A stretch of DNA of 63,438 bases from an uncultured Verrucomicrobiales bacterium (lineage in GTDB: Bacteria; Verrucomicrobiota; Verrucomicrobiia; Verrucomicrobiales; Akkermansiaceae): positions 1 to 63,438 of the forward strand of contig CALGLJ010000094.1 of assembly GCA_937930235.1 (NCBI GenBank), read 5' to 3'. The position numbers and the translations under genes are program-made. How positions within the stretch are numbered: position 1 is the first letter of the stretch; every line of letters begins with the position of its first letter. Below the pieces are notes generated by a model that was not told the DNA's origin, made no database searches, and saw only the letters and a list, made by a program, of their open reading frames with translations. Shown in pieces: positions 1 through 63,438 of the stretch.

Positions 1-96
1 TCCCTTCCCGACATAATAAGCCCGAAGGATCATCTCATCGTTCGCCTGAAGCATCAGGATGCTGATGCAGTAGATGAAAAGCAGGTATTTTGTCAT
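1..96 (-). CDS. N-terminus of a probably secreted protein, truncated by the window edge
   Basis: Reverse complement of 1-96 translates without stops as MTKYLLFIYCISILMLQANDEMILRAYYVGKG..., a signal-peptide-like start; the remainder is off-window. Confidence 0.55.
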   Translation of the reverse strand, partial: MTKYLLFIYCISILMLQANDEMILRAYYVGKG

Positions 97-167
97 AGCC
101 ACCACTCTGGAGAGCGACAACGAGTAGGGTTCTTTTTAAAAAAGCGCTTACTTGCGCTGAAGTTGCC

Positions 168-914
168 TCACTTCTTCATCTTGAAAATGGCGTCATCTAC
201 CTCTTCATTATGTGAAACTTCGGTCACCTTCAGGGTCATCTTAACAGGCCCAGTCGTCAGATGAGCGGTCATAGGATAGAGAACGCCATGAAATTTTTTG
301 TAATCGGTGACGGTGGACTCCATTTTCATAGTGCCATCTGGACCGACCACCAACGAAGCATTTATCTTAGCCAAGAGGTGGGTTGAAGCATCGAAAAAGA
401 ACGTTTTCGGGGTCCCTTCCTTCAACTCGACCTCAATAACATGATAGGTGGTATCGCCTTCCTTCACCTCGGGGAGCACTTTTGCAGAGGCCAGATTATT
501 TAAAGTGTATAGCTCGACACACAGATAAGAGCTTTCCTTGATCTGAGCTAACTCGGCTCCCGCGAGTTTACGCAGCCCCTGAATAGAGTCCTTGGCCCAA
601 CCTTCTTTGCCATCATAGCCTTGCTCGATGGTCATGATATCGCCCAATTTCATTTTAGAGAAAATTTTGTTGGGCGCTTTCTGAATGATCGTCAGCTCCG
701 AAGTCATTCCTTGTGCGGGGATCTCAACCGTCCCTTTCGCCCGAGTCGTTTTGATCTTTTCTATCGCTTCGCGCCCTCCCAAAGCGGCAATACTTTTTTC
801 AAGAATGGCCGTCGCCTTGGGGTCGATCACCTTCGCTTTGACCGTTTCTTTGGCAAACATGCTGGGCGTGAGCAAAAGAGGAGCGATGACTGATAACAGG
901 AATTGTGGTTTCAT
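168..914 (-). CDS. Secreted LolA/outer-membrane lipoprotein-sorting-like protein
   Basis: 248-aa ORF with signal peptide; GYDGKEGWAKDS and YHVIEVELKEGTPKTFFFDASTHLLAKI pattern typical of LolA-like beta proteins. Confidence 0.6.
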   Translation of the reverse strand: MKPQFLLSVIAPLLLTPSMFAKETVKAKVIDPKATAILEKSIAALGGREAIEKIKTTRAKGTVEIPAQGMTSELTIIQKAPNKIFSKMKLGDIMTIEQGYDGKEGWAKDSIQGLRKLAGAELAQIKESSYLCVELYTLNNLASAKVLPEVKEGDTTYHVIEVELKEGTPKTFFFDASTHLLAKINASLVVGPDGTMKMESTVTDYKKFHGVLYPMTAHLTTGPVKMTLKVTEVSHNEEVDDAIFKMKK

Positions 915-2179
915 TACTTTTTATGCGGTTGAGTTTGAGACTGAATCCAGCGAGTAGCCGCAGCAAGATCTGGATCGTTATTTTCACGAAGAGCCTTCGG
1001 ATCAAAAGATACAATTTCGTCCGGAGTGACTCCTCTACCCTCTAGGGATATTTTTTTACGAGCGGTGATAAAATCACCGATGGCATACTGGAGTGAATCA
1101 CCATTTGGAAGATTCTCCACAATGGAGGGCAGGACCGCAGCCGTCGTCGGACGACCAAAGAGACGCGCCCGCCCAGCTTCTTGTAAGCCAGCCGCAAATA
1201 TTTCCGAAGTCGAAGCGCTAAAAGAATCAATAAGCACCGCGACGGGGCCAAGATATGCTCCTTTTTGGGGAAAGGCGTGAAAGGGCAAATTCCCCTGCGG
1301 ATTGATCATATCTCCCAGATCAAGATCCTCATCAATGAGTAATCCGGTGAGTCCGGTCGCCATGATCACCATTCCTCCAGGGTTCCCACGAAGGTCAATG
1401 ATGAGACCCCGCGCACCCTTCTTCTGAGCTCGGAAAACCGCCTCCCGTATCTGCGGCATGAGCGAAGGTAAAAAAATGTTGAAGCGCATCAGGCGGATCG
1501 AGTCTTCTCTTTCCGAAAGCGCACGCTCTTCAAAATCAAGCTCTTGCGATCCAAGATTCAGCGCATTTCCCGAACGCTTTCCTTGATAATATCCAGGAGA
1601 AAAATCAAAAGGCTCCGCGACGCCCGCAATATGTATGGTGGTCTTGCCATCTTCGGGAAAGATCATCTCTACTCGAATTTCCTCAAGAGCCTTATATTTA
1701 AAAAAATTACTCCGGTCCTTCTCGAAGGAATGACGGTCAAAGACCTGACTCATCGCCTCATTTTCAATCTTTACGATCTCCATTCCCGCTTTGAGGCCAG
1801 CCTTTGATGCAGGCGAGTTTTCTGCAACTCGGTAAATCCAGAGGCGACGGTCTTTGGATCTGATTTTTAGTCCCAGATAGTTTCCAGTGGATCGTTTTTG
1901 TTGAAAATTTCTGACTCCGGTGACCGCAAAGTGACTTCGTCCCAATTCTCCCAACATGGCATTGAGCACGGACCGCAGCTCCTCATTATTTTTTGTCTGA
2001 GCGACCTTCTCGTGATACTCCTCTTTTGTTTTTTTCCAATCCACGCCTCCGAACGTGCGGTCATAAAAAGATTCATCCACCTTACTCCATACGGTCGTGA
2101 ATACCTCATGCGCTAAATCGACGCGATAAGGCTTTGCCTGAAGAGTGGTCAATCCGACGAAACTCAACAAGCATCCCAA
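914..2179 (-). CDS. S41 family peptidase (PDZ + tail-specific protease domain)
   Basis: PDZ-like NSPASKAGLKAGMEIVKIE; ARGLIIDLRGNPGG and DSFSASTSEIFAAGLQEAGRARLFGRPTTAAVLPS motifs. Confidence 0.88.
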   Translation of the reverse strand: MGCLLSFVGLTTLQAKPYRVDLAHEVFTTVWSKVDESFYDRTFGGVDWKKTKEEYHEKVAQTKNNEELRSVLNAMLGELGRSHFAVTGVRNFQQKRSTGNYLGLKIRSKDRRLWIYRVAENSPASKAGLKAGMEIVKIENEAMSQVFDRHSFEKDRSNFFKYKALEEIRVEMIFPEDGKTTIHIAGVAEPFDFSPGYYQGKRSGNALNLGSQELDFEERALSEREDSIRLMRFNIFLPSLMPQIREAVFRAQKKGARGLIIDLRGNPGGMVIMATGLTGLLIDEDLDLGDMINPQGNLPFHAFPQKGAYLGPVAVLIDSFSASTSEIFAAGLQEAGRARLFGRPTTAAVLPSIVENLPNGDSLQYAIGDFITARKKISLEGRGVTPDEIVSFDPKALRENNDPDLAAATRWIQSQTQPHKK

Positions 2180-2313
2180 ATGAAGTAATGGCCAAGTAAT
2201 GATGTTGATAAATTATCTCATATTTTTCAAACTCACATAGTTTTTTCACTTTTTTTTCGTAGCCTGAACATTTTTATATTTGGTATCGCCTATTGTGAAA
2301 TTGCTTTTGTCCT

Positions 2314-2961
2314 ATGCCCCCTAACTCTCAAAACCGCCGCCAATTCCTCTTCAAGCTCTCTCTCATCACTCTTGCTGCTGGAGCGGGAAAATGGGTTTGG
2401 GATCAAGATGATCTGGGCAATCGAATCAAAGCTCGTTTACCAAAGCTGGGGAATCTCGATGAGTGGTCGCCCGCAACAAAACAGGAGAAAATTCAGGGAA
2501 AGCGTTCTTATCAAAGAAAGACCATTCTCCCCCATGAAAAGAACTACGAGGAATTCATCGCGAAGCTCAAGCTACGCTACATTTCACCTCACGAAGTCAT
2601 CTCGGCGCATCGACGGGAACGGAGCGGGGTGAAAAACTCACTGCCGCCGCGAACACTCTGGAATCGCATCAAGCTCCCACTCCAGATGGCAGATACTCTG
2701 CGCTCCCGATTAGGTTGCCGCCTAGAATATATCGCCTCCGCCTATCGCTCACCTGCTTATAATGCAAAATGCCCAGGCGCGGCAACTCAGTCTTATCACA
2801 TGAAGAACTGTGCGCTCGATCTTGTCTTTGACTGCGCTCCTGAAGAAGCGATGCGTGAAGCCAAAAAAATGAGACGAGAGGGCCTTTTTAAAGGTGGATT
2901 AGGGCTTTATCGCACTTTTATTCACATCGACACTCGGGGTCGAAACGCAACTTGGGGATAA
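2314..2961 (+). CDS. D-Ala-D-Ala carboxypeptidase-like protein (peptidase M15A family)
   Basis: SAYRSPAYNAKCPGAATQSYHMKNCALDLVFD ... HIDTRGRNATWG motifs; Arg-containing N-terminal export signal. Confidence 0.75.
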   Translation: MPPNSQNRRQFLFKLSLITLAAGAGKWVWDQDDLGNRIKARLPKLGNLDEWSPATKQEKIQGKRSYQRKTILPHEKNYEEFIAKLKLRYISPHEVISAHRRERSGVKNSLPPRTLWNRIKLPLQMADTLRSRLGCRLEYIASAYRSPAYNAKCPGAATQSYHMKNCALDLVFDCAPEEAMREAKKMRREGLFKGGLGLYRTFIHIDTRGRNATWG

Positions 2962-3001
2962 ATCGGCAGCCCCGCACGCGCTCTTTGTTTACGGTACAAG
3001 G

Positions 3002-3030
3002 AAAGAGCCCCCCCCAGAGAGGAGCTCTTT
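3002..3030. terminator. Possible stem-loop downstream of the M15 peptidase gene
   Basis: AAAGAGC ... GCTCTTT inverted repeat (7-bp stem) with no clear U-tract. Confidence 0.35.
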
Positions 3031-3176
3031 CGCACACACATACACATAAATTAACAAATTTACAGTTTCGTTAAGTTACATGCATAGTTACTGCACGTGT
3101 TATACCAATCTTTCACAGATTTTATTTATTTTTTACGAGCGCGAATTCCATGAGGCCCCAAAGCCCCTCTTTCACC

Positions 3177-5111
3177 CTATTTTAACTCCGCTAGCTCCTC
3201 CATAAACCCTGCAGAGAGAATGGGAAAACGGCACCAAGTCTTAGGATCCAGATTCTGATCATCAACGTGAAAACTCGGAGCATATCGCTCTCTTTTCCAT
3301 TGATTTCGACACCAAAGGCGGAAAAATTTCAACACCCACTGCGACATTTGGGAGCGGTCATACTCAGGGTGGGTCAATTTGACTGAGTCAAAAACTTCCA
3401 AAGGTGACTTTTTGTCGCGAATCGCAGCTCGCTCAATGGCATCTAATACCGGATATGGCATGAGATCTCCCTCATCAGTTTGATTTTCAGCCTGCGGTCG
3501 TAGCTCAGCCGTTGGCTGTTGCTCATTGATCAAACTGAGGGCTGGAATCGGCCCACTTTCTGGCAAACCCGTTTTTTCCAACCAGAGAAGCCACGACCTC
3601 AAGAAGGCTTTATCAATCCCTGCGATAGGACTGAGACCACCACAGGTATCTCCATCCATCGTGGCATATCCGACCGCCGCCTCGGAGCGATTACTCGTGG
3701 CGAGTAAGAGTGCCCCACGGAGATTCGCCATCATCCAAACGCCCGGCGCTCGAACCCGGGCCTGAATGTTCTGACGAGTCAGGTCATCTTTCTCCCAAGT
3801 CAGTTGCCTCTCCAACACGGTCTCAATCCGGCTTTCATAACCTTCTACCAAATCATCGACCTCCCACTCCGCATGATCGGCTCCGATCGCTTCAGCGATT
3901 GCTCGCGCAGCATTCCTCGTCACTTCCCCACTATTCTGAGTTCCTTGATACACGGTGAAGAGAAGTGACTTCATCCATAAGTCCTTCTCTTCCGGTAAAT
4001 CTAAATACCCCAGACGATTTCGTAATTTTTTCTCGCCAAGTTCCTCAAGCGCAAGATCTAACATGATCTTTGCTAGACATGAGACCGCCGCGGAGTCCGC
4101 CCCACCACTCAAGGAAACGATAAAGCCACGGGACCAGCTTTTCCGTAAGTAGTCGAAGTAAGCCAAAGCCATGGCCCGAGCAAATTCTTCTTCCTTCGAC
4201 ATTGGCGGAACTGAATCTTGACCATCCCATCGAGTGACCTCCGGCCAGTCAAAAAATACCTCTACTTCATTCCACCCCTCTACATCCACTTCTCGACTCA
4301 CCGTGCGAGCTTGGTGCAGACGGTTTCGCTGGAGATCCACTGATTTCACAGCCAAAGTCGTTTCTTCAAATGACAGTCGCCGCCCTTCACTGACGATCTT
4401 ACCAGCGGAAGCAATCAGTCCTCCGCCATCGTAAATTGCCCGACCAGCTTCATTCCCCAATAAATTGGCATACACATAGACGACTCCAAAAGCACGTGAG
4501 CCTTCGATCACGAATTGTTCACGCACTTCCTGCTTTCCAAAGGCAAAATGACTCGCGCTCGGATTCAAAATCACATCCACTCCGCTGCCTGAAAAACTTC
4601 TCCCGGGACGATCGGCCACCCATGCATCTTCACAGATCTCCAGCCCGATCCGCACTCCTCCGATATGAAAAATGAGATCCCCTAACGGCATCCCATTCTC
4701 CTCGACAACAACGCCTTCCGGCCAAGCGCGGAACCACCGAGGTTCGTAATGAAGCCCATCGCCTGCCAGATTCTGCTTTGCTACCAACCCTGTAATTTCA
4801 CCATCAACAAGAACTGCCACACAATTATACACTGCATTTTTCAGCCAGACCGGAAGGCCGACTGCCACCACCATTCCGCGCGTTTCCGGGGTGATTTCAA
4901 GGAGGCTTTGCCAAGCGCGGCGCCCTAGATCTTCCGAAAGGAACTGATCCTCACAGCCATAACCCGTGATGCAAAGTTCCGGTAAACACAGCACGGAAGC
5001 ACCTTCTTCACGCGCATGATGAATACATTCTAAAATGCGCCGACGGTTTCCCGCCCAATCCATTGGGATCTGATTCAGGCATCCCGCTGCCACTCGAATG
5101 CTGCTCGCCAT
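3177..5111 (-). CDS. nadE: Glutamine-dependent NAD+ synthetase
   Basis: N-terminal nitrilase/glutaminase domain (LCLPELCITGYGCED) and C-terminal NAD synthase domain (SLSGGADSAA, TSNRSEAAVGYATMDGDTCGGLSPIAGIDK). Confidence 0.95.
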   Translation of the reverse strand: MASSIRVAAGCLNQIPMDWAGNRRRILECIHHAREEGASVLCLPELCITGYGCEDQFLSEDLGRRAWQSLLEITPETRGMVVAVGLPVWLKNAVYNCVAVLVDGEITGLVAKQNLAGDGLHYEPRWFRAWPEGVVVEENGMPLGDLIFHIGGVRIGLEICEDAWVADRPGRSFSGSGVDVILNPSASHFAFGKQEVREQFVIEGSRAFGVVYVYANLLGNEAGRAIYDGGGLIASAGKIVSEGRRLSFEETTLAVKSVDLQRNRLHQARTVSREVDVEGWNEVEVFFDWPEVTRWDGQDSVPPMSKEEEFARAMALAYFDYLRKSWSRGFIVSLSGGADSAAVSCLAKIMLDLALEELGEKKLRNRLGYLDLPEEKDLWMKSLLFTVYQGTQNSGEVTRNAARAIAEAIGADHAEWEVDDLVEGYESRIETVLERQLTWEKDDLTRQNIQARVRAPGVWMMANLRGALLLATSNRSEAAVGYATMDGDTCGGLSPIAGIDKAFLRSWLLWLEKTGLPESGPIPALSLINEQQPTAELRPQAENQTDEGDLMPYPVLDAIERAAIRDKKSPLEVFDSVKLTHPEYDRSQMSQWVLKFFRLWCRNQWKRERYAPSFHVDDQNLDPKTWCRFPILSAGFMEELAELK

Positions 5112-5155
5112 GCCAGTAGCTTAGCAAAGCCACCCCGTGTGGCGAATTCTTAATC

Positions 5156-5848
5156 TTACCACGAGTAGATGATTGGCCAAGCCACGGAGCGAACACGGCC
5201 TCTCCGAGAGTGATCTTCACTCTCCTCAATCGCTTTTGCGACGCCGTTTTCGAATTCCACCTGCGTCTTTGATTTTTCCTCCTTCGTAGTATTCACCAGT
5301 TTTCGGTAAACAGCTCCCGTGTGTGGATCACGAATGTTTGCGTAATGTTTGACCGTCTCGTAAACGATGAATTCCCAGGTATCGGACGTTCCTTCGGCTG
5401 TGCGGCGCGTTTTAGTCTTCGTCGGTAAGCCGAGAGACCGTTCAACCTCGTCAATGGTCATTCCAATCGCCACCTCATGATTCTCAATGAGATCACGCAC
5501 AATCAGTTGGCGTTTGTAGATTTTTTTAAAATCCTCAATGAAATTGGGATTTTTAGAAGTCAATGCTTGCGGACTGACCCAGCCAGAAACCCCTTCCCCA
5601 TTGGTGCGAGTGCCGCGCACTTGAAATGCACGCTCATTGAAGCCGACGAGTTCAACTTTTGTATTCAATTTCAGACGACCCCGTTTTTCTTTCCCCGCTT
5701 TGGACGCAAAAACATTCAATGACTTCACGACTTCCAATTTAATCCCTTCAGGAGCGAATTCTTCCGTATAAACAACGGTAGGATCTTGATTAAGGAGCGA
5801 CGCTGTCGCCAGATTAGCCAGAGAAAACAGGACGAATAATAGTTTCAT
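5156..5848 (-). CDS. Secreted SH3-like domain protein of unknown function
   Basis: Signal peptide followed by SH3-like segment (KLNTKVELVGFNERAFQVRGTRTNGEGVSGWVSPQAL). Confidence 0.55.
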   Translation of the reverse strand: MKLLFVLFSLANLATASLLNQDPTVVYTEEFAPEGIKLEVVKSLNVFASKAGKEKRGRLKLNTKVELVGFNERAFQVRGTRTNGEGVSGWVSPQALTSKNPNFIEDFKKIYKRQLIVRDLIENHEVAIGMTIDEVERSLGLPTKTKTRRTAEGTSDTWEFIVYETVKHYANIRDPHTGAVYRKLVNTTKEEKSKTQVEFENGVAKAIEESEDHSRRGRVRSVAWPIIYSW

Positions 5849-6053
5849 GACATCTATAAACTAAACGATTTTTCGCCAAATGCTAATCAAATTCTGTATT
5901 CTCTCATGAGATATTTTCAATTGGCTCATTCTTGATGAACCGAGAATCAAGACAGACAAACTCACTCTTTGAGGCACACAAAAAGTCACGATAGATTAAG
6001 GATATAAATCAGCTTTGCATTTCCCGCCGAGCATGACTAAACAGTGGTCGATT

Positions 6054-6944
6054 ATGGCTAAACCGGCGTTGGGTAAAGGACTTGCAGCACTCATTAAGAA
6101 CAAAGGAACGGACACCGAACCTGATCCACAGGTCGATCTGCTCCCCGGCGAAAAAATTCACCAAGCACCCATCGCGCAGCTTTTCGCCTCCCCACTCCAA
6201 CCCCGGAAACGTTTTGCAAAAGGTGGCCTTGATGAACTCATGCAGTCCATCAAGGAACTCGGAATCATTCAGCCACTGATCGTTCGCCGCTCCGGTGACA
6301 AGCTGGAACTCATTGCGGGAGAACGACGCTGGCGCGCATCACAACAACTCGGACTGGAAACAGTCCCTGTCATCGAACGGACCGCATCTGATCAGGAAGT
6401 CCTAGAGATGGCACTGATCGAGAACCTTCAACGACAGGACCTCAATCCCATCGAAGAAGCAGCCGGCTATGTCCGACTCGCAAAAGATTTCTCAATGCGG
6501 CAGGACAGTATCGCAGAACGTGTTGGTAAATCACGCGCCTCCGTCGCCAATGCCATGCGCCTCCTCGACCTCCAAGAACCAATCCAACAACATGTCGCAG
6601 ACGGATATCTCACCGTAGGTCATGCCAAGGCGATCCTCGGAGTCAAAGACGCCCAAGAGCAACTCGCTGCCGCCGATCACATTCTGCGGATGAACATGAC
6701 CGTGCGCGCTGCCGAAAAATTCGTGCAGGAGATCAATGCCCCCAAAAAGAAGACGGCAAAAAAGAACAAAAAAACTGTCGAAGCCGATGCGCAGACCCTG
6801 CATTTACAAAATCAACTGCGCAATCACTTCTCCACCCATGTTCAAATCAAACATGGAGAGAAGAAAGGCAAAATCGAACTCGAGTATTATGGTAATGATG
6901 ATCTCGGGCGCCTTTTAGCTCTCTTGGGAGTCAACACAGATTAA
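6054..6944 (+). CDS. parB: ParB/RepB/Spo0J family partition protein
   Basis: MAKPALGKGLAALI start, QPRKRFAKGGLDELMQSIKELGIIQPLIVR, GERRWRASQQLGLETVPVI, HTH LSVGHAKAILG-like and C-terminal dimerisation tail; start chosen at the internal ATG of the 6015 ORF. Confidence 0.95.
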   Translation: MAKPALGKGLAALIKNKGTDTEPDPQVDLLPGEKIHQAPIAQLFASPLQPRKRFAKGGLDELMQSIKELGIIQPLIVRRSGDKLELIAGERRWRASQQLGLETVPVIERTASDQEVLEMALIENLQRQDLNPIEEAAGYVRLAKDFSMRQDSIAERVGKSRASVANAMRLLDLQEPIQQHVADGYLTVGHAKAILGVKDAQEQLAAADHILRMNMTVRAAEKFVQEINAPKKKTAKKNKKTVEADAQTLHLQNQLRNHFSTHVQIKHGEKKGKIELEYYGNDDLGRLLALLGVNTD

Positions 6945-7084
6945 ACAGCTTCGCTGGTATTCTTGCTCGCAAGAACGATTCGATCACCTTCGATCACTTC
7001 CGGCCCATTTTTAGGATACAGAGTTCCTCCATATTCCTGTGCATTTTGGAGAGGACAGGCAGGCAAACCCCGATGGAGGAACTC
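6941..7084 (-). pseudogene. Open tail without a clear start (47 codons), RCK_C/TrkA-C-like by eye
   Basis: Minus-strand translation EFLHRGLPACPLQNAQEYGGTLYPKNGPEVIEGDRIVLASKNTSEAV*; its stop overlaps the parB stop codon. Confidence 0.4.
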
Positions 7085-7158
7085 TTAAATTATCCGATGA
7101 GACAGTAATATCAAATGATCAAATCATCATACAAGCTGATAAAGCTCTAACACCTTAG
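7015..7158 (+). pseudogene. Open tail without a clear start (47 codons), similar to the opposite-strand tail
   Basis: Plus-strand translation DTEFLHIPVHFGEDRQANPDGGTLKLSDETVISNDQIIIQADKALTP*. Confidence 0.35.
7020..7085. repeat. 13-bp perfect inverted repeat AGAGTTCCTCCAT / ATGGAGGAACTCT with 40-nt spacer
   Basis: Arms at 7020-7032 and 7073-7085, read directly. Confidence 0.9.
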
Positions 7159-7228
7159 TCAAAAGAACTATTGTTCAGTTGAAAGGCTCCTCTTGACTGG
7201 CGCAAGCTATGCTCGATGCTCTCGCATG

Positions 7229-7957
7229 ATGAAGTCATCGTATCTCGCTCTTCTGTGGATTCCCATTGTTCTATTATCCTCATGTGTCGAAAGCGAAGAA
7301 GAAATCTGGATTCACGCTAACGGCTCAGGGAAATTAAAAATCTCCCAAGAAATGCCCGCACTCGCACTTTCGGAAGTTGGAGATCCCCAAGCCTATGTCG
7401 ATGTGATCCACGAAATCGATGCCCTCGAAGACAGCGTGAGCATCCAACACCTCACCTATGAGATGGAGGGTTCCAAGCTCGTCTTCCGCTTAGAGGCGAG
7501 CTTTGAAAACATCCTTAAACTAGAAGAGATCGGCACCCGACACACCACACGCTTTCTCACCGCCACCGGAGCTGATCCGGAAAAAATGGCAACCGCCTCC
7601 GGAGAAACAACCGTGAAACTCGATGGCCTCCAGCCCAGTTTTCAGCGTGTGATTGATATCGGCAGCTTAATCCCAGCGCCGGTAAAAAAAATGCCGATCT
7701 TACTTGGGAACGCGTCATCCAGTTTCACCATGCATTTCCCCTCAAAGGTCAAAGAAACCAATGCGCATCAGATCAGTAACGGCGGAAAAACCATTCATTG
7801 GAATTTCTTACTCAAAAATCACCTCGAAGAGCCTATGGTCATGAATGCCACCTCAAGCCTCCCCATTCCTTGGTGGGCTTGGGCTCTTCTGCTAGTGATG
7901 ATCGTGGTAATCATCTTCGCCAGCCGCTGGCTATGGAAACGGTTCTTTGCCAAGTAA
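7229..7957 (+). CDS. Lipoprotein with C-terminal transmembrane helix, unknown function
   Basis: Lipobox LLSSC near the N-terminus; C-terminal WWAWALLLVMIVVIIFASRWLWKR. Confidence 0.65.
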   Translation: MKSSYLALLWIPIVLLSSCVESEEEIWIHANGSGKLKISQEMPALALSEVGDPQAYVDVIHEIDALEDSVSIQHLTYEMEGSKLVFRLEASFENILKLEEIGTRHTTRFLTATGADPEKMATASGETTVKLDGLQPSFQRVIDIGSLIPAPVKKMPILLGNASSSFTMHFPSKVKETNAHQISNGGKTIHWNFLLKNHLEEPMVMNATSSLPIPWWAWALLLVMIVVIIFASRWLWKRFFAK

Positions 7958-7967
7958 CAAAAAAGAA

Positions 7968-10412
7968 TCACCAAGCTTTGTTCCCATCTTGATCAAAAGG
8001 CAACCAGACTAAGGAAACGGCTCTGACATCGATATCCTTTTTGTATGGTTTAATCGATTCCGGTTCGAGTTCAGTTTGGTCTCCATCAAATTTGCTCTCC
8101 AGCTCCAGAATCTCTTCTGCAAGCTCCGCCTCCAATTCCGCAATGTCATTTTCGACGTGTTTAATTCGATCTTCGGCAATCCCGACATCCCGACGCTGCT
8201 TGAAAGCACGAGTCGCACTTGAAACCGAAGATCGACGAGATTTACGGCCACCTAACAGACCGCCTAAAAGACCGCCAAGGACAGATGCTCCAGCTTGCCA
8301 AGTTGCACTAGATGCTTCCGACTCTTCTTTTTCCAAGGCCAACTGCGCACGTTCCAACTGGTCGGTCTTGGAACGCAATTTCGTCTCATAGCGATCGCGC
8401 AACTTCTCAACGGCTTCGTCTCGTTTCTCACGCCCCTTGATCGTAAGGCGAACGCGGAAATCTCCCTCCGTCTCTCCTAATTTTGAATACATTTTGTATA
8501 AAGGAGAATACATCAGTTTTACGCGCTCATTACGGTAGACCCAATCTGCAAATTCCTTTTCAACAGGTTTATAGTTGGCCGCATTCATGGCGTAGCCCGC
8601 CAGTTCTTCGAATCCAGCCCCCTGGCGCGGCTCATCATCGAGAGATTTTAAAGGCACCGAACATTCACAATCCGTATCCCAATCAATCCCTCCATCTTCA
8701 ATCGGGTTCGTGAAGCGGACGACTCGTGAACCATCGAGATCTGCCTTGCTCGATGAAAAATGAACTTCCGCCTCGCGAATGAGAGCCGGACGATATGTGA
8801 CATCATCTGCCTCTCCAGCAAATGGAACGAAGTATTCCGTCACCCCTTGTCCCACAATGGGACGCTCTCCTTTCGGTGGAGCGGAAGACGCTTGGCTCAT
8901 TGCCATCGGATTTCCTGGTGCGCCCACCTTTTTCGGAGCGCTGAACTGCTCTCGCTTGGGATCCATGAGAGCCTTAATCTTCGTCCGCGTCAACGGACCA
9001 CAGAGATAACTCATCACCCAGCGCACATGAAACATCGCAGGACCATCTTCGTGCACGTTATTCATCAAGAACACTCGTGAATCGAGACCAGAAAGGAGAT
9101 TCTCAATTTGCTTCCGGTCAAAGCTCGCTCCCTGTGAACTCGCCGCACCTTCTAAACCATCCAAAACTCGCGCCTTATCACGCTCGGTCTGGAGACGCCC
9201 CAACCACCACGTCCCCATGTTTGAAAGCGCCTTATAATCAAGATCGACAGGGTTTTGTGTCGCCACTAAGACCCCCAACCCGAAGGCCCGCGCCTGCTTT
9301 AACATCGTCATGAGCGGTTTCTTACTCGGAGGATTCGCCGACGGAGGGAGGTAGCCATAGATCTCATCCATATAGAGCAAAGCTCGTAGACTCGTCGTAC
9401 CACTCTGCATTCTCATCCAAGCCAACATCTGATTGAACAAGAGTGAAACGAAGAACATCCGCTCGCTATCACTCAAATGAGCAATGGAAAAAATAGAAAT
9501 TCTCGGTTTTCCATCGTCCGTATACATCATCCGCTGGACATCCAATGGAGGACCTTCGAGCCAGGTCGAAAATCCCGGACTCGCAAGGAGGGCGTTAAAT
9601 TTCAGCGCTAATTTCTGCCGTTCCTTCTGATTTAGAAAAGATTCCAGATCAATAATGCCAACCTTCCCGAAAGGCGGTTTCTGAATATTTCGAATGAGCG
9701 ATTCTAAAGATAACGACTGCTCGTTCATCCAACAGTGATTAAAGATCGAGCTCAGCAAAATCGCCTCCTGAGACTGAATCGGATCAGCATCGACCCCCAC
9801 TAATGAAAGAAGAGATGAGACCGTCGACTCGATCCGCTCACCCAGAAGTTCCCCATCGTCCAACACTTCAAAAGGAGGCGCTTCAAGAGAGCTTAAAATC
9901 GAGACCGGGATGCCAGCCTTACTTCCGGGAGTGAAAATATTAATATCAACCTTCTCTTTCAATTGACGCACCCGATCAGGTGATTGATGCCAGTCCCCAA
10001 TTCCTTTTTCCCACATTTTCGCGGTTTTCTCAGCAAAGTCATCAGGCGAGATCCCTTTTTTGCGCGCATCGTCTTCGTTGACCCAAGGACGGAAATCAGA
10101 AGCTTCGAAATCAGGGAACGTCAGAAGGAGATTAGAAATATCGCCTTTTGGATCGATCACGATGGCAGGGATATGATCCATTGCCGCCTCTTCTAACAGC
10201 GAGATACAAAGCCCGGTCTTCCCCGAGCCCGTCATGCCCAGAACAACCCCATGCGTCACCAGATCTTTTGAATCATAGAGCAGCAGGTCATCGGTCACCT
10301 TTTTCTCCGCAATATCGTATTCTTTTCCGAGGTAAAAGGAGCCTAACTTTTCATAATCGGGAACGATCTCTGACATGAACGCTAATATATGGGGAGAATT
10401 TAGATTTTCCAT
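7968..10412 (-). CDS. HerA-like / DUF853 family ATP-binding protein
   Basis: Walker A GMTGSGKTGLC, VIDPKGDISNLLLTFP, Walker B-like RALLYMDEIYGYLPP, ARAFGLGVLVATQNPVDLDYKALSN; start may be the internal ATG at 10376. Confidence 0.88.
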   Translation of the reverse strand: MENLNSPHILAFMSEIVPDYEKLGSFYLGKEYDIAEKKVTDDLLLYDSKDLVTHGVVLGMTGSGKTGLCISLLEEAAMDHIPAIVIDPKGDISNLLLTFPDFEASDFRPWVNEDDARKKGISPDDFAEKTAKMWEKGIGDWHQSPDRVRQLKEKVDINIFTPGSKAGIPVSILSSLEAPPFEVLDDGELLGERIESTVSSLLSLVGVDADPIQSQEAILLSSIFNHCWMNEQSLSLESLIRNIQKPPFGKVGIIDLESFLNQKERQKLALKFNALLASPGFSTWLEGPPLDVQRMMYTDDGKPRISIFSIAHLSDSERMFFVSLLFNQMLAWMRMQSGTTSLRALLYMDEIYGYLPPSANPPSKKPLMTMLKQARAFGLGVLVATQNPVDLDYKALSNMGTWWLGRLQTERDKARVLDGLEGAASSQGASFDRKQIENLLSGLDSRVFLMNNVHEDGPAMFHVRWVMSYLCGPLTRTKIKALMDPKREQFSAPKKVGAPGNPMAMSQASSAPPKGERPIVGQGVTEYFVPFAGEADDVTYRPALIREAEVHFSSSKADLDGSRVVRFTNPIEDGGIDWDTDCECSVPLKSLDDEPRQGAGFEELAGYAMNAANYKPVEKEFADWVYRNERVKLMYSPLYKMYSKLGETEGDFRVRLTIKGREKRDEAVEKLRDRYETKLRSKTDQLERAQLALEKEESEASSATWQAGASVLGGLLGGLLGGRKSRRSSVSSATRAFKQRRDVGIAEDRIKHVENDIAELEAELAEEILELESKFDGDQTELEPESIKPYKKDIDVRAVSLVWLPFDQDGNKAW

Positions 10413-10440
10413 AGACTAAAATTAGATTTAGCTCATTGCA

Positions 10441-11517
10441 GTGAACCTTTCCCCTCCTCGCGCCTGGGCTGAGATTGATCTCTCCGCATTGCGACACAAT
10501 CTCCAAGTCGCTCGCTCGACCTCGGGCAAGGAAGTCATGGCCGTCATCAAAGCCGGAGCATACGGTCACGGACTCGAAGAAACCGCAAAAGCTCTCGATC
10601 ATGAAGGCCTCCCCTTTTTCGGAGTAGCGAATGCCGGAGAAGCTCGTCGCCTGTTCAACGCGAACATTCAAACTACCCCCTATATTTTAGGGGCTACTCT
10701 TCCCTCCGAACGAGAAGAAATCACGGCCCGTGGTTGGACCCCTTGCCTGTGCTCTCTTGATGAAATAGATCACTTCAATGCTCTGGGTCCGGTGAAGGCT
10801 CACCTCGCGCTCGATACTGGAATGGGTCGAGGAGGCTTCCTCCCCGAACAAATCCCGCTCGCACTACAAAAACTCGCGAAATGTCCAAACATCACCATCA
10901 CTGGAGTGGGATCTCACCTGCCAGTTGCCGATGAAGACCCTCATTTCACCCGTTCGCAATTCGAGCTTTTCGATTCCCTCATTACCCAGATTCCTCAAAC
11001 CGCGACTCCATTCCATATTCATCTCGGAAACTCCGCTGGCTTACTCGATTTCAATAGCCACACAACCAATCTCGTCCGCCCCGGACTCATGATCTATGGC
11101 ATCTCCCCTCTGGCTTCTCATCAGGAAAAATTACGCCCAGTCATGACCCTCAAAACTCGGATCTCACTGATACACGATCTCCCGAAAGGACACGGTGTCT
11201 CTTACGGCCGCACTCTTTTAAAAAGAGACACCCGTGCCGCAATTCTCGGCATTGGATACGGAGATGGCTATCCTCGTTCTCTTTCAGAACAAAACGCACA
11301 TGTCATGATCCGGGGACATCAATGCCCTCTTCTCGGACGGGTCACCATGGATCAGATCATCGTCGATGTCACCGATCTTCCGACATGTCAAACTGGGGAT
11401 GCAGTCATCCTCTTCGGCCCTGATTTGCTCGTATCAAATCTCGCTGCGAAGGCCGGAACAATCGCCTGGGAACTCCTCACTCAAATCACCCCAAGAGTCC
11501 AAAGGAACTACCGATAA
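10441..11517 (+). CDS. alr: Alanine racemase (GTG start)
   Basis: RAWAEIDLSALRHNL, AVIKAGAYGHG (PLP lysine), GVSYGRTLLKRDTRAAILGIGYGDGYPR, LGRVTMDQIIVDVTD. Confidence 0.95.
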   Translation: MNLSPPRAWAEIDLSALRHNLQVARSTSGKEVMAVIKAGAYGHGLEETAKALDHEGLPFFGVANAGEARRLFNANIQTTPYILGATLPSEREEITARGWTPCLCSLDEIDHFNALGPVKAHLALDTGMGRGGFLPEQIPLALQKLAKCPNITITGVGSHLPVADEDPHFTRSQFELFDSLITQIPQTATPFHIHLGNSAGLLDFNSHTTNLVRPGLMIYGISPLASHQEKLRPVMTLKTRISLIHDLPKGHGVSYGRTLLKRDTRAAILGIGYGDGYPRSLSEQNAHVMIRGHQCPLLGRVTMDQIIVDVTDLPTCQTGDAVILFGPDLLVSNLAAKAGTIAWELLTQITPRVQRNYR

Positions 11518-11546
11518 AAAAACGACCTCGACTGTCGCCGAGGTCG
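11515..11546 (-). terminator. Rho-independent terminator for the minus-strand YHS-like gene
   Basis: 8-bp stem CGACCTCG/CGAGGTCG at 11523-11546; plus-strand A-run before it is a T-run on the minus strand. Confidence 0.7.
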
Positions 11547-11579
11547 CAGAAAAAAATAATATCAAGGAGGTGAGAAAAT

Positions 11580-12035
11580 CTATTTTTTACCCGCCATCTC
11601 TTTTTCCTTGGCCATCATCGCCACTTTCCACTTCATATCTGCGGCCGCAACATTTTCCTTAAGATTCTTTTTGAATTTCATTTCAAGGTCTTTGCTCGCA
11701 TTCAAGAAGATACGTCCTTCATGCACCATGAAGACCGTCGGGTCCGCATCAGCAGCTTTCCCTTTAGAGATACAGAATGCACACTTCCCGTCATAGGCAG
11801 GAAGAAACTTCTTTGGCTCTCCGGTAAATGCTTTCATCGCATCAGCATTGACGAAATAATACATTTGCCCCTCATGGCTCACTTTAAATTTCTCCGTTCC
11901 TTTGACTGCTTTACCCGCAGCAATATAGCAGACCGGACAGTATCCACTCAGCGCTGCTTTCTTATCCATCGCCTGAGCAGAGACAGTCATAAAAAGAGCA
12001 AAAAGGCTAGTCAGTAAATAACGAGATGTTTTCAT
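11580..12035 (-). CDS. Secreted YHS-like protein with two CxxC motifs
   Basis: Signal peptide; CPVCYIAAGKAV...YYFVNADAMKAF and CAFCISKGKAADADPTVF...FLNASKDLEMKF. Confidence 0.6.
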   Translation of the reverse strand: MKTSRYLLTSLFALFMTVSAQAMDKKAALSGYCPVCYIAAGKAVKGTEKFKVSHEGQMYYFVNADAMKAFTGEPKKFLPAYDGKCAFCISKGKAADADPTVFMVHEGRIFLNASKDLEMKFKKNLKENVAAADMKWKVAMMAKEKEMAGKK

Positions 12036-12163
12036 ATTTTATAGATTTTGTTTTAGTAAAGCACCACGTCAAATCGCGGCATCACAAGGGAGATGCTTCG
12101 CGCTTTTAAACTATTCCTACAAAAAAATTCCCTCTCAACTGCAATATTAGAATTGCTTATGTA

Positions 12164-13060
12164 TCATGATTCACTGAGTCCCTGCAAATGAGCCAAGGAA
12201 GTTCCGCAACACCCTCCCAAGACCTGAACTGAATGCTCTCGATGAAGACGGAGCATTGCGGAGAGCCATGAGGACAGTGAATCTGCTTGCGTCTCGCTAG
12301 CACCATCCAGTGAGGTCACATCTTTTGAAGAAGCATTCGCTTGAATCCCAATCAACCGATCAAGCGCCTTATCCTGATAGGCGTTCAGAATAAATTGTGG
12401 ATGAGTGCAATTCACGTAATAGCCTACCGGAGCGGCCATTTGATCCACCCGCTCCATGGCTTCTTCTAAAGGAGTCCCATCAAGGACCTTCCCATCTTGT
12501 CCCGTACAGAAACTGATGATGAACGGCTTTCCCGTCGCCCTCATCGCGCGGGCTACTCCGATCGCTTCTTCTACCGAGGGAAGTGTTTGTGACTGCAAAA
12601 AGTCGGCCTCGGTTGCAGCGAGTTCTTCAATCTGTGGAGTATGAAACTGCTCGGCCGCGTCCGCATCAGGAGCAAGTTCAGGACGATAGCAATCATTCTG
12701 AGGTCCCGTTAAAGCACCGATTAAAATATCAGCCTCACTCGCAAACTCCTGGCGCACTCCCAGAAGGTAATTTACGGCATCAGTATTAATCGTCTCAGGG
12801 ACTCGAGCTTCGGCTACCCGCTTCGCATCCAAACGCCAAGTAGGAGCCGTCATCAGGATCGGCAAATTCGCATCCCGTGCCACCTCCAAATATTCCTGAT
12901 AAAGACGAGTCATGATCGCCCGAGACTCTTCCGGTCCATAAATCAGCGGAGTGTTATAAAGAGTCTCGTGTAGAGTCACCTTAGAATCACGCCGTAATCG
13001 CTCCGCAATGGCAGCCTCCGCTAAAATTTTAGGATGGGACTCAAGTAATTGACGAAGCAT
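12164..13060 (-). CDS. Homocysteine S-methyltransferase family protein
   Basis: PILMTAPTWRLDAKR, FIISFCTGQDGKVLDGTPL, NCTHPQFI, zinc-site VLGGCCGTSLAHL. Confidence 0.88.
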   Translation of the reverse strand: MLRQLLESHPKILAEAAIAERLRRDSKVTLHETLYNTPLIYGPEESRAIMTRLYQEYLEVARDANLPILMTAPTWRLDAKRVAEARVPETINTDAVNYLLGVRQEFASEADILIGALTGPQNDCYRPELAPDADAAEQFHTPQIEELAATEADFLQSQTLPSVEEAIGVARAMRATGKPFIISFCTGQDGKVLDGTPLEEAMERVDQMAAPVGYYVNCTHPQFILNAYQDKALDRLIGIQANASSKDVTSLDGASETQADSLSSWLSAMLRLHREHSVQVLGGCCGTSLAHLQGLSES

Positions 13061-13099
13061 GGCTCAGCTCTACGCTCTTTACTCGTCGAATACGACCTC

Positions 13100-14524
13100 T
13101 CAATCACAGAATGACGTAATCAACCTCGCCCCAACGTTGCGGATATTCTCTAGCAGCGATTGAAACACCTCCCCAGTCACATAGGGACTAATGATCGTAC
13201 TGCGAAGATACACCTGCTGATGTTTCTCCATTTGCACGAGATAAAACTCTCCACCTTTGATGACCTCACTGCGCACCTTTTCATTGAGTTCGTTCAATAA
13301 GCCACTCTCTACCTTCTCAGGCACGTAACGATAACAGAGAATGTTTGATTCGGGTTTCAGGAAGAGCTCAAAATCTGGCGCATCCTGAACGATGGATGCA
13401 AACTCTCGCGTCCTCGCCATCATGTGATCGATATACTCTTCAAAGAGTCCTTCTCGGCCTGCCCGAAGAGCCGTGTAAGCTCGTAAACCCAACATCGGGC
13501 GCGTACACTCAAGGGTTCTTTTTGCTAAATCCCACCATTCTCTCGTTTCCTCTTTACTCCAGAGATAGTCGGCCTTTTGAGCGAAAGTCTGGTAAGAGTC
13601 ATCTTCCTTTTTAAAAAGCACTGCGGTGAGCAAACCGGAACTCAAAAGCATCTTATGAAAATCCACCACGATGGAATCAGCTCGCCCGATTCCCTTCAAC
13701 AAAGGGCTCATTTTTTTGGAAAAAACAAACGCTCCAGAATGCGCCGCATCCACATGAAACCAAAGCCCCTCATGTTCACAAAGATCTGCCAACTCGTCTA
13801 AGGGATCAATTCTCCCGGTCGCAGTGGACCCCGCACTTCCAATCAATCCTAGAACCTGTATTCCTCTCGCCCGTGCCGAAACGAGAGCCTCTCGTGCCGC
13901 ATCCGCGCGCATCCGGTATTCGTCATCCACACTCACGGCAATGACTCCCTCATCTCCCCACCCCATCATCTTCACCGCACGGGACACACAATAGTGAGCC
14001 TCCTCAGAAACCAAGACCGCGTAACGGCACTCATGCGAACCAGAATCCCACGATTCTGTCATCTTCTGCCGCATCGCCAGCAATGCGGTGAGATTCCCTA
14101 ATGAGCCTCCAGAAGTGAGCACTCCCCCTGCTCCAGATGGTAATCCAAAGCGTTTTACTAAATCCATCATCACCACCCTTTCCATTGGGATGGAAGGATT
14201 CCCCACTTCAAAAATTCCACTCCCTGTATCCAAAAAACAGCCAACCAAATCCATCACCGCCACCTCTGGCAAAACCGGTCCCACTTGATGGCCCAAATTC
14301 CGGGGATGGTGCACGCGAAACGCCTGCTCGATGACATCATTCACAAAATCATCCCCCTGATAGTGATCCCAACGCTCAAAAGCCTTCTCTGGAGATTCTC
14401 CCGAACGCACCGGAACATCTCCCGCCTGCCCCTGAGCAAATGCATCGGCCAGCCGGTCAACAGCTTCATGCGCCCGAGTTCGAAAAAGTTCAGAATCAAA
14501 AGCCTCTTCCATCATTTCCCACAT
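13100..14524 (-). CDS. PLP-dependent decarboxylase (group II, aromatic amino acid decarboxylase-like)
   Basis: GVLTSGGSLGNLTALLAMR, WFHVDAAHSGAFVFS, SIVVDFHKMLLSSGLLTAVLFKK. Confidence 0.88.
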   Translation of the reverse strand: MWEMMEEAFDSELFRTRAHEAVDRLADAFAQGQAGDVPVRSGESPEKAFERWDHYQGDDFVNDVIEQAFRVHHPRNLGHQVGPVLPEVAVMDLVGCFLDTGSGIFEVGNPSIPMERVVMMDLVKRFGLPSGAGGVLTSGGSLGNLTALLAMRQKMTESWDSGSHECRYAVLVSEEAHYCVSRAVKMMGWGDEGVIAVSVDDEYRMRADAAREALVSARARGIQVLGLIGSAGSTATGRIDPLDELADLCEHEGLWFHVDAAHSGAFVFSKKMSPLLKGIGRADSIVVDFHKMLLSSGLLTAVLFKKEDDSYQTFAQKADYLWSKEETREWWDLAKRTLECTRPMLGLRAYTALRAGREGLFEEYIDHMMARTREFASIVQDAPDFELFLKPESNILCYRYVPEKVESGLLNELNEKVRSEVIKGGEFYLVQMEKHQQVYLRSTIISPYVTGEVFQSLLENIRNVGARLITSFCD

Positions 14525-14653
14525 CCATACCGAAATTCATCGCTCAGTCTCGCAAAAAAATGACCTTCTCTCCGCCTTTCCCCTCAAAAATGCTCAAAGA
14601 AGCGTCTCTCCTCTTGCCATTTTCCTCAGAAGCACTAAATAAACCCCGCGCCG

Positions 14654-14730
14654 CGCTCATAGCTCAACTGGATAGAGCAACGCACTTCTAATGCGTAGGT
14701 TGCAGGTTCGAGTCCTGCTGAGCGTGCCAT
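14654..14730 (+). tRNA. tRNA-Arg (anticodon UCU), CCA encoded
   Basis: Cloverleaf by hand: acceptor GCGCTCA/TGAGCGT, anticodon stem ACGCA-CTTCTAA-TGCGT (anticodon TCT), GGTTCGAGTCC T-arm, 3' CCA. Confidence 0.95.
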
Positions 14731-14747
14731 TCTTAATTTTCTCTTTC

Positions 14748-15317
14748 ATGTTTATCGTTTTTGAAGGCATCGACGGCACGGGGAAATCCACTCAAGTTCA
14801 GATGCTCGCAGCGGCTCTGCAAAAAAAAGGCCATGAGGTCATCACCTCGAAAGAACCGACGGACGGCCCCTATGGAAAACGTCTCCGAGACTCGGCCGAA
14901 ACCGGACGCCTTTCTCCGCAAGATGAACTCGACCTCTTCCACCTCGACCGAAAAGAACATGTCACGGAGTTGATCAACCCCGCTCTGGAACGTGGAGCCA
15001 CCATCATCCTAGACCGCTATTATTTTTCCACGATGGCTTATCAAGGGATCAGAGGATTTGACCCGCAGGAGATTCGCCAAATCAACGAAGCATTTGCCCC
15101 CCAGCCTCATCACGTTTTTATTCTGGAGGTTCCCATCGATACCGCCTTAACCAGAATCGGAGGGCGTGATGGTCAGGCTAACGAATTCGAACAACGCGAA
15201 TTTCTCGAAAAATGTCATGAAATCTTCGCCGCCCTGCCCGATGACTTCATTACCCGAATCGACGCAAGCCAATCTCCCGAAGAGGTCCATGCCGCGATCC
15301 TAGCGAAACTGCCGTAA
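14748..15317 (+). CDS. tmk: Thymidylate kinase
   Basis: MFIVFEGIDGTGKSTQ P-loop, LDRYYFSTMAYQG; start set at the internal ATG downstream of the tRNA. Confidence 0.93.
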   Translation: MFIVFEGIDGTGKSTQVQMLAAALQKKGHEVITSKEPTDGPYGKRLRDSAETGRLSPQDELDLFHLDRKEHVTELINPALERGATIILDRYYFSTMAYQGIRGFDPQEIRQINEAFAPQPHHVFILEVPIDTALTRIGGRDGQANEFEQREFLEKCHEIFAALPDDFITRIDASQSPEEVHAAILAKLP

Positions 15318-15506
15318 TGCGGCTTGATAGAGATAATCTTCCGACGCCAGTCGCGCTACCAGCTTCTCCTCATCCAGGCCATGGGTCTTACAGAGATCAT
15401 CCAGAGACTCCGCATGGTTTCGTAATTCCGTATTCACCAGCCCCACGAGTAAATGAGGATCCATTGTTTCAAAATTTGTTAAATTCACCTTCCCGGAGGA
15501 CATAGA
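15300..15506 (-). CDS. DUF4250-like small protein
   Basis: C-terminal part of the 15300-15656 ORF: MDPHLLVGLVNTELRNHAESLDDLCKTHGLDEEKLVARLASEDYLYQAALRQFR; start uncertain. Confidence 0.6.
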   Translation of the reverse strand, partial: SMSSGKVNLTNFETMDPHLLVGLVNTELRNHAESLDDLCKTHGLDEEKLVARLASEDYLYQAALRQFR

Positions 15507-15593
15507 TTCGAAATCGCATTGACACCAACGTCTTTTTCCGCAATCTCCGCCTCGCGGCGTCGGAAACGTCGTAACCCAACTGTAGGGACTCCT

Positions 15594-15863
15594 ATGAAAG
15601 CAGACATCCATCCTGATTACCATCCAGTCATCTTCCAAGACATGACGACTGGCCACCGCTATATTACCCGTTCAACCGCTAAGTCTGATAAGACTGAGGA
15701 AATTGACGGGGTAGAGCACTTCGTTATCTCTATGGGCCTCACGGCCGATTCTCACCCATTCTACACCGGAAAGTCCACCTTCGTGGATACCGAAGGTCGA
15801 ATCGACAAGTTCCAGAAGCGTTTCGGCTCAGTCCGTCGCGCCAAGAAACCTTCTCGCGGCTAA
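15594..15863 (+). CDS. rpmE2: 50S ribosomal protein L31, type B
   Basis: MKADIHPDYHPVIFQDMTTGHRYITRST...SHPFYTGKSTFVDTEGRIDKFQKRFG; lacks the Cys zinc ribbon. Confidence 0.95.
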   Translation: MKADIHPDYHPVIFQDMTTGHRYITRSTAKSDKTEEIDGVEHFVISMGLTADSHPFYTGKSTFVDTEGRIDKFQKRFGSVRRAKKPSRG

Positions 15864-15882
15864 TTTACAGAAATTTACCATT

Positions 15883-15933
15883 TCGCGCATTTCTGGCAGA
15901 CCCTCGTTTGCTTGGAAATGCGCGATTTTTTTT
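15883..15933 (+). terminator. Rho-independent terminator downstream of rpmE2
   Basis: 11-bp stem TCGCGCATTTC / GAAATGCGCGA followed by T8. Confidence 0.85.
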
Positions 15934-15968
15934 GATCAAGGACGTTCGGCACTTACCGGCACTGGAAG

Positions 15969-16649
15969 TCAGGGTTTCTGCCCTACGTAAATGGAAGCAA
16001 TCCCACCCGTGAGCGCATGCCAGCAGGTTTCATGGAGCCCTGCTTTATCGAAAAGATCTAACATCGCTTGGCCTTTTGGGAATTCACCGATGGAGCCTGC
16101 GAGATATTCGTAAGCCTGTCCCTCTCCCGTCAACGCTCCTGCAATTTTAGGAAGAACCTTATTGAGGTAAAATTCATACGGCTTGGCCAGCAAGCCATCC
16201 GGGGTCGAAAAATCGAGCACCAAAAGGTGCCCCCCTGTTTCAATCACCCGCGCCATCTCTCGCAAGGCATCTTGCCAATTCGCCATGTTGCGGAGTCCAA
16301 AGGCCACCGTCACCAAGTCAAATTCGGCATCTCCGAAAGGCAAATTCATGGCATCGGCCACCTGCGTTTCCTGCACGCCATTCCTCGTCGCATGCGACAG
16401 CATTTCGGGACAAAAATCTGTTCCAAGTAATTTGGCATCGGGGCAGCGTCGTTGGATTTCAAGCGCAAGATCTCCTGTGCCCGTCGCCACATCGAGGACC
16501 TTTTTCGGAGCCCACTCCTGAACAAGACGACCGACTTTCTTTCGCCACAAAATATCGGTTCCCGCACTTAACACATGATTGGTCAAGACATAGCGATCAG
16601 CAATCTTTGCAAATGCGCCCTTCACAAAACTGGGATCTTGTCCGCTCAT
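15969..16649 (-). CDS. ubiE: Ubiquinone/menaquinone biosynthesis C-methyltransferase
   Basis: AKIADRYVLTNHVLSAGTDILWRKK, VLDVATGTGDLALE, FGLRNMANWQDALREMARV. Confidence 0.93.
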   Translation of the reverse strand: MSGQDPSFVKGAFAKIADRYVLTNHVLSAGTDILWRKKVGRLVQEWAPKKVLDVATGTGDLALEIQRRCPDAKLLGTDFCPEMLSHATRNGVQETQVADAMNLPFGDAEFDLVTVAFGLRNMANWQDALREMARVIETGGHLLVLDFSTPDGLLAKPYEFYLNKVLPKIAGALTGEGQAYEYLAGSIGEFPKGQAMLDLFDKAGLHETCWHALTGGIASIYVGQKP

Positions 16650-17125
16650 GATGGTTCAGGAAGAATATCGATGTAAATACCGGGATCACTCCCCGGCACC
16701 TCGACCGCGCCGACGGCTTTTTCATAAAACTCACGCGGACCCACCCCACCGATAAAGCCATAGGCATATCCATTCTCACGCAGCGCTTCGAGACATTTGA
16801 ATAGCAGTGCTTTCCCCAGTCCCAAGCCACGCGCCTCTTCCGCAACCCCGGTTGGTCCAAAGTAAGCTTTCGCCGTCGTTTCATAACATGCAAATCCAAG
16901 CACCTTCCCCTCCCGAGTTGCGATAAAGCAAGAAAGTGGCTGGCGAGAAAAAGCAACCTGTACTTCACTCACCCATTTGGGAGAAAAATGTTCTCGCACA
17001 AAATCCTCCACCAGATGCTTCTCATAAGCTCCCGGCCTTCGGAGAATCACCCCGGACTCTTGCACCCGCTCATAAAGGCCCTTGCTATCCGGCAGGTCGT
17101 AGAGACGCACTAACATGTCGATCAT
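16646..17125 (-). CDS. GNAT family N-acetyltransferase
   Basis: GKVLGFACYETTAKAYFGPTGVAEEARGLGLGKALLFKCLEALRENGYAYGFIG acetyl-CoA binding motif. Confidence 0.85.
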   Translation of the reverse strand: MIDMLVRLYDLPDSKGLYERVQESGVILRRPGAYEKHLVEDFVREHFSPKWVSEVQVAFSRQPLSCFIATREGKVLGFACYETTAKAYFGPTGVAEEARGLGLGKALLFKCLEALRENGYAYGFIGGVGPREFYEKAVGAVEVPGSDPGIYIDILPEPS

Positions 17126-17324
17126 TTCACGCTGAACATCTACCTTCTTTAGGAAAATTCCAACCGAATATCTTAAAAATCAATCCTGCCATCAGTCTTC
17201 GATTGAGCCTTTTCTCGAAACCCTCTTCCCAACTCGCTAAAGCACAAAAGAAATCATTCGCTCTGAATCGCTTTCTCATTCCGAAACATCACTCTATCCT
17301 TACCTCCTTATCGAAGCTTCACTC

Positions 17325-20000
17325 ATGATCCTTATCATCACTCCGACCGGGAATCTTCAACTTGAACAAACTCCCGACTCCGCCACCTCTTTCAACGAGT
17401 CTGCCAGTAAGCGCATTCGCAAAGCTTTTGATCTCTCCACCAATGATGGCCTCAAAGAACTTGTCTCAAAGTCTCTCAAAATCAAACTCCCCGAAACTCT
17501 CACCTACTGGCAAAATATCGCCTCCCTTTGTGTCAAAAAGTGGACTCGTTCACGCAATCATCAAGAAGTCCCCGTTTGGGAAGAAGGATCACGGATGGAA
17601 TGGCTACTCAGCTACCCTCCCAGCCCCGGTTCCGAGCGTATTTCACTCGATCTCTTAGAACAAATTTGGACCTCATTTTCCTCTCATCTCATCGCAGAAA
17701 TGACCGAACTCGGTCTCGATACGAAAGCCTATTTAGCCACCCTCAACCCACTCTGGCACGCCCTTGGACGCGTCACCTTTCACCTCGCTGAAAATAAAAA
17801 AAATCCAAACCAACCATTTGCCTTCCTCGCCACCTACGCCAAAACCCTCTCAGACTCTGGAGAACTCAAACACATCCCACTCGCACGGGCACTTCAGGAA
17901 TATGCTCATGAACCAGACGATCTTCGGCACCTTCTGGAACCGGTCAAGCTCTGCTGTGAACGCTCTCCTTTGATTCGCGAATTATTTGAATCGCGCGCGA
18001 TTTTTAAGCCCCAAATCTGGACCGCCGAACAAGCCCATACCTTTCTCTCACAAGCCACTCTCTATGAAGAGAGCGGCCTCGCCCTGCGCCTTCCCAATTG
18101 GTGGAAAATGCGATCCTCGCGCCGCCCCAAAATACAGATTTCCCTCGATCCTAAAAAAGAAGGTGCCCTCGGTGTCGACGCCATGATGCAATTCTCTCTC
18201 GGCTTCTCCCTCGGTGATCAATCGCTTACTCCCGCAGAATGGCAAGACGTCATGAATGCGGAAGACACCCTCATTCAACTCAAAGGACAATGGGTTGAGG
18301 TGGACCGTCAACAGCTCAAAGAAGTCCTCGATCATTGGGAAAAAGTGCAAGCTGCCCACGCAGACGGTCTCTCCTTTGCCGAAGGCATGCGCTGGCTCGC
18401 TGGCTTCGGGCAGGAGGGCTTGATCCCTGAAAATCCAGAGGGCGAAACATCCTCTTGGAGTCACATCGTCCCAGGAGAACAGCTTAAAAATCTCCTAGCG
18501 AAAATTCGCCACCCTGACGAGCAAAGCATCGACTCCTCGAAGTGGGTTGATGCAGAACTCCGCCCATACCAAAACACTGGCGTGGTCTGGCTTCGCCAGC
18601 TTCACCAACTCCGCCTTGGCGCCTGTCTCGCCGATGACATGGGGCTGGGCAAAACCCTCCAATCTATTGCTTTTCTCTCCTCACTCTACCTTGGTTCAAA
18701 AAAGAAAACCGCCCCCTCTCTTCTCATCATCCCAGCCTCCCTCCTCGGCAACTGGCGAGCAGAACTTGAACGCTTCGCCCCCAAACTCCGTTTCTTCATT
18801 GCTCACCGGAGCCAAAATTCCCTGGAAGCATTTACCGAAAATCCAGAGCACTACCTCAAGCAACACCAGCCTCATCTCATCATCACCACCTATGGCATGA
18901 TTAAGCGTCAAGAAAGCCTTCGCTCCTGCCGCTGGAATGTCGTTCTCCTCGACGAAGCTCAAGCCATTAAAAATCCCAGCTCCGCTCAGACGAAAGCCAT
19001 CAAAGAACTCCAGGCCCAGTCACGGATCGCACTCAGTGGAACTCCTGTTGAAAATAAACTCACCGACCTTTGGTCTCTCTTCGACTTTCTCAACGAAGGA
19101 CTTCTCGGCACCCCAAAGCAGTTCTCCAAAGCCGCAAAACACCTCGCAGAAACCGGCAACTACCGTCCCCTACGCAAACTCACCGCTCCCTACATCCTAC
19201 GCCGTCTGAAAACCGATCCCAAAGTGGCTCCAGATCTTCCGGAAAAAACCGAACTCACCACTCACTGCCTTCTCTCAAAACTCCAGGCCAAACTCTATCA
19301 AGCAGCCGTCAAACAACTCTCCAAAGAACTCGAAAATCAAGAAGACAACATCGCACGCAAAGGACTCGTCCTCTCCTACCTCATGCGCTTCAAACAACTC
19401 TGCAATCACCCCTCCCTTCTCACTGGAGACGGACTCTTCGACCTTAAAAACAGCGGGAAATATGAACGCCTCATTTCCCTCTGCACCGAGATCGCCGAGC
19501 GGCGAGAAAAAGTCCTCATTTTTACGCAATTTCGCCAAATGTGTGAACCCATCGCCAATGTCCTCAAAGACGTTTTTCAGCGTGCCGGACTCATCCTCCA
19601 TGGCGGCACTCCCGTGAAAACCCGCCAAGGACTCGTTTCTGAATTCCAAACAGACCACGGCCCTCCTTTCTTCGTTCTCTCACTGAAAGCAGGCGGCACC
19701 GGGCTCAACCTCACCGCCGCCTCACACGTCATCCACTTTGATCGCTGGTGGAATCCTGCTGTTGAAAACCAAGCCACTGATCGAGCCTTTCGCATTGGCC
19801 AAAAGCGGAACGTTCTCGTCCATAAATTCGTATGCCAAGGCACCATCGAGGAACGCATCGATCAACTCATCAACAACAAATCTGAACTCGCCGAACAGGC
19901 CATCGCCCAAGAAGATGGATCACTCCCCGCCCTCACTCAGATGAACGATGACGAACTCCTAGAGTTAATCTCGCTGGACCTTAACCGAGCGATCAACTAA
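17325..20000 (+). CDS. SNF2-family DEAD/DEAH helicase
   Basis: LADDMGLGKTLQSIAFL, LLDEAQAIKNPSSAQTKA, LSGTPVENKLTDLWSLFDFL, SLKAGGTGLNLTAASHVIHFDRWWNPAVENQATDRAFRIGQ. Confidence 0.95.
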   Translation: MILIITPTGNLQLEQTPDSATSFNESASKRIRKAFDLSTNDGLKELVSKSLKIKLPETLTYWQNIASLCVKKWTRSRNHQEVPVWEEGSRMEWLLSYPPSPGSERISLDLLEQIWTSFSSHLIAEMTELGLDTKAYLATLNPLWHALGRVTFHLAENKKNPNQPFAFLATYAKTLSDSGELKHIPLARALQEYAHEPDDLRHLLEPVKLCCERSPLIRELFESRAIFKPQIWTAEQAHTFLSQATLYEESGLALRLPNWWKMRSSRRPKIQISLDPKKEGALGVDAMMQFSLGFSLGDQSLTPAEWQDVMNAEDTLIQLKGQWVEVDRQQLKEVLDHWEKVQAAHADGLSFAEGMRWLAGFGQEGLIPENPEGETSSWSHIVPGEQLKNLLAKIRHPDEQSIDSSKWVDAELRPYQNTGVVWLRQLHQLRLGACLADDMGLGKTLQSIAFLSSLYLGSKKKTAPSLLIIPASLLGNWRAELERFAPKLRFFIAHRSQNSLEAFTENPEHYLKQHQPHLIITTYGMIKRQESLRSCRWNVVLLDEAQAIKNPSSAQTKAIKELQAQSRIALSGTPVENKLTDLWSLFDFLNEGLLGTPKQFSKAAKHLAETGNYRPLRKLTAPYILRRLKTDPKVAPDLPEKTELTTHCLLSKLQAKLYQAAVKQLSKELENQEDNIARKGLVLSYLMRFKQLCNHPSLLTGDGLFDLKNSGKYERLISLCTEIAERREKVLIFTQFRQMCEPIANVLKDVFQRAGLILHGGTPVKTRQGLVSEFQTDHGPPFFVLSLKAGGTGLNLTAASHVIHFDRWWNPAVENQATDRAFRIGQKRNVLVHKFVCQGTIEERIDQLINNKSELAEQAIAQEDGSLPALTQMNDDELLELISLDLNRAIN

Positions 20001-20012
20001 GCAACATTCTTC

Positions 20013-20942
20013 ATGTGGCAAAACTGGGGACCTCGCGAAACAGTCGGACAACGCAAAGCACGTTGTGAAAAACTCATTGCCAAACTTCGCAAACAAAAAG
20101 GCGTCACCATCCGCCCTATCTTGATCGAAGGGCAAAAAATCACCAAAACATTTTGGGGCGACGCCTGGTGCAAGAACATGGAATCCTATGCCGACTACGC
20201 TCATCGCATTGATCGTGGCCGGAGCTATGCCCGAAACTGCTCCATCATCGACCTCTCAGAAACCCAAGACGGATTCACCTCCCAAGTCCTCGGCACCGAT
20301 CCCTATCAGGTAGACATTAAAATAGCCCCTCTCCCCGCCGCTTCCTGGAAAAAGCTCAAGAAAACCTGCACCGGAAAAGTCGACTCTCTTATCAATCTCC
20401 TCTCCGGCACTCTTGATGACGGCATTATGAGCCACATGGCCGACCCGAAAAATGGGCTCTTTCCCAAGCCCGAAGAAATCCATATCTCCTGCAACTGTCC
20501 CGATTGGGCCACTCTCTGCAAACATGCTGCCGCCGTCCTCTACGGCATCGGCCACCGACTCGACAGCGAACCTGAATTACTCTTTAAACTCCGCCAAGTC
20601 GACCACACTGAACTTGCCAGCACCGCCAGTGAAACCATCGAAAGTATCGCCGGAGAAGCCCAGTCCACTGACTCCGACCTCGATGACTCCTCCATCTCAG
20701 ACATCTTCGGAATAGAGATCGACCTCAACGAAAAAGAAACAGTCCCCCTTCCCCCAAAAGCGAAGAAAGCCAAAAAGAAAACAACCAAGAAGAAAGCTGC
20801 TTCGAAAAAAGCCGCTAAAAAGAAAACGGCAAAAAAGAGTGCAAAGAAGAGTGCAAAGAAGAAAACCACCAAAAAAGTAGCGAAGAAAAAAGCTGCAAAA
20901 AAGAAGGTCGCAAAAAAAAGAGCGAAGAAAACCGCTCGATAG
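20013..20942 (+). CDS. SWIM zinc-finger protein with Lys/Ala-rich histone H1-like C-terminal tail
   Basis: SWIM motif CNCPDWATLCKH; tail KAKKAKKKTTKKKAASKKAAKKKTAKKSAKKSAKKKTTKKVAKKKAAKKKVAKKRAKKTAR. Confidence 0.85.
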   Translation: MWQNWGPRETVGQRKARCEKLIAKLRKQKGVTIRPILIEGQKITKTFWGDAWCKNMESYADYAHRIDRGRSYARNCSIIDLSETQDGFTSQVLGTDPYQVDIKIAPLPAASWKKLKKTCTGKVDSLINLLSGTLDDGIMSHMADPKNGLFPKPEEIHISCNCPDWATLCKHAAAVLYGIGHRLDSEPELLFKLRQVDHTELASTASETIESIAGEAQSTDSDLDDSSISDIFGIEIDLNEKETVPLPPKAKKAKKKTTKKKAASKKAAKKKTAKKSAKKSAKKKTTKKVAKKKAAKKKVAKKRAKKTAR

Positions 20943-21112
20943 ATTCTCAATCAGCGATCCATTTCCGGAAATCCAATTAAAAACGGATTCACCCCCCATC
21001 AACCTGTGAGTTGCACGAAAAAGACTCGTTTTGCGAGTGCTATATGCGTGATAAAGATTGACATTAAAGATTATTGAATAGTCAATGGAATTGTAGTATA
21101 GTCCTTCCTGCG

Positions 21113-21919
21113 ATGAAGGCAATTTACGTTTCTACCGGCTTATTTGCGGTTTCTATTCTCTCTAGCTCAGCACTTAGCACGAGCTCACCCTCCCGCGTTG
21201 ATCGCCTCGAAATGAGAGTAGCGGAGCTCCGGCTTGCCGTAGAGCAGCTCCAACAACAGATTGCATCCAGTCAATCCCATACCGAGATCGCCAGAGCACA
21301 AATCGTAGAAGACACTCCTACAAGTTCCCGCAGTTTCTATCGAGTTCAGTCCGGTGACACTCTCTGGCGCATCGCCAATCGACACGATATCAGCGTCAAG
21401 TCGCTGCAGCGGAGCAATCCTCGTCTTGACCCCAAGCGTTTGCGTGTCGGATTAAACATTACCATTCCAAGTTCATCCTACTCTCCCGAAAGGAAACGTT
21501 CGCCCCTCGGAGCTTCCGGTGGGACTTACCGCATTCAAGATGGTGATACGCTGGGACACATCGCACAGCGCCACGGCATCCGCCTCAGAAGTCTCATCGT
21601 TGCAAATCCAGGAGTGAATCCCCGCCGGCTCATTGTCGGAAAAAAAATCTACCTACCCTCTTCCGCTAATAACATTGGCAGCTCTCATAAAGCGGCAGCT
21701 CCTCCGATCCCCACTCCGGTGGTTTCAAAAATGCCCCCTCCGCTACCGGAACCAAGAGACCAACCAAAGTTGATTCACATCAAAGAAAGCCAACGCTTCT
21801 CTTACATCGCGCAATGCCACGGAACCGACATCGCCACTCTCAATCGACTCAATGATGTCAATCTCCCGGCTGGTCAGCTCATCAAAGCAGGTTCCAAAGT
21901 CTACGTTCCCAGCTACTAA
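21113..21919 (+). CDS. LysM-domain secreted protein
   Basis: Signal peptide and three LysM-like repeats (YRVQSGDTLWRIANRHDISVKSLQRSNP; YRIQDGDTLGHIAQRHGIRLRSLIVANP; IHIKESQRFSYIAQCHGTDIATLNRLN). Confidence 0.85.
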   Translation: MKAIYVSTGLFAVSILSSSALSTSSPSRVDRLEMRVAELRLAVEQLQQQIASSQSHTEIARAQIVEDTPTSSRSFYRVQSGDTLWRIANRHDISVKSLQRSNPRLDPKRLRVGLNITIPSSSYSPERKRSPLGASGGTYRIQDGDTLGHIAQRHGIRLRSLIVANPGVNPRRLIVGKKIYLPSSANNIGSSHKAAAPPIPTPVVSKMPPPLPEPRDQPKLIHIKESQRFSYIAQCHGTDIATLNRLNDVNLPAGQLIKAGSKVYVPSY

Positions 21920-22788
21920 ATGGCATCACCTTCAGAGCGAATCAGCTCCCGAAATGCTTGGATCAACTGGAGGGTCAATTCACCCGGTTTTCCATTTCCG
22001 ATCTCGCGATCATCGAGCTGAATCATCGCGATGACCTCTGCGGCAGTCCCCGTCAGAAATGCCTCATCACAGGTATAGATGTCATAACGTGTGAGAGAAG
22101 CTTCTCGAATAGATACGCCCAGATTTTTACAGAGTTCGAAAATCACACCGCGTGTAATTCCATCTAAACTCCCATCCGAGACTGGGGGAGTGATGACCTC
22201 ACCATTTTTTAAGATAAAGACATTATCACCAGTACATTCAGCAACATATCCCTGCTCATTGAGCATGAGTCCTTCTTTTGCCCCGGCCTTCATCGCCTCG
22301 ACTTTAGCCATGATGTTATTGAGATAATTCAGAGATTTCACCTGAGGGCTCAAGCTACCCGGAGTAGGACGCCGAGTGGCACAGGTGACAACTTCCAATC
22401 CAACATCATAAAGTTCATCTGGATAAAGCGAAATGCCTGAAGCGATGATAAACATCGAGGGAGTCGGGCAAAGAAAGGGATTCAAACCCAAATCACCAAC
22501 ACCCCGTGTGACCACAAGGCGGACATAACCGTCTTTGAGATCATTGGCACGAATCGTTTCAATCGTTGACTGCATCACCTCCTCAATGCTCCAGGGCATC
22601 TTCAGCATGATGGCTTTGGCAGAAAGAAAGAGTCGCTCAATGTGCGCGCGAAGCCGAAAAACTCGACCGTGATAAAAGCGAATTCCTTCAAAAATTCCGT
22701 CACCGTAAAGCAAACCGTGATCAAACACAGAAACCTTGGCATCTGCCTCATCGACAATTGTGCCATCCAACCAAATTTTGCGACTCAT
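21916..22788 (-). CDS. ilvE: Branched-chain amino acid aminotransferase
   Basis: IWLDGTIVDEADAKVSVFDHGLLYGDGIFEGIRFY, VKSLNYLNNIMAK, EQGYVAECTGDNVFI; start at internal ATG (MSRKIWLDG). Confidence 0.9.
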   Translation of the reverse strand: MSRKIWLDGTIVDEADAKVSVFDHGLLYGDGIFEGIRFYHGRVFRLRAHIERLFLSAKAIMLKMPWSIEEVMQSTIETIRANDLKDGYVRLVVTRGVGDLGLNPFLCPTPSMFIIASGISLYPDELYDVGLEVVTCATRRPTPGSLSPQVKSLNYLNNIMAKVEAMKAGAKEGLMLNEQGYVAECTGDNVFILKNGEVITPPVSDGSLDGITRGVIFELCKNLGVSIREASLTRYDIYTCDEAFLTGTAAEVIAMIQLDDREIGNGKPGELTLQLIQAFRELIRSEGDAI

Positions 22789-22902
22789 TTCTGGAGCGCA
22801 TCCTGCATTGCCGCACAAAGCTTGCAATCCATTTTTACGGTAAGATGACGCTTCTACGGGAAATTTCTTTTAAATCATCTTCCGACGGATCGTGGACCGA
22901 AC

Positions 22903-24195
22903 TCAGGCATTCATCACCTCTTCGATCTCTTCTGCTTCCACCGGAAAATCAGCAAACAGGTCGATATTTTGATCCTCTCCAATGAAGACATTATTTTCAA
23001 TGCGCACTCCCAAATTTTCATCTGGAATGTAAATCCCCGGCTCAATGGTAAAGACCATTCCTTCCTGAACCATCGCATTGGCAGGACTCACATCATGCAC
23101 GTCCAGCCCCAGGTGATGAGAGGTCCCATGCATGAAGTATTTCCGAACGAGTTCTTTTGCCTCCGACTGCTCTTTTGCCTCCTTCGCATCGATTAACCGG
23201 AGCTTAATCAACTGTTCTTCCATGATTTCCAGCACCTGTTTGTGATATTCACTCGGAAGAATACCGGGGCGAAGGATTTGATTCGCCTCTCTCATGACGT
23301 GCAACACCGCGTCATAAACAGCACGTTGCCGCGCATCGTAACGTCCATTGGCCGGAACGGTTCGCGTCATATCCGCATTCCAGTTAGCATACTCGGCCCC
23401 AACATCCATCAGAATGAGGTCACCATCTTCGCACACGCTATTATTATCGAGATAATGTAAAACGCAGGCATTGTATCCTGAACCAATGATCGGTGAATAC
23501 GCAAATCCCCGCGAGCGGCGTCGCACAAACTCGTGAAGATATTCCGCTTCAATTTCCCACTCTCCTACCCCCGGTTTGATAAATTCTAACACGCGACGAA
23601 ACCCAGCCTCGGTAATGTCAATCGCGGTTTGAAGATAGTTCACCTCGATCTCATCCTTCAGCATGCGTAGCTCATTCATGAGAGGCGCAACACGCTCATA
23701 GCGATGGAGGGGATATCGTTCTTGGCATTCTCGAATAAAGCGCCGATTACGAGTTTCCACGAGTGAGTCCGCCCGCAGATGCTCATTGGTATGGAGATAA
23801 ATGTGCTCCACCTGAGGTGCGACGCGATGGAAAAAATTCTCAAAACCCTCCGTCCACTGCACCATTTCAATTCCAGAGACTTGCGTCCCCTCTTCTTGAG
23901 TCAATTTGGCTCCTTCCCAAATTTTCAAAAGTTCTGAGGTCTTCCTCACAAACAGCACTTCTCTTTCTTTCTCGATCGGGGCATCTGGCCAGAGCAACAG
24001 AACGGTTTCCTCTTGATTGACACCTGTGAGATAAAACAAGTCACGATTTTGCTGAAAGGGCATGGTGCCATCAGCATTAGACGGCATGAGATCGTTTGCC
24101 TGGATCACGACCAAGCTGTTTGGTTTCAGCTTTGCCGCTAAGCGAGCACGGTTTTTTACAAACAACTCGGAGTCAATGGGCTCATATCTCACCAA
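22903..24195 (-). CDS. pepP: Xaa-Pro aminopeptidase (M24B)
   Basis: RDLFYLTGVNQEETVLLLWPDA, LILMDVGAEYANWNADMTRTVPANG, HGTSHHLGLDVHDVS, MVFTIEPGIYIP. Confidence 0.92.
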   Translation of the reverse strand: MVRYEPIDSELFVKNRARLAAKLKPNSLVVIQANDLMPSNADGTMPFQQNRDLFYLTGVNQEETVLLLWPDAPIEKEREVLFVRKTSELLKIWEGAKLTQEEGTQVSGIEMVQWTEGFENFFHRVAPQVEHIYLHTNEHLRADSLVETRNRRFIRECQERYPLHRYERVAPLMNELRMLKDEIEVNYLQTAIDITEAGFRRVLEFIKPGVGEWEIEAEYLHEFVRRRSRGFAYSPIIGSGYNACVLHYLDNNSVCEDGDLILMDVGAEYANWNADMTRTVPANGRYDARQRAVYDAVLHVMREANQILRPGILPSEYHKQVLEIMEEQLIKLRLIDAKEAKEQSEAKELVRKYFMHGTSHHLGLDVHDVSPANAMVQEGMVFTIEPGIYIPDENLGVRIENNVFIGEDQNIDLFADFPVEAEEIEEVMNA

Positions 24196-24206
24196 GCGAG
24201 AATGTA

Positions 24207-25052
24207 CTAACCACCATGCCAGTGCAACTTTTGGCGCAGTGTTTCGTAAAAAGAATGCTCTGGCAGACGAATCAATCGAAGAGGCTTCTCATGACACCTG
24301 ACCTCGACGATGCTCTCTTTCTGAATCCTCAAAATATCGCGACCATCCACGGAAAAAAGAATCGGCTCAGAATTCGTCCCGCATGGAGCTAATTCAATAA
24401 AGGAATCCTCGCCAACGACCAAAGAACGATTACTCATGCTATGAGGGCAAATTGGCGTAATCACAAACACCCCCGCATGAGGACCGATCAATGGCCCTCC
24501 GGCGGCAAGGGAATAAGCCGTCGAGCCTGTCGGCGTCGCCACGATCAGTCCATCGGCACGATAGTGATTCAGGAGTTCTCCATTCACCCGCGCTTCCAAG
24601 GAAACCAAGCGACCAGTCTCACCACGCATCAGCGCCACTTCGTTTAAAGCGAGAAATTCATGCGCCTTTCCTCCCTCCTCAATCATTTTCACCGAAAGCA
24701 TACTCCGCTCCACAATTTGCAGGGAGCCATCCGCGACGACGGACGTCAGTTTATCGATATCTTCATCCGTACAAGCAGTGAGAAATCCCAGCGTTCCGAT
24801 ATTCACTCCCGCAATCGGGACCTCCGTAGGTCCTAGACGATGAAGAGTTTGCAACAAGGTCCCATCCCCTCCGAGAGAGACAACAAGTTGCGCTCCTTTT
24901 GAGAAATCTGAGACTCCTTCTTCATTCACTAGAGCCGCCGTTTCTTTTTCAAGAACAACTTCGATTCCGTGTTTTTGAAAACTTTCCCTGACTCGAGCCA
25001 CCGCGATGGGGGCGTCTGGCTTAAATGGATGAGCGATAATACCAACCTGCAC
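24207..25052 (-). CDS. nadK: NAD kinase
   Basis: VVSLGGDGTLLQTLHRL, GVNIGTLGFLTAC, DGLIVATPTGSTAYSLAAGGPL. Confidence 0.93.
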   Translation of the reverse strand: MQVGIIAHPFKPDAPIAVARVRESFQKHGIEVVLEKETAALVNEEGVSDFSKGAQLVVSLGGDGTLLQTLHRLGPTEVPIAGVNIGTLGFLTACTDEDIDKLTSVVADGSLQIVERSMLSVKMIEEGGKAHEFLALNEVALMRGETGRLVSLEARVNGELLNHYRADGLIVATPTGSTAYSLAAGGPLIGPHAGVFVITPICPHSMSNRSLVVGEDSFIELAPCGTNSEPILFSVDGRDILRIQKESIVEVRCHEKPLRLIRLPEHSFYETLRQKLHWHGG

Positions 25053-25072
25053 AGCGCTCTTTTATCAATGGA

Positions 25073-28000
25073 TCAGCTCCATAGCCAGCGGAAGAAGTGG
25101 CGAATATCTTCCAGAAGCAAGTAGAGACATGGGAGAAGAATTAAGGTAATGGCAGTGGCAAACAGAATCCCAAATCCCAGAGACACCGCCATCGGGATGA
25201 GAAACTTAGCCTGCATATCCGTTTCCAGCAGCATGGGCATCAAACCCACAAAGGTGGTCAAAGATGTCAGTAAGATTGGCCGGAAGCGCCGAGCTCCGGC
25301 CCGCATCGCCGCTTCTAAAATAGTTGCCGAGCTCTTCTGATGCCGATTCACATAATCGACAAACACGAGGCTATCATTCACCACCACTCCTGCGAGGGCG
25401 ACAATGCCACACATCGACATGATGCTCAGATTCAAACCCATCACCACATGACCGGCAATCGCCCCCACCATTCCAAAAGGAATCACACTCATGACAATGA
25501 ATGGCTGCAAATAGCTCTTCAGCGGAATCGCCATCAGCACATACATCAGCATCAGTGCCCCCACAAATCCGATCATCATCTCTCGGATGCTATCGCGTTG
25601 ATCACTCTGCTCTCCTTCAAAGCTGAATTGAACTCCAGGGAATTTCTTGCCAATATTCTCAAGCACATCTTCGGTAAAACTCGCCACGATTTCATTCGCA
25701 TTGTATCCCCCAGAACGGTTCACATCCGCCTGCAAACTGATCGTCTGGAAACGATCCACGCGCGTAATCGAGGCTGAACCACGATCATATTTCGGCTCAA
25801 CGATCTCCAAGATGGGCACGTCCTCTCCTTGAGAAGTGCGGAGTTTCATCTGCTCGAAATTTGCAATCGATTTCCGCTCTTCCGCAGGATAGCGCACCAT
25901 GACCTTTACCTCATCTCGGCCCCGCTGGAGACGTTGAACTTCATTTCCAAAAAACGCGTCTCGTACTTGATTCATCACCGTGGCAAGATCAAATCCCAGC
26001 GCCTTACCCCGAGGCGTCAGATCGGCAATAATCAGCTCCTCACGCCCCCGGCGATCAGAGTTTGACACCTCAATCACCCCCTCGTAATCATTCGCTAACC
26101 GCTCCGTAGCCCAGGCCGTTGCCTTTTCAAGTTGTTTGGCATCATTTCCGGTCAAATTCACATCAATGGCATTACCTCCCGCGCCAGTTTCCGCTTTGAT
26201 TTTCAACGAGACGAGACCCGGAACCTCACCCAAAATTTCCTGCCAGCGGATTTTAATTTCTTCTGAGGAGACTCCGCGCGATTTCGCCTCGGTTAACTCG
26301 ATCGTGACTTCACCCAGATGCGTCCCCGTGGGCGGACCTCCCGGAGTGAACCCTCCCTGAAAAGGTTGCATCCCTGCTGTCGCCAGGACATTGACCACGA
26401 TGGAATTCCCTTCATTATCTTGAAATTCTTCCCCTAACTTCAGGGCGGCCTGTTCAAAACGTCGTACCACTTTCTGAGTTTCACTAAATGGAGCCCCCAA
26501 GGTCATTTCGATTTTGCCAGTGAGGACTTCCCCCTCTACTTTAGGAAAAAATTCCCAAGGGACCCAGCCCGTGACCGCCAAGGATACGGAAACCATAAAT
26601 AACGCGGTGAATCCCACCAGAACGAGATAGCGAAACGTTAAACAAAAACGTAACACGGGGGTGTAAACGATCTCAATAAATTGCTCCAAACTTTTGGCAA
26701 TCGCACGCTGCACACGCAAGATTGGGTTCCTTGTCTTCTTCGTTGAGGAGGGCTTTAAAAGAGCCAAATGCGCAGGAAGAACCAACTTCGATTGTAAAAG
26801 GGAAAAGAAAAGTACAGGAATGACCACCAATGGAATATTCGGCCAAATTTTTCCACTCACTCCGCTGAGCCCTAGCATGGGAGTGAAAGCCGCCATCGTA
26901 GTGAGAATGCCAAAGACAACCACCACTCCTACTTCATGCGTCCCCTTCCAGCTCGCTTTCTTAGGATGCTCTCCACTCTGAATGCGGGTGTAGACATTCT
27001 CCCCGACGACAATGGCATCATCAACCACGATTCCCAGCACGAGAATGAATGCAAAAGCCGAGATCATATTAATGGAAATCCCTAACTGCGGCATCAGCCA
27101 GACTCCCCCCGCAAAAGATACCGGGATTCCCAGTGCTACCAGAAACGCCAAACTCGGACGAAGAAAGAGGGCCAGAACAATCAAAACCCACAAGAGTCCC
27201 ATGCCCATATTGCGCTTCAAAAGATCCAGCCGCCCTTTCAAAAACAAACTTTGATCATTCCAAACCTCCACTGACACCCCTGGTGGGAGTTCTTTCGTGT
27301 TGAGATAATCTTTCGCAAGGCGAGCCACGGTGAGGGTATCCTGAGAACCCACACGAAAGACATTGAGCACCACGGCAGGCTTCCCGTTGAAATTCGACTC
27401 CAACTCCACATCTTCAAAACCATCGATCACCGTCGCGATCTGAGAAAGGAAAAGCTCTGACCCATCGGGCAAAGTCTTGATCACGATATTTTGGAAATCT
27501 TTCCCCCGATAACGTTTACCCACGGCCCGAACGAGGACCTCCCCAGACTGAGTTTTTACGGAGCCACTGGGTAAATCGAGCGACGCGTTCCGAATGGCAG
27601 CCGCCACTTCTTGTAAGGTCAGGCCGTATTTGCGGAGCTCATCTTCTGACACCTCAATGGAAATTTCGTATGGCCGCACTGAGGCCAATTCCGCTTTTTT
27701 GATACTCGGAGGTCCTTTGAGAAAATTTTGAATCGCGATGCCTGGACTCTCCAGGACCTGCCACAACTTATTCGCCCGACCTTCCGGTTTTGGACTTTGA
27801 TAATTCAATAGACCATCGCGAATTTCTTCGGCATATGCTCGGAGATTCGCCTCATCTGTATCCGCACTGATTGCCAAACTCAAAATCTGGCGATTCACCA
27901 CGAGCTCTTCCAAAACAGGACGTTCCGCATTTTCGGCAAAATTATCGATGGCATCGATGTTTGTTTTCACCTGATCCATGACATCGCGCGTCTCGTAACC

Positions 28001-28294
28001 TGTCTCTACTTCAATCGTGACACTCCCGATATTACGCGAGGCATTTGAAGTGATGCGTTTGATCCCCTCGACATCCGTGAGTGCTTCTTCAATCGGGATA
28101 TTCACCCCACTGGTCACTTCATCCGGGGTGGCATTTGGATACGGCACGCTGACGACGATGGCGTCAAAAGCAGTTTCCGGGAACACCTCCTTGCGCAACT
28201 GAAACCACGTCGTGAAACCTACGATGAACACCGCAAGCATCAGGAAGTTTGCCGCAACATGATTCCGGCTAAACCATTTAATGACCTTCTCCAT
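25073..28294 (-). CDS. RND efflux transporter permease (AcrB/HAE1-like)
   Basis: 1073 aa; FPETAFDAIVVSVPYPNATPDEVTSGVNIPIEEAL, VLGIVVDDAIVVGENV, twelve-TM RND layout. Confidence 0.93.
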   Translation of the reverse strand: MEKVIKWFSRNHVAANFLMLAVFIVGFTTWFQLRKEVFPETAFDAIVVSVPYPNATPDEVTSGVNIPIEEALTDVEGIKRITSNASRNIGSVTIEVETGYETRDVMDQVKTNIDAIDNFAENAERPVLEELVVNRQILSLAISADTDEANLRAYAEEIRDGLLNYQSPKPEGRANKLWQVLESPGIAIQNFLKGPPSIKKAELASVRPYEISIEVSEDELRKYGLTLQEVAAAIRNASLDLPSGSVKTQSGEVLVRAVGKRYRGKDFQNIVIKTLPDGSELFLSQIATVIDGFEDVELESNFNGKPAVVLNVFRVGSQDTLTVARLAKDYLNTKELPPGVSVEVWNDQSLFLKGRLDLLKRNMGMGLLWVLIVLALFLRPSLAFLVALGIPVSFAGGVWLMPQLGISINMISAFAFILVLGIVVDDAIVVGENVYTRIQSGEHPKKASWKGTHEVGVVVVFGILTTMAAFTPMLGLSGVSGKIWPNIPLVVIPVLFFSLLQSKLVLPAHLALLKPSSTKKTRNPILRVQRAIAKSLEQFIEIVYTPVLRFCLTFRYLVLVGFTALFMVSVSLAVTGWVPWEFFPKVEGEVLTGKIEMTLGAPFSETQKVVRRFEQAALKLGEEFQDNEGNSIVVNVLATAGMQPFQGGFTPGGPPTGTHLGEVTIELTEAKSRGVSSEEIKIRWQEILGEVPGLVSLKIKAETGAGGNAIDVNLTGNDAKQLEKATAWATERLANDYEGVIEVSNSDRRGREELIIADLTPRGKALGFDLATVMNQVRDAFFGNEVQRLQRGRDEVKVMVRYPAEERKSIANFEQMKLRTSQGEDVPILEIVEPKYDRGSASITRVDRFQTISLQADVNRSGGYNANEIVASFTEDVLENIGKKFPGVQFSFEGEQSDQRDSIREMMIGFVGALMLMYVLMAIPLKSYLQPFIVMSVIPFGMVGAIAGHVVMGLNLSIMSMCGIVALAGVVVNDSLVFVDYVNRHQKSSATILEAAMRAGARRFRPILLTSLTTFVGLMPMLLETDMQAKFLIPMAVSLGFGILFATAITLILLPCLYLLLEDIRHFFRWLWS

Positions 28295-29414
28295 CAGATA
28301 CCGCGAGTTTCATCCCCACAACTGGGAGTTCAATTTTTGTCGTAATGATACGCTCCCCATCAGTCAGCCCTTCACGGACATATAAATACTCACCTGAACT
28401 TCGGATGATTTTGAGCGAGCGCACTTCAAGTTGATCTTCCTCGTTCATGACAAACACCTGATCACGCCCCCGCACCGCTCGGCGAGGGACAGGGATCACT
28501 TCGTCTAACTGAGAACCTTTGATTTCGGCTTGTACAAATAGTCCTGGAGAAGGGAGGCGAAAACGCTCTTCAGCTTCATCATTTGGTAATATTCTGACTA
28601 CGAGATAGGCCGATAAGGTGGTGCGATCAATGTCGCCTTCACTCCAAAGAACTTCTGTCTCCCAGCGATGGGTCGTTCCTGCAATCGTGGTCGTCAAATA
28701 CCCCTCAGCCTCTTCCGGCAGTTGCGCAAAATCATCGAGCGAAAATGGGAGGCGAACAAGGTATTGCTCGGGATCATATAAGAGCCCTAAACGTGCCCCC
28801 GGAGCGACTACCGCTCCTAAATCAAGACTGGTCGCACGCACGCGGCACCCAAAAGGGGCCATGATTCTTGTTCGTCCAAGATCTTCGATAGCTTTATTCA
28901 GCAGGGCTTGAGCTGAAGTCACGCGCGCTTTGGCACTTTTCAGATAAGGAATTCGCAGGGCCAAATCACTTGGGGTTCTGCCTCCTCCGATTTTTTCCCA
29001 ATCCCGCTTGGCCTGAATCCCGCGTGCTTCTTCCTGCGCAAGAACCAATTTTGCATCCTCCAGAGTCGCTTCTGCTTGAGCCACGGCCGTTTGGTAATCG
29101 ACCTGATCTAGCTGCGCAATGAGCTCTCCTTCCGCAAAGGTGCCACCTACTTCGAAATTCGGATGCACATGAGTCACTCTTCCCCCAACCTGAGCTGAAA
29201 GTACGGTCTCTCTCCGAGCAAAAACTAAACCCTCACTTTCTAGGGAAAACTGAATTACCCCCCTCTTGGCTGGCACCACTTCCACGAGAGGAACCATCAC
29301 TTGAGCTTCTTTTTTTTCAACTTTGGGTTTATTTTCTTCCAAGAACTTAATCGTCCCGTAGGTCAAAGCAACAAGAGCAAGGATGCCAATGACGGTGATA
29401 ATAATACGTTTCAT
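28278..29414 (-). CDS. RND efflux periplasmic adaptor subunit
   Basis: LSAQVGGRVTHVHPNFEVGGTFAEGELIAQLDQVDYQTAVAQAEATLEDAK; overlaps permease and OMP genes. Confidence 0.9.
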   Translation of the reverse strand: MKRIIITVIGILALVALTYGTIKFLEENKPKVEKKEAQVMVPLVEVVPAKRGVIQFSLESEGLVFARRETVLSAQVGGRVTHVHPNFEVGGTFAEGELIAQLDQVDYQTAVAQAEATLEDAKLVLAQEEARGIQAKRDWEKIGGGRTPSDLALRIPYLKSAKARVTSAQALLNKAIEDLGRTRIMAPFGCRVRATSLDLGAVVAPGARLGLLYDPEQYLVRLPFSLDDFAQLPEEAEGYLTTTIAGTTHRWETEVLWSEGDIDRTTLSAYLVVRILPNDEAEERFRLPSPGLFVQAEIKGSQLDEVIPVPRRAVRGRDQVFVMNEEDQLEVRSLKIIRSSGEYLYVREGLTDGERIITTKIELPVVGMKLAVSDGEGH

Positions 29415-30820
29415 TTTCCGACGCGGTAATCGCCTCCTAGGGCGAGATGTAAAGTGACTCGGTTATCCAGACGCAAGCGTTTGAGGCTGACAAGTTGTGA
29501 CTCTAAAGACGTTCGATTTGCTTCAGCCGTAATCAAACTAAGAGCATCACCAATCCCACTCGCATAATCTGAGCGACTCGCAAGTGCCGCTTCTTTCGCT
29601 GCGATGGAGGCGTCCTTCACCGCTTGATAGCGGAGATTTAAGAAGCGCTCCGTCACGAGCGCCTGCTCCACTTCACCAAAGGCGCCGAGGACGGTGCGCT
29701 GGAGGTTGGCCAGTTCAAGACGATCATTCGCGGCCAGACGTTTCTTATCCGAACGAAGCGATCCACCTTGCCAAATCGGCTGGGTGATGGCCGAAGCCAG
29801 CGACCAGACGCCAAAGTCAGAATCGACCAGACGTTTGAGCTGGTCCGAACTCGATCCGCCGCGAGCAGTGAGACGAAAGCTAGGATAAAACGCCAATCTG
29901 CCCTGCTCCAAACGCCGTCCACTGGCCGCAAACCTCCGCTCCGCTTCTAAAATATCAGGCCGCCGCAAGAGCAGCTCCGAAGGCAATCCCACGGGCGGAA
30001 CGGGAGGAATGGCAGGAAGACGGGTGGCCGCTCGAAGCGCCCCAGTAGGATAGCGTGCCATCAGAAGCTCTAACTGACGAATCGCTTGCTCTCTCTCCCC
30101 CTGCCGCTGAAGCAAAGTCGCTTTCCCAGATGCCACTTCCGTTTCCGCACGACGAAATTCTGAAGAGGAGCCCCCTTCCGCAGTCAACGCATTTTGAAAT
30201 CGGTCTTGCACAATTGCGAGCGTGGTGTTCCGCAAGCTTTGGGCAGCCTCTGCTAGCTTGATCTGTTCATTAGACTCAGCGACTGCAAGCCACGCTCTCA
30301 CTACCTGAGCTGCGAGCGAAGCCCGAGCGGCTCGGTATGCTTGTCCTTCCGCCTGCGCTTCCGCGATGGACGCGGCCTGCCCCGCGCGATGGCGCCCCCA
30401 AATATCAAGCTCCCAAGAGACGCTGAGATTCGCCCCATAGTTTTCCGAAAGTGACGAAGGAACTCCGCCGTCTCCAAAAGGAAACCCCACAAACACTTGC
30501 TTGGAGCGGGAGGAATCCAATCCTGCAGAAACTTGCGGCTTTCTCGATGCTCCTGCAGTGCGAGCACTCGCCACCGCTCGATTGACTCTCTCTGCGGCCA
30601 CCCGCATATTAGGATTAACCGAAAGCGCTTCATCTACGAGTGAAGTCAACTGACGTCCTCCGATACGACTCACCCAGCGAGTATCAATCCCAGCGCGAGC
30701 TTCTTTTGTCTCAACCCATCGCACTGGCACTTGTCCAGAGGACGCGTCTATCCTTGAGGAAGGAATCTTTGCCGTGCAACCCACAATCCAGAAGAGCGGC
30801 AAGACTACCCATTTTTTCAT
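29411..30820 (-). CDS. Outer membrane efflux lipoprotein (TolC/NodT family)
   Basis: Lipobox FWIVGC; LSVSWELDIWGRHRAG, LLLRRPDILEAERRFAASG. Confidence 0.9.
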   Translation of the reverse strand: MKKWVVLPLFWIVGCTAKIPSSRIDASSGQVPVRWVETKEARAGIDTRWVSRIGGRQLTSLVDEALSVNPNMRVAAERVNRAVASARTAGASRKPQVSAGLDSSRSKQVFVGFPFGDGGVPSSLSENYGANLSVSWELDIWGRHRAGQAASIAEAQAEGQAYRAARASLAAQVVRAWLAVAESNEQIKLAEAAQSLRNTTLAIVQDRFQNALTAEGGSSSEFRRAETEVASGKATLLQRQGEREQAIRQLELLMARYPTGALRAATRLPAIPPVPPVGLPSELLLRRPDILEAERRFAASGRRLEQGRLAFYPSFRLTARGGSSSDQLKRLVDSDFGVWSLASAITQPIWQGGSLRSDKKRLAANDRLELANLQRTVLGAFGEVEQALVTERFLNLRYQAVKDASIAAKEAALASRSDYASGIGDALSLITAEANRTSLESQLVSLKRLRLDNRVTLHLALGGDYRVGK

Positions 30821-31009
30821 GACCAGCCTCCTCCCAAAAAGCCTTTCTCTACCAAAAGATTTGGCCCCGCCTCAATGGGCGTGCGCTGTGTCCCACCAGG
30901 GATTCTGGTTTGATCTAGCATGAGTATTCTACAAGTGATTTAGATGCATTTCATCATTTTACAAACATTTGTTTGGACTTTTCTTGCCGCCAGAGAATCC
31001 TCCCGGCAC

Positions 31010-31834
31010 ATGAAGTTGATTCATCAAGACTGTCTGGCTGGGATGCAGGATATGCCAGATGAATCGATCGATATCGTGGTCACATCACCGCCCTATAATC
31101 TTGGAATTGATTACGGGACATACGATGACACCAAGGATCGCTCCTCTTTCGTCACTTGGTGCCAAGATTGGGCGAGTGAAGTGCATCGCCTCTTGAAGAA
31201 TGATGGTTCTTTTTTTCTCAATGTCGGAGCAGCCCCTGCCAATCCCCTCCTCCCTCACCAACTACTGCTCGCCCTCACTGAGAGCCGTCCAGAATTCATC
31301 CTGCAGAACACCTTTCACTGGGTGAAATCGATCACAATCCAAACGCGTAAGGGGGAAACAATTTCCGCAGGACACTTCAAACCGATTAACTCTAAACGCT
31401 ACGTGAACGACTGCCATGAGTACCTCTTTCATCTGAGTAAAAGTGGCACCGTCCCGCTGAATCGAAGAGATGCTGGGGTTGAGTATGCTGATAAATCAAA
31501 CATCGCCCGCTGGGGGCATACCGGAGGACAAGATAAACGCTGTCGTGGCAACACCTGGTTCATCCCCTACGATACCATCAAATCTCGGGACAAAGATCGC
31601 CCCCACCCGGCGACCTTTCCCGTGGGCCTCGTTGAGCAATGCCTCAAGTTGCACGGCCTCCAAGATGACACCCACCTGCTCGATCCCTTCCTTGGGATTG
31701 GCACCTCGGCCGTCGCCGCTTATCGTATGAAAGTCCCCCACTTCACCGGATTTGACATTGATGAAAACTATCTCGCGGTGGCAAAAGAACGACTGACCAA
31801 AGAAGAGGAAGACGCGGCTCAAACTCTCCTGTAA
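31010..31834 (+). CDS. Site-specific DNA methyltransferase (N4-cytosine/N6-adenine), orphan
   Basis: TSPPYNLGIDYG catalytic motif IV, HPATFPVGL, DPFLGIGTSAVAAYRM motif I; start at internal ATG (MKLIHQDCLAGMQDMPDESID). Confidence 0.88.
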   Translation: MKLIHQDCLAGMQDMPDESIDIVVTSPPYNLGIDYGTYDDTKDRSSFVTWCQDWASEVHRLLKNDGSFFLNVGAAPANPLLPHQLLLALTESRPEFILQNTFHWVKSITIQTRKGETISAGHFKPINSKRYVNDCHEYLFHLSKSGTVPLNRRDAGVEYADKSNIARWGHTGGQDKRCRGNTWFIPYDTIKSRDKDRPHPATFPVGLVEQCLKLHGLQDDTHLLDPFLGIGTSAVAAYRMKVPHFTGFDIDENYLAVAKERLTKEEEDAAQTLL

Positions 31835-31881
31835 AGATTCATCGTGACAAAAGCGCTCGAGCTGGCTGATATTAAGCGGTC

Positions 31882-32877
31882 ATGAAAACACATTTGCGAG
31901 GCAGTCTCATCATCCTGTTCTTCAGCTTTTTGAAACTCACTCCTGCGATGGGAAAGATCGTGGAATTTGATCGCCTCGAATCGTATTCCATCGTTTCCCA
32001 AAATGCCTGGGAAATCGTCTTTGACATCACCTATTTTTACGATCAAGCGCCACAAAAACGTCCTGCCTTTCTTGGGGTCGAGGGATTTGAAGGAACGACC
32101 GCTTGCTCCTATCTCACATGCGAACCAGTGCGCCTGCGGCGTGGACGACATACCGCGAGAGTGAGCCTCGCAGTCAATGCCCAACTCGATCGCCGCCGGG
32201 ACACTCATTTGGTGAATTTCTTTCTCTATCATGCGGGGCAACCGGCATTTGCATCACGAGAAGTAACCCTCTCACACCGCTGGCAGAGGAGAAACCGCCC
32301 CGCAGAACCCGTTGTAGAATATCAGGAGTATGCGGTCTGCTTTCCAGACATTGCTATCACCGTAATGCGCCATGATGGACAGGTCACCATCTCATCTGGA
32401 TCCGCAATTTTAACCGACGGACGCGAATGGGAATGCCAATCCGTGCAGCCCGGGATCTTTTCTCTCAAAAGGAAGTCCTGGAAGAAAACCAAATGGACGG
32501 TCGACACCTATAAAGGCAAAGTCATGGGGACTCAGAGACGCTATCGGGGCTTTCTCCTCGCAGGTGAAACCCTTCCTTTTCGGGTGGTAAATTATCGCGA
32601 CCGATGTGTCATTCACCTCGGAGCAGGACGGCTTATTCACGATTTAAAAAAAGATCAACTCAAGCTCGAAGCCGGAGGAAAGATCATTTCGAACTGTGTC
32701 CAATGGAGCACTCACTGTGTGAAACCAGACCTTTATCACCTACAACATCAGGGCTGGAAACAAAGCTACTGGGCTGCAGATCTCACTCAAAAAAAGAGCT
32801 ACACTTCGCGTGGAGGGCGCTTCCGAGAAGCCGGAGGGCGCTTTTCCAATCTTCCTTACTCTCTGGAGGTCAAATAA
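31882..32877 (+). CDS. Secreted hypothetical protein with an internal tandem repeat
   Basis: Signal peptide; repeated WECQSVQPGIFSLKRKSWKKTKWTVDTYKGK / WSTHCVKPDLYHLQHQGWKQSYWAADLTQKK. Confidence 0.6.
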   Translation: MKTHLRGSLIILFFSFLKLTPAMGKIVEFDRLESYSIVSQNAWEIVFDITYFYDQAPQKRPAFLGVEGFEGTTACSYLTCEPVRLRRGRHTARVSLAVNAQLDRRRDTHLVNFFLYHAGQPAFASREVTLSHRWQRRNRPAEPVVEYQEYAVCFPDIAITVMRHDGQVTISSGSAILTDGREWECQSVQPGIFSLKRKSWKKTKWTVDTYKGKVMGTQRRYRGFLLAGETLPFRVVNYRDRCVIHLGAGRLIHDLKKDQLKLEAGGKIISNCVQWSTHCVKPDLYHLQHQGWKQSYWAADLTQKKSYTSRGGRFREAGGRFSNLPYSLEVK

Positions 32878-32960
32878 ATTCAAACATGATTTACCGCAAA
32901 TGATGCGGGAAAATCACCCGAGACTCTTGCAGTGAGCGCTTGAATCGCTATGGTGCCTCC

Positions 32961-34421
32961 ATGTTCTCAAATCTTGCTGACAGTCTCGACAAAACCTTTC
33001 GGAATCTCCGGGGAGTCGGAAAAATCTCAGATAAGAACATCTCTGATGCCCTCAAAGATGTTCGACTCGCGCTTTTGGAAGCGGATGTCGAACTCGGAGT
33101 TGTTAAAAACTTCATCGCAAATGTCAGCATCAAGGCGCAAGGAACCGATGTTCTCAAGTCCATTAAACCTGGGGAACAAATCGTAAAAATCTTTCAAGAC
33201 GAACTCACCGAGCTTCTCGGCGGAGATCAAGCGCCCATCAATCTCAACCCTCCCGGATACGTTCTAATCTGCGGCCTCAATGGAGCGGGTAAGACCACCA
33301 CATCAGCAAAGCTGGCCCTCCGTCTTAAAAAAGAAGGACGTCGCCCTCTCCTCATTGCCTGCGATCTCTACCGTCCCGCGGCTATTGATCAGCTCGCCAA
33401 ACTCGCGGAACAAGTCGATGTCCCTTGTTATACCCCCGACCCATCGGAGACCGATCTGGTCAAAGTCGCGAAGGATGCAATCCGCTGGTCACAGCAGCAA
33501 AACGGCACCGTTCTCATCTTTGATACCGCAGGTCGTCAGGAACTTGATGAAGATCTTCTCAACGAACTCAAAAAACTGAACGACTTCTTAAATCCGGGAG
33601 AAACCCTCCTCGTGGCAGACTCTGCCACGGGCCAACAAGCAGTCTCAGTCGCACAGACCTTTGACGAAAAAATTGGCATCAGTGGATTAATTCTCACCAA
33701 ACTTGATGGTGATGCTCGTGGGGGAGCCGCCCTCTCCATGCGTGCCGTCACCGGGAAACCGATCAAATACATCGGGGAAGGTGAAAAAATGGAGAACCTC
33801 TCCGAATTCCACCCCAACCGAATGGCAGACCGAATTCTCGGCATGGGAGACGTCGTCAGCATGGTGGAGCAGGTCGCCGATAAGATTGATGAGAAGCAGG
33901 CCATGAAATCGGCCAAACGTCTTCAATCCGGACAATTTGATTTTAACGATTTTCTGGAGCAGATGAAAATGATCCAAAATCTCGGACCATTGGATGGAAT
34001 TTTGGGTATGCTTCCCGGTTTCAGCAAAATTAAGAAACAACTTCCCACCGGAGCCTTGGATGAAAAGCGCATCAAGCAAATGGAAGCGATTGTCCTTTCC
34101 ATGACTAAGAAGGAACGCTCCAAGCCCGTCATCATCAAAGCCCCTCGGCGTAAGAGAATTGCCGCTGGATCAGGCACCTCCTTGATTCAGGTGAACCAGC
34201 TTCTCAAACAATTTGGACAGATGCAGAAAATGATGAAGTCCAAAGGGAAGATGAAGGGAATGATGCAGCAGCTCGGAGCTCTCGGCGGCGGCGGTGGTGA
34301 AATGCCAGATCTCGGCTCACTCGGCGGAGGGGGGGCAGGCGGCGGCATGCCCAAGGGCCTCGGCGGACTCAGTGACCTCCTCGGAGGCAAAGGAAAAGGC
34401 GGGCCGAAATTCCCACAATAG
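32961..34421 (+). CDS. ffh: Signal recognition particle protein Ffh
   Basis: MFSNLADSLDKTFRNLRG, GLNGAGKTTTSAKLALRLKKEGRRPLLIACDLYRPAAIDQL, FDTAGRQ, Met-rich M domain; start at internal ATG. Confidence 0.96.
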   Translation: MFSNLADSLDKTFRNLRGVGKISDKNISDALKDVRLALLEADVELGVVKNFIANVSIKAQGTDVLKSIKPGEQIVKIFQDELTELLGGDQAPINLNPPGYVLICGLNGAGKTTTSAKLALRLKKEGRRPLLIACDLYRPAAIDQLAKLAEQVDVPCYTPDPSETDLVKVAKDAIRWSQQQNGTVLIFDTAGRQELDEDLLNELKKLNDFLNPGETLLVADSATGQQAVSVAQTFDEKIGISGLILTKLDGDARGGAALSMRAVTGKPIKYIGEGEKMENLSEFHPNRMADRILGMGDVVSMVEQVADKIDEKQAMKSAKRLQSGQFDFNDFLEQMKMIQNLGPLDGILGMLPGFSKIKKQLPTGALDEKRIKQMEAIVLSMTKKERSKPVIIKAPRRKRIAAGSGTSLIQVNQLLKQFGQMQKMMKSKGKMKGMMQQLGALGGGGGEMPDLGSLGGGGAGGGMPKGLGGLSDLLGGKGKGGPKFPQ

Positions 34422-34433
34422 CGGATCTCATTT

Positions 34434-37028
34434 TTACTCGAAATCGTCGTCGAGATCCTCTGGCAGAAAGAGATCCTCGCTCTCTTCCAACTCGACAGAT
34501 TCCTTATTGGCAACTCGTGAAATCACGACGCGGAATCCGTGTGACACGAGCCGAGTGTCATTACGCTGTAGGTCACGGTGACTCAGCAAGAGGTGGGCTT
34601 CATCATGACTTTCCCAGCTCCCTCCACGAGCCACAGCCAAGAACGAATCTTCCTGATAATTGTCTGAAACCCACTCGAACACATTTCCTCCCAGATCGGC
34701 AATGCCCAGCGTATTCTTACCGAATCTCCCAACTGGCGCCGTGTGACGGTACTCGTCTTCGTAATTCTCAATCATCTCGTCCCCATAATTTCCCGATCCT
34801 ACGGGAGGCGGCCAAGTCCCTTCTCCCCACGGGAAGACGTCTGGATTCTCACTCTCACGTTGAGCTGGGGTTTCACCAAGCTCCGCCAAGTCAACCATCT
34901 GACTCCATTCGCTATCACTTGGGAGGCGATACTCATTCCGCTCTTTGATTCTACTGAGCCGATCACTCTTTTCGAGGTTGGTCAACCATCGACAAAACTC
35001 CTCCGCCTCACCACGAGTCACATTGACTACGGGGTGTTCCTCGGTTTGTGAAAAATCTAAAATTTCAGGCTCTTTCTCCTGACTCGTAAGAAAATGACGA
35101 TAGTCTTTTACCCGCACCTCATGCACTCCAACCATAAGATCCTCTCCCAAGGGGACGAATTCCATCCCCAGACTATTCTTCCAACTACCCTGCCCAAAGC
35201 GCACACTCTTATCAGGTCTCAGTTTGATTAATTTAGGAGGAGGATCTTGTAGGTCTGACAAAGGGGCATGTCCGGTGACCGTCTTATATCCTTCTAGAGC
35301 GACCGTGTAGGTCACGATCCCCGGCTGAATCTTCCCTGACCAGGGAGTCGTCCCAATATAGCGAGTATCAATAAAGACCTCTGCTCCCGCAGGTTCGGTA
35401 TTGATTTCAAAAATGACATAAGGAATCGGACGGACTTCCAACTGAAAAGGGCGCCACCCCGAAGGAGCGCCGTCGGGAATTTTTCCAAAGCCGGTATTGT
35501 AAAATTTCACTTTTATCTCGCGATCTTTCTCATCCAGCTCATCCAAATCGCGAGGCAGATAGCCCTCTTCCCGGCATTTGCTCTCCAACCAATCCGCGTA
35601 ATCATCGGTCCAGGACTTCTTCACCAGAACGATCTTCGTTTCTTCTCCATAAGCCGAATGAGAAATCACATAAGGTTCATGATCACCTTCCACCAAGTCA
35701 TTTTCTAATCGGTAGAGATTCCACTCACGCTCTCCCACGTATTGTGAGGAAACGTGATTCCTTCCTTCGGGGTTATAAACCATTCCCAAGGCATCTTTCC
35801 AAATTTCATTCTCAATCGGCGGTGCATCCACCAAAAGCTCTACCTCCACCACTTGCACCTGATCGTTTGACTCAACCTGTATCGGAACCTCAAGGGGGCG
35901 ATAGCCCTCTTTTTTCAAAACGACATTCACCGTACTTCCAACAACCAAGGCCTCGGGGAAATCAAATCTAGTTGGCCCTTGCAAAAGGCCATCGAGATAG
36001 ACTTCCGCAGCCGGAGGCTGGCTGATAATTGTGACTCGAGTCCACTCTGGCGGCAGGGGAACGCGTCGCCCCTCAATCACCCTTGTCCCCCATGATGCCT
36101 GAAACCAGATCTGAAAGATAAAGAAGCTGAGAAAAGCCACAATAACCGCCATGATCTTGACGCCGGCCGGGATTTTACGCCGGATTTTTTTTCCTTCTTC
36201 CAGAGCCGTTAATTGCTCGACCAAAGAGGAGGCGCTTTTGATTTTGCGTTTTTCAACCCGCGGCTCGCAGACATCACAGATGATGCGATTCAATTTGATC
36301 CATTTCTTGCGATCATCTTCATCAGGTCTCTCGACCGGAAGCTCAGGAAACTGGAGGCGATCCATCCCCGTCGCCATTTCATAAAGCACCTTTCCCAGAC
36401 TATAAACATCTGCTCCTACCGTCCCCGGACCTTCCGGAGGCACAAAACCTTCTGTTCCGACAAAGGTCCGCTGATCCAAAGCCGCGACTAGGCCAATGTC
36501 AGCAAGCTTGGCCTTTCCTTCGACAAAAATGATGTTGGATGGTTTCACATCACGATGCGTCAGCTCACATTCATGAAGGTGTTGAAGAGCCTCGGCTAAA
36601 CGACGCCCCGTCTCCACACAGAGATTGGTATCCAGCGGAATTCCTGGAGTTTTCAGAGCATCACTCCGCACCGTGCGAGGTTCATATTCTGCGGGGTTAA
36701 TTTCACCGGGAGAATGAGCATCATCACCCAGCTCCATCACATAGTAGTAGAAAGGCAGTTCCCCCTCACCCATACTGCGCCCCACATGCAAGATGTGCAC
36801 GAGGCCCGGGTGATCTCTGGAGATTGGTTCGAACTTTAAAATTCCTTCAAACTCTCTTTCGAAAGTTCGCTCATCACTAAAATCTTCTCGGTATACGATC
36901 TTAACGGCACGCAAAGCACCGGTCACTCCGCGTGCGAGCCACACTTCACCATAAGCCCCGCCGCCAATTTTGCGGAGAACCTCATGATCCGGAATGATTG
37001 GATCAGGTCTTATCTTCCTCTTCTGCAT
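34434..37028 (-). CDS. Ser/Thr protein kinase with PEGA repeats and C-terminal FGE-sulfatase-like domain
   Basis: Kinase HRDVKPSNIIFVEGKAKLADIGLVA; PEGA-like PPAAEVYLDGLLQGPTRFDFPE and EPAGAEVFIDTRYIGTTPWSGKI; FGE-like ADLGGNVFEWVSDNYQEDSFLAVARGGSWE...HGFRVVIS. Confidence 0.92.
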   Translation of the reverse strand: MQKRKIRPDPIIPDHEVLRKIGGGAYGEVWLARGVTGALRAVKIVYREDFSDERTFEREFEGILKFEPISRDHPGLVHILHVGRSMGEGELPFYYYVMELGDDAHSPGEINPAEYEPRTVRSDALKTPGIPLDTNLCVETGRRLAEALQHLHECELTHRDVKPSNIIFVEGKAKLADIGLVAALDQRTFVGTEGFVPPEGPGTVGADVYSLGKVLYEMATGMDRLQFPELPVERPDEDDRKKWIKLNRIICDVCEPRVEKRKIKSASSLVEQLTALEEGKKIRRKIPAGVKIMAVIVAFLSFFIFQIWFQASWGTRVIEGRRVPLPPEWTRVTIISQPPAAEVYLDGLLQGPTRFDFPEALVVGSTVNVVLKKEGYRPLEVPIQVESNDQVQVVEVELLVDAPPIENEIWKDALGMVYNPEGRNHVSSQYVGEREWNLYRLENDLVEGDHEPYVISHSAYGEETKIVLVKKSWTDDYADWLESKCREEGYLPRDLDELDEKDREIKVKFYNTGFGKIPDGAPSGWRPFQLEVRPIPYVIFEINTEPAGAEVFIDTRYIGTTPWSGKIQPGIVTYTVALEGYKTVTGHAPLSDLQDPPPKLIKLRPDKSVRFGQGSWKNSLGMEFVPLGEDLMVGVHEVRVKDYRHFLTSQEKEPEILDFSQTEEHPVVNVTRGEAEEFCRWLTNLEKSDRLSRIKERNEYRLPSDSEWSQMVDLAELGETPAQRESENPDVFPWGEGTWPPPVGSGNYGDEMIENYEDEYRHTAPVGRFGKNTLGIADLGGNVFEWVSDNYQEDSFLAVARGGSWESHDEAHLLLSHRDLQRNDTRLVSHGFRVVISRVANKESVELEESEDLFLPEDLDDDFE

Positions 37029-37734
37029 CCTTATTGAGCTTTGAGAGCTCTTTTTTCAAAACAGATCCGACACGGTGCTTAGCGAGATATACCTGCGCCA
37101 TACTGACGCCGAGGTGATCTTGCACTTTTTTCGCATCCCACTGTTTAATCACGTAGTAGTCAAAAATTTGATACTGTTTGGGTGAGACCTGAGCCTTCAC
37201 TTTTGTGAGGGCCATATCTGCGATGTTTTTCTTCCACTCAACATCCCACATCCGATTGAGCAAATCTCCTTTGGGGTCTTCAAATCGATCAATGATTGCC
37301 GTTTTCCGCTCATCATCCCAACCGCCTCCAGGCATCGCCGTATCCTTTTTACGCTTTCTGAACTGATCATTAATCCGCCAGCGCGTCATATTCATGAGCC
37401 ATGTTTTAAATGAACCCTGCTTCGGATCGTAGAGATTCTTTTTACTCTGTTTAGCGATCGATAAAATCGTCTCCTGCACCGTATCAAAGGCTTCGTCAGG
37501 ACGGAGTCCCGCCTTGATTCCCACCGCGTAAATCAATTTCCAGTATGTCTGATAGAACTCGTCCCAAGTCCGCTGATCTTCCCAGTTCTCTAGTCTGGCG
37601 ATGAGGCTCTTGCGAGTCTTGGCGTAGCCTTTGGAGAGATCCACCTCTTTTTCAGCAGGATCTTCGCCATTCTCTTCCTTTGTCTCATTTTCGTTTGCCA
37701 TGATTTTCATGTGATTAATAACACACTTTACCAC
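37003..37734 (-). CDS. RNA polymerase sigma factor (sigma-70 / ECF-like)
   Basis: RTWDEFYQTYWKLIYAVGIKAGLRPDEAFDTVQETILSIAK...SFKTWLMNMTRWRINDQFRKRKKD; true start may be 37710 or 37701. Confidence 0.85.
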   Translation of the reverse strand: MVKCVINHMKIMANENETKEENGEDPAEKEVDLSKGYAKTRKSLIARLENWEDQRTWDEFYQTYWKLIYAVGIKAGLRPDEAFDTVQETILSIAKQSKKNLYDPKQGSFKTWLMNMTRWRINDQFRKRKKDTAMPGGGWDDERKTAIIDRFEDPKGDLLNRMWDVEWKKNIADMALTKVKAQVSPKQYQIFDYYVIKQWDAKKVQDHLGVSMAQVYLAKHRVGSVLKKELSKLNKDAEEEDKT

Positions 37735-37740
37735 CCAAGT

Positions 37741-37752
37741 CTTTCGCGAAAG
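37741..37752. promoter_or_regulatory. 12-bp perfect palindrome CTTTCGCGAAAG, possible operator
   Basis: Read directly; lies upstream of the sigma gene in the divergent intergenic region. Confidence 0.35.
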
Positions 37753-37860
37753 TTAACTATGTCAATGCTGCGCATCGACGGAACACGTCCTAATGGAAGA
37801 TCTTCCTCCGAAAGGAAGAGAGGGATTGCAAATAAAATCGCCCTACCATAGCCTCCTTTC

Positions 37861-38901
37861 ATGCCCCCAGCTCCGGACCTGAATAAACTCCCTCCATTAC
37901 CGAGTGTTTCTTCAGAGGAGCCTGCTCGAAGCCCGATGAGCGTCCTGGAGCCCATCCCCTCTCTCTCATCAGATCAAGAGAAACCAATCCTCCCAAAAGT
38001 CTCCCCTGCTGATTCAAAGGGATCGATTGTTCAAATGGATCTCCACGGAAAGAGCACTCAACCAGCCCCTTTCGTTCGAAAAATTGACTCCCCTTTTGAG
38101 CATCTCAACGCCCCTTTGGTAGAACCCCACGAACCAAAGAACCACGAACCAGCGAATACTGTTTCAGCCAACCCTTTACCCACCGGACCTCTTAAAAAAA
38201 CTGACGCCGTCTCCCAAGCCACCGCTATGAAGAGGCCAAATACGGCCATTCCCCCTGCTCCACCATCTCCTAGTAAACGAAAAAAATCTCTGACCGGACC
38301 AGTGGAAGTCCGCTCAGAGCCTCGCGCGCTGGCCCCTCCGGACATCATGCTCCGAAATACCATTCGCCGCAGCGTCTCTGAACAAAACTCGGCCGCCAGC
38401 CCCTTCCGCGATATCAGCCCCTTACTGCGGATGCAGTGGATGATTCAGGCTCTCTTTAGCAGCCGCACCTTCGATGACATCGCATTTGAAAAGACCCGCC
38501 GGTTCCGAATCGAAGAAGTCTACCTCCTGCGGAAAGAATCATACACCCTGATCTCATATGCCAGCAGTGATCCGATCCGGCACATCTATCCGCGCAAAGT
38601 CGATTACGACCTGAGAAGACTCCGAGTAGAAGTCAATGAGGCCGTCAAAAACAACCTCTCCACATTCAAAATTACCGGGGGGAAAAATGTCATCATCCGC
38701 ACCGGTAATTACTCCCATTTAGTGGCCGTCATTCGTGGAACAGAAAATGAATTTTTTGAAGATGACCTTGATTACACCCATCGCCGAATCGAGCACCGCG
38801 TAGGGAAACGTTTAATCGATGAAGTTTCTAATTTCACCTTTCCCTTACAGCCGCTGCTTGAAGATTGCCTCCTGATCCAATCGCCTACGGCACCTCAATA
38901 A
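37861..38901 (+). CDS. Hypothetical protein, Pro-rich disordered N-terminus plus conserved-looking C-terminal domain
   Basis: 346-aa ORF; C-terminal SPLLRMQWMIQALFSSRTFDDIAFEKTRRFRIEEVYLL...SHLVAVIRG. Confidence 0.65.
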   Translation: MPPAPDLNKLPPLPSVSSEEPARSPMSVLEPIPSLSSDQEKPILPKVSPADSKGSIVQMDLHGKSTQPAPFVRKIDSPFEHLNAPLVEPHEPKNHEPANTVSANPLPTGPLKKTDAVSQATAMKRPNTAIPPAPPSPSKRKKSLTGPVEVRSEPRALAPPDIMLRNTIRRSVSEQNSAASPFRDISPLLRMQWMIQALFSSRTFDDIAFEKTRRFRIEEVYLLRKESYTLISYASSDPIRHIYPRKVDYDLRRLRVEVNEAVKNNLSTFKITGGKNVIIRTGNYSHLVAVIRGTENEFFEDDLDYTHRRIEHRVGKRLIDEVSNFTFPLQPLLEDCLLIQSPTAPQ

Positions 38902-38910
38902 CTCCGCTTC

Positions 38911-39363
38911 TCAAAAAACTTCTTTTAAGAGTGACTCCAAGCACTCCTGATCAGTCTCATCAAACGATCCAATCTCGGTCGAATCGACATCAAAGACTGC
39001 GATCAAGACGCCATCTTTAAACACGGGAACGACAATCTCGCTGCGAGAATTTTCATCACAGGCAATATGCCCCGGAAAAGCACTCACATCTTCTACAACC
39101 TGAGTCACTTCCGTCTCCGCAGCAGTGCCGCACACTCCTTTCCCCATTTTGATTCTTAAGCACCCCACGGAGCCTTGATATGGCCCGATCACCAGCCCTC
39201 CTTCGCTGCGTCGATAAAAGCCCGTCCAAAAGAAATGGGGCAGCGCATGGTGAAGAACTCCTACGACAGAAGCCATGCGAGCGATCTCATCACTCTCACC
39301 CTCAACGAGGGTAAGGATTTGTTCATGACACTGTTGATAGATTTGCTTTTTTGAAACCGACAT
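38911..39363 (-). CDS. GAF-domain protein, free methionine-(R)-sulfoxide reductase-like
   Basis: FFWTGFYRR, GPYQGSVGCLRIKMGKGVCGTAAETEVTQVVEDVSAFPGHIACDENSRSEIVVPV; start at internal ATG. Confidence 0.85.
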   Translation of the reverse strand: MSVSKKQIYQQCHEQILTLVEGESDEIARMASVVGVLHHALPHFFWTGFYRRSEGGLVIGPYQGSVGCLRIKMGKGVCGTAAETEVTQVVEDVSAFPGHIACDENSRSEIVVPVFKDGVLIAVFDVDSTEIGSFDETDQECLESLLKEVF

Positions 39364-39427
39364 CGGCGCGACATTATTTCTAAAACTCAGCCCTGACAAA
39401 CCTGCATTCTCCTCTACACTCTTCTTT

Positions 39428-40900
39428 GTGAGTTATCAGGTCTTTGCCCGGAAATACCGTCCCCGTACATTCGATGATGTCTTAGGTCAGGATCACGTGA
39501 TCCATACCTTACGTAATGCCATTGAGCAGAAACGCATCGCGCATGCCTACCTCCTCGTCGGTCCCCGTGGCACCGGCAAGACCACCACGGCCCGAATCCT
39601 CGCCAAAGCACTCAATTGTCCTGATGGACCTAAAATTGATTTTGATCCCGATCACGAAGCGTGTGTCGAAATCGCAGAAGGACGCGCCCTGGACGTGTTA
39701 GAGATTGATGGAGCTTCGAATAATGGCGTGGAGCAGGTCCGAGAACTCCGAGAAACGGTCGCCTTTGCCCCCGCACGAGGACCGTATAAAATCTATTACA
39801 TCGATGAGGTCCACATGCTCTCAAACGCCGCCTTCAATGCTCTTCTTAAAACTCTGGAAGAGCCACCCGAACATGTGAAATTCATCTTTGCCACGACAGA
39901 ACCCAATAAAATCCTCCCCACCATCATCTCTCGTTGTCAGCGTTTTGACCTACGCCCTATCCCCACCGAAATCATTTCCAAACACCTTCTTCACATCGCG
40001 GAGGAAGAGTCCGTGGCACTTGATCACGCAGCGGCCTGGGCCATTGCGAAAGGAGCCGAAGGCGGCATGCGCGATGCTCAGTCAATGCTCGATCAACTTG
40101 TGGCCTTCTGTGGAGAAAAAATCACGGAAGCCAACGTGCTCGACATCTTCGGCTTCACCTCCAGAGAAACCGTCGCCACCCTCATCCATGGTCTCCTCAA
40201 AAAAGAGGCCGCGCAAGCACTCACGGTTGCATACGAACAATTTGAAAGCGGGAAAGACTTGTCTCAATTTCTCGCCGAAACCGTCCTCGCAATTCGCGCC
40301 CTCGTAGTTTCAAAAATTGATTCCAAAGCCAGTCGAGAAGGCTTTTCCGAAGCTCTCTGGGCCGATCTGACCGCCGCCATCGAGCCCATCCCAGCAGAGC
40401 GCCTCCTTGCCCTCATTGACGTATTTGCAGAAGCGGAAAGCCGGATGAAATGGGCCTCTAACAAACGCCTTCATTTCGAACTCGCCTGCTTAAAGGCGAT
40501 CCAAAGTTTGAACGAAATCCGCTTGAGTGATGTCATAAAAACGATGGGAAAGGTTCAAGTGGAATCGGTCACCGCAAATCGCGCCGCCTCTCCGCCCCTT
40601 TCAGAACCTTCTCATCCTGAACCGACTTCCAGCCCAAAGACCACTCATGCTTCTGATCAATCCTCACAAGGAAACACCCCGCCAGAGAAGACGGAAAAAG
40701 CCTCTGGCATCGATGCTCTTATTGCCAGCGCTCCAGATGAGCCCGAAGAAATCTCCACCCCTCCTGCTGCTCAGTCAGCTCCTCCCAAAAACGAAGAAAA
40801 AACTCCCGAACCTGAACCCGAAATCGAAACGAACGATTTCCATAATGACCCACTGGTTCAGGAAGCACTTAAAATTTTCAAAGGCACCTTGGTCTCTTAA
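39428..40900 (+). CDS. dnaX: DNA polymerase III subunit gamma/tau (GTG start)
   Basis: YQVFARKYRPRTFDDVLGQDHVIHTLRNAI, GPRGTGKTTTARILAKALNC, EVHMLSNAAFNALLKTLEEPPEHVKFIFATTEPNKI. Confidence 0.95.
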   Translation: MSYQVFARKYRPRTFDDVLGQDHVIHTLRNAIEQKRIAHAYLLVGPRGTGKTTTARILAKALNCPDGPKIDFDPDHEACVEIAEGRALDVLEIDGASNNGVEQVRELRETVAFAPARGPYKIYYIDEVHMLSNAAFNALLKTLEEPPEHVKFIFATTEPNKILPTIISRCQRFDLRPIPTEIISKHLLHIAEEESVALDHAAAWAIAKGAEGGMRDAQSMLDQLVAFCGEKITEANVLDIFGFTSRETVATLIHGLLKKEAAQALTVAYEQFESGKDLSQFLAETVLAIRALVVSKIDSKASREGFSEALWADLTAAIEPIPAERLLALIDVFAEAESRMKWASNKRLHFELACLKAIQSLNEIRLSDVIKTMGKVQVESVTANRAASPPLSEPSHPEPTSSPKTTHASDQSSQGNTPPEKTEKASGIDALIASAPDEPEEISTPPAAQSAPPKNEEKTPEPEPEIETNDFHNDPLVQEALKIFKGTLVS

Positions 40901-40912
40901 ATTCATCTGTTC

Positions 40913-41908
40913 ATGATTTACCGCCGCACTTGGCAACTCGTGCCTCTCATCCTCCTCGGCGGGTCCCTTGGGTTACATCTCATTACGGTTCTTCTGTTTA
41001 CTCACACCCCGGATCGCTTCGCGGCATTCACCGTTTTTCCCGTCTGGGTTTGGGGAGGTATCGGTCTGATCTTAAGTGGCAGCGCTTTTCTTTTCTTACG
41101 CGCTCGCCTTTCGCTCATCGTCTCACTGGTGTGGGCGGTCACGATTTTCCTTCTGGCAGATGAAGCCAGAAGTCTCGGACGCTTGGGGCATTCCCCTCCC
41201 CTCATTGGCAGTCGAGACGCCTCCATTCGAGTCGTCACTTTCAATTGCCACTCAGGTCGAAATTTGGATCTACACCTCGCCCCTTACTTGCCGGACATTA
41301 TCTTCCTCCAAGAAATTCGTTCAGGTTATCATGCCAAAAAATTAGTCGAAAAACTCTTCAACGGTCAGGGTGACTATCGTCACTACGCTCGCCGATCATG
41401 CGCCGTCATCGTGCGTGGTAAAATCGCCCATTACCTCGAAGTTCCCGGTACTCGCTGTCAACTTGTCACGGCAAGACTTCACAACGGAGTGGAAGTTCAG
41501 CTCATGAATGTCCACCTCTCTCCGGCGACGACCAACCTCCGGCTTTGGCGTCGCGACTGCTGGCGGGCTCACTACCATAACCGCCTTCGCCGCAGAACAG
41601 AACTAGCCTATCAACTCGCCGTGCTGAAACAAAAGACCCCCGCCTTTCGCCTCCCCACCATTATTGCTGGGGACTTCAATGCTCCTGCGAATGATGCTTC
41701 TTATGATCTCTTCGGAGGAAATTTCGTCGATACCTTTGCATCTGTCGGCTCTGGTTGGGGGAATAGCTACCCCAGCACATTCCCCATTGTGCGCATTGAT
41801 CATATTTTTTCCACGACAGATCTCATCCCAGAACGCTGTGCCGCCATTACCATTCCAGGCTCAGACCATCGCATGATCGTCGCAGACATCCTGCCTCGGC
41901 AAAATTAA
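40913..41908 (+). CDS. Membrane-anchored endonuclease/exonuclease/phosphatase family protein
   Basis: N-terminal TM helices; IRVVTFNCHSG, IIFLQEIRS, IIAGDFNAP, RIDHIFST, GSDHRMIVADI. Confidence 0.85.
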   Translation: MIYRRTWQLVPLILLGGSLGLHLITVLLFTHTPDRFAAFTVFPVWVWGGIGLILSGSAFLFLRARLSLIVSLVWAVTIFLLADEARSLGRLGHSPPLIGSRDASIRVVTFNCHSGRNLDLHLAPYLPDIIFLQEIRSGYHAKKLVEKLFNGQGDYRHYARRSCAVIVRGKIAHYLEVPGTRCQLVTARLHNGVEVQLMNVHLSPATTNLRLWRRDCWRAHYHNRLRRRTELAYQLAVLKQKTPAFRLPTIIAGDFNAPANDASYDLFGGNFVDTFASVGSGWGNSYPSTFPIVRIDHIFSTTDLIPERCAAITIPGSDHRMIVADILPRQN

Positions 41909-41918
41909 ACCTCTTATA

Positions 41919-42302
41919 TCACTCTCCCATGACGACCGCGTTTGCAGCCGCATAATGTTTGGCATGGGTCAGACTCACCTTGACTTCGACGACCTTACGA
42001 GACGCGGCATACGCAGCTCCATTTCCCGATAAAGTCACCGCAGGTTCCCCAGATTCTTTCCGGTCAATTTCGAGATCCAACCAGCCAATCTCTTTTCCGA
42101 TCCCGGTTCCGAAAGCCTTTGCAATCGCTTCTTTCGCCGCAAAGCGAGCAGCAAAATGAAGCTCTGGACGCTTCTGCTTTTGACAATACTGTTGTTCAGA
42201 TTCAGTGAAAATGCGCTGCATAAAGCGCTCGCCAAATTCATCAAGAGAAGACTTCACTCGATCTACCTCGACGACATCGATTCCAATTCCGAGAAGATTC
42301 AC
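41919..42302 (-). CDS. acpS: Holo-[acyl-carrier-protein] synthase
   Basis: MNLLGIGIDVVEVDRVKSSL, FAARFAAKEAIAKAFGTGIG, VSLTHAKHYAAANAVV. Confidence 0.93.
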   Translation of the reverse strand: MNLLGIGIDVVEVDRVKSSLDEFGERFMQRIFTESEQQYCQKQKRPELHFAARFAAKEAIAKAFGTGIGKEIGWLDLEIDRKESGEPAVTLSGNGAAYAASRKVVEVKVSLTHAKHYAAANAVVMGE

Positions 42303-43054
42303 CCTTCCCCTCCTTGGTATGCAGCCATGGCATCGCGCATCTCTTTCACAGATTGGCGAAGCCCAACAAACATCGCACGTGCAATCAACGTATGCCCAAT
42401 ATTCAGTTCGCTCAGGTGCTTGATGGAAAAAATATCCTGAAGGTTCTCATGGTGAATCCCATGGCCGGCATTGATCTGAAGCCCAAGTGCCTGCCCCTGA
42501 TCAGCTCCAGCCTGCAGACGAGCAAGCTCTTTCAGTCGACTTTCCCCCTCCGCTAACGCAAATGCGCCCGTGTGAAGCTCGATCATCTCGACTCCCAACT
42601 CTCCAGCGGCCGCGATTTGCTTCGGATCAGGATCAATAAAAAGACTGACTTTGATTCCTAGATTTTGCAGGACCGGAATTCTTGTCTTCAGGGTGGCGCT
42701 TTGCTTCAACACATCCAAGCCTCCTTCCGTGGTCACCTCTTCCCGGCTCTCCGGGACGATGCAGACAAATGCGGGTTGAAGCTCCACCGCTAAGGTAAAC
42801 ATTTCGGGAGTATTTGCCATCTCCAGATTGATCGGCAGATCGATTTCACGTTTGAGCAAAAAGGCATCCTCCGCCTGCATATGACGACGATCTTCTCTCA
42901 CATGAATGGTGATGGAATCGGCTCCGCCCGCCTCGGACTCACGGGCCGCTTCCAAAATAGAAGGCTCCACAATGGGCGCGTCAGGATTGAGGGCATAACG
43001 GGCTTGCCGCAGCGTGGCCACGTGATCGATATTGACCCCAAGAAGTAAGCTCAT
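42299..43054 (-). CDS. pdxJ: Pyridoxine 5'-phosphate synthase
   Basis: LLGVNIDHVATLRQARYALNPDA, SITIHVREDRRHMQ, VEMIELHTGAFA, LQINAGHGIHHENL. Confidence 0.96.
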   Translation of the reverse strand: MSLLLGVNIDHVATLRQARYALNPDAPIVEPSILEAARESEAGGADSITIHVREDRRHMQAEDAFLLKREIDLPINLEMANTPEMFTLAVELQPAFVCIVPESREEVTTEGGLDVLKQSATLKTRIPVLQNLGIKVSLFIDPDPKQIAAAGELGVEMIELHTGAFALAEGESRLKELARLQAGADQGQALGLQINAGHGIHHENLQDIFSIKHLSELNIGHTLIARAMFVGLRQSVKEMRDAMAAYQGGEG

Positions 43055-43066
43055 GGTAGCGAAGAA

Positions 43067-43861
43067 TTAAATGGAAGCTGAGTCTGTTAGAAATCCTGTC
43101 AGAGGGCTGGTGGCATTTGCTTTGAGATCCGCTTCCGGCAGTCCCATTTCATAGGCCGCCCGTCCTGCTTCAACCGCTTTCTGAAAGGCGATTCCCATCC
43201 GGCAAGGGTCAGTCGCAATAGCAATGGCGGTATTCACCAAGACAGCATCTGCTCCGAGCTCCATCGCTTCCGCAGCGTGACTCGGAGCCCCAATTCCAGC
43301 ATCGACGACCACGGGCACCTCCGCCTGATCGATGATGATACGGATTTGATCCCGAGTGGCGATGCCACGATTACTCCCGATGGGAGCACCGAGCGGCATG
43401 ACTGTGGCGCAGCCGACATCTTGGAGACGTTTCGCTAACACCGGATCGGCATTGATATATGGTAAGACGGTGAACCCTTCTTTGACCAACTCCTCTGCGG
43501 CTTTGAGCGTTTCAATAGGATCGGGTAAAAGGTAGGTAGGGTCCGGGTGGATCTCCAGCTTGATCCACTTTGGCAGTCCTGCAGCTTCCGCCAGCCGAGC
43601 AAGTCGCACCGCTTCCTCGGCATTCATCGCTCCACTGGTATTCGGAAGGAGGAGGTATTTCTCTGAATCAACGAATTCGAGAATATTCGAGAAGGGGTCC
43701 TTTTCACCACTGAGATCTGCTCGTCGGAGGGCCACGGTGACAATTTCTGTCCCACAGGCGCTCAAAGCATCACGCATCAATTCGAGGGACGGGAATTTTC
43801 CCGTGCCCGTCATCAAACGTGATGAAAACTCACGTCCGGCAATCACAAGTGGCGAGATCAT
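43067..43861 (-). CDS. thiG: Thiazole synthase
   Basis: [90 protein letters not shown]. Confidence 0.95.
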
Positions 43862-43867
43862 TGCAGC

Positions 43868-44860
43868 CTAAACAGGGATAAGGTCTGCAACCGCTTCCCG
43901 TTCTTCGGAAAGCTCTCGGACGGAAGCGTCAATTTTTTCGCGAGAGAAGTCATCAATTGGAACTCCTTCCACGACACTCCAGGTCGTCCCGTCTGTTTTG
44001 ATCGGCATCGAGGCGATGAGACCTTCCGGAATTCCATATGAACCATCCGAGCAGACTGCTACGCTGGTCCAATCCCCTTCAGGAGTAGGAGTCGTTAATG
44101 AGCGCACCGTATCCACAACGCCATTGGCGGCGGAGGCGGCGGAGGAAGCACCGCGAGCCTTGATGATGGCTGCTCCACGCTGCTGCACCGTGCTTATGAA
44201 TTCGCCCTCCAACCAAGCTCGGTCAGAAATGACTTCCGTGGCAGGCTTTCCGGCAATTTTTGTATTGGTGAAATCAGGATACTGAGTCGCAGAATGATTC
44301 CCCCAGATGCAGAGATTTGTCACCGCACTGTTGTGCACGCCCGCTTTAGCTGCGAGCTGGCTTTTCGCTCGGTTCTCATCCAAGCGAGTCATGGCAAAAA
44401 ATTGATTACGAGGAATATCACCGGCGTTGTTCATTGCGATCAGGCAATTGGTATTGCAGGGATTCCCCACTACGAGGGTGCGCACATCAGATGCCGCATT
44501 CCGAGCAATCGCTTGGCCCTGGCCAGTGAAAATTTTCCCATTGATTCCCAGCAAGTCCTTGCGCTCCATACCAGCTTTTCGCGGCACGGAACCTACTAAA
44601 AGAGCCCAGTTTGTCCCGGTAAACCCTTCGTCCAGACTCGCGGTTGGAGTGATACTTTTCAGTAAAGGAAAAGCACAATCGTCAAGCTCCATGACGGTGC
44701 CCTCAAGTGCTCCCATCGCCGGTTCGATTTCGATCAGGCGGAGATTCACCGGTTGATCTGGGCCAAACATGGAACCAGAAGCAATACGGAAAAGGAGCGC
44801 GTAACCAATTTGTCCAGCAGCTCCAGTTACGGAAATGGTGATAGGGTCTTTCATCGCCAA
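43868..44860 (-). CDS. mdh: Malate dehydrogenase
   Basis: [81 protein letters not shown]. Confidence 0.95.
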
Positions 44861-44923
44861 AACCTTTACTCAGAGGCTGCGACAAGGTCAACCATGTGTT
44901 CACGCGAGTGACCAAAGAATGTC

Positions 44924-44951
44924 AGCCGCCTTCTCGGGAGCGAAGGCGGCT
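44924..44951 (-). terminator. Strong stem-loop between the K/A-rich gene and mdh
   Basis: 10-bp stem AGCCGCCTTC/GAAGGCGGCT; no clear U-tract. Confidence 0.5.
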
Positions 44952-44984
44952 TGAGAAAAATGAAGACCTTGCTGGAAGATGGTC

Positions 44985-45653
44985 TTACTTCTGTTTTTGC
45001 TCTTCCTCCAAGAAGAGGCGAGCGGCATTGAAGCTGCTCCGCGCATACTCACGCAGAGACTTATCATCTAGGAGAGCGAGACCTTCTTCAGTCACTTCGG
45101 CGTGGAAAATCTTCCACGCTTTCTTGCGCATCTGGTCATAATCTACTTCAGGTCGCGGCTGTACCGGTCCGTCATCACGACGTCCACGGCGGCCCCGACT
45201 CCGACGCCCTCCTTTTTCTGAGCGGTCGCCCCGGGAATCATCTCGATCATTTTGATCACGCCCCTTGGCTTGAGCTTGCTCTTTTTTAGGAGTTTCCTCT
45301 TCTGTGACCTCTTTAATGAGAGGCTCACTCGTTTCTTGATCAGAATCCCCGGTTCCGGTTGATTCCCGGCGGGCATCGCGGACACGTGATTTTGGCGCCT
45401 TTTTTTCCGGCGCTTCTTCTATGGGAGATTCCGATAGAGGAGCTTCGGCAGTTTCAGATGGGAGTTCCTTGGTTTGTGAAGAGAGACTCTCTCCAGGCAA
45501 GACTTGGGGAGATTTTTCGGTGAGTTGAAGTTGTTCTTCGGTGGTCGTCTGAGCGACCTCCTCAGAGGTGGATTTCTTAGCGGCCTTTTTAGCAGAGCGT
45601 TTTCGCGGTGCTTTTTTAGCGGCTTTCTTTTTAGGTGCAGATTCTTCTGACAT
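44985..45653 (-). CDS. Lys/Ala-rich and Arg/Gly-rich low-complexity protein with a small C-terminal conserved-looking domain
   Basis: N-term PKKKAAKKAPRKRSAKKAAKKSTS; RSEKGGRRSRGRRGRRDDG; C-term YDQMRKKAWKIFHAEVTEEGLALLDDKSLREYARSSFNAARLFLEEEQ. Confidence 0.65.
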   Translation of the reverse strand: MSEESAPKKKAAKKAPRKRSAKKAAKKSTSEEVAQTTTEEQLQLTEKSPQVLPGESLSSQTKELPSETAEAPLSESPIEEAPEKKAPKSRVRDARRESTGTGDSDQETSEPLIKEVTEEETPKKEQAQAKGRDQNDRDDSRGDRSEKGGRRSRGRRGRRDDGPVQPRPEVDYDQMRKKAWKIFHAEVTEEGLALLDDKSLREYARSSFNAARLFLEEEQKQK

Positions 45654-45727
45654 GTTTTCGTAAAAAGACGGAGCATAACGCCCCGTCTGTAATAAATTTA
45701 AGAAACGAGATGACGCCTTACCGGAAA

Positions 45728-46303
45728 TTATTTCCAGATATCGTCTTTCGTTTCATCACTTTGTAAATTGCTATCAACGTTAGGGTCATTGGGTAAGCCA
45801 TCAGCCCCCACTGACCAGGCGTCAAACTCTAGGGGATTTCTGGCTTCAGGCACCGGTTCTCCTTGGAGATCGACTCCAGAACGATAGCGGAAAGAGTTTA
45901 GATAGGCGTCTACAACCAGTAGTTTCCCACCGACTCTTCTGACCAATCCTGATTTCAGATTTAACAGTTCCGGCCAGTAAATTTCACCTTCCGGCTCTTG
46001 CCCTCTGGAAATTCCATTCCCGGTGAAATCGCCCGAAAGCGCTTCATAAACTGGGCCACTCAAGGCATCATCACCAATCGGATACTGTCCATTGTTATCC
46101 GAGGCATACGTCTCGATGCCTAGCTTTAAGCGAGCCAGCCGGACCGAGGTTTCCTTCTTGGCCTGCGTTTTCTTAACAGCACCTAGGGCTCCGATGATGA
46201 TTGTTGCCAAGACGAGGATAATCGCAATGACCGTGAGGATCTCCACGAGGGAGAATCCTCGAGCGAAGCGAGGTTTCGCTTGGATGTCTTGAAGTGTTTT
46301 CAT
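45728..46303 (-). CDS. Type II secretion/type IV pilin-like (pseudopilin, GspG-like)
   Basis: Prepilin signal RGFSLVEILTVIAIILVLATIIIGALG. Confidence 0.9.
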   Translation of the reverse strand: MKTLQDIQAKPRFARGFSLVEILTVIAIILVLATIIIGALGAVKKTQAKKETSVRLARLKLGIETYASDNNGQYPIGDDALSGPVYEALSGDFTGNGISRGQEPEGEIYWPELLNLKSGLVRRVGGKLLVVDAYLNSFRYRSGVDLQGEPVPEARNPLEFDAWSVGADGLPNDPNVDSNLQSDETKDDIWK

Positions 46304-46370
46304 TAAGAGTAACCTCGTTCAGTTTTTGGTTCTTGGCAAATCAAGTCCGTGAAGGCCAAGGGAAAAGGGT

Positions 46371-47651
46371 TTATACCCCACCTCCCTGCATCTGCTGAAT
46401 GACCTTAATGAGTGGAAGGAAGAGCGCGAAGACAATGGCTCCCACGACGAGCGCAAGAATCACAATCATGACCGGCTCAAGAATAGAAGTCAGGGCCGTC
46501 ACGGCGCCATCGACCTCATCATCATAAACGTCCGCAATCTTCAGAAGCATCTCGGGGAGTTGACCTGTTTCCTCACCCACGTCCACCATGGAGACCACAA
46601 GGTTCGGGAAAATTCCAGTGGATTGCAGCGGAGTAACGATTGACTCCCCCTCTTTCACCGCTTCATGCACTTTATCGATCGCATCAGAAACGATGGTATT
46701 TCCCGCAGTATCGCGGGTAATATTCAGAGCCTGCAGAATAGGCACCCCGGAGGTAACGAGGGTTCCGAGAGTCCGAGTGAAGCGCGCAATAGCACTCTTT
46801 CTCTGGATGTCACCGAAGATCGGAATCTTCAGTTTAAGATTATCAACAAATCGCCGCCCTTTCGGAGTTCGGGACCAGGCAGCGGTCACGAGCCAAATCA
46901 GAACCGCGATGATCAAGAGCCAGAGTGAATTTGGCAAAAAGAGTGGGCGGGCTAACATCCAATCCGAAAACCCAAAGACCACGCGTGAGATCAGAGGCAA
47001 TTCCTGCCCTCCCATATCTGCAAACATTTCCCGGAAACGAGGGACGATGAAGAGCATCAGGAAGGTCAAAATAGCGACCGCGATGAACATCACGATGACA
47101 GGATAGACCATTGCGGAAACGATCTTGCCTTTCAGTTTGTGCGCTTTCTCCTGATATTCGGCGAGACGGGTTAAGACCACCTCCAGAACACCACCCAGCT
47201 CACCAGCCTTCACCATATTGACGAAGAGTTTATTGAAAATTTTAGGATGTTGAGCGAGCGACTCTGAAAAAGTGGAGCCGCCTTGCACGGAATCAGCGAG
47301 ATTATTGATGGTTGAAGCAAGAACCGGGTTTGGCTCCTGCTTACCGAGTACCGTCAACCCCCGTAGGAGAGGGAGACCGGAATCGATCAAAGTTGCCAAT
47401 TGGCGAGTAAAGATCATGAGAACCTTGGGCTTTATTTTGCCGCCGGGTTTTGCTTTGGCTTTCTTCTTGCCCTTAGCACCCTTTTTCTTACCAGCCCCAG
47501 CGAGGGAGCCTTTGCCCTCTTCCACTACTTGAGTGGGATAGAGCCCCTGTCCGCGGAGACTTGCGACAGCTTCGGTCTCAGAATTCGCTTGGACCACTCC
47601 TGTGGTCTGTTCGCCGCGGGAGTCCAGTGCGATGTATTGAAAGTTAGCCAT
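46371..47651 (-). CDS. Type II secretion system F family protein (GspF/PilC)
   Basis: FTRQLATLIDSGLPLLRGLTVL, SFSESLAQHPKIFNKLFVNMVKAGELGGVLEVVLTRLAEYQE. Confidence 0.93.
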   Translation of the reverse strand: MANFQYIALDSRGEQTTGVVQANSETEAVASLRGQGLYPTQVVEEGKGSLAGAGKKKGAKGKKKAKAKPGGKIKPKVLMIFTRQLATLIDSGLPLLRGLTVLGKQEPNPVLASTINNLADSVQGGSTFSESLAQHPKIFNKLFVNMVKAGELGGVLEVVLTRLAEYQEKAHKLKGKIVSAMVYPVIVMFIAVAILTFLMLFIVPRFREMFADMGGQELPLISRVVFGFSDWMLARPLFLPNSLWLLIIAVLIWLVTAAWSRTPKGRRFVDNLKLKIPIFGDIQRKSAIARFTRTLGTLVTSGVPILQALNITRDTAGNTIVSDAIDKVHEAVKEGESIVTPLQSTGIFPNLVVSMVDVGEETGQLPEMLLKIADVYDDEVDGAVTALTSILEPVMIVILALVVGAIVFALFLPLIKVIQQMQGGGV

Positions 47652-47805
47652 AAATATTTTGGAGAATGATTGAAGGTGTTTTGTAAGTTTTAGAGAAGTT
47701 TAGAAAGGATGGGGAAGCTCCAAATTCCCGAAATACGAGAAATGTGCTTAAATTGGTCCTTTTCTCCTCTCAAATGAGAGATTTCAGCGTTTGGTGATTT
47801 TTGAT

Positions 47806-49479
47806 TTAGGTATATTTCAATACTTCCTCAATAGTTGTTTTTCCTTCGTAAATGGCGCGCAGACCATCTTCACGAAGGGTTGTCATCCCAAGCTCGACTG
47901 CTTTTTGCTTCATGACCACGCTCGGAGCCCGCTCAATGATCAGCTCTCTGATCGGGTCGGTCACATCCAGAAGCTCAAAGAGTCCGGCCCGGCCCTTATA
48001 TCCGGTCTGACCACACTTCTTGCAGCCTTGTCCGGTGAAGAAGCTTTTATCACCCAATTCATGCGGAGATACTCCGAGCTGGCTGAGAATGGCCTGACTT
48101 GGTTCGTAGGGAGATTTGCATTCCTCACAAATGGTTCGCAGGAGTCGCTGAGCGAGAATCCCCTCCAAAGAGGCCGCCACAAGGAAAGGCTCGGTTCCCA
48201 TGTCAACCAAGCGAGTGACCGCGCCAGCAGCATCATTGGTGTGAAGGGTTGAAAGAACAAGGTGACCAGTAAGCGACGCTTGAATGGCAATTTGTGCCGT
48301 TTCTAAGTCTCGCATCTCTCCCACCAGGATTTTATCGGGATCCTGTCGCAAGAATGCCCGGAGAATTCTGGCAAAAGTCACACCAATGCCTTCGTTCACC
48401 GGGATTTGGATAATGCCATCCACATCATACTCTACAGGATCTTCTGCGGTGAGGATTTTGGTATCAATGGTGTTGATTTCACGAAGAGCCGCATACAGCG
48501 TGGTGGTTTTTCCCGCCCCGGTCGGTCCAGTCACAATGAAAATTCCATTGGGCATGTGAACGGTATCGATCACGTAGTTGTGCACATGCTCAGGAAGCCC
48601 AAGTGCTGGGAGATCGAGATTCACAGAACTCCGATCCAAGACCCGACAAACGACACTTTCTCCGTGCTGCGTCGGCAGCGAGGACACTCGCATATCCACC
48701 TGCTTGTCTCCAACTTGTTTCACAATGCGTCCATCTTGGGGAATACGCCTCTCGGCAATATTCATATTCGCCATCACCTTCACCCGAGAAAGGATCGGGA
48801 GGGCCAGATGGACCGGCGGAGGAGCCATTTCATAAAGAGATCCATCCACTCGGTAGCGAATTTTGAATTCCTTCTCAAAAGGCTCGAAGTGAATATCAGA
48901 GGCCTTTTCCTTAATGGCCTGGTACATCACGAGGTCAACGTAACGCACAATGGGGGCCGAATTTGCATCCTCTTCGGCGGAGCCTTCACTACCCGTCACA
49001 CTGATGCCGCCATCAAGCTGACTCAGGATATCCTCCATCGCCTTTTCTTCCCCACCATAGAGCTCGTTGATCTTTTGCTCGACCAGGTAATCTGCGGCGA
49101 CCATCAAAGTCACCTCTTGACCAGTGGCAAAACGAAGATCTTCGAGAGCCTGAGGATTGAGAGGATCTGTGAGAACGACTGAAAGCCCATTATCATCATA
49201 GCCTACCGGCAACGCTCCATGAAGGCGCGCTGTTCCAGCGGGAATTAACGAAAGGAGAGCTTCCGGAGGTTCAAAATTTTCAATATCGACGAGCTGCGCT
49301 CCCAGCTCTTGCGCAATGACCGGCCAAATATCGTCCTTAGATCCAATGACCTGATAGTCGGCGAGAATTTCCCCGACCTCTTTACCGCTATTCTCGACCT
49401 CGTGCATGACATCCTGTGCCAAGGCGTCGTCCACGAGACCACGTCCTTTAAAAAGCTCGAGCACTTGTTGATTATCCAT
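47806..49479 (-). CDS. GspE/PilB family ATPase (copy 1)
   Basis: GPTGAGKTTTLYAALREI, DPVEYDVDGIIQIPVNEGIGVTFARILRAFLRQDPDKILVGEMRDLETAQIAIQASLTGHLVLSTLHTNDA; CxxC pairs. Confidence 0.95.
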   Translation of the reverse strand: MDNQQVLELFKGRGLVDDALAQDVMHEVENSGKEVGEILADYQVIGSKDDIWPVIAQELGAQLVDIENFEPPEALLSLIPAGTARLHGALPVGYDDNGLSVVLTDPLNPQALEDLRFATGQEVTLMVAADYLVEQKINELYGGEEKAMEDILSQLDGGISVTGSEGSAEEDANSAPIVRYVDLVMYQAIKEKASDIHFEPFEKEFKIRYRVDGSLYEMAPPPVHLALPILSRVKVMANMNIAERRIPQDGRIVKQVGDKQVDMRVSSLPTQHGESVVCRVLDRSSVNLDLPALGLPEHVHNYVIDTVHMPNGIFIVTGPTGAGKTTTLYAALREINTIDTKILTAEDPVEYDVDGIIQIPVNEGIGVTFARILRAFLRQDPDKILVGEMRDLETAQIAIQASLTGHLVLSTLHTNDAAGAVTRLVDMGTEPFLVAASLEGILAQRLLRTICEECKSPYEPSQAILSQLGVSPHELGDKSFFTGQGCKKCGQTGYKGRAGLFELLDVTDPIRELIIERAPSVVMKQKAVELGMTTLREDGLRAIYEGKTTIEEVLKYT

Positions 49480-49521
49480 CTCTTTAGAAAAATTTAAGTT
49501 ATTTGTGTTGTTAGCGGCGGA

Positions 49522-51180
49522 TCAATCTTTGTCGGCCATGGTCACTCCGATCACCTCATCAGCGGTTGTTTTACCAACGAGCACTTTGCGAATTCCATCC
49601 TCACGGAGCGTGCGCATTCCGAGTTCGCGAGCGCGTTTACGGAGCTGCGGAGTGCTCAGATCTTGGTTAATCAGGTGACGCACTTCATCATCGATTTTAA
49701 AGACTTCGTAAATCCCGCTCCGGCCACGATATCCCGAGGATTTACAATTTTCGCAACCGTTCGGAACCATGATGTTTGCATTGGCCATCTGAGATGGATC
49801 GATATTGAGAACAGACATTTCTTTCTCGGTCAGGATCCCAGTAGTGGCACACTTATTACAAAGCGTCCGTACCAATCGCTGGGCTATAATGGCGCGCACG
49901 GCAGAAGCGATCAGGAATCGTTTGATCCCGATATCAGCCAGACGAGCGACCGCACTTGGAGCATCATTCGTATGCAGGGTCGAGAACACAAGGTGACCGG
50001 TCAGGGATGCCTGAATGGCAATTTCCGCTGTCTCCTTATCTCGAATCTCTCCCACCATAATGATGTTAGGAGCCTGACGAAGCATGGAACGTAGCGCCGC
50101 TCCAAAGGTCATACCAATGTCAGACTTCACCATCACTTGGTTAATGCCTGCGAGCTCATATTCCACCGGATCCTCTGCGGTGATGATCTTCTTATCAGGT
50201 TTATTGATCTCATTGAGACATGCGTAAAGCGTCGTCGTCTTACCAGAACCTGTCGGCCCCGTCACCAAGATGATCCCATCAGGAAGGCCGATCAGCTCGC
50301 GGAAGGTATCCTGATCATCGGAAAGGAAACCGAGCTGTCCCAAGCCGAGCGTCAGGGCAGACTTATCGAGAATACGCATCACGATACTCTCCCCGTGGTT
50401 ACTTGGTACAGAGGAAACCCGGAGATCTACCTCTTTTCCGCCCATTCGAATCTGAATCCGACCATCCTGCGGCAGGCGTTTCTCGGCAATACTCATGGTG
50501 GAACTCATCACCTTGAGGCGAGCGATCACAGCAGGGAGAAGTTTTTTGGGATGCGAGGCGACCTCTACGAGTTTTCCATCGATTCGGTTACGAATCCGTA
50601 ATGAAGTCTCCAGAGGCTCGATGTGAATATCAGAAGCACGTGACTTAAAGGCATCGACTAGAATGTTATTCACCATTTTGATAATGGGAGCATCCACATC
50701 ATCATCCGTAGTCTCTCCTACCACCGTCACCGCGTCAGCACCAGCATCGTCTTCTTCACCGTAGATTGTGCTGATTCCTCTTGCGATTCCGCTTGGAGTC
50801 GCTGAATAGAAATTGATTTCACGCCCAAGAACATGTGGAAGAGAATCCAACACTTCGAAATCTAACACATCCGCTACCGCGACACTCAGATAAGAACCGT
50901 CATCCGCTACCGGAATCGCCCGGTATTGGCGGGCAGTCTCGAGAGGCATTCGACTAGCGAGATCCTCCGTGAGCATGACATTGCCCAGATCGAGGAATTC
51001 CATGCCCGAATTCGCGGCTGCGATTTGAGCGATCGCGGTTTCGGTGACATCTCCTTTCTCGAGAAAAAATTGCAGGAGATTTTCATCTCCCATCTTGGAA
51101 CGGATATCCTGCACGTATGCGGGGTCGAGCTGCCCCCCCTCTTGCAGGAGTTGGATTAAATAATCTTCGTTAGAATACAC
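49522..51180 (-). CDS. GspE/PilB family ATPase (copy 2)
   Basis: GPTGSGKTTTLYACLNEI, IIMVGEIRDKETAEIAIQASLTGHLVFSTLHTNDAPSAVARL; CxxC pairs. Confidence 0.95.
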   Translation of the reverse strand: MYSNEDYLIQLLQEGGQLDPAYVQDIRSKMGDENLLQFFLEKGDVTETAIAQIAAANSGMEFLDLGNVMLTEDLASRMPLETARQYRAIPVADDGSYLSVAVADVLDFEVLDSLPHVLGREINFYSATPSGIARGISTIYGEEDDAGADAVTVVGETTDDDVDAPIIKMVNNILVDAFKSRASDIHIEPLETSLRIRNRIDGKLVEVASHPKKLLPAVIARLKVMSSTMSIAEKRLPQDGRIQIRMGGKEVDLRVSSVPSNHGESIVMRILDKSALTLGLGQLGFLSDDQDTFRELIGLPDGIILVTGPTGSGKTTTLYACLNEINKPDKKIITAEDPVEYELAGINQVMVKSDIGMTFGAALRSMLRQAPNIIMVGEIRDKETAEIAIQASLTGHLVFSTLHTNDAPSAVARLADIGIKRFLIASAVRAIIAQRLVRTLCNKCATTGILTEKEMSVLNIDPSQMANANIMVPNGCENCKSSGYRGRSGIYEVFKIDDEVRHLINQDLSTPQLRKRARELGMRTLREDGIRKVLVGKTTADEVIGVTMADKD

Positions 51181-51319
51181 GGCGTGTGATGACTGGTGCG
51201 TTTAGTAAAATGTGAAAATGAATTTTTCTCTATCTGGTATTCAAAGAATCTGGGAAATCGCTCGTGAGCTGTCAATGCGCCGAGTCAAATAGATGAAAAA
51301 AAGACCGCAAGATGCCTCT

Positions 51320-51760
51320 TTACAATTCCGGAAAGAACTGAGCGAGAAGCTCGAATTGACGCAATTCCATGCGAGAAGCGTCATCTGGCGCTTGATCATC
51401 ATACCCCGCTAAGTGAAGCATCCCATGAATGCCATAAAGCGCGATTTCACGGTGCTGAGAGCTTTCAAATTCCTTTGCTTGGCGCAGCGCGGTCTCCACC
51501 CCTACAAGTAATTCACCATGTTCAAAAGTAATGACATCCGTAGGAGAAGGATCAGCTAAAAAATCATGATGCACCTGCGACATCTCCTTATCATCCACCA
51601 GCGAGATTTCCAGCTCGGTCAAATGCGCGATCTCTCCGGTGCCGATTTGTTGAAGTCGCTCGGCGACCTGCTGCCACCGCTCAGAAAGCCGCGCGACCCA
51701 CTCCGCACTGGGAGCCGCCGTCGCTTCTTTTGCCCGCAGGTAGACATCCACCCTGATCAT
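51320..51760 (-). CDS. ybeY: Endoribonuclease/rRNA maturation factor YbeY
   Basis: NLxVDDKEM-like LVDDKEMSQVHHDFL, PTDVITFEHGE, ALYGIHGMLHLAGYDDQ zinc site. Confidence 0.93.
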   Translation of the reverse strand: MIRVDVYLRAKEATAAPSAEWVARLSERWQQVAERLQQIGTGEIAHLTELEISLVDDKEMSQVHHDFLADPSPTDVITFEHGELLVGVETALRQAKEFESSQHREIALYGIHGMLHLAGYDDQAPDDASRMELRQFELLAQFFPEL

Positions 51761-53463
51761 CTCTGGCCTTGTTGGCGACTTCGGCGTGCCTTTTCCACCT
51801 CTTCTGCAGGAACGATTTTTGCCGGAGGTGCTTTTGCCCGCACCGGCGTGGTCTTCCCAGAAGGGCCTTCCGCCAGGATCTCTTTAGGATACTCGATGCG
51901 AGCGTGAAGCATACTGCGCAGAGTCTTTGAAAAGACCTCACGAATCTTAGAGAGCTCGCTGAGGTCTAGGCCGGAATGATCAAGCTGCCCATCTTTGATC
52001 CGTTTAAACACAATCTCATCCACCAAGGAGCGGATGCGAGACGGAGAAGGTTTTTTGATCGTGCGAGACGCACTCTCCACCGCATCAGCCAGCGAAATAA
52101 TCCCACTTTCTTTGGACTGCGGAATCGGCCCAGGATATCGAAAACTCTTCTCATCGACTTGCGGCAAATCCTCTGAAGTCGTCTCCTCGCCATCATTTTT
52201 TGCTTTTTCCTGCTGCTCAGCCGCGAGTCGCTCCTGCGCCTTACGGTAGAAATAGTAGACGAGAGAATCTCCATGATGCTCCTGAATGACTTCTAAAATA
52301 CGAGGATTGAGCTTATTTTTAATCGCGAGATCCACCCCATCTTTGACGTGCGCGGTAATGATCAAAGCACTCATGGTCGGGGTCAATTGGTCGTGGGGAT
52401 TCCCCTCTCCTTGGTTTTCGATAAAATATTCCGGCTTATTTAATTTCCCAATATCATGGAAATAAGCACTCACCCGGCACTGCAAGGCATCGACCCCAAT
52501 CGCCTCTGCGGCCGCCTCCGAAAGTGCCGCCACCACCAGACTATGGTGAAATGTCCCAGGCGCTTCAATCTGCATCTGACGCAGTAGCGGGTGATTCAAA
52601 TCACTCAACTCGAGCCACGTAATCTCTGTGGTGAGTCCAAAGACTCCTTCCAAAGCTGGCAGCAGACCACCCACAAGAAGTCCCGTCAGAAGCCCGACCC
52701 CCAGCGCGGCGGCGCAGGCTTCGCCAAAATGACGCCAAGCCTGAGCCTCCCATGACCCCAAGCCCATGATTTCAATTTTCCCAAAAAGGAGATCGAGGAT
52801 CAGGGCCGCTGCGCCTACCCAAAATCCGGCACGTAACAGGCGGCCACGTTTCCGCACGTGACGCGTCGCAATCACCGCAACCAAACCGCAGAACAAACTC
52901 ATCGCCATGAAGACCCAGCGATCTTCAGCCGGCATGAGAAACGCACTAAAGAGGCTTCCAAAAACAGCCGAAAACACCCCTGCCCTTTGTCCCAAAAGGA
53001 CCGAATGGACAATGGGAGCCAGAGCAAACGGGATAATCAAGAAATGAAAACTGACGGGAATGATCCCGCTGACCGCCAATTTCCCGACCAAAATCACCAC
53101 CCAAATTTGAAAAATAATGCCCCCAAAGATCAGAAAGACACTGCCATTCTTGCGAGCGCAGTCTTGATGATTGAGCTGAAAGATTGCGAGCGCGCATACG
53201 GTCAGCACAAACAACATTGCCAAGAAGTTAAACGCCCCCATCGAAGTGAAATCCAAAGCCTGCCACAACATCGCCATGATCCCCAAAAGGAAGGCGAGGT
53301 AGATCACACTCCGAATAATCACACTCCGCTCCATTTTCCCCAAGAGGGACTTATCATCTTGAGTTCGGCGTTTTTTCCCCGAGGAAAGCCCCTCTTGCAC
53401 GAGGCGCCAACGTCTAATTGAGTCTATGAGTCCCACAAGCGTTTTTGGATTAACCACAAACAA
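51757..53463 (-). CDS. Multi-TM HD-domain phosphohydrolase (PgpH-like)
   Basis: APGTFHHSLVVAALSEAAAEAIG...CRVSAYFHDIGKLNKPEYFIENQ; overlaps ybeY by 4 bp. Confidence 0.9.
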   Translation of the reverse strand: MFVVNPKTLVGLIDSIRRWRLVQEGLSSGKKRRTQDDKSLLGKMERSVIIRSVIYLAFLLGIMAMLWQALDFTSMGAFNFLAMLFVLTVCALAIFQLNHQDCARKNGSVFLIFGGIIFQIWVVILVGKLAVSGIIPVSFHFLIIPFALAPIVHSVLLGQRAGVFSAVFGSLFSAFLMPAEDRWVFMAMSLFCGLVAVIATRHVRKRGRLLRAGFWVGAAALILDLLFGKIEIMGLGSWEAQAWRHFGEACAAALGVGLLTGLLVGGLLPALEGVFGLTTEITWLELSDLNHPLLRQMQIEAPGTFHHSLVVAALSEAAAEAIGVDALQCRVSAYFHDIGKLNKPEYFIENQGEGNPHDQLTPTMSALIITAHVKDGVDLAIKNKLNPRILEVIQEHHGDSLVYYFYRKAQERLAAEQQEKAKNDGEETTSEDLPQVDEKSFRYPGPIPQSKESGIISLADAVESASRTIKKPSPSRIRSLVDEIVFKRIKDGQLDHSGLDLSELSKIREVFSKTLRSMLHARIEYPKEILAEGPSGKTTPVRAKAPPAKIVPAEEVEKARRSRQQGQR

Positions 53464-53589
53464 GAGACGTGCCCTTCCCTGAGGTGAGGGTGAAAAATAG
53501 AGAGAATTTGTCCTCAGATCAAGGAGGAAGCAAAAAGCAAAAGTCTCGTCATTTTCGAGATTTTACTTGCCTTAATTTTTTGACCAGAG

Positions 53590-54951
53590 TTGGAAATCGT
53601 GAATCCATACCAACGGACTGAAGAGCAAATCATCGCTCCCCCCAACACTTTCACCGGAACCCTGAAACGCCTCGGCCCAGGCTTTGTCCTCTCTGCTTCC
53701 ATCGTCGGCTCCGGCGAACTGATCGCGACCACGCTCTTCGGAGCGAAAGTCGGATTCATTTGTCTCTGGCTCATCCTCTTTTCCTGCCTTGTCAAAGTGG
53801 CTGTTCAGATTGAATTTGGCCGTTTCACCATCTATTCGGGGAAAACTTCCATGCAGGCTCTTGATGCTCTCCCGGGCCCCCGCTTTGGAAAAACTGGCTG
53901 GGCTGTTTGGAGCTGGTTCGTGGTGCAACTTCTCAAAACCTTACAAGCCGGAGGAGTCATTGGCGGAGTCGCTCTCGTCCTTCAAGAGATCTACCCCCTC
54001 GGCAGCATTCCCTGGACCTGCCTCGCCGCCCTCGCCGTGATGGCCATTGTTTTTCGAGGCATCTACTCTCCCATCGAGAAATGGTCCGTCATCATGATTG
54101 GTCTCTTCACAATGTTCACCATCACTTCGGTCATCGCGCTTCAATGGACCCCTTTCGCCATCACGGGAGAACAATTCAGCTCAGGCTTTAGTTTCACTCT
54201 TCCCCACAGCGCCCTCCTCCTCGCACTGGGCGCCTTTGCCATCACCGGAGTCGGTGGCGATGAAATCTTGGCTTACAACTACTGGCTGATCGAGAAAGGA
54301 TACGCCGCTTACACTGGGCCAGAATCAAAAGATCATCACGATGAGTGGGTCTCGCGGGCACAAGGCTGGATTCGGGTGATGCGCTTAGACGCACTTCTCT
54401 CCATGATCTGCTACACCATTGTCACCGCCCTCTTTTATCTTCTGGGCGCGGCCATTCTTCATAGCCAAGGACTCGTCCCTGAAAAAGGGCAACTCATCCA
54501 AGTCCTCTCGCGCATGTACACCGACACCCTGGGGCCGTGGGCGCGAACGGTCTTTCTTGGCGGTGCTCTCGTCGTCCTCTTCTCCACTTTACTCGCTTCC
54601 CTCGCCGCATGGAGTCGCCTCTTCTCCGATGCCTTCGGAAGATTCGGATGGATCGATTTCTCGCAGGAAAAAGACCGGAAACGATCCATCGCCCTCCTCT
54701 CCATTATTTTCCCCATCATTTGGAGCATCCTCTACTTCACCTTTCAGGATCCCGGCCTTATGGTCATCATTGGAGGCTCCCTGACGACCATCATCCTCTT
54801 CATCGTCGTCTTTGCCGCCCTCATCATGCGTTACCAGTGGCTTCCAGCGGAACTCAAACCAACGCGCCTCTTCGACCTCATCCTATGGTTGAGTGCCCTC
54901 GCCATCGTGGCCGCTGGCTTTCACGCCGCCGCGAGTGCCTTCCTCAAATAG
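53590..54951 (+). CDS. Nramp family divalent metal transporter-like protein (non-ATG start)
   Basis: LGPGFVLSASIVGSGELIATTLFGAKVGF, multiple TM helices; ORF opens with TTG at 53590 or GTG at 53599. Confidence 0.8.
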   Translation: MEIVNPYQRTEEQIIAPPNTFTGTLKRLGPGFVLSASIVGSGELIATTLFGAKVGFICLWLILFSCLVKVAVQIEFGRFTIYSGKTSMQALDALPGPRFGKTGWAVWSWFVVQLLKTLQAGGVIGGVALVLQEIYPLGSIPWTCLAALAVMAIVFRGIYSPIEKWSVIMIGLFTMFTITSVIALQWTPFAITGEQFSSGFSFTLPHSALLLALGAFAITGVGGDEILAYNYWLIEKGYAAYTGPESKDHHDEWVSRAQGWIRVMRLDALLSMICYTIVTALFYLLGAAILHSQGLVPEKGQLIQVLSRMYTDTLGPWARTVFLGGALVVLFSTLLASLAAWSRLFSDAFGRFGWIDFSQEKDRKRSIALLSIIFPIIWSILYFTFQDPGLMVIIGGSLTTIILFIVVFAALIMRYQWLPAELKPTRLFDLILWLSALAIVAAGFHAAASAFLK

Positions 54952-54997
54952 GCCCCAGCTCCCTCCAAGAAAGACCCCATAGAACAATTCAAAACAA

Positions 54998-57679
54998 TCA
55001 CTCCTCATTGGAATCATTCTTTCGTTTCTCCTCATCAATGTGCTGGATCGCTTCCTGAATCGACTGCACCAGCGCTGGATCTTGATCTTTAAAATAATCC
55101 ATAATGCGACGTAACTCCAAACGAGCAGGTGGAAACTCGTCAGCCGATGCGATACTGAGAAGATAATGATCAATCGGATTATCGTCATTCGCTCCTGTTT
55201 CAGAGATTTTTCCCAAGAGATAATAATCCCGCGCTGTCAGCATCCCGCCTATTTTATGCATTTGCTCATCAGAAAAATCACTCCCCCCAAAAAGCTGATC
55301 ACCGATTCCCCCTAAATCCTTGATCTCTTCCAAGATCTCTCCAAACCGCTTGGCCGTCCTAGAAGAATCTTGGTATTTTTCATTATCGTAAGCAAGCCGA
55401 GGAGCCTGCCACGTTACAACTGGGCGGTTATCTGTATTGAGAGACGCATTCTTACAAAAAACATGCAGCTCATCATTCGACATGAAAATCGTTGCGAAAA
55501 AATCGAGTTCATCTCTGAGAAGAATCTTCCTTAAGAGCACTCGGGCTCCCAGCTCCTGAAATACCGGACTTTCAAAATGAGGCTGAAACTTCACCGCTTC
55601 ATGCCCCCCGATCAGCCCCAAAGTAGGAGTTCCCACATTATAAGATGCCATTAACAGATAGGCATCAGGAAACACTTCTAAAAAAGTGCGGCTGATGAGC
55701 TTCAAGGTCTCGGTATCCATCTGATAATAAGGCAGCCACTGGCAAAATATCCCCTGCTTTCCATCTTGCATCGGAGACAACCGTTCTTTGATCGCCTCGA
55801 AATGCTCTTGCGTGTAAAGCGCCCCTGCACCATCACGCGCGGGTTGAAACAGATCTCCAATGATCAAATCATATCGCTGGTCTGTCGTCTTAGCGAAACG
55901 GCGCGCATCAGCGGTATAGACCTTCAAGTTCGGTTGCTTCGTGGGATCCTGATTGGCTTTCGCAAATAGGGGCAAGGCCTCCACCACCTCGGGGATGAGC
56001 TCGACCCCATCAGCCTGAATTTGCGGGAAACTTGCCATCGTCCCAAAAGTCACCCCAGGACCGAGCCCCAAAAAAAGCGCATTTTGAGGATCGGGATGAA
56101 GCAGAGCTGGCAAGGTCGCCATTCGCTTCTCAATAAAATTCGCCCCAGTCCCCCCCATAATAAAGAGATTATTGACTTTCAAACGACGATCTCCCCCCGG
56201 CTCCTCAAGGACGGCAACGGTAGCAACCACCCCTTCCTTATAATACACAAACTCCTCCTCTTCATCCAGCTCCAGCAAGGATAACCGGACCGTAGTCAAA
56301 AAGGCGATCAGCCCAATACATCCCAGCGGTAAATAAAACCGTCTCAGATCTTGAAACAAAAGAAGGTAGCAAAAAGCGATGAAAAGCAAGGTCAGCTCGA
56401 TTCCAAAAAACGGGAGTATTATCAGACCAAATAACGGAGAAGCGAGAGAGCCACCCAAAGTATTGATGGCAAATGAAGTCCCTACCCCCCGGCCTGAAGC
56501 CTTCATCATACCCGCCAGATGACCAAAGCTCATGCCCATAAAGATCGTGGGCAAAGCGAACACCATTGCCGAAACGGCAACCTCAGAAATCACGGCTCCC
56601 AGGAGACCTTCGTTGAGTTCTCTCATTCTACGATAAGCCTGATCCGCTACCGACAGAAGAAAGAATCCTAAGCTACAGCTCAATGACAGTGCGATTGCAA
56701 GAAAGCTTAGGACAACCCCGTGCTTCTGGGTTTGTGAAAGAAACTTTTGATAAAGCGCCGCTCCCACGGCCGTCCCCAGCAAATAAACAAAGAGAGCTGA
56801 AGCGTAGGTATAAATGGTATTTTGAAAAATCTGGGTCAGGGCACGAATCCCCACAATCTCGTAGGCAATTCCTAATAACCCCGTAAGAAACAAAGCCATC
56901 GGGACAGAAAATGAAACCGCTTCTCTCGGCGGATGACTTACCGGAGCCGACCGTTTAAAAACCCGAGCAGGCCCCACCGCAATCAAACCCGCAGCTAAAA
57001 AATCACATGCCGCCAGCGCATAGATGCTTCCGTTAAATCCAAATACCGGCATTAAGAAAAAGATACTCAGCAAGATCCCTGCTGCCCCACCTGCCGTATT
57101 CGCGGCATAAAGCCCAGATACCCGCTCTTTCGTACCGTGAAGAGACACCAATCGATCAATCACCGGCAAAGTCGCCCCCATCGCAAAGGTACACGGAAGA
57201 AGCACCAGAAAAGGCAAACTGAACGAAAACGCCCAATGCTCAAATGCTCCAGGCGCAGGACCTAACACATGCCCTAAGAAATCATTCGCCCACGGGATCA
57301 AAAATGTTCCCAATACACTCCAAATTGCGGCCACCAATTCCAGAATCACAAAAAGCTTTGCCACATTTTGTGTCTTTTGGAGCACTTTCTGAATCCCCCA
57401 ACTTCCGAGAGCAAATCCTAAAAATATTGCCGCTAAAATCGCAATCAAAGATGGCATCTCATGTCCCAATCCCAAAGAAAACCCTCGCGTCCAAATAATC
57501 TGGTATCCTAACCCCGCCACTCCTGAGAGGAAGAACGTCAAATGGATCAGCCACGCAAATTGAAGCCCCCCCTCCCGATTAGAATTTTTTTGTGTCATCT
57601 TGAGCTTATGAGAAAAATAGATTTCCCGATGAAAAAACATTGAGCGAATCTTGTATACTAAAAGTTTTTCAGTACGCAA
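54998..57679 (-). CDS. Fused MFS-like/spermidine synthase-like protein
   Basis: N-terminal multi-TM region (FFLSGVAGLGYQIIWTRGFSLGLGHEMPSLIAILAAIFLGFALGSW); C-terminal FLGLGPGVTFGTMASFP...VELIPEVVEALPLF...VYTADARRFAKTTDQRYDLIIGDLFQPA. Confidence 0.88.
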   Translation of the reverse strand: MRTEKLLVYKIRSMFFHREIYFSHKLKMTQKNSNREGGLQFAWLIHLTFFLSGVAGLGYQIIWTRGFSLGLGHEMPSLIAILAAIFLGFALGSWGIQKVLQKTQNVAKLFVILELVAAIWSVLGTFLIPWANDFLGHVLGPAPGAFEHWAFSFSLPFLVLLPCTFAMGATLPVIDRLVSLHGTKERVSGLYAANTAGGAAGILLSIFFLMPVFGFNGSIYALAACDFLAAGLIAVGPARVFKRSAPVSHPPREAVSFSVPMALFLTGLLGIAYEIVGIRALTQIFQNTIYTYASALFVYLLGTAVGAALYQKFLSQTQKHGVVLSFLAIALSLSCSLGFFLLSVADQAYRRMRELNEGLLGAVISEVAVSAMVFALPTIFMGMSFGHLAGMMKASGRGVGTSFAINTLGGSLASPLFGLIILPFFGIELTLLFIAFCYLLLFQDLRRFYLPLGCIGLIAFLTTVRLSLLELDEEEEFVYYKEGVVATVAVLEEPGGDRRLKVNNLFIMGGTGANFIEKRMATLPALLHPDPQNALFLGLGPGVTFGTMASFPQIQADGVELIPEVVEALPLFAKANQDPTKQPNLKVYTADARRFAKTTDQRYDLIIGDLFQPARDGAGALYTQEHFEAIKERLSPMQDGKQGIFCQWLPYYQMDTETLKLISRTFLEVFPDAYLLMASYNVGTPTLGLIGGHEAVKFQPHFESPVFQELGARVLLRKILLRDELDFFATIFMSNDELHVFCKNASLNTDNRPVVTWQAPRLAYDNEKYQDSSRTAKRFGEILEEIKDLGGIGDQLFGGSDFSDEQMHKIGGMLTARDYYLLGKISETGANDDNPIDHYLLSIASADEFPPARLELRRIMDYFKDQDPALVQSIQEAIQHIDEEKRKNDSNEE

Positions 57680-57680
57680 A

Positions 57681-57710
57681 AAGGTGTACGCTCATTAAAA
57701 CGTACACCTT
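57681..57710 (-). terminator. Rho-independent terminator downstream of fascin-like gene 1
   Basis: 10-bp perfect stem AAGGTGTACG/CGTACACCTT; followed by T-run on the minus strand. Confidence 0.8.
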
Positions 57711-57789
57711 ATAAGGAATATGAGTCACCCCCTTCCCGAGAGACTTGTCTTTTTATACGCCTCCCGAGAAGTGATGAACAAATTTTCCA

Positions 57790-58326
57790 TTAACGAGCAA
57801 ACCCCCCAGGTCGTTGGTTAAACTCGTTGAACAGCTCGGATATACCCGCTGATCTACGGTTACAACGCATCGCACGGCGTCCACCTTCACTCGATACGAA
57901 ACGGTTATTGTTACCACGGACCGTAAGCGCTCTGCCACGGAAACCAGAAATCGCCCGACGAGCATTTTCAACGCGGAATCTCTCTTGGCTCCCAATTCTG
58001 TTACGGTTCGCACGCATCGCACGACGTCCATTCTCAGAAGAGACATAACGATTTGTAAGGTTACTGCGGAAAGCAACGAGATTATTACTCAAGACACGAG
58101 CCGTAAACTGTGCTGCACGTCCCAGATTCCGTCTATTTGCACGTAGTCTGTTGTTCCGAGGATTCACTCTGACGAAGCGACCGTTCTCCTGAGCAAAGAA
58201 TCTGACAACCTGGTTATTTCTTTGTGCGAATACTTTCTCTTCGCCCTGAGCCTGCTGCGCACCGTTGAAAGTGCCCACTGTTGCTGCTGCGAGAGCTAAT
58301 GCCCCCGTGATTATTATTTTTTTCAT
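57790..58326 (-). CDS. Secreted, Arg-rich fascin-like (beta-trefoil) repeat protein 1
   Basis: MKKIIITGALALAAATVGTFNGAQQAQGEEKVFAQRNNQVV signal region; repeats NRYVSSENGRRAMRANRNRIGSQERFRV and NRFVSSEGGRRAMRCNRRSAG; start at internal ATG. Confidence 0.75.
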   Translation of the reverse strand: MKKIIITGALALAAATVGTFNGAQQAQGEEKVFAQRNNQVVRFFAQENGRFVRVNPRNNRLRANRRNLGRAAQFTARVLSNNLVAFRSNLTNRYVSSENGRRAMRANRNRIGSQERFRVENARRAISGFRGRALTVRGNNNRFVSSEGGRRAMRCNRRSAGISELFNEFNQRPGGFAR

Positions 58327-58425
58327 ATTTTTGTATTTGATGCATATATAATGCAATTTTCCCAATGCAGTGATCTGCACCAGAAAAGCTTTGAGAGCTG
58401 ACTGACTCACCATTCCGCTAAGATC

Positions 58426-59343
58426 TTAGCGCTGGCTTTTCCACTCGTTATAGCCCTCTAAATCGGTTTTTTTCCAAATATTTACGATGCCTTCCATCGC
58501 TGATTTCCGAAGGCCTTCATCAGTGAGAGTCTCGGCCCAAGCCATGGATGCGGCTGGATCGTGGGGAGCACTTGTTTCGACCATTTCATAAAGAGCGGCA
58601 TCGAGCACGGGAGAGTATTCTAATTGGCTAAAATACTCGAATGCCTCCTTATAATCCTTTTCCAGCCAAGTCTTCGCAAGTCCCTCAAAGTAATTTGAAC
58701 GGACATCTTCGGAATAACTCCCATTTAAAATCTCCGCATGCTTCTCAGGTTCAAAATCACCATTTTTCCCGATCTCTTGTCCAATTTGCCACGAGGATTC
58801 CTCAATTCCATTGAATTCTGGCCATTTCTCGAGGTAGCTGAATGCTTTCTCAGGAGACTCCTTCCAATAAGGTAACAAAAAACGAGCAAGTAATGGCACT
58901 GCCAAATCTGGATTGGGATCGAGTAACTCAAAGCCATTCAATCCATCCTCAGTCCGGCCTGAATCGACAAAATGCTCCACCAGAACATCACCGATGGCAT
59001 CGTAATTGAGATCTGCGGTGAGCTTTCCGAAGAGTTCCAAAGCTTTAGTTTCATCTTCAGCCAAGAGACGGCGGGCATGATTCTTCAAAGCTTCATCACC
59101 TAAGAGAGAAGATTCAAAGAGCGCTTCGTGCTCCGGATTTCGATCTATTTGTTTCTTCCGATTCGTAAAGCTCGGTTCTGATGAAGAACTCCCGGATGAA
59201 GAACGGAAATCGCCATTGCTCGAAACATGGAGATGCCCATGGTCTGACCCCGAACGATGCCGGACTTTATCAACGAGCAAGAAAATGATGATGGCCACCA
59301 AAACCACCCCGACCGAAATAATCGATTTTTTAGTAAGTTTCAT
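58426..59343 (-). CDS. Membrane-anchored/secreted hypothetical protein, helical-repeat-like
   Basis: N-terminal TM (SIISVGVVLVAIIIFLLVD), Ser-rich linker, alpha-helical DPAASMAWAETLTDEGLRKSAMEGIVNIW-type repeats. Confidence 0.6.
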   Translation of the reverse strand: MKLTKKSIISVGVVLVAIIIFLLVDKVRHRSGSDHGHLHVSSNGDFRSSSGSSSSEPSFTNRKKQIDRNPEHEALFESSLLGDEALKNHARRLLAEDETKALELFGKLTADLNYDAIGDVLVEHFVDSGRTEDGLNGFELLDPNPDLAVPLLARFLLPYWKESPEKAFSYLEKWPEFNGIEESSWQIGQEIGKNGDFEPEKHAEILNGSYSEDVRSNYFEGLAKTWLEKDYKEAFEYFSQLEYSPVLDAALYEMVETSAPHDPAASMAWAETLTDEGLRKSAMEGIVNIWKKTDLEGYNEWKSQR

Positions 59344-59345
59344 GT

Positions 59346-60530
59346 TTATTTAGAAATTGTCACTTCGCACCAAGCGCGACCTGATTGATCGACTCCTTCT
59401 TCGACGACGCGTAGTTGGAAGAGCTTATTCTGTGCGGAGAATGTTTCACCTTTTTGAAAGCCTAGCCGTTCGGGATAGATCTCAGGGTGATATCCACTTG
59501 GAGAAGAATCGGCTGGAAAGGATTCGACCAAAAAGTCTTCACTGCGCTGCACGATCACTCCCGATGCTGCTTCCACCCCAAATCCCTCAGTTGGTTTGAG
59601 ATTGCTTTCCGTTTTTCTCAAATAGCTGACCCAATAAGTTTTTAAGGAAGATTCCTTGATTCGCAACCCAGTGAGCTGTCCCTCCTCGAGAGATTGCTTC
59701 AAGTCATACAGGCGATAGGTCTGCTCCTGACTCTTTAATTCCACCAGCGGGACATGCTCCTCTCCGAGAGCTTTGAGCTGGAAACGCATTGGCAATGGAA
59801 GAGGAGTTAAAAAGAGAGGAGTAGAATCCCCCATCATAAACCAGGGATCAGAGGAAGGCGGTGCCGTCGGATCTGTCCCGCGGCGATCACGAAAGTTGAC
59901 TGCGGCATGGCCGAGTCCAAAGGAATGCCCCAGTTCATGCACGAAGGTGTGACTTTCGAAATAATTTCCTGGATACCAGACTTTTCCCTTCGCCCCCCAT
60001 GCCGATTGGTCATTTGTGATTCTCGGAAAAGACATCACAACATGATCAAATTGTGCCGTATCAATACCTGCTTCTTTAGCCACCACTACAGATTCCTTAT
60101 ATATCCGATCAAGGTTATCATGATATGCCTCAGCTTCTTGAGGAAGAGTGAGAATTGGTGAAATCACTGGGTCCTGAAACTGCTCAAAGGAACCATAAAG
60201 ATTTTCATTCCAATAACGATTTGCCTGTTCGATTTCCTTTTTAAAATTTGCTCTCCACTCGGCATCTAACAAGTCCATCTTGTGCCCCTTAAACTCAAGT
60301 CTAAGGCAGAGAATAGAAGGGCGCGAGCCGGGTGCCTCGAAAACAACTACCTTCTGATTCTTGGTGTAAAAATAACTGAGACGAGAAGACCCCATCCAAA
60401 TCCCAATGAGAACAAGTGCAATCATCAAAATCCCAAACCAACCATCAAACAAGTTGACAATTTTAGATTTTTTTCTGACTTGCGACTCATCATGCGAATC
60501 AAAAATTTGCGGAGAATCTGACTTCATCAA
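59346..60530 (-). CDS. Membrane-anchored zinc metalloprotease (metzincin-like)
   Basis: HELGHSFGLGH (HExxHxxGxxH) with downstream Met-turn-like WFMMGDS; N-terminal TM helix. Confidence 0.75.
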   Translation of the reverse strand: MMKSDSPQIFDSHDESQVRKKSKIVNLFDGWFGILMIALVLIGIWMGSSRLSYFYTKNQKVVVFEAPGSRPSILCLRLEFKGHKMDLLDAEWRANFKKEIEQANRYWNENLYGSFEQFQDPVISPILTLPQEAEAYHDNLDRIYKESVVVAKEAGIDTAQFDHVVMSFPRITNDQSAWGAKGKVWYPGNYFESHTFVHELGHSFGLGHAAVNFRDRRGTDPTAPPSSDPWFMMGDSTPLFLTPLPLPMRFQLKALGEEHVPLVELKSQEQTYRLYDLKQSLEEGQLTGLRIKESSLKTYWVSYLRKTESNLKPTEGFGVEAASGVIVQRSEDFLVESFPADSSPSGYHPEIYPERLGFQKGETFSAQNKLFQLRVVEEGVDQSGRAWCEVTISK

Positions 60531-60736
60531 AGTGTGTGCGTGTTAAAGTGTTAACTTGGACTTAAAAAATAAAATCTCAACTCCTTTATTAAAAAAAAAT
60601 TAACTTTATTTTTTGATATCCTCACAAAAGAACGCAGACCAAAAATGGCGCTTCCGCTGGTTAGAGATCCGGAGTCATTTTGGCACATCACTTCATCCGA
60701 ATTATATACATGCAAATCATATACCTGCAAAAAAAA

Positions 60737-60762
60737 CGTCCGCTTCAATAATGAAGCGGACG
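60737..60762 (-). terminator. Rho-independent terminator downstream of fascin-like gene 2
   Basis: 10-bp stem CGTCCGCTTC/GAAGCGGACG; the plus-strand A-run to its left is a T-run on the minus strand. Confidence 0.8.
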
Positions 60763-60841
60763 CCTTAAAATTAACTTGAATCCATCACCGCTCAAGAGAC
60801 CTGCTTAAAGCGGGGCTCGAGAAGTGATCGACAAGCTTCGA

Positions 60842-61345
60842 CTAGAGTGGAATGACTCCACCTCTTGAGAATGGAAGAAATTGCTCGAAAGATCTCAGAG
60901 CTCCTCGGTTACAACGCATCGCACGGCGTCCACGTTCGGAGGAGACAAAGCGATTGTTGTTACCACGGAAACCAATTGCACTGCGCCCGGAAGGCACGAC
61001 TTGGAATCTCTCGAAGCTACCGATTCTGTTGCGGTTAGCACGCATTGAACGACGTCCATTCTCTGATGAGACATAGCGATTACCTCTACGGAAAGCAACA
61101 CGGTTGTTAGCCAAGACACGAGCGGTAAAACGCTCACGAGACCTTAGACGCGTTGCATTTGCACGCATGGTTGTGTTGCCAGCCACGCTAACATAGCGAT
61201 CATTGATGAGCGCCAACCAGCCGACTACTTGGTTATTTCTTTGAGCGAATACTTTTTCTTCGCTCTTTGCTTCTTGCGCACCATTAAAGATGCCTACAGC
61301 TGCTACTGCGAGAGCCATTGCTCCCGTGACTATTAGTTTCTTCAT
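60842..61345 (-). CDS. Secreted, Arg-rich fascin-like (beta-trefoil) repeat protein 2
   Basis: MKKLIVTGAMALAVAAVGIFNGAQEAKSEEKVFAQRNNQVV; NRYVSSENGRRSMRANRNRIGSFERFQV and NRFVSSERGRRAMRCNRGALRSFEQF; start at internal ATG. Confidence 0.75.
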   Translation of the reverse strand: MKKLIVTGAMALAVAAVGIFNGAQEAKSEEKVFAQRNNQVVGWLALINDRYVSVAGNTTMRANATRLRSRERFTARVLANNRVAFRRGNRYVSSENGRRSMRANRNRIGSFERFQVVPSGRSAIGFRGNNNRFVSSERGRRAMRCNRGALRSFEQFLPFSRGGVIPL

Positions 61346-61598
61346 ATTGTTTGTGTTTTTGTTACCAACGTAGCTTTCTACGCTAGAGAGTTTTGAGAGA
61401 TCAATGGCTGTCATCTATAATTTCATCGATGCCATCAGCATTAATTATACCTCTCTAAAGTTGTATTTGTCGATTTCCCATTCTGACTTCACTGCTAATT
61501 ATTGCAAGCTCTGTTTTAGAAAATTTTCGGAAGTTATCAAAAAAATCTAGGCTATAATTTTTACTTATTTTGGCCATCTCAAAAAAACTAACATTAGA

Positions 61599-61949
61599 TT
61601 AAAAAGTATATCCTGATTGATTAAAATAATGGAATTCCCCTTCGTTTTTCTTGATCAGCTCATCGAAATCATCAGCGTAGATATTGCAAGAATCTCTCTT
61701 GAAACCTTCAGATCACGACCTCTTGTTAGAATCTTATTTTCACGATGCGGACAGCTCAGATTTGTCTGCACAAACTATTAAATAATGATCAACATAGTCA
61801 GCAAAAGGGCATTCAATTTGAAATACTTTCGCTTCTGATTTTTTCAATAGATCGGAAATTTGCATAGAATACGGCTTGATTTGAATAATCGGATGAATAT
61901 TGCGGCTTTGTAATTTGATTTTCAGTATTTTGTCAAAGAGAATGCAACT
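61599..61949 (-). pseudogene. Probable decayed gene, two open fragments in different frames
   Basis: 61740-61949 minus reads SCILFDKILKIKLQSRNIHPIIQIKPYSMQISDLLKKSEAKVFQIECPFADYVDHYLIVCADKSELSAS*; 61599-~61710 minus reads KRDSCNIYADDFDELIKKNEGEFHYFNQSGYTF*. Confidence 0.4.
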
Positions 61950-62070
61950 TCATTTGACTGATACGCCACCTACCTCCATGTCACTCGCTGTTAGAGAAGA
62001 AAACAGACACCTTCATTCTTAACGATGATGCGCCAATATTCATCCACTGGAGTAATCTCTTGATTCAAAT

Positions 62071-63438
62071 TCATTCTCCCTGCGTCACTTCAGGGATGAT
62101 CTCAAGCGGAGGCTCATCGGAACTCTTTGAGATGCCTTCAATGGTATCTCCTTCATCCTGCACAGGGACCACATTAATATCGACCTGAACTGGCACCGCC
62201 CGCAGGCCTTCGATGATCTGTTGTAGTTGAGCGATACTGGTATCAGTCAGGCTCGCAGGACGAGTCAACCCTTGGTGAATGGCTTCCAGACCATCGTTAA
62301 ACTGGGTCATTTGAGCGACCACGCGCGCGATGGGGTCGTTTTCTCCCGCTCCTCCAAGGAGTTTCTGTTTTCCGAACTCTTTCTTAATCTGCTCCCAACG
62401 AGCAACCTCTTCCTCAGTCGCCTTTCCTTCAAGCTCTTTAAATTTTAACAAATTTGCCTCCGCTCCCGTAGTGAGGGTTTGAGACTCATTCTGATAGTGG
62501 TCATCAATGAGATCTTCCACTTCTTCCGGAGTCATGAGTGGAATGACCTTTTCGGCAATTCGGTTCATGTTTCGGTATGAGCCCTGTAACTTGAAGGAAG
62601 GTTCCACTCGGTAGGCGTCCTCTTGAGCCGCGCTCGCAATATACTCGAGGTTTACCCTCAAAATGGTGTCTCGTACCCGAAAGAGGTGTTTGAGAGTCTT
62701 TGCAAATTCATCAATTTCTGCCGGAGTGTAATTCCCCTCAAAATCAACCCCTTCGTGAGAGCCGGTTTCCGCAATCATCATGGCGGCGTAGACGTCTTTC
62801 TGGCTCTTGCTCGCGAGTTTGCTCAAGATGCTGTTAGAGGTGAGGCAATTTTCAATAAAACTCGATTTAAATGCCTCTTCGTGATCTCCCAAAATATCAC
62901 CCAGATTATAGGTATCCGCCCGGTTCGCGAGCATATCTGGGATTTGAAATTTCCCTCCCGACTCGGTGTAAGGATTCCCGGCCATGACAACGGCAACTTT
63001 CTTACCGCGTAGATCATAGGTCTTGGCCACTCCATTATAGACGCCCTCGATCTTACGCTGACCATCACACAGGCTGATGAATTTTTGCAAAAATTCCGAA
63101 TGCGTATGCTGAATGTCATCAAGATAGATCATGACATTATCACCCATTTCCAGCGCAAGATTCAGTTTTTCTACCTCTTCACGTGCGGAGGCATTCGGGG
63201 CATCATTGGGATCGAGCGAGGTCACCTGATGACCCAGAGCAGGCCCATTGATCTTCATGAAGGTGAGTCCGAGACGGTTCCCGATATACTCCATGAGAGT
63301 GGTTTTTCCATAACCAGGCGGCGAAATCAGGAGGAGGAGACCCATACGATCGGTGCGAGTATCGCCTCCGGCAGTTCCCATCTGCTTGGCAAGATTGTCA
63401 CCCACCATGGGAAGGTACACTTCATTGATCAGGCGATT
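62071..63438 (-). CDS. AAA ATPase, C-terminal part ('DNA repair ATPase'-like), N-terminus off-window
   Basis: Walker A SPPGYGKTTLME, Walker B VMIYLDDIQHTHSEFLQ, VVMAGNPYTESGGKFQIPDMLANRADTYNLGDILG; frame stays open to the window end (NRLINEVYLPMVG). Confidence 0.85.
   Translation of the reverse strand, partial: NRLINEVYLPMVGDNLAKQMGTAGGDTRTDRMGLLLLISPPGYGKTTLMEYIGNRLGLTFMKINGPALGHQVTSLDPNDAPNASAREEVEKLNLALEMGDNVMIYLDDIQHTHSEFLQKFISLCDGQRKIEGVYNGVAKTYDLRGKKVAVVMAGNPYTESGGKFQIPDMLANRADTYNLGDILGDHEEAFKSSFIENCLTSNSILSKLASKSQKDVYAAMMIAETGSHEGVDFEGNYTPAEIDEFAKTLKHLFRVRDTILRVNLEYIASAAQEDAYRVEPSFKLQGSYRNMNRIAEKVIPLMTPEEVEDLIDDHYQNESQTLTTGAEANLLKFKELEGKATEEEVARWEQIKKEFGKQKLLGGAGENDPIARVVAQMTQFNDGLEAIHQGLTRPASLTDTSIAQLQQIIEGLRAVPVQVDINVVPVQDEGDTIEGISKSSDEPPLEIIPEVTQGE

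Follow-up and report, generated by a model that had tools for sequence, protein, structure and literature searches.

A recurrent gene module of CBM92-like trefoils, a membrane-anchored helical-repeat protein, and a putative metzincin in a Verrucomicrobiales bacterium

The gene set described here, which encodes two small secreted trefoil proteins, a membrane-anchored putative metzincin, and a membrane-anchored helical-repeat (solenoid) protein, is a real module and not a product of chance, because the same genome contains a second copy with the same gene order and 44–47% identity. In the window, that is, the whole stretch of 63,438 nucleotides that was analyzed, the four genes lie on the minus strand in the 5' to 3' order of trefoil B (61345–60842), the protease (60527–59346), the helical protein (59343–58426), and trefoil A (58326–57790). 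This arrangement confirms a sequence-only reading of the same DNA, which had placed two small genes in direct orientation around two others on one strand. The second copy, on contig C8, comprises a protease (46–47% identical to that of the window), a helical protein (43–46%), and a trefoil (44%) with nearly the same spacing, and no second trefoil is present 5' of this block. The source genome is a fragmented assembly that is 87% complete. The synonymous sites between the window and C8 are saturated for the protease and the helical protein, which indicates that the gene order has long been conserved. That unrelated genes became adjacent by chance and were duplicated once as a block is most improbable: the exact cluster is known from the source genome only, as this explanation would have it, but the two blocks have diverged to this extent with order and spacing preserved, and parts of these kinds are found again, fused or adjacent, in other genomes.

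A stem followed by a T-run lies behind each of the small genes, as determined by an inverted-repeat search and from the sequence. The terminator of trefoil B (60737–60762, minus strand) has a perfect stem with a 4-nt loop and a T-run on the minus strand, and that of trefoil A (57681–57710, minus strand) has a perfect stem with T5 on the minus strand. The 10-bp stem expected for both genes is found behind trefoil A, whereas the stem of trefoil B is 11 bp long. Because each trefoil gene has its own terminator, trefoil B is probably transcribed alone, and the protease, the helical protein, and trefoil A probably share a second transcript. The protease and solenoid genes are only 2–12 bp apart in the window and C8 copies, so that start and stop almost touch. 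A promoter-like site 5' of trefoil B (61444–61473, minus strand; TCGACA-18-TATAAT, 11/12 consensus) is weak, as shuffled sequence gives about as many such sites as the region does.

The open reading frames of trefoils A and B encode 178 and 167 aa, respectively. Both begin with MKK[IL]I.TGA within a signal peptide (residues 1–28 in B, where the mature protein starts with EEKVFAQ), and they share the mature start EEKVFAQRNNQVV and repeats of the form NR[YF]VSSE.GRR.MR.NR, at an overall identity of 64–66%. The two are thus the paralogous secreted pair that had been proposed, and they are as rich in arginine as claimed: the mature proteins contain 22% (A) and 20% (B) Arg and a single Lys each, compared with medians of 5.6% Arg and 5.0% Lys for the 49 genes of the window. 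Given the sum of Arg and Lys, the probability of a Lys content this low is 3e-9 for mature A and 8e-8 for mature B. Between the mature proteins, dN is 0.30 and dS is 1.17, which indicates purifying selection after an old duplication; neither protein therefore resembles a decaying copy.

The fascin- or beta-trefoil-like character that had been suggested for these proteins is supported at the sequence level, and among solved structures the CBM92 domains 7zoh and 7zoi are nearest to them. A phmmer search against the PDB matched these domains with E-values of 3.8e-19 for B (7zoh), about 1e-12 for A, and 1e-13 for the C8 copy. A profile of these three sequences also matches fascins (E about 1e-8; PDB 1dfc and others), with which the proteins have the beta-trefoil repeat signature in common. 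However, the score of B for the Pfam fascin family PF06268 is 19.6 bits, below the gathering threshold of 23.1, and A is not among the listed matches; moreover, the window proteins are single trefoils, secreted, and bacterial. CBM92 is a closer relative than fascin. The three repeats are visible in the alignment of A and B with the CBM92 domains, and the AF2 model of trefoil B, built from two sequences alone, has a pLDDT of 32. A four-sequence trefoil alignment that included the fusion CBM92 domains described below came out of repeat register.

CBM92 is a beta-trefoil with three sites, in each of which the sugar is held by the Trp and Glu of a WExF motif and a nearby Arg, and binding is impaired or lost when the Trp of two or three of these sites is replaced (PMC11039641). 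The cleft residues of the window proteins were read from an alignment with CBM92 domains of the same bacterial genus, using the site definition of that study. In trefoil B, repeat alpha (DRYVSV...RERF; 61127–61201, minus strand) has Arg in place of Trp and keeps the Glu without the cleft Arg, and repeats beta (NRYVSSENGRRSMRANRNRIGSFERF; 61004–61081, minus strand) and gamma (NRFVSSERGRRAMRCNRGALRSFEQF; 60878–60955, minus strand) have Phe in place of Trp and keep both Arg and Glu. In the alignment of trefoil A, repeat alpha (58105–58182, minus strand) keeps the Arg and has lost both Trp and Glu, and Trp is replaced by Gln in repeat beta (QERF; 57976–58053, minus strand) and by Ser in repeat gamma (SELF; 57829–57906, minus strand), with Arg and Glu kept in both. 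Counted over A, B, and the C8 copy, nine sites in all, the WExF Trp is present in none, the Glu in 7/9, and the Arg in 7/9; in the beta and gamma sites, both Arg and Glu are kept in 6/6.

The characterized domains CpCBM92A and CpCBM92B (7zoh/7zoi; PMC11039641) likewise belong to secreted proteins, with three repeats of the form [YF]VSSE.G...M.[CA]NR......E.F and the Arg and Glu of the beta and gamma clefts. In contrast, the trefoils of the window type lack the WExF Trp throughout, contain 19–22% Arg and practically no Lys, and are stand-alone proteins of 167–178 aa, whereas almost all published CBM92 members are attached to a carbohydrate-active enzyme (PMC11039641). The clefts could be dead, because loss of the Trp abolishes glucan binding in the CBM92s that have been tested. 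All six beta and gamma sites have nonetheless kept Arg and Glu, and the founder of CBM92, which binds carrageenan, has no WExF either and is believed to rely on Phe and Arg (PMC11039641); this points to a ligand that has been changed rather than simply lost. Acidic or sulfated glycans would be candidate ligands of such clefts. The trefoils have a net charge of +18 to +25 and a pI of about 12 and are nearly free of Lys, which would also suit cationic proteins that bind extracellular DNA or lipopolysaccharide nonspecifically, as a matrix glue or an antimicrobial, with neighboring genes that only aid export and turnover. We consider such a role decidedly unlikely, because Arg and Glu are kept exactly at the old beta and gamma clefts, which suggests a specific pocket, and no match to a defense family was found for the four proteins.

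The first of the two flanked genes encodes a protein of 393 aa from the ATG, with one N-terminal TM segment and the catalytic domain on the far side. The TM-anchored HExxHxxGxxH protease that had been read from the sequence is thus present: the zinc motif HELGHSFGLGH (59907–59939, minus strand) is the same in both paralogues except for L/I, and a probable Met-turn, WFMMG (59829–59843, minus strand), lies within DPWFMMG, which is invariant in the alignment of the paralogues. With the zinc motif and a downstream Met-turn, the protein can be classified as a metzincin by sequence. The Pfam family M66 (PF10462) matches only 29 residues around the motif, at 20.2 bits against a gathering threshold of 20.6, and the match to Reprolysin_5 is also just below the cut-off. 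A pattern scan of 84,980 genomes found no relative of this exact protease family outside the source genome, and no trefoil neighbors its nearest class-wide relative (G162). An inner-membrane location of the TM anchors would turn the protease toward the periplasm and not toward the outside.

A link between the small genes and a protease had been postulated, and it survives the test of co-occurrence, given both the same-order C8 copy and metzincin-CBM92 fusions in two other genomes. These fusions (CALAIY010000125.1 and CALGMJ010000148.1) occur in G011 and G073, which represent two families of Verrucomicrobiales, and combine the metzincin zinc motif and CBM92 in one chain; a TM-anchored helical-repeat gene belongs to the same cassette. 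The identity between the two cassettes is 57–71%. Unlike in the window, the CBM92 Trp is present in two of the three repeats, and an additional membrane protein lies between, the fusion being encoded behind this TM protein and the helical protein. The fusion proteases are similar to the window protease around the zinc motif only, and the helical proteins resemble that of the window weakly (hhalign, 1.6e-4); the relatives therefore show a recurrence of the same kinds of parts and not of the same operon. Of 58 related genomes, two that belong to the same genus were the only others with similar trefoils, and all of these were Trp-bearing domains in larger proteins. No relatives were found in viral contigs and phages, and a search of plasmids gave one weak CBM92-type match only, so that a phage or plasmid origin is without support.

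The second flanked gene was expected to encode a TM-anchored helical-repeat protein, and in the AF2 model of its 305-aa product, which is all-helical and probably a solenoid, a TM segment and a His-rich linker are followed by helices, at a moderate pLDDT of 67. The Pfam family Sel1 is below the cut-off, and the best PDB matches by Foldseek all have E-values above 0.03. A helical-profile search of 260 genomes of the family gave four close members, each of them located at CBM92 or trefoil genes, and a further four that are less closely related. At one locus of G011, a VKOR-DsbA gene and then a close helical homologue come after a Cys-rich CBM92 protein, with a porphyranase-type CBM92 enzyme opposite; at another, a GH16-like CBM92 protein is directly followed by another close homologue. 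G009 has a beta-helix CBM92 protein and, after it, a helical protein for which BLAST shows no relation to P0004. A distant solenoid in G372 lies directly behind another small secreted trefoil-like protein, with Fascin and ricin-lectin matches just under the cut-off and no protease, and two other distant members lie behind other secreted proteins. Since helical proteins of this kind accompany CBM92 or other secreted beta-proteins even at loci that lack such a protease, the trefoil has its most constant partner in the helical protein, and the protease is a recurrent third part.

The solenoid may act as an adaptor of the metzincin in the manner of the TPR lipoproteins NlpI and LbcA, which deliver substrates to a protease in the periplasm, with the trefoils as the substrates or regulators; the module would then control envelope proteolysis, and carbohydrate binding would be a relic. 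The close spacing of the protease and solenoid genes in both copies, the loss of the glucan-binding Trp, and the Foldseek matches, which include NlpI-MepS, LapB, and CtpA-LbcA, all favor this main rival, and the organization, a membrane-attached alpha-solenoid beside a protease, is also alike. We nevertheless regard it as unlikely, because the same type of solenoid also adjoins a secreted protein of the CBM92, beta-helix, or trefoil kind at loci without a nearby metzincin, so that its constant neighbor is a secreted protein and not a protease, and because E-values of this size mean that the structural likeness is generic and shows an alpha-solenoid only. Kunitz-type and mycocypin trefoils are inhibitors, and small secreted trefoils that stand beside a protease in two copies and have lost the sugar-binding Trp might similarly inhibit the metzincin and so protect the envelope. 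This is very unlikely, since the trefoil family is a carbohydrate-binding one, the trefoil of G372 pairs with a solenoid in the absence of a protease, and trefoil B has its own terminator ahead of the protease gene. The trefoil inhibitors that are known target serine or cysteine proteases.

The reading that we prefer, at somewhat less than even probability, is that these genes form a glycan-binding module in the cell envelope, with trefoils that attach to charged glycans, a solenoid that escorts or retains the trefoils, and a metzincin that acts with them. The trefoils would be exported and folded, and the membrane-anchored solenoid would bind them as a dedicated escort or retention partner. 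The repurposed CBM92 clefts, which have kept Arg and Glu and lost the Trp, would bind acidic or sulfated glycans together with a Lys-free, Arg-rich surface. The metzincin may cut glycoproteins that are concentrated by the trefoils, as a version in trans of the metzincin-CBM92 fusions, or it may mature or turn over the trefoils delivered by the solenoid. Trefoil B, which has a terminator of its own and Phe in two clefts, would bind more strongly, and trefoil A, co-transcribed behind the solenoid, would be a second form. An Akkermansia metzincin that carries a carbohydrate-binding module acts as an O-glycopeptidase (AMUC_1438; PMC9513282) and, with the fusions, provides a precedent for a metzincin that acts on trefoils or on gathered glycoproteins; however, it was likened to the window protein by description and not by sequence, and its module is a CBM51-like sandwich in the same chain. 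The locus thus yields stand-alone CBM92-type trefoils with rebuilt clefts, the hypothesis of a charged-glycan ligand, and a genetically linked membrane solenoid and protease.

A codirectional neighbor that is exported and soluble was found for 12/15 short-form solenoids, compared with 32/117 (27%) background genes (Fisher P 1e-4), and for 2/11 long-form relatives (P 0.003 against the short form), where the P values are indicative because loci from one genome are not fully independent. The further solenoids were selected by sequence score only, and export was assigned by a crude signal-peptide rule, which misses the GH16 neighbor in L063 and counts the protease as exported. We consider it possible, with somewhat more doubt than for the glycan-binding reading, that short membrane-anchored solenoids are dedicated partners, for escort, retention, or assembly, of secreted beta-rich glycan-binding proteins across this Verrucomicrobiales family, of which the Trp-less, Lys-free trefoils and the metzincin of the window would be the most elaborate form. 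A general role of the pairing in escort or display, if real, would account for a large group of Pfam-less helical-repeat proteins in Verrucomicrobiales and for the way in which secreted beta-proteins for algal or mucin-like glycans are handled in these bacteria. No description of such a solenoid secretion or display arrangement was found in the literature search. Most of the exported neighbors are beta-helix proteins, in some cases called by sequence appearance only and without a Pfam match, CBM92- or other CBM-bearing proteins, or trefoil proteins, and those of the short-form solenoids include a CBM6/35 protein and an agarase-type galactose-binding protein.

The mature trefoils A (57790-58242) and B (60842-61261) of the window and the C8 copy on another contig of the same genome (L015, 12720-13136) contain 19-22% Arg and almost no Lys, and this depletion of Lys exceeds what charge alone demands. 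The terminator of trefoil A is followed at once by the gene of an 893-aa membrane protein (54998-57679, minus strand) with a spermidine-synthase-like domain at its C-terminal end, which was not assigned to the module.

The long-form relatives of the helical protein, of about 450-480 aa, are numerous in Verrucomicrobiales, and their genes are frequently adjoined by those of ECF-type sigma factors or by other long-form genes (L124, L125, L128 and others); the genomic context of the long form differs from that of the short-form helical genes.

In the cassette of the metzincin-CBM92 fusion, the central gene (L079, 4335-5081; L064, 3956-4762, minus strand) encodes a TM-anchored protein, for which Pfam and PDB sequence searches returned no matches. 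Its C-terminal part may resemble a reprolysin-type propeptide, encoded here as a separate protein.

In the congeneric genome G011, CBM92 occurs on a porphyranase-type enzyme, on another that is GH16-like and on a metzincin (L062, L063, L064), which suggests that this organism uses red-algal galactans.
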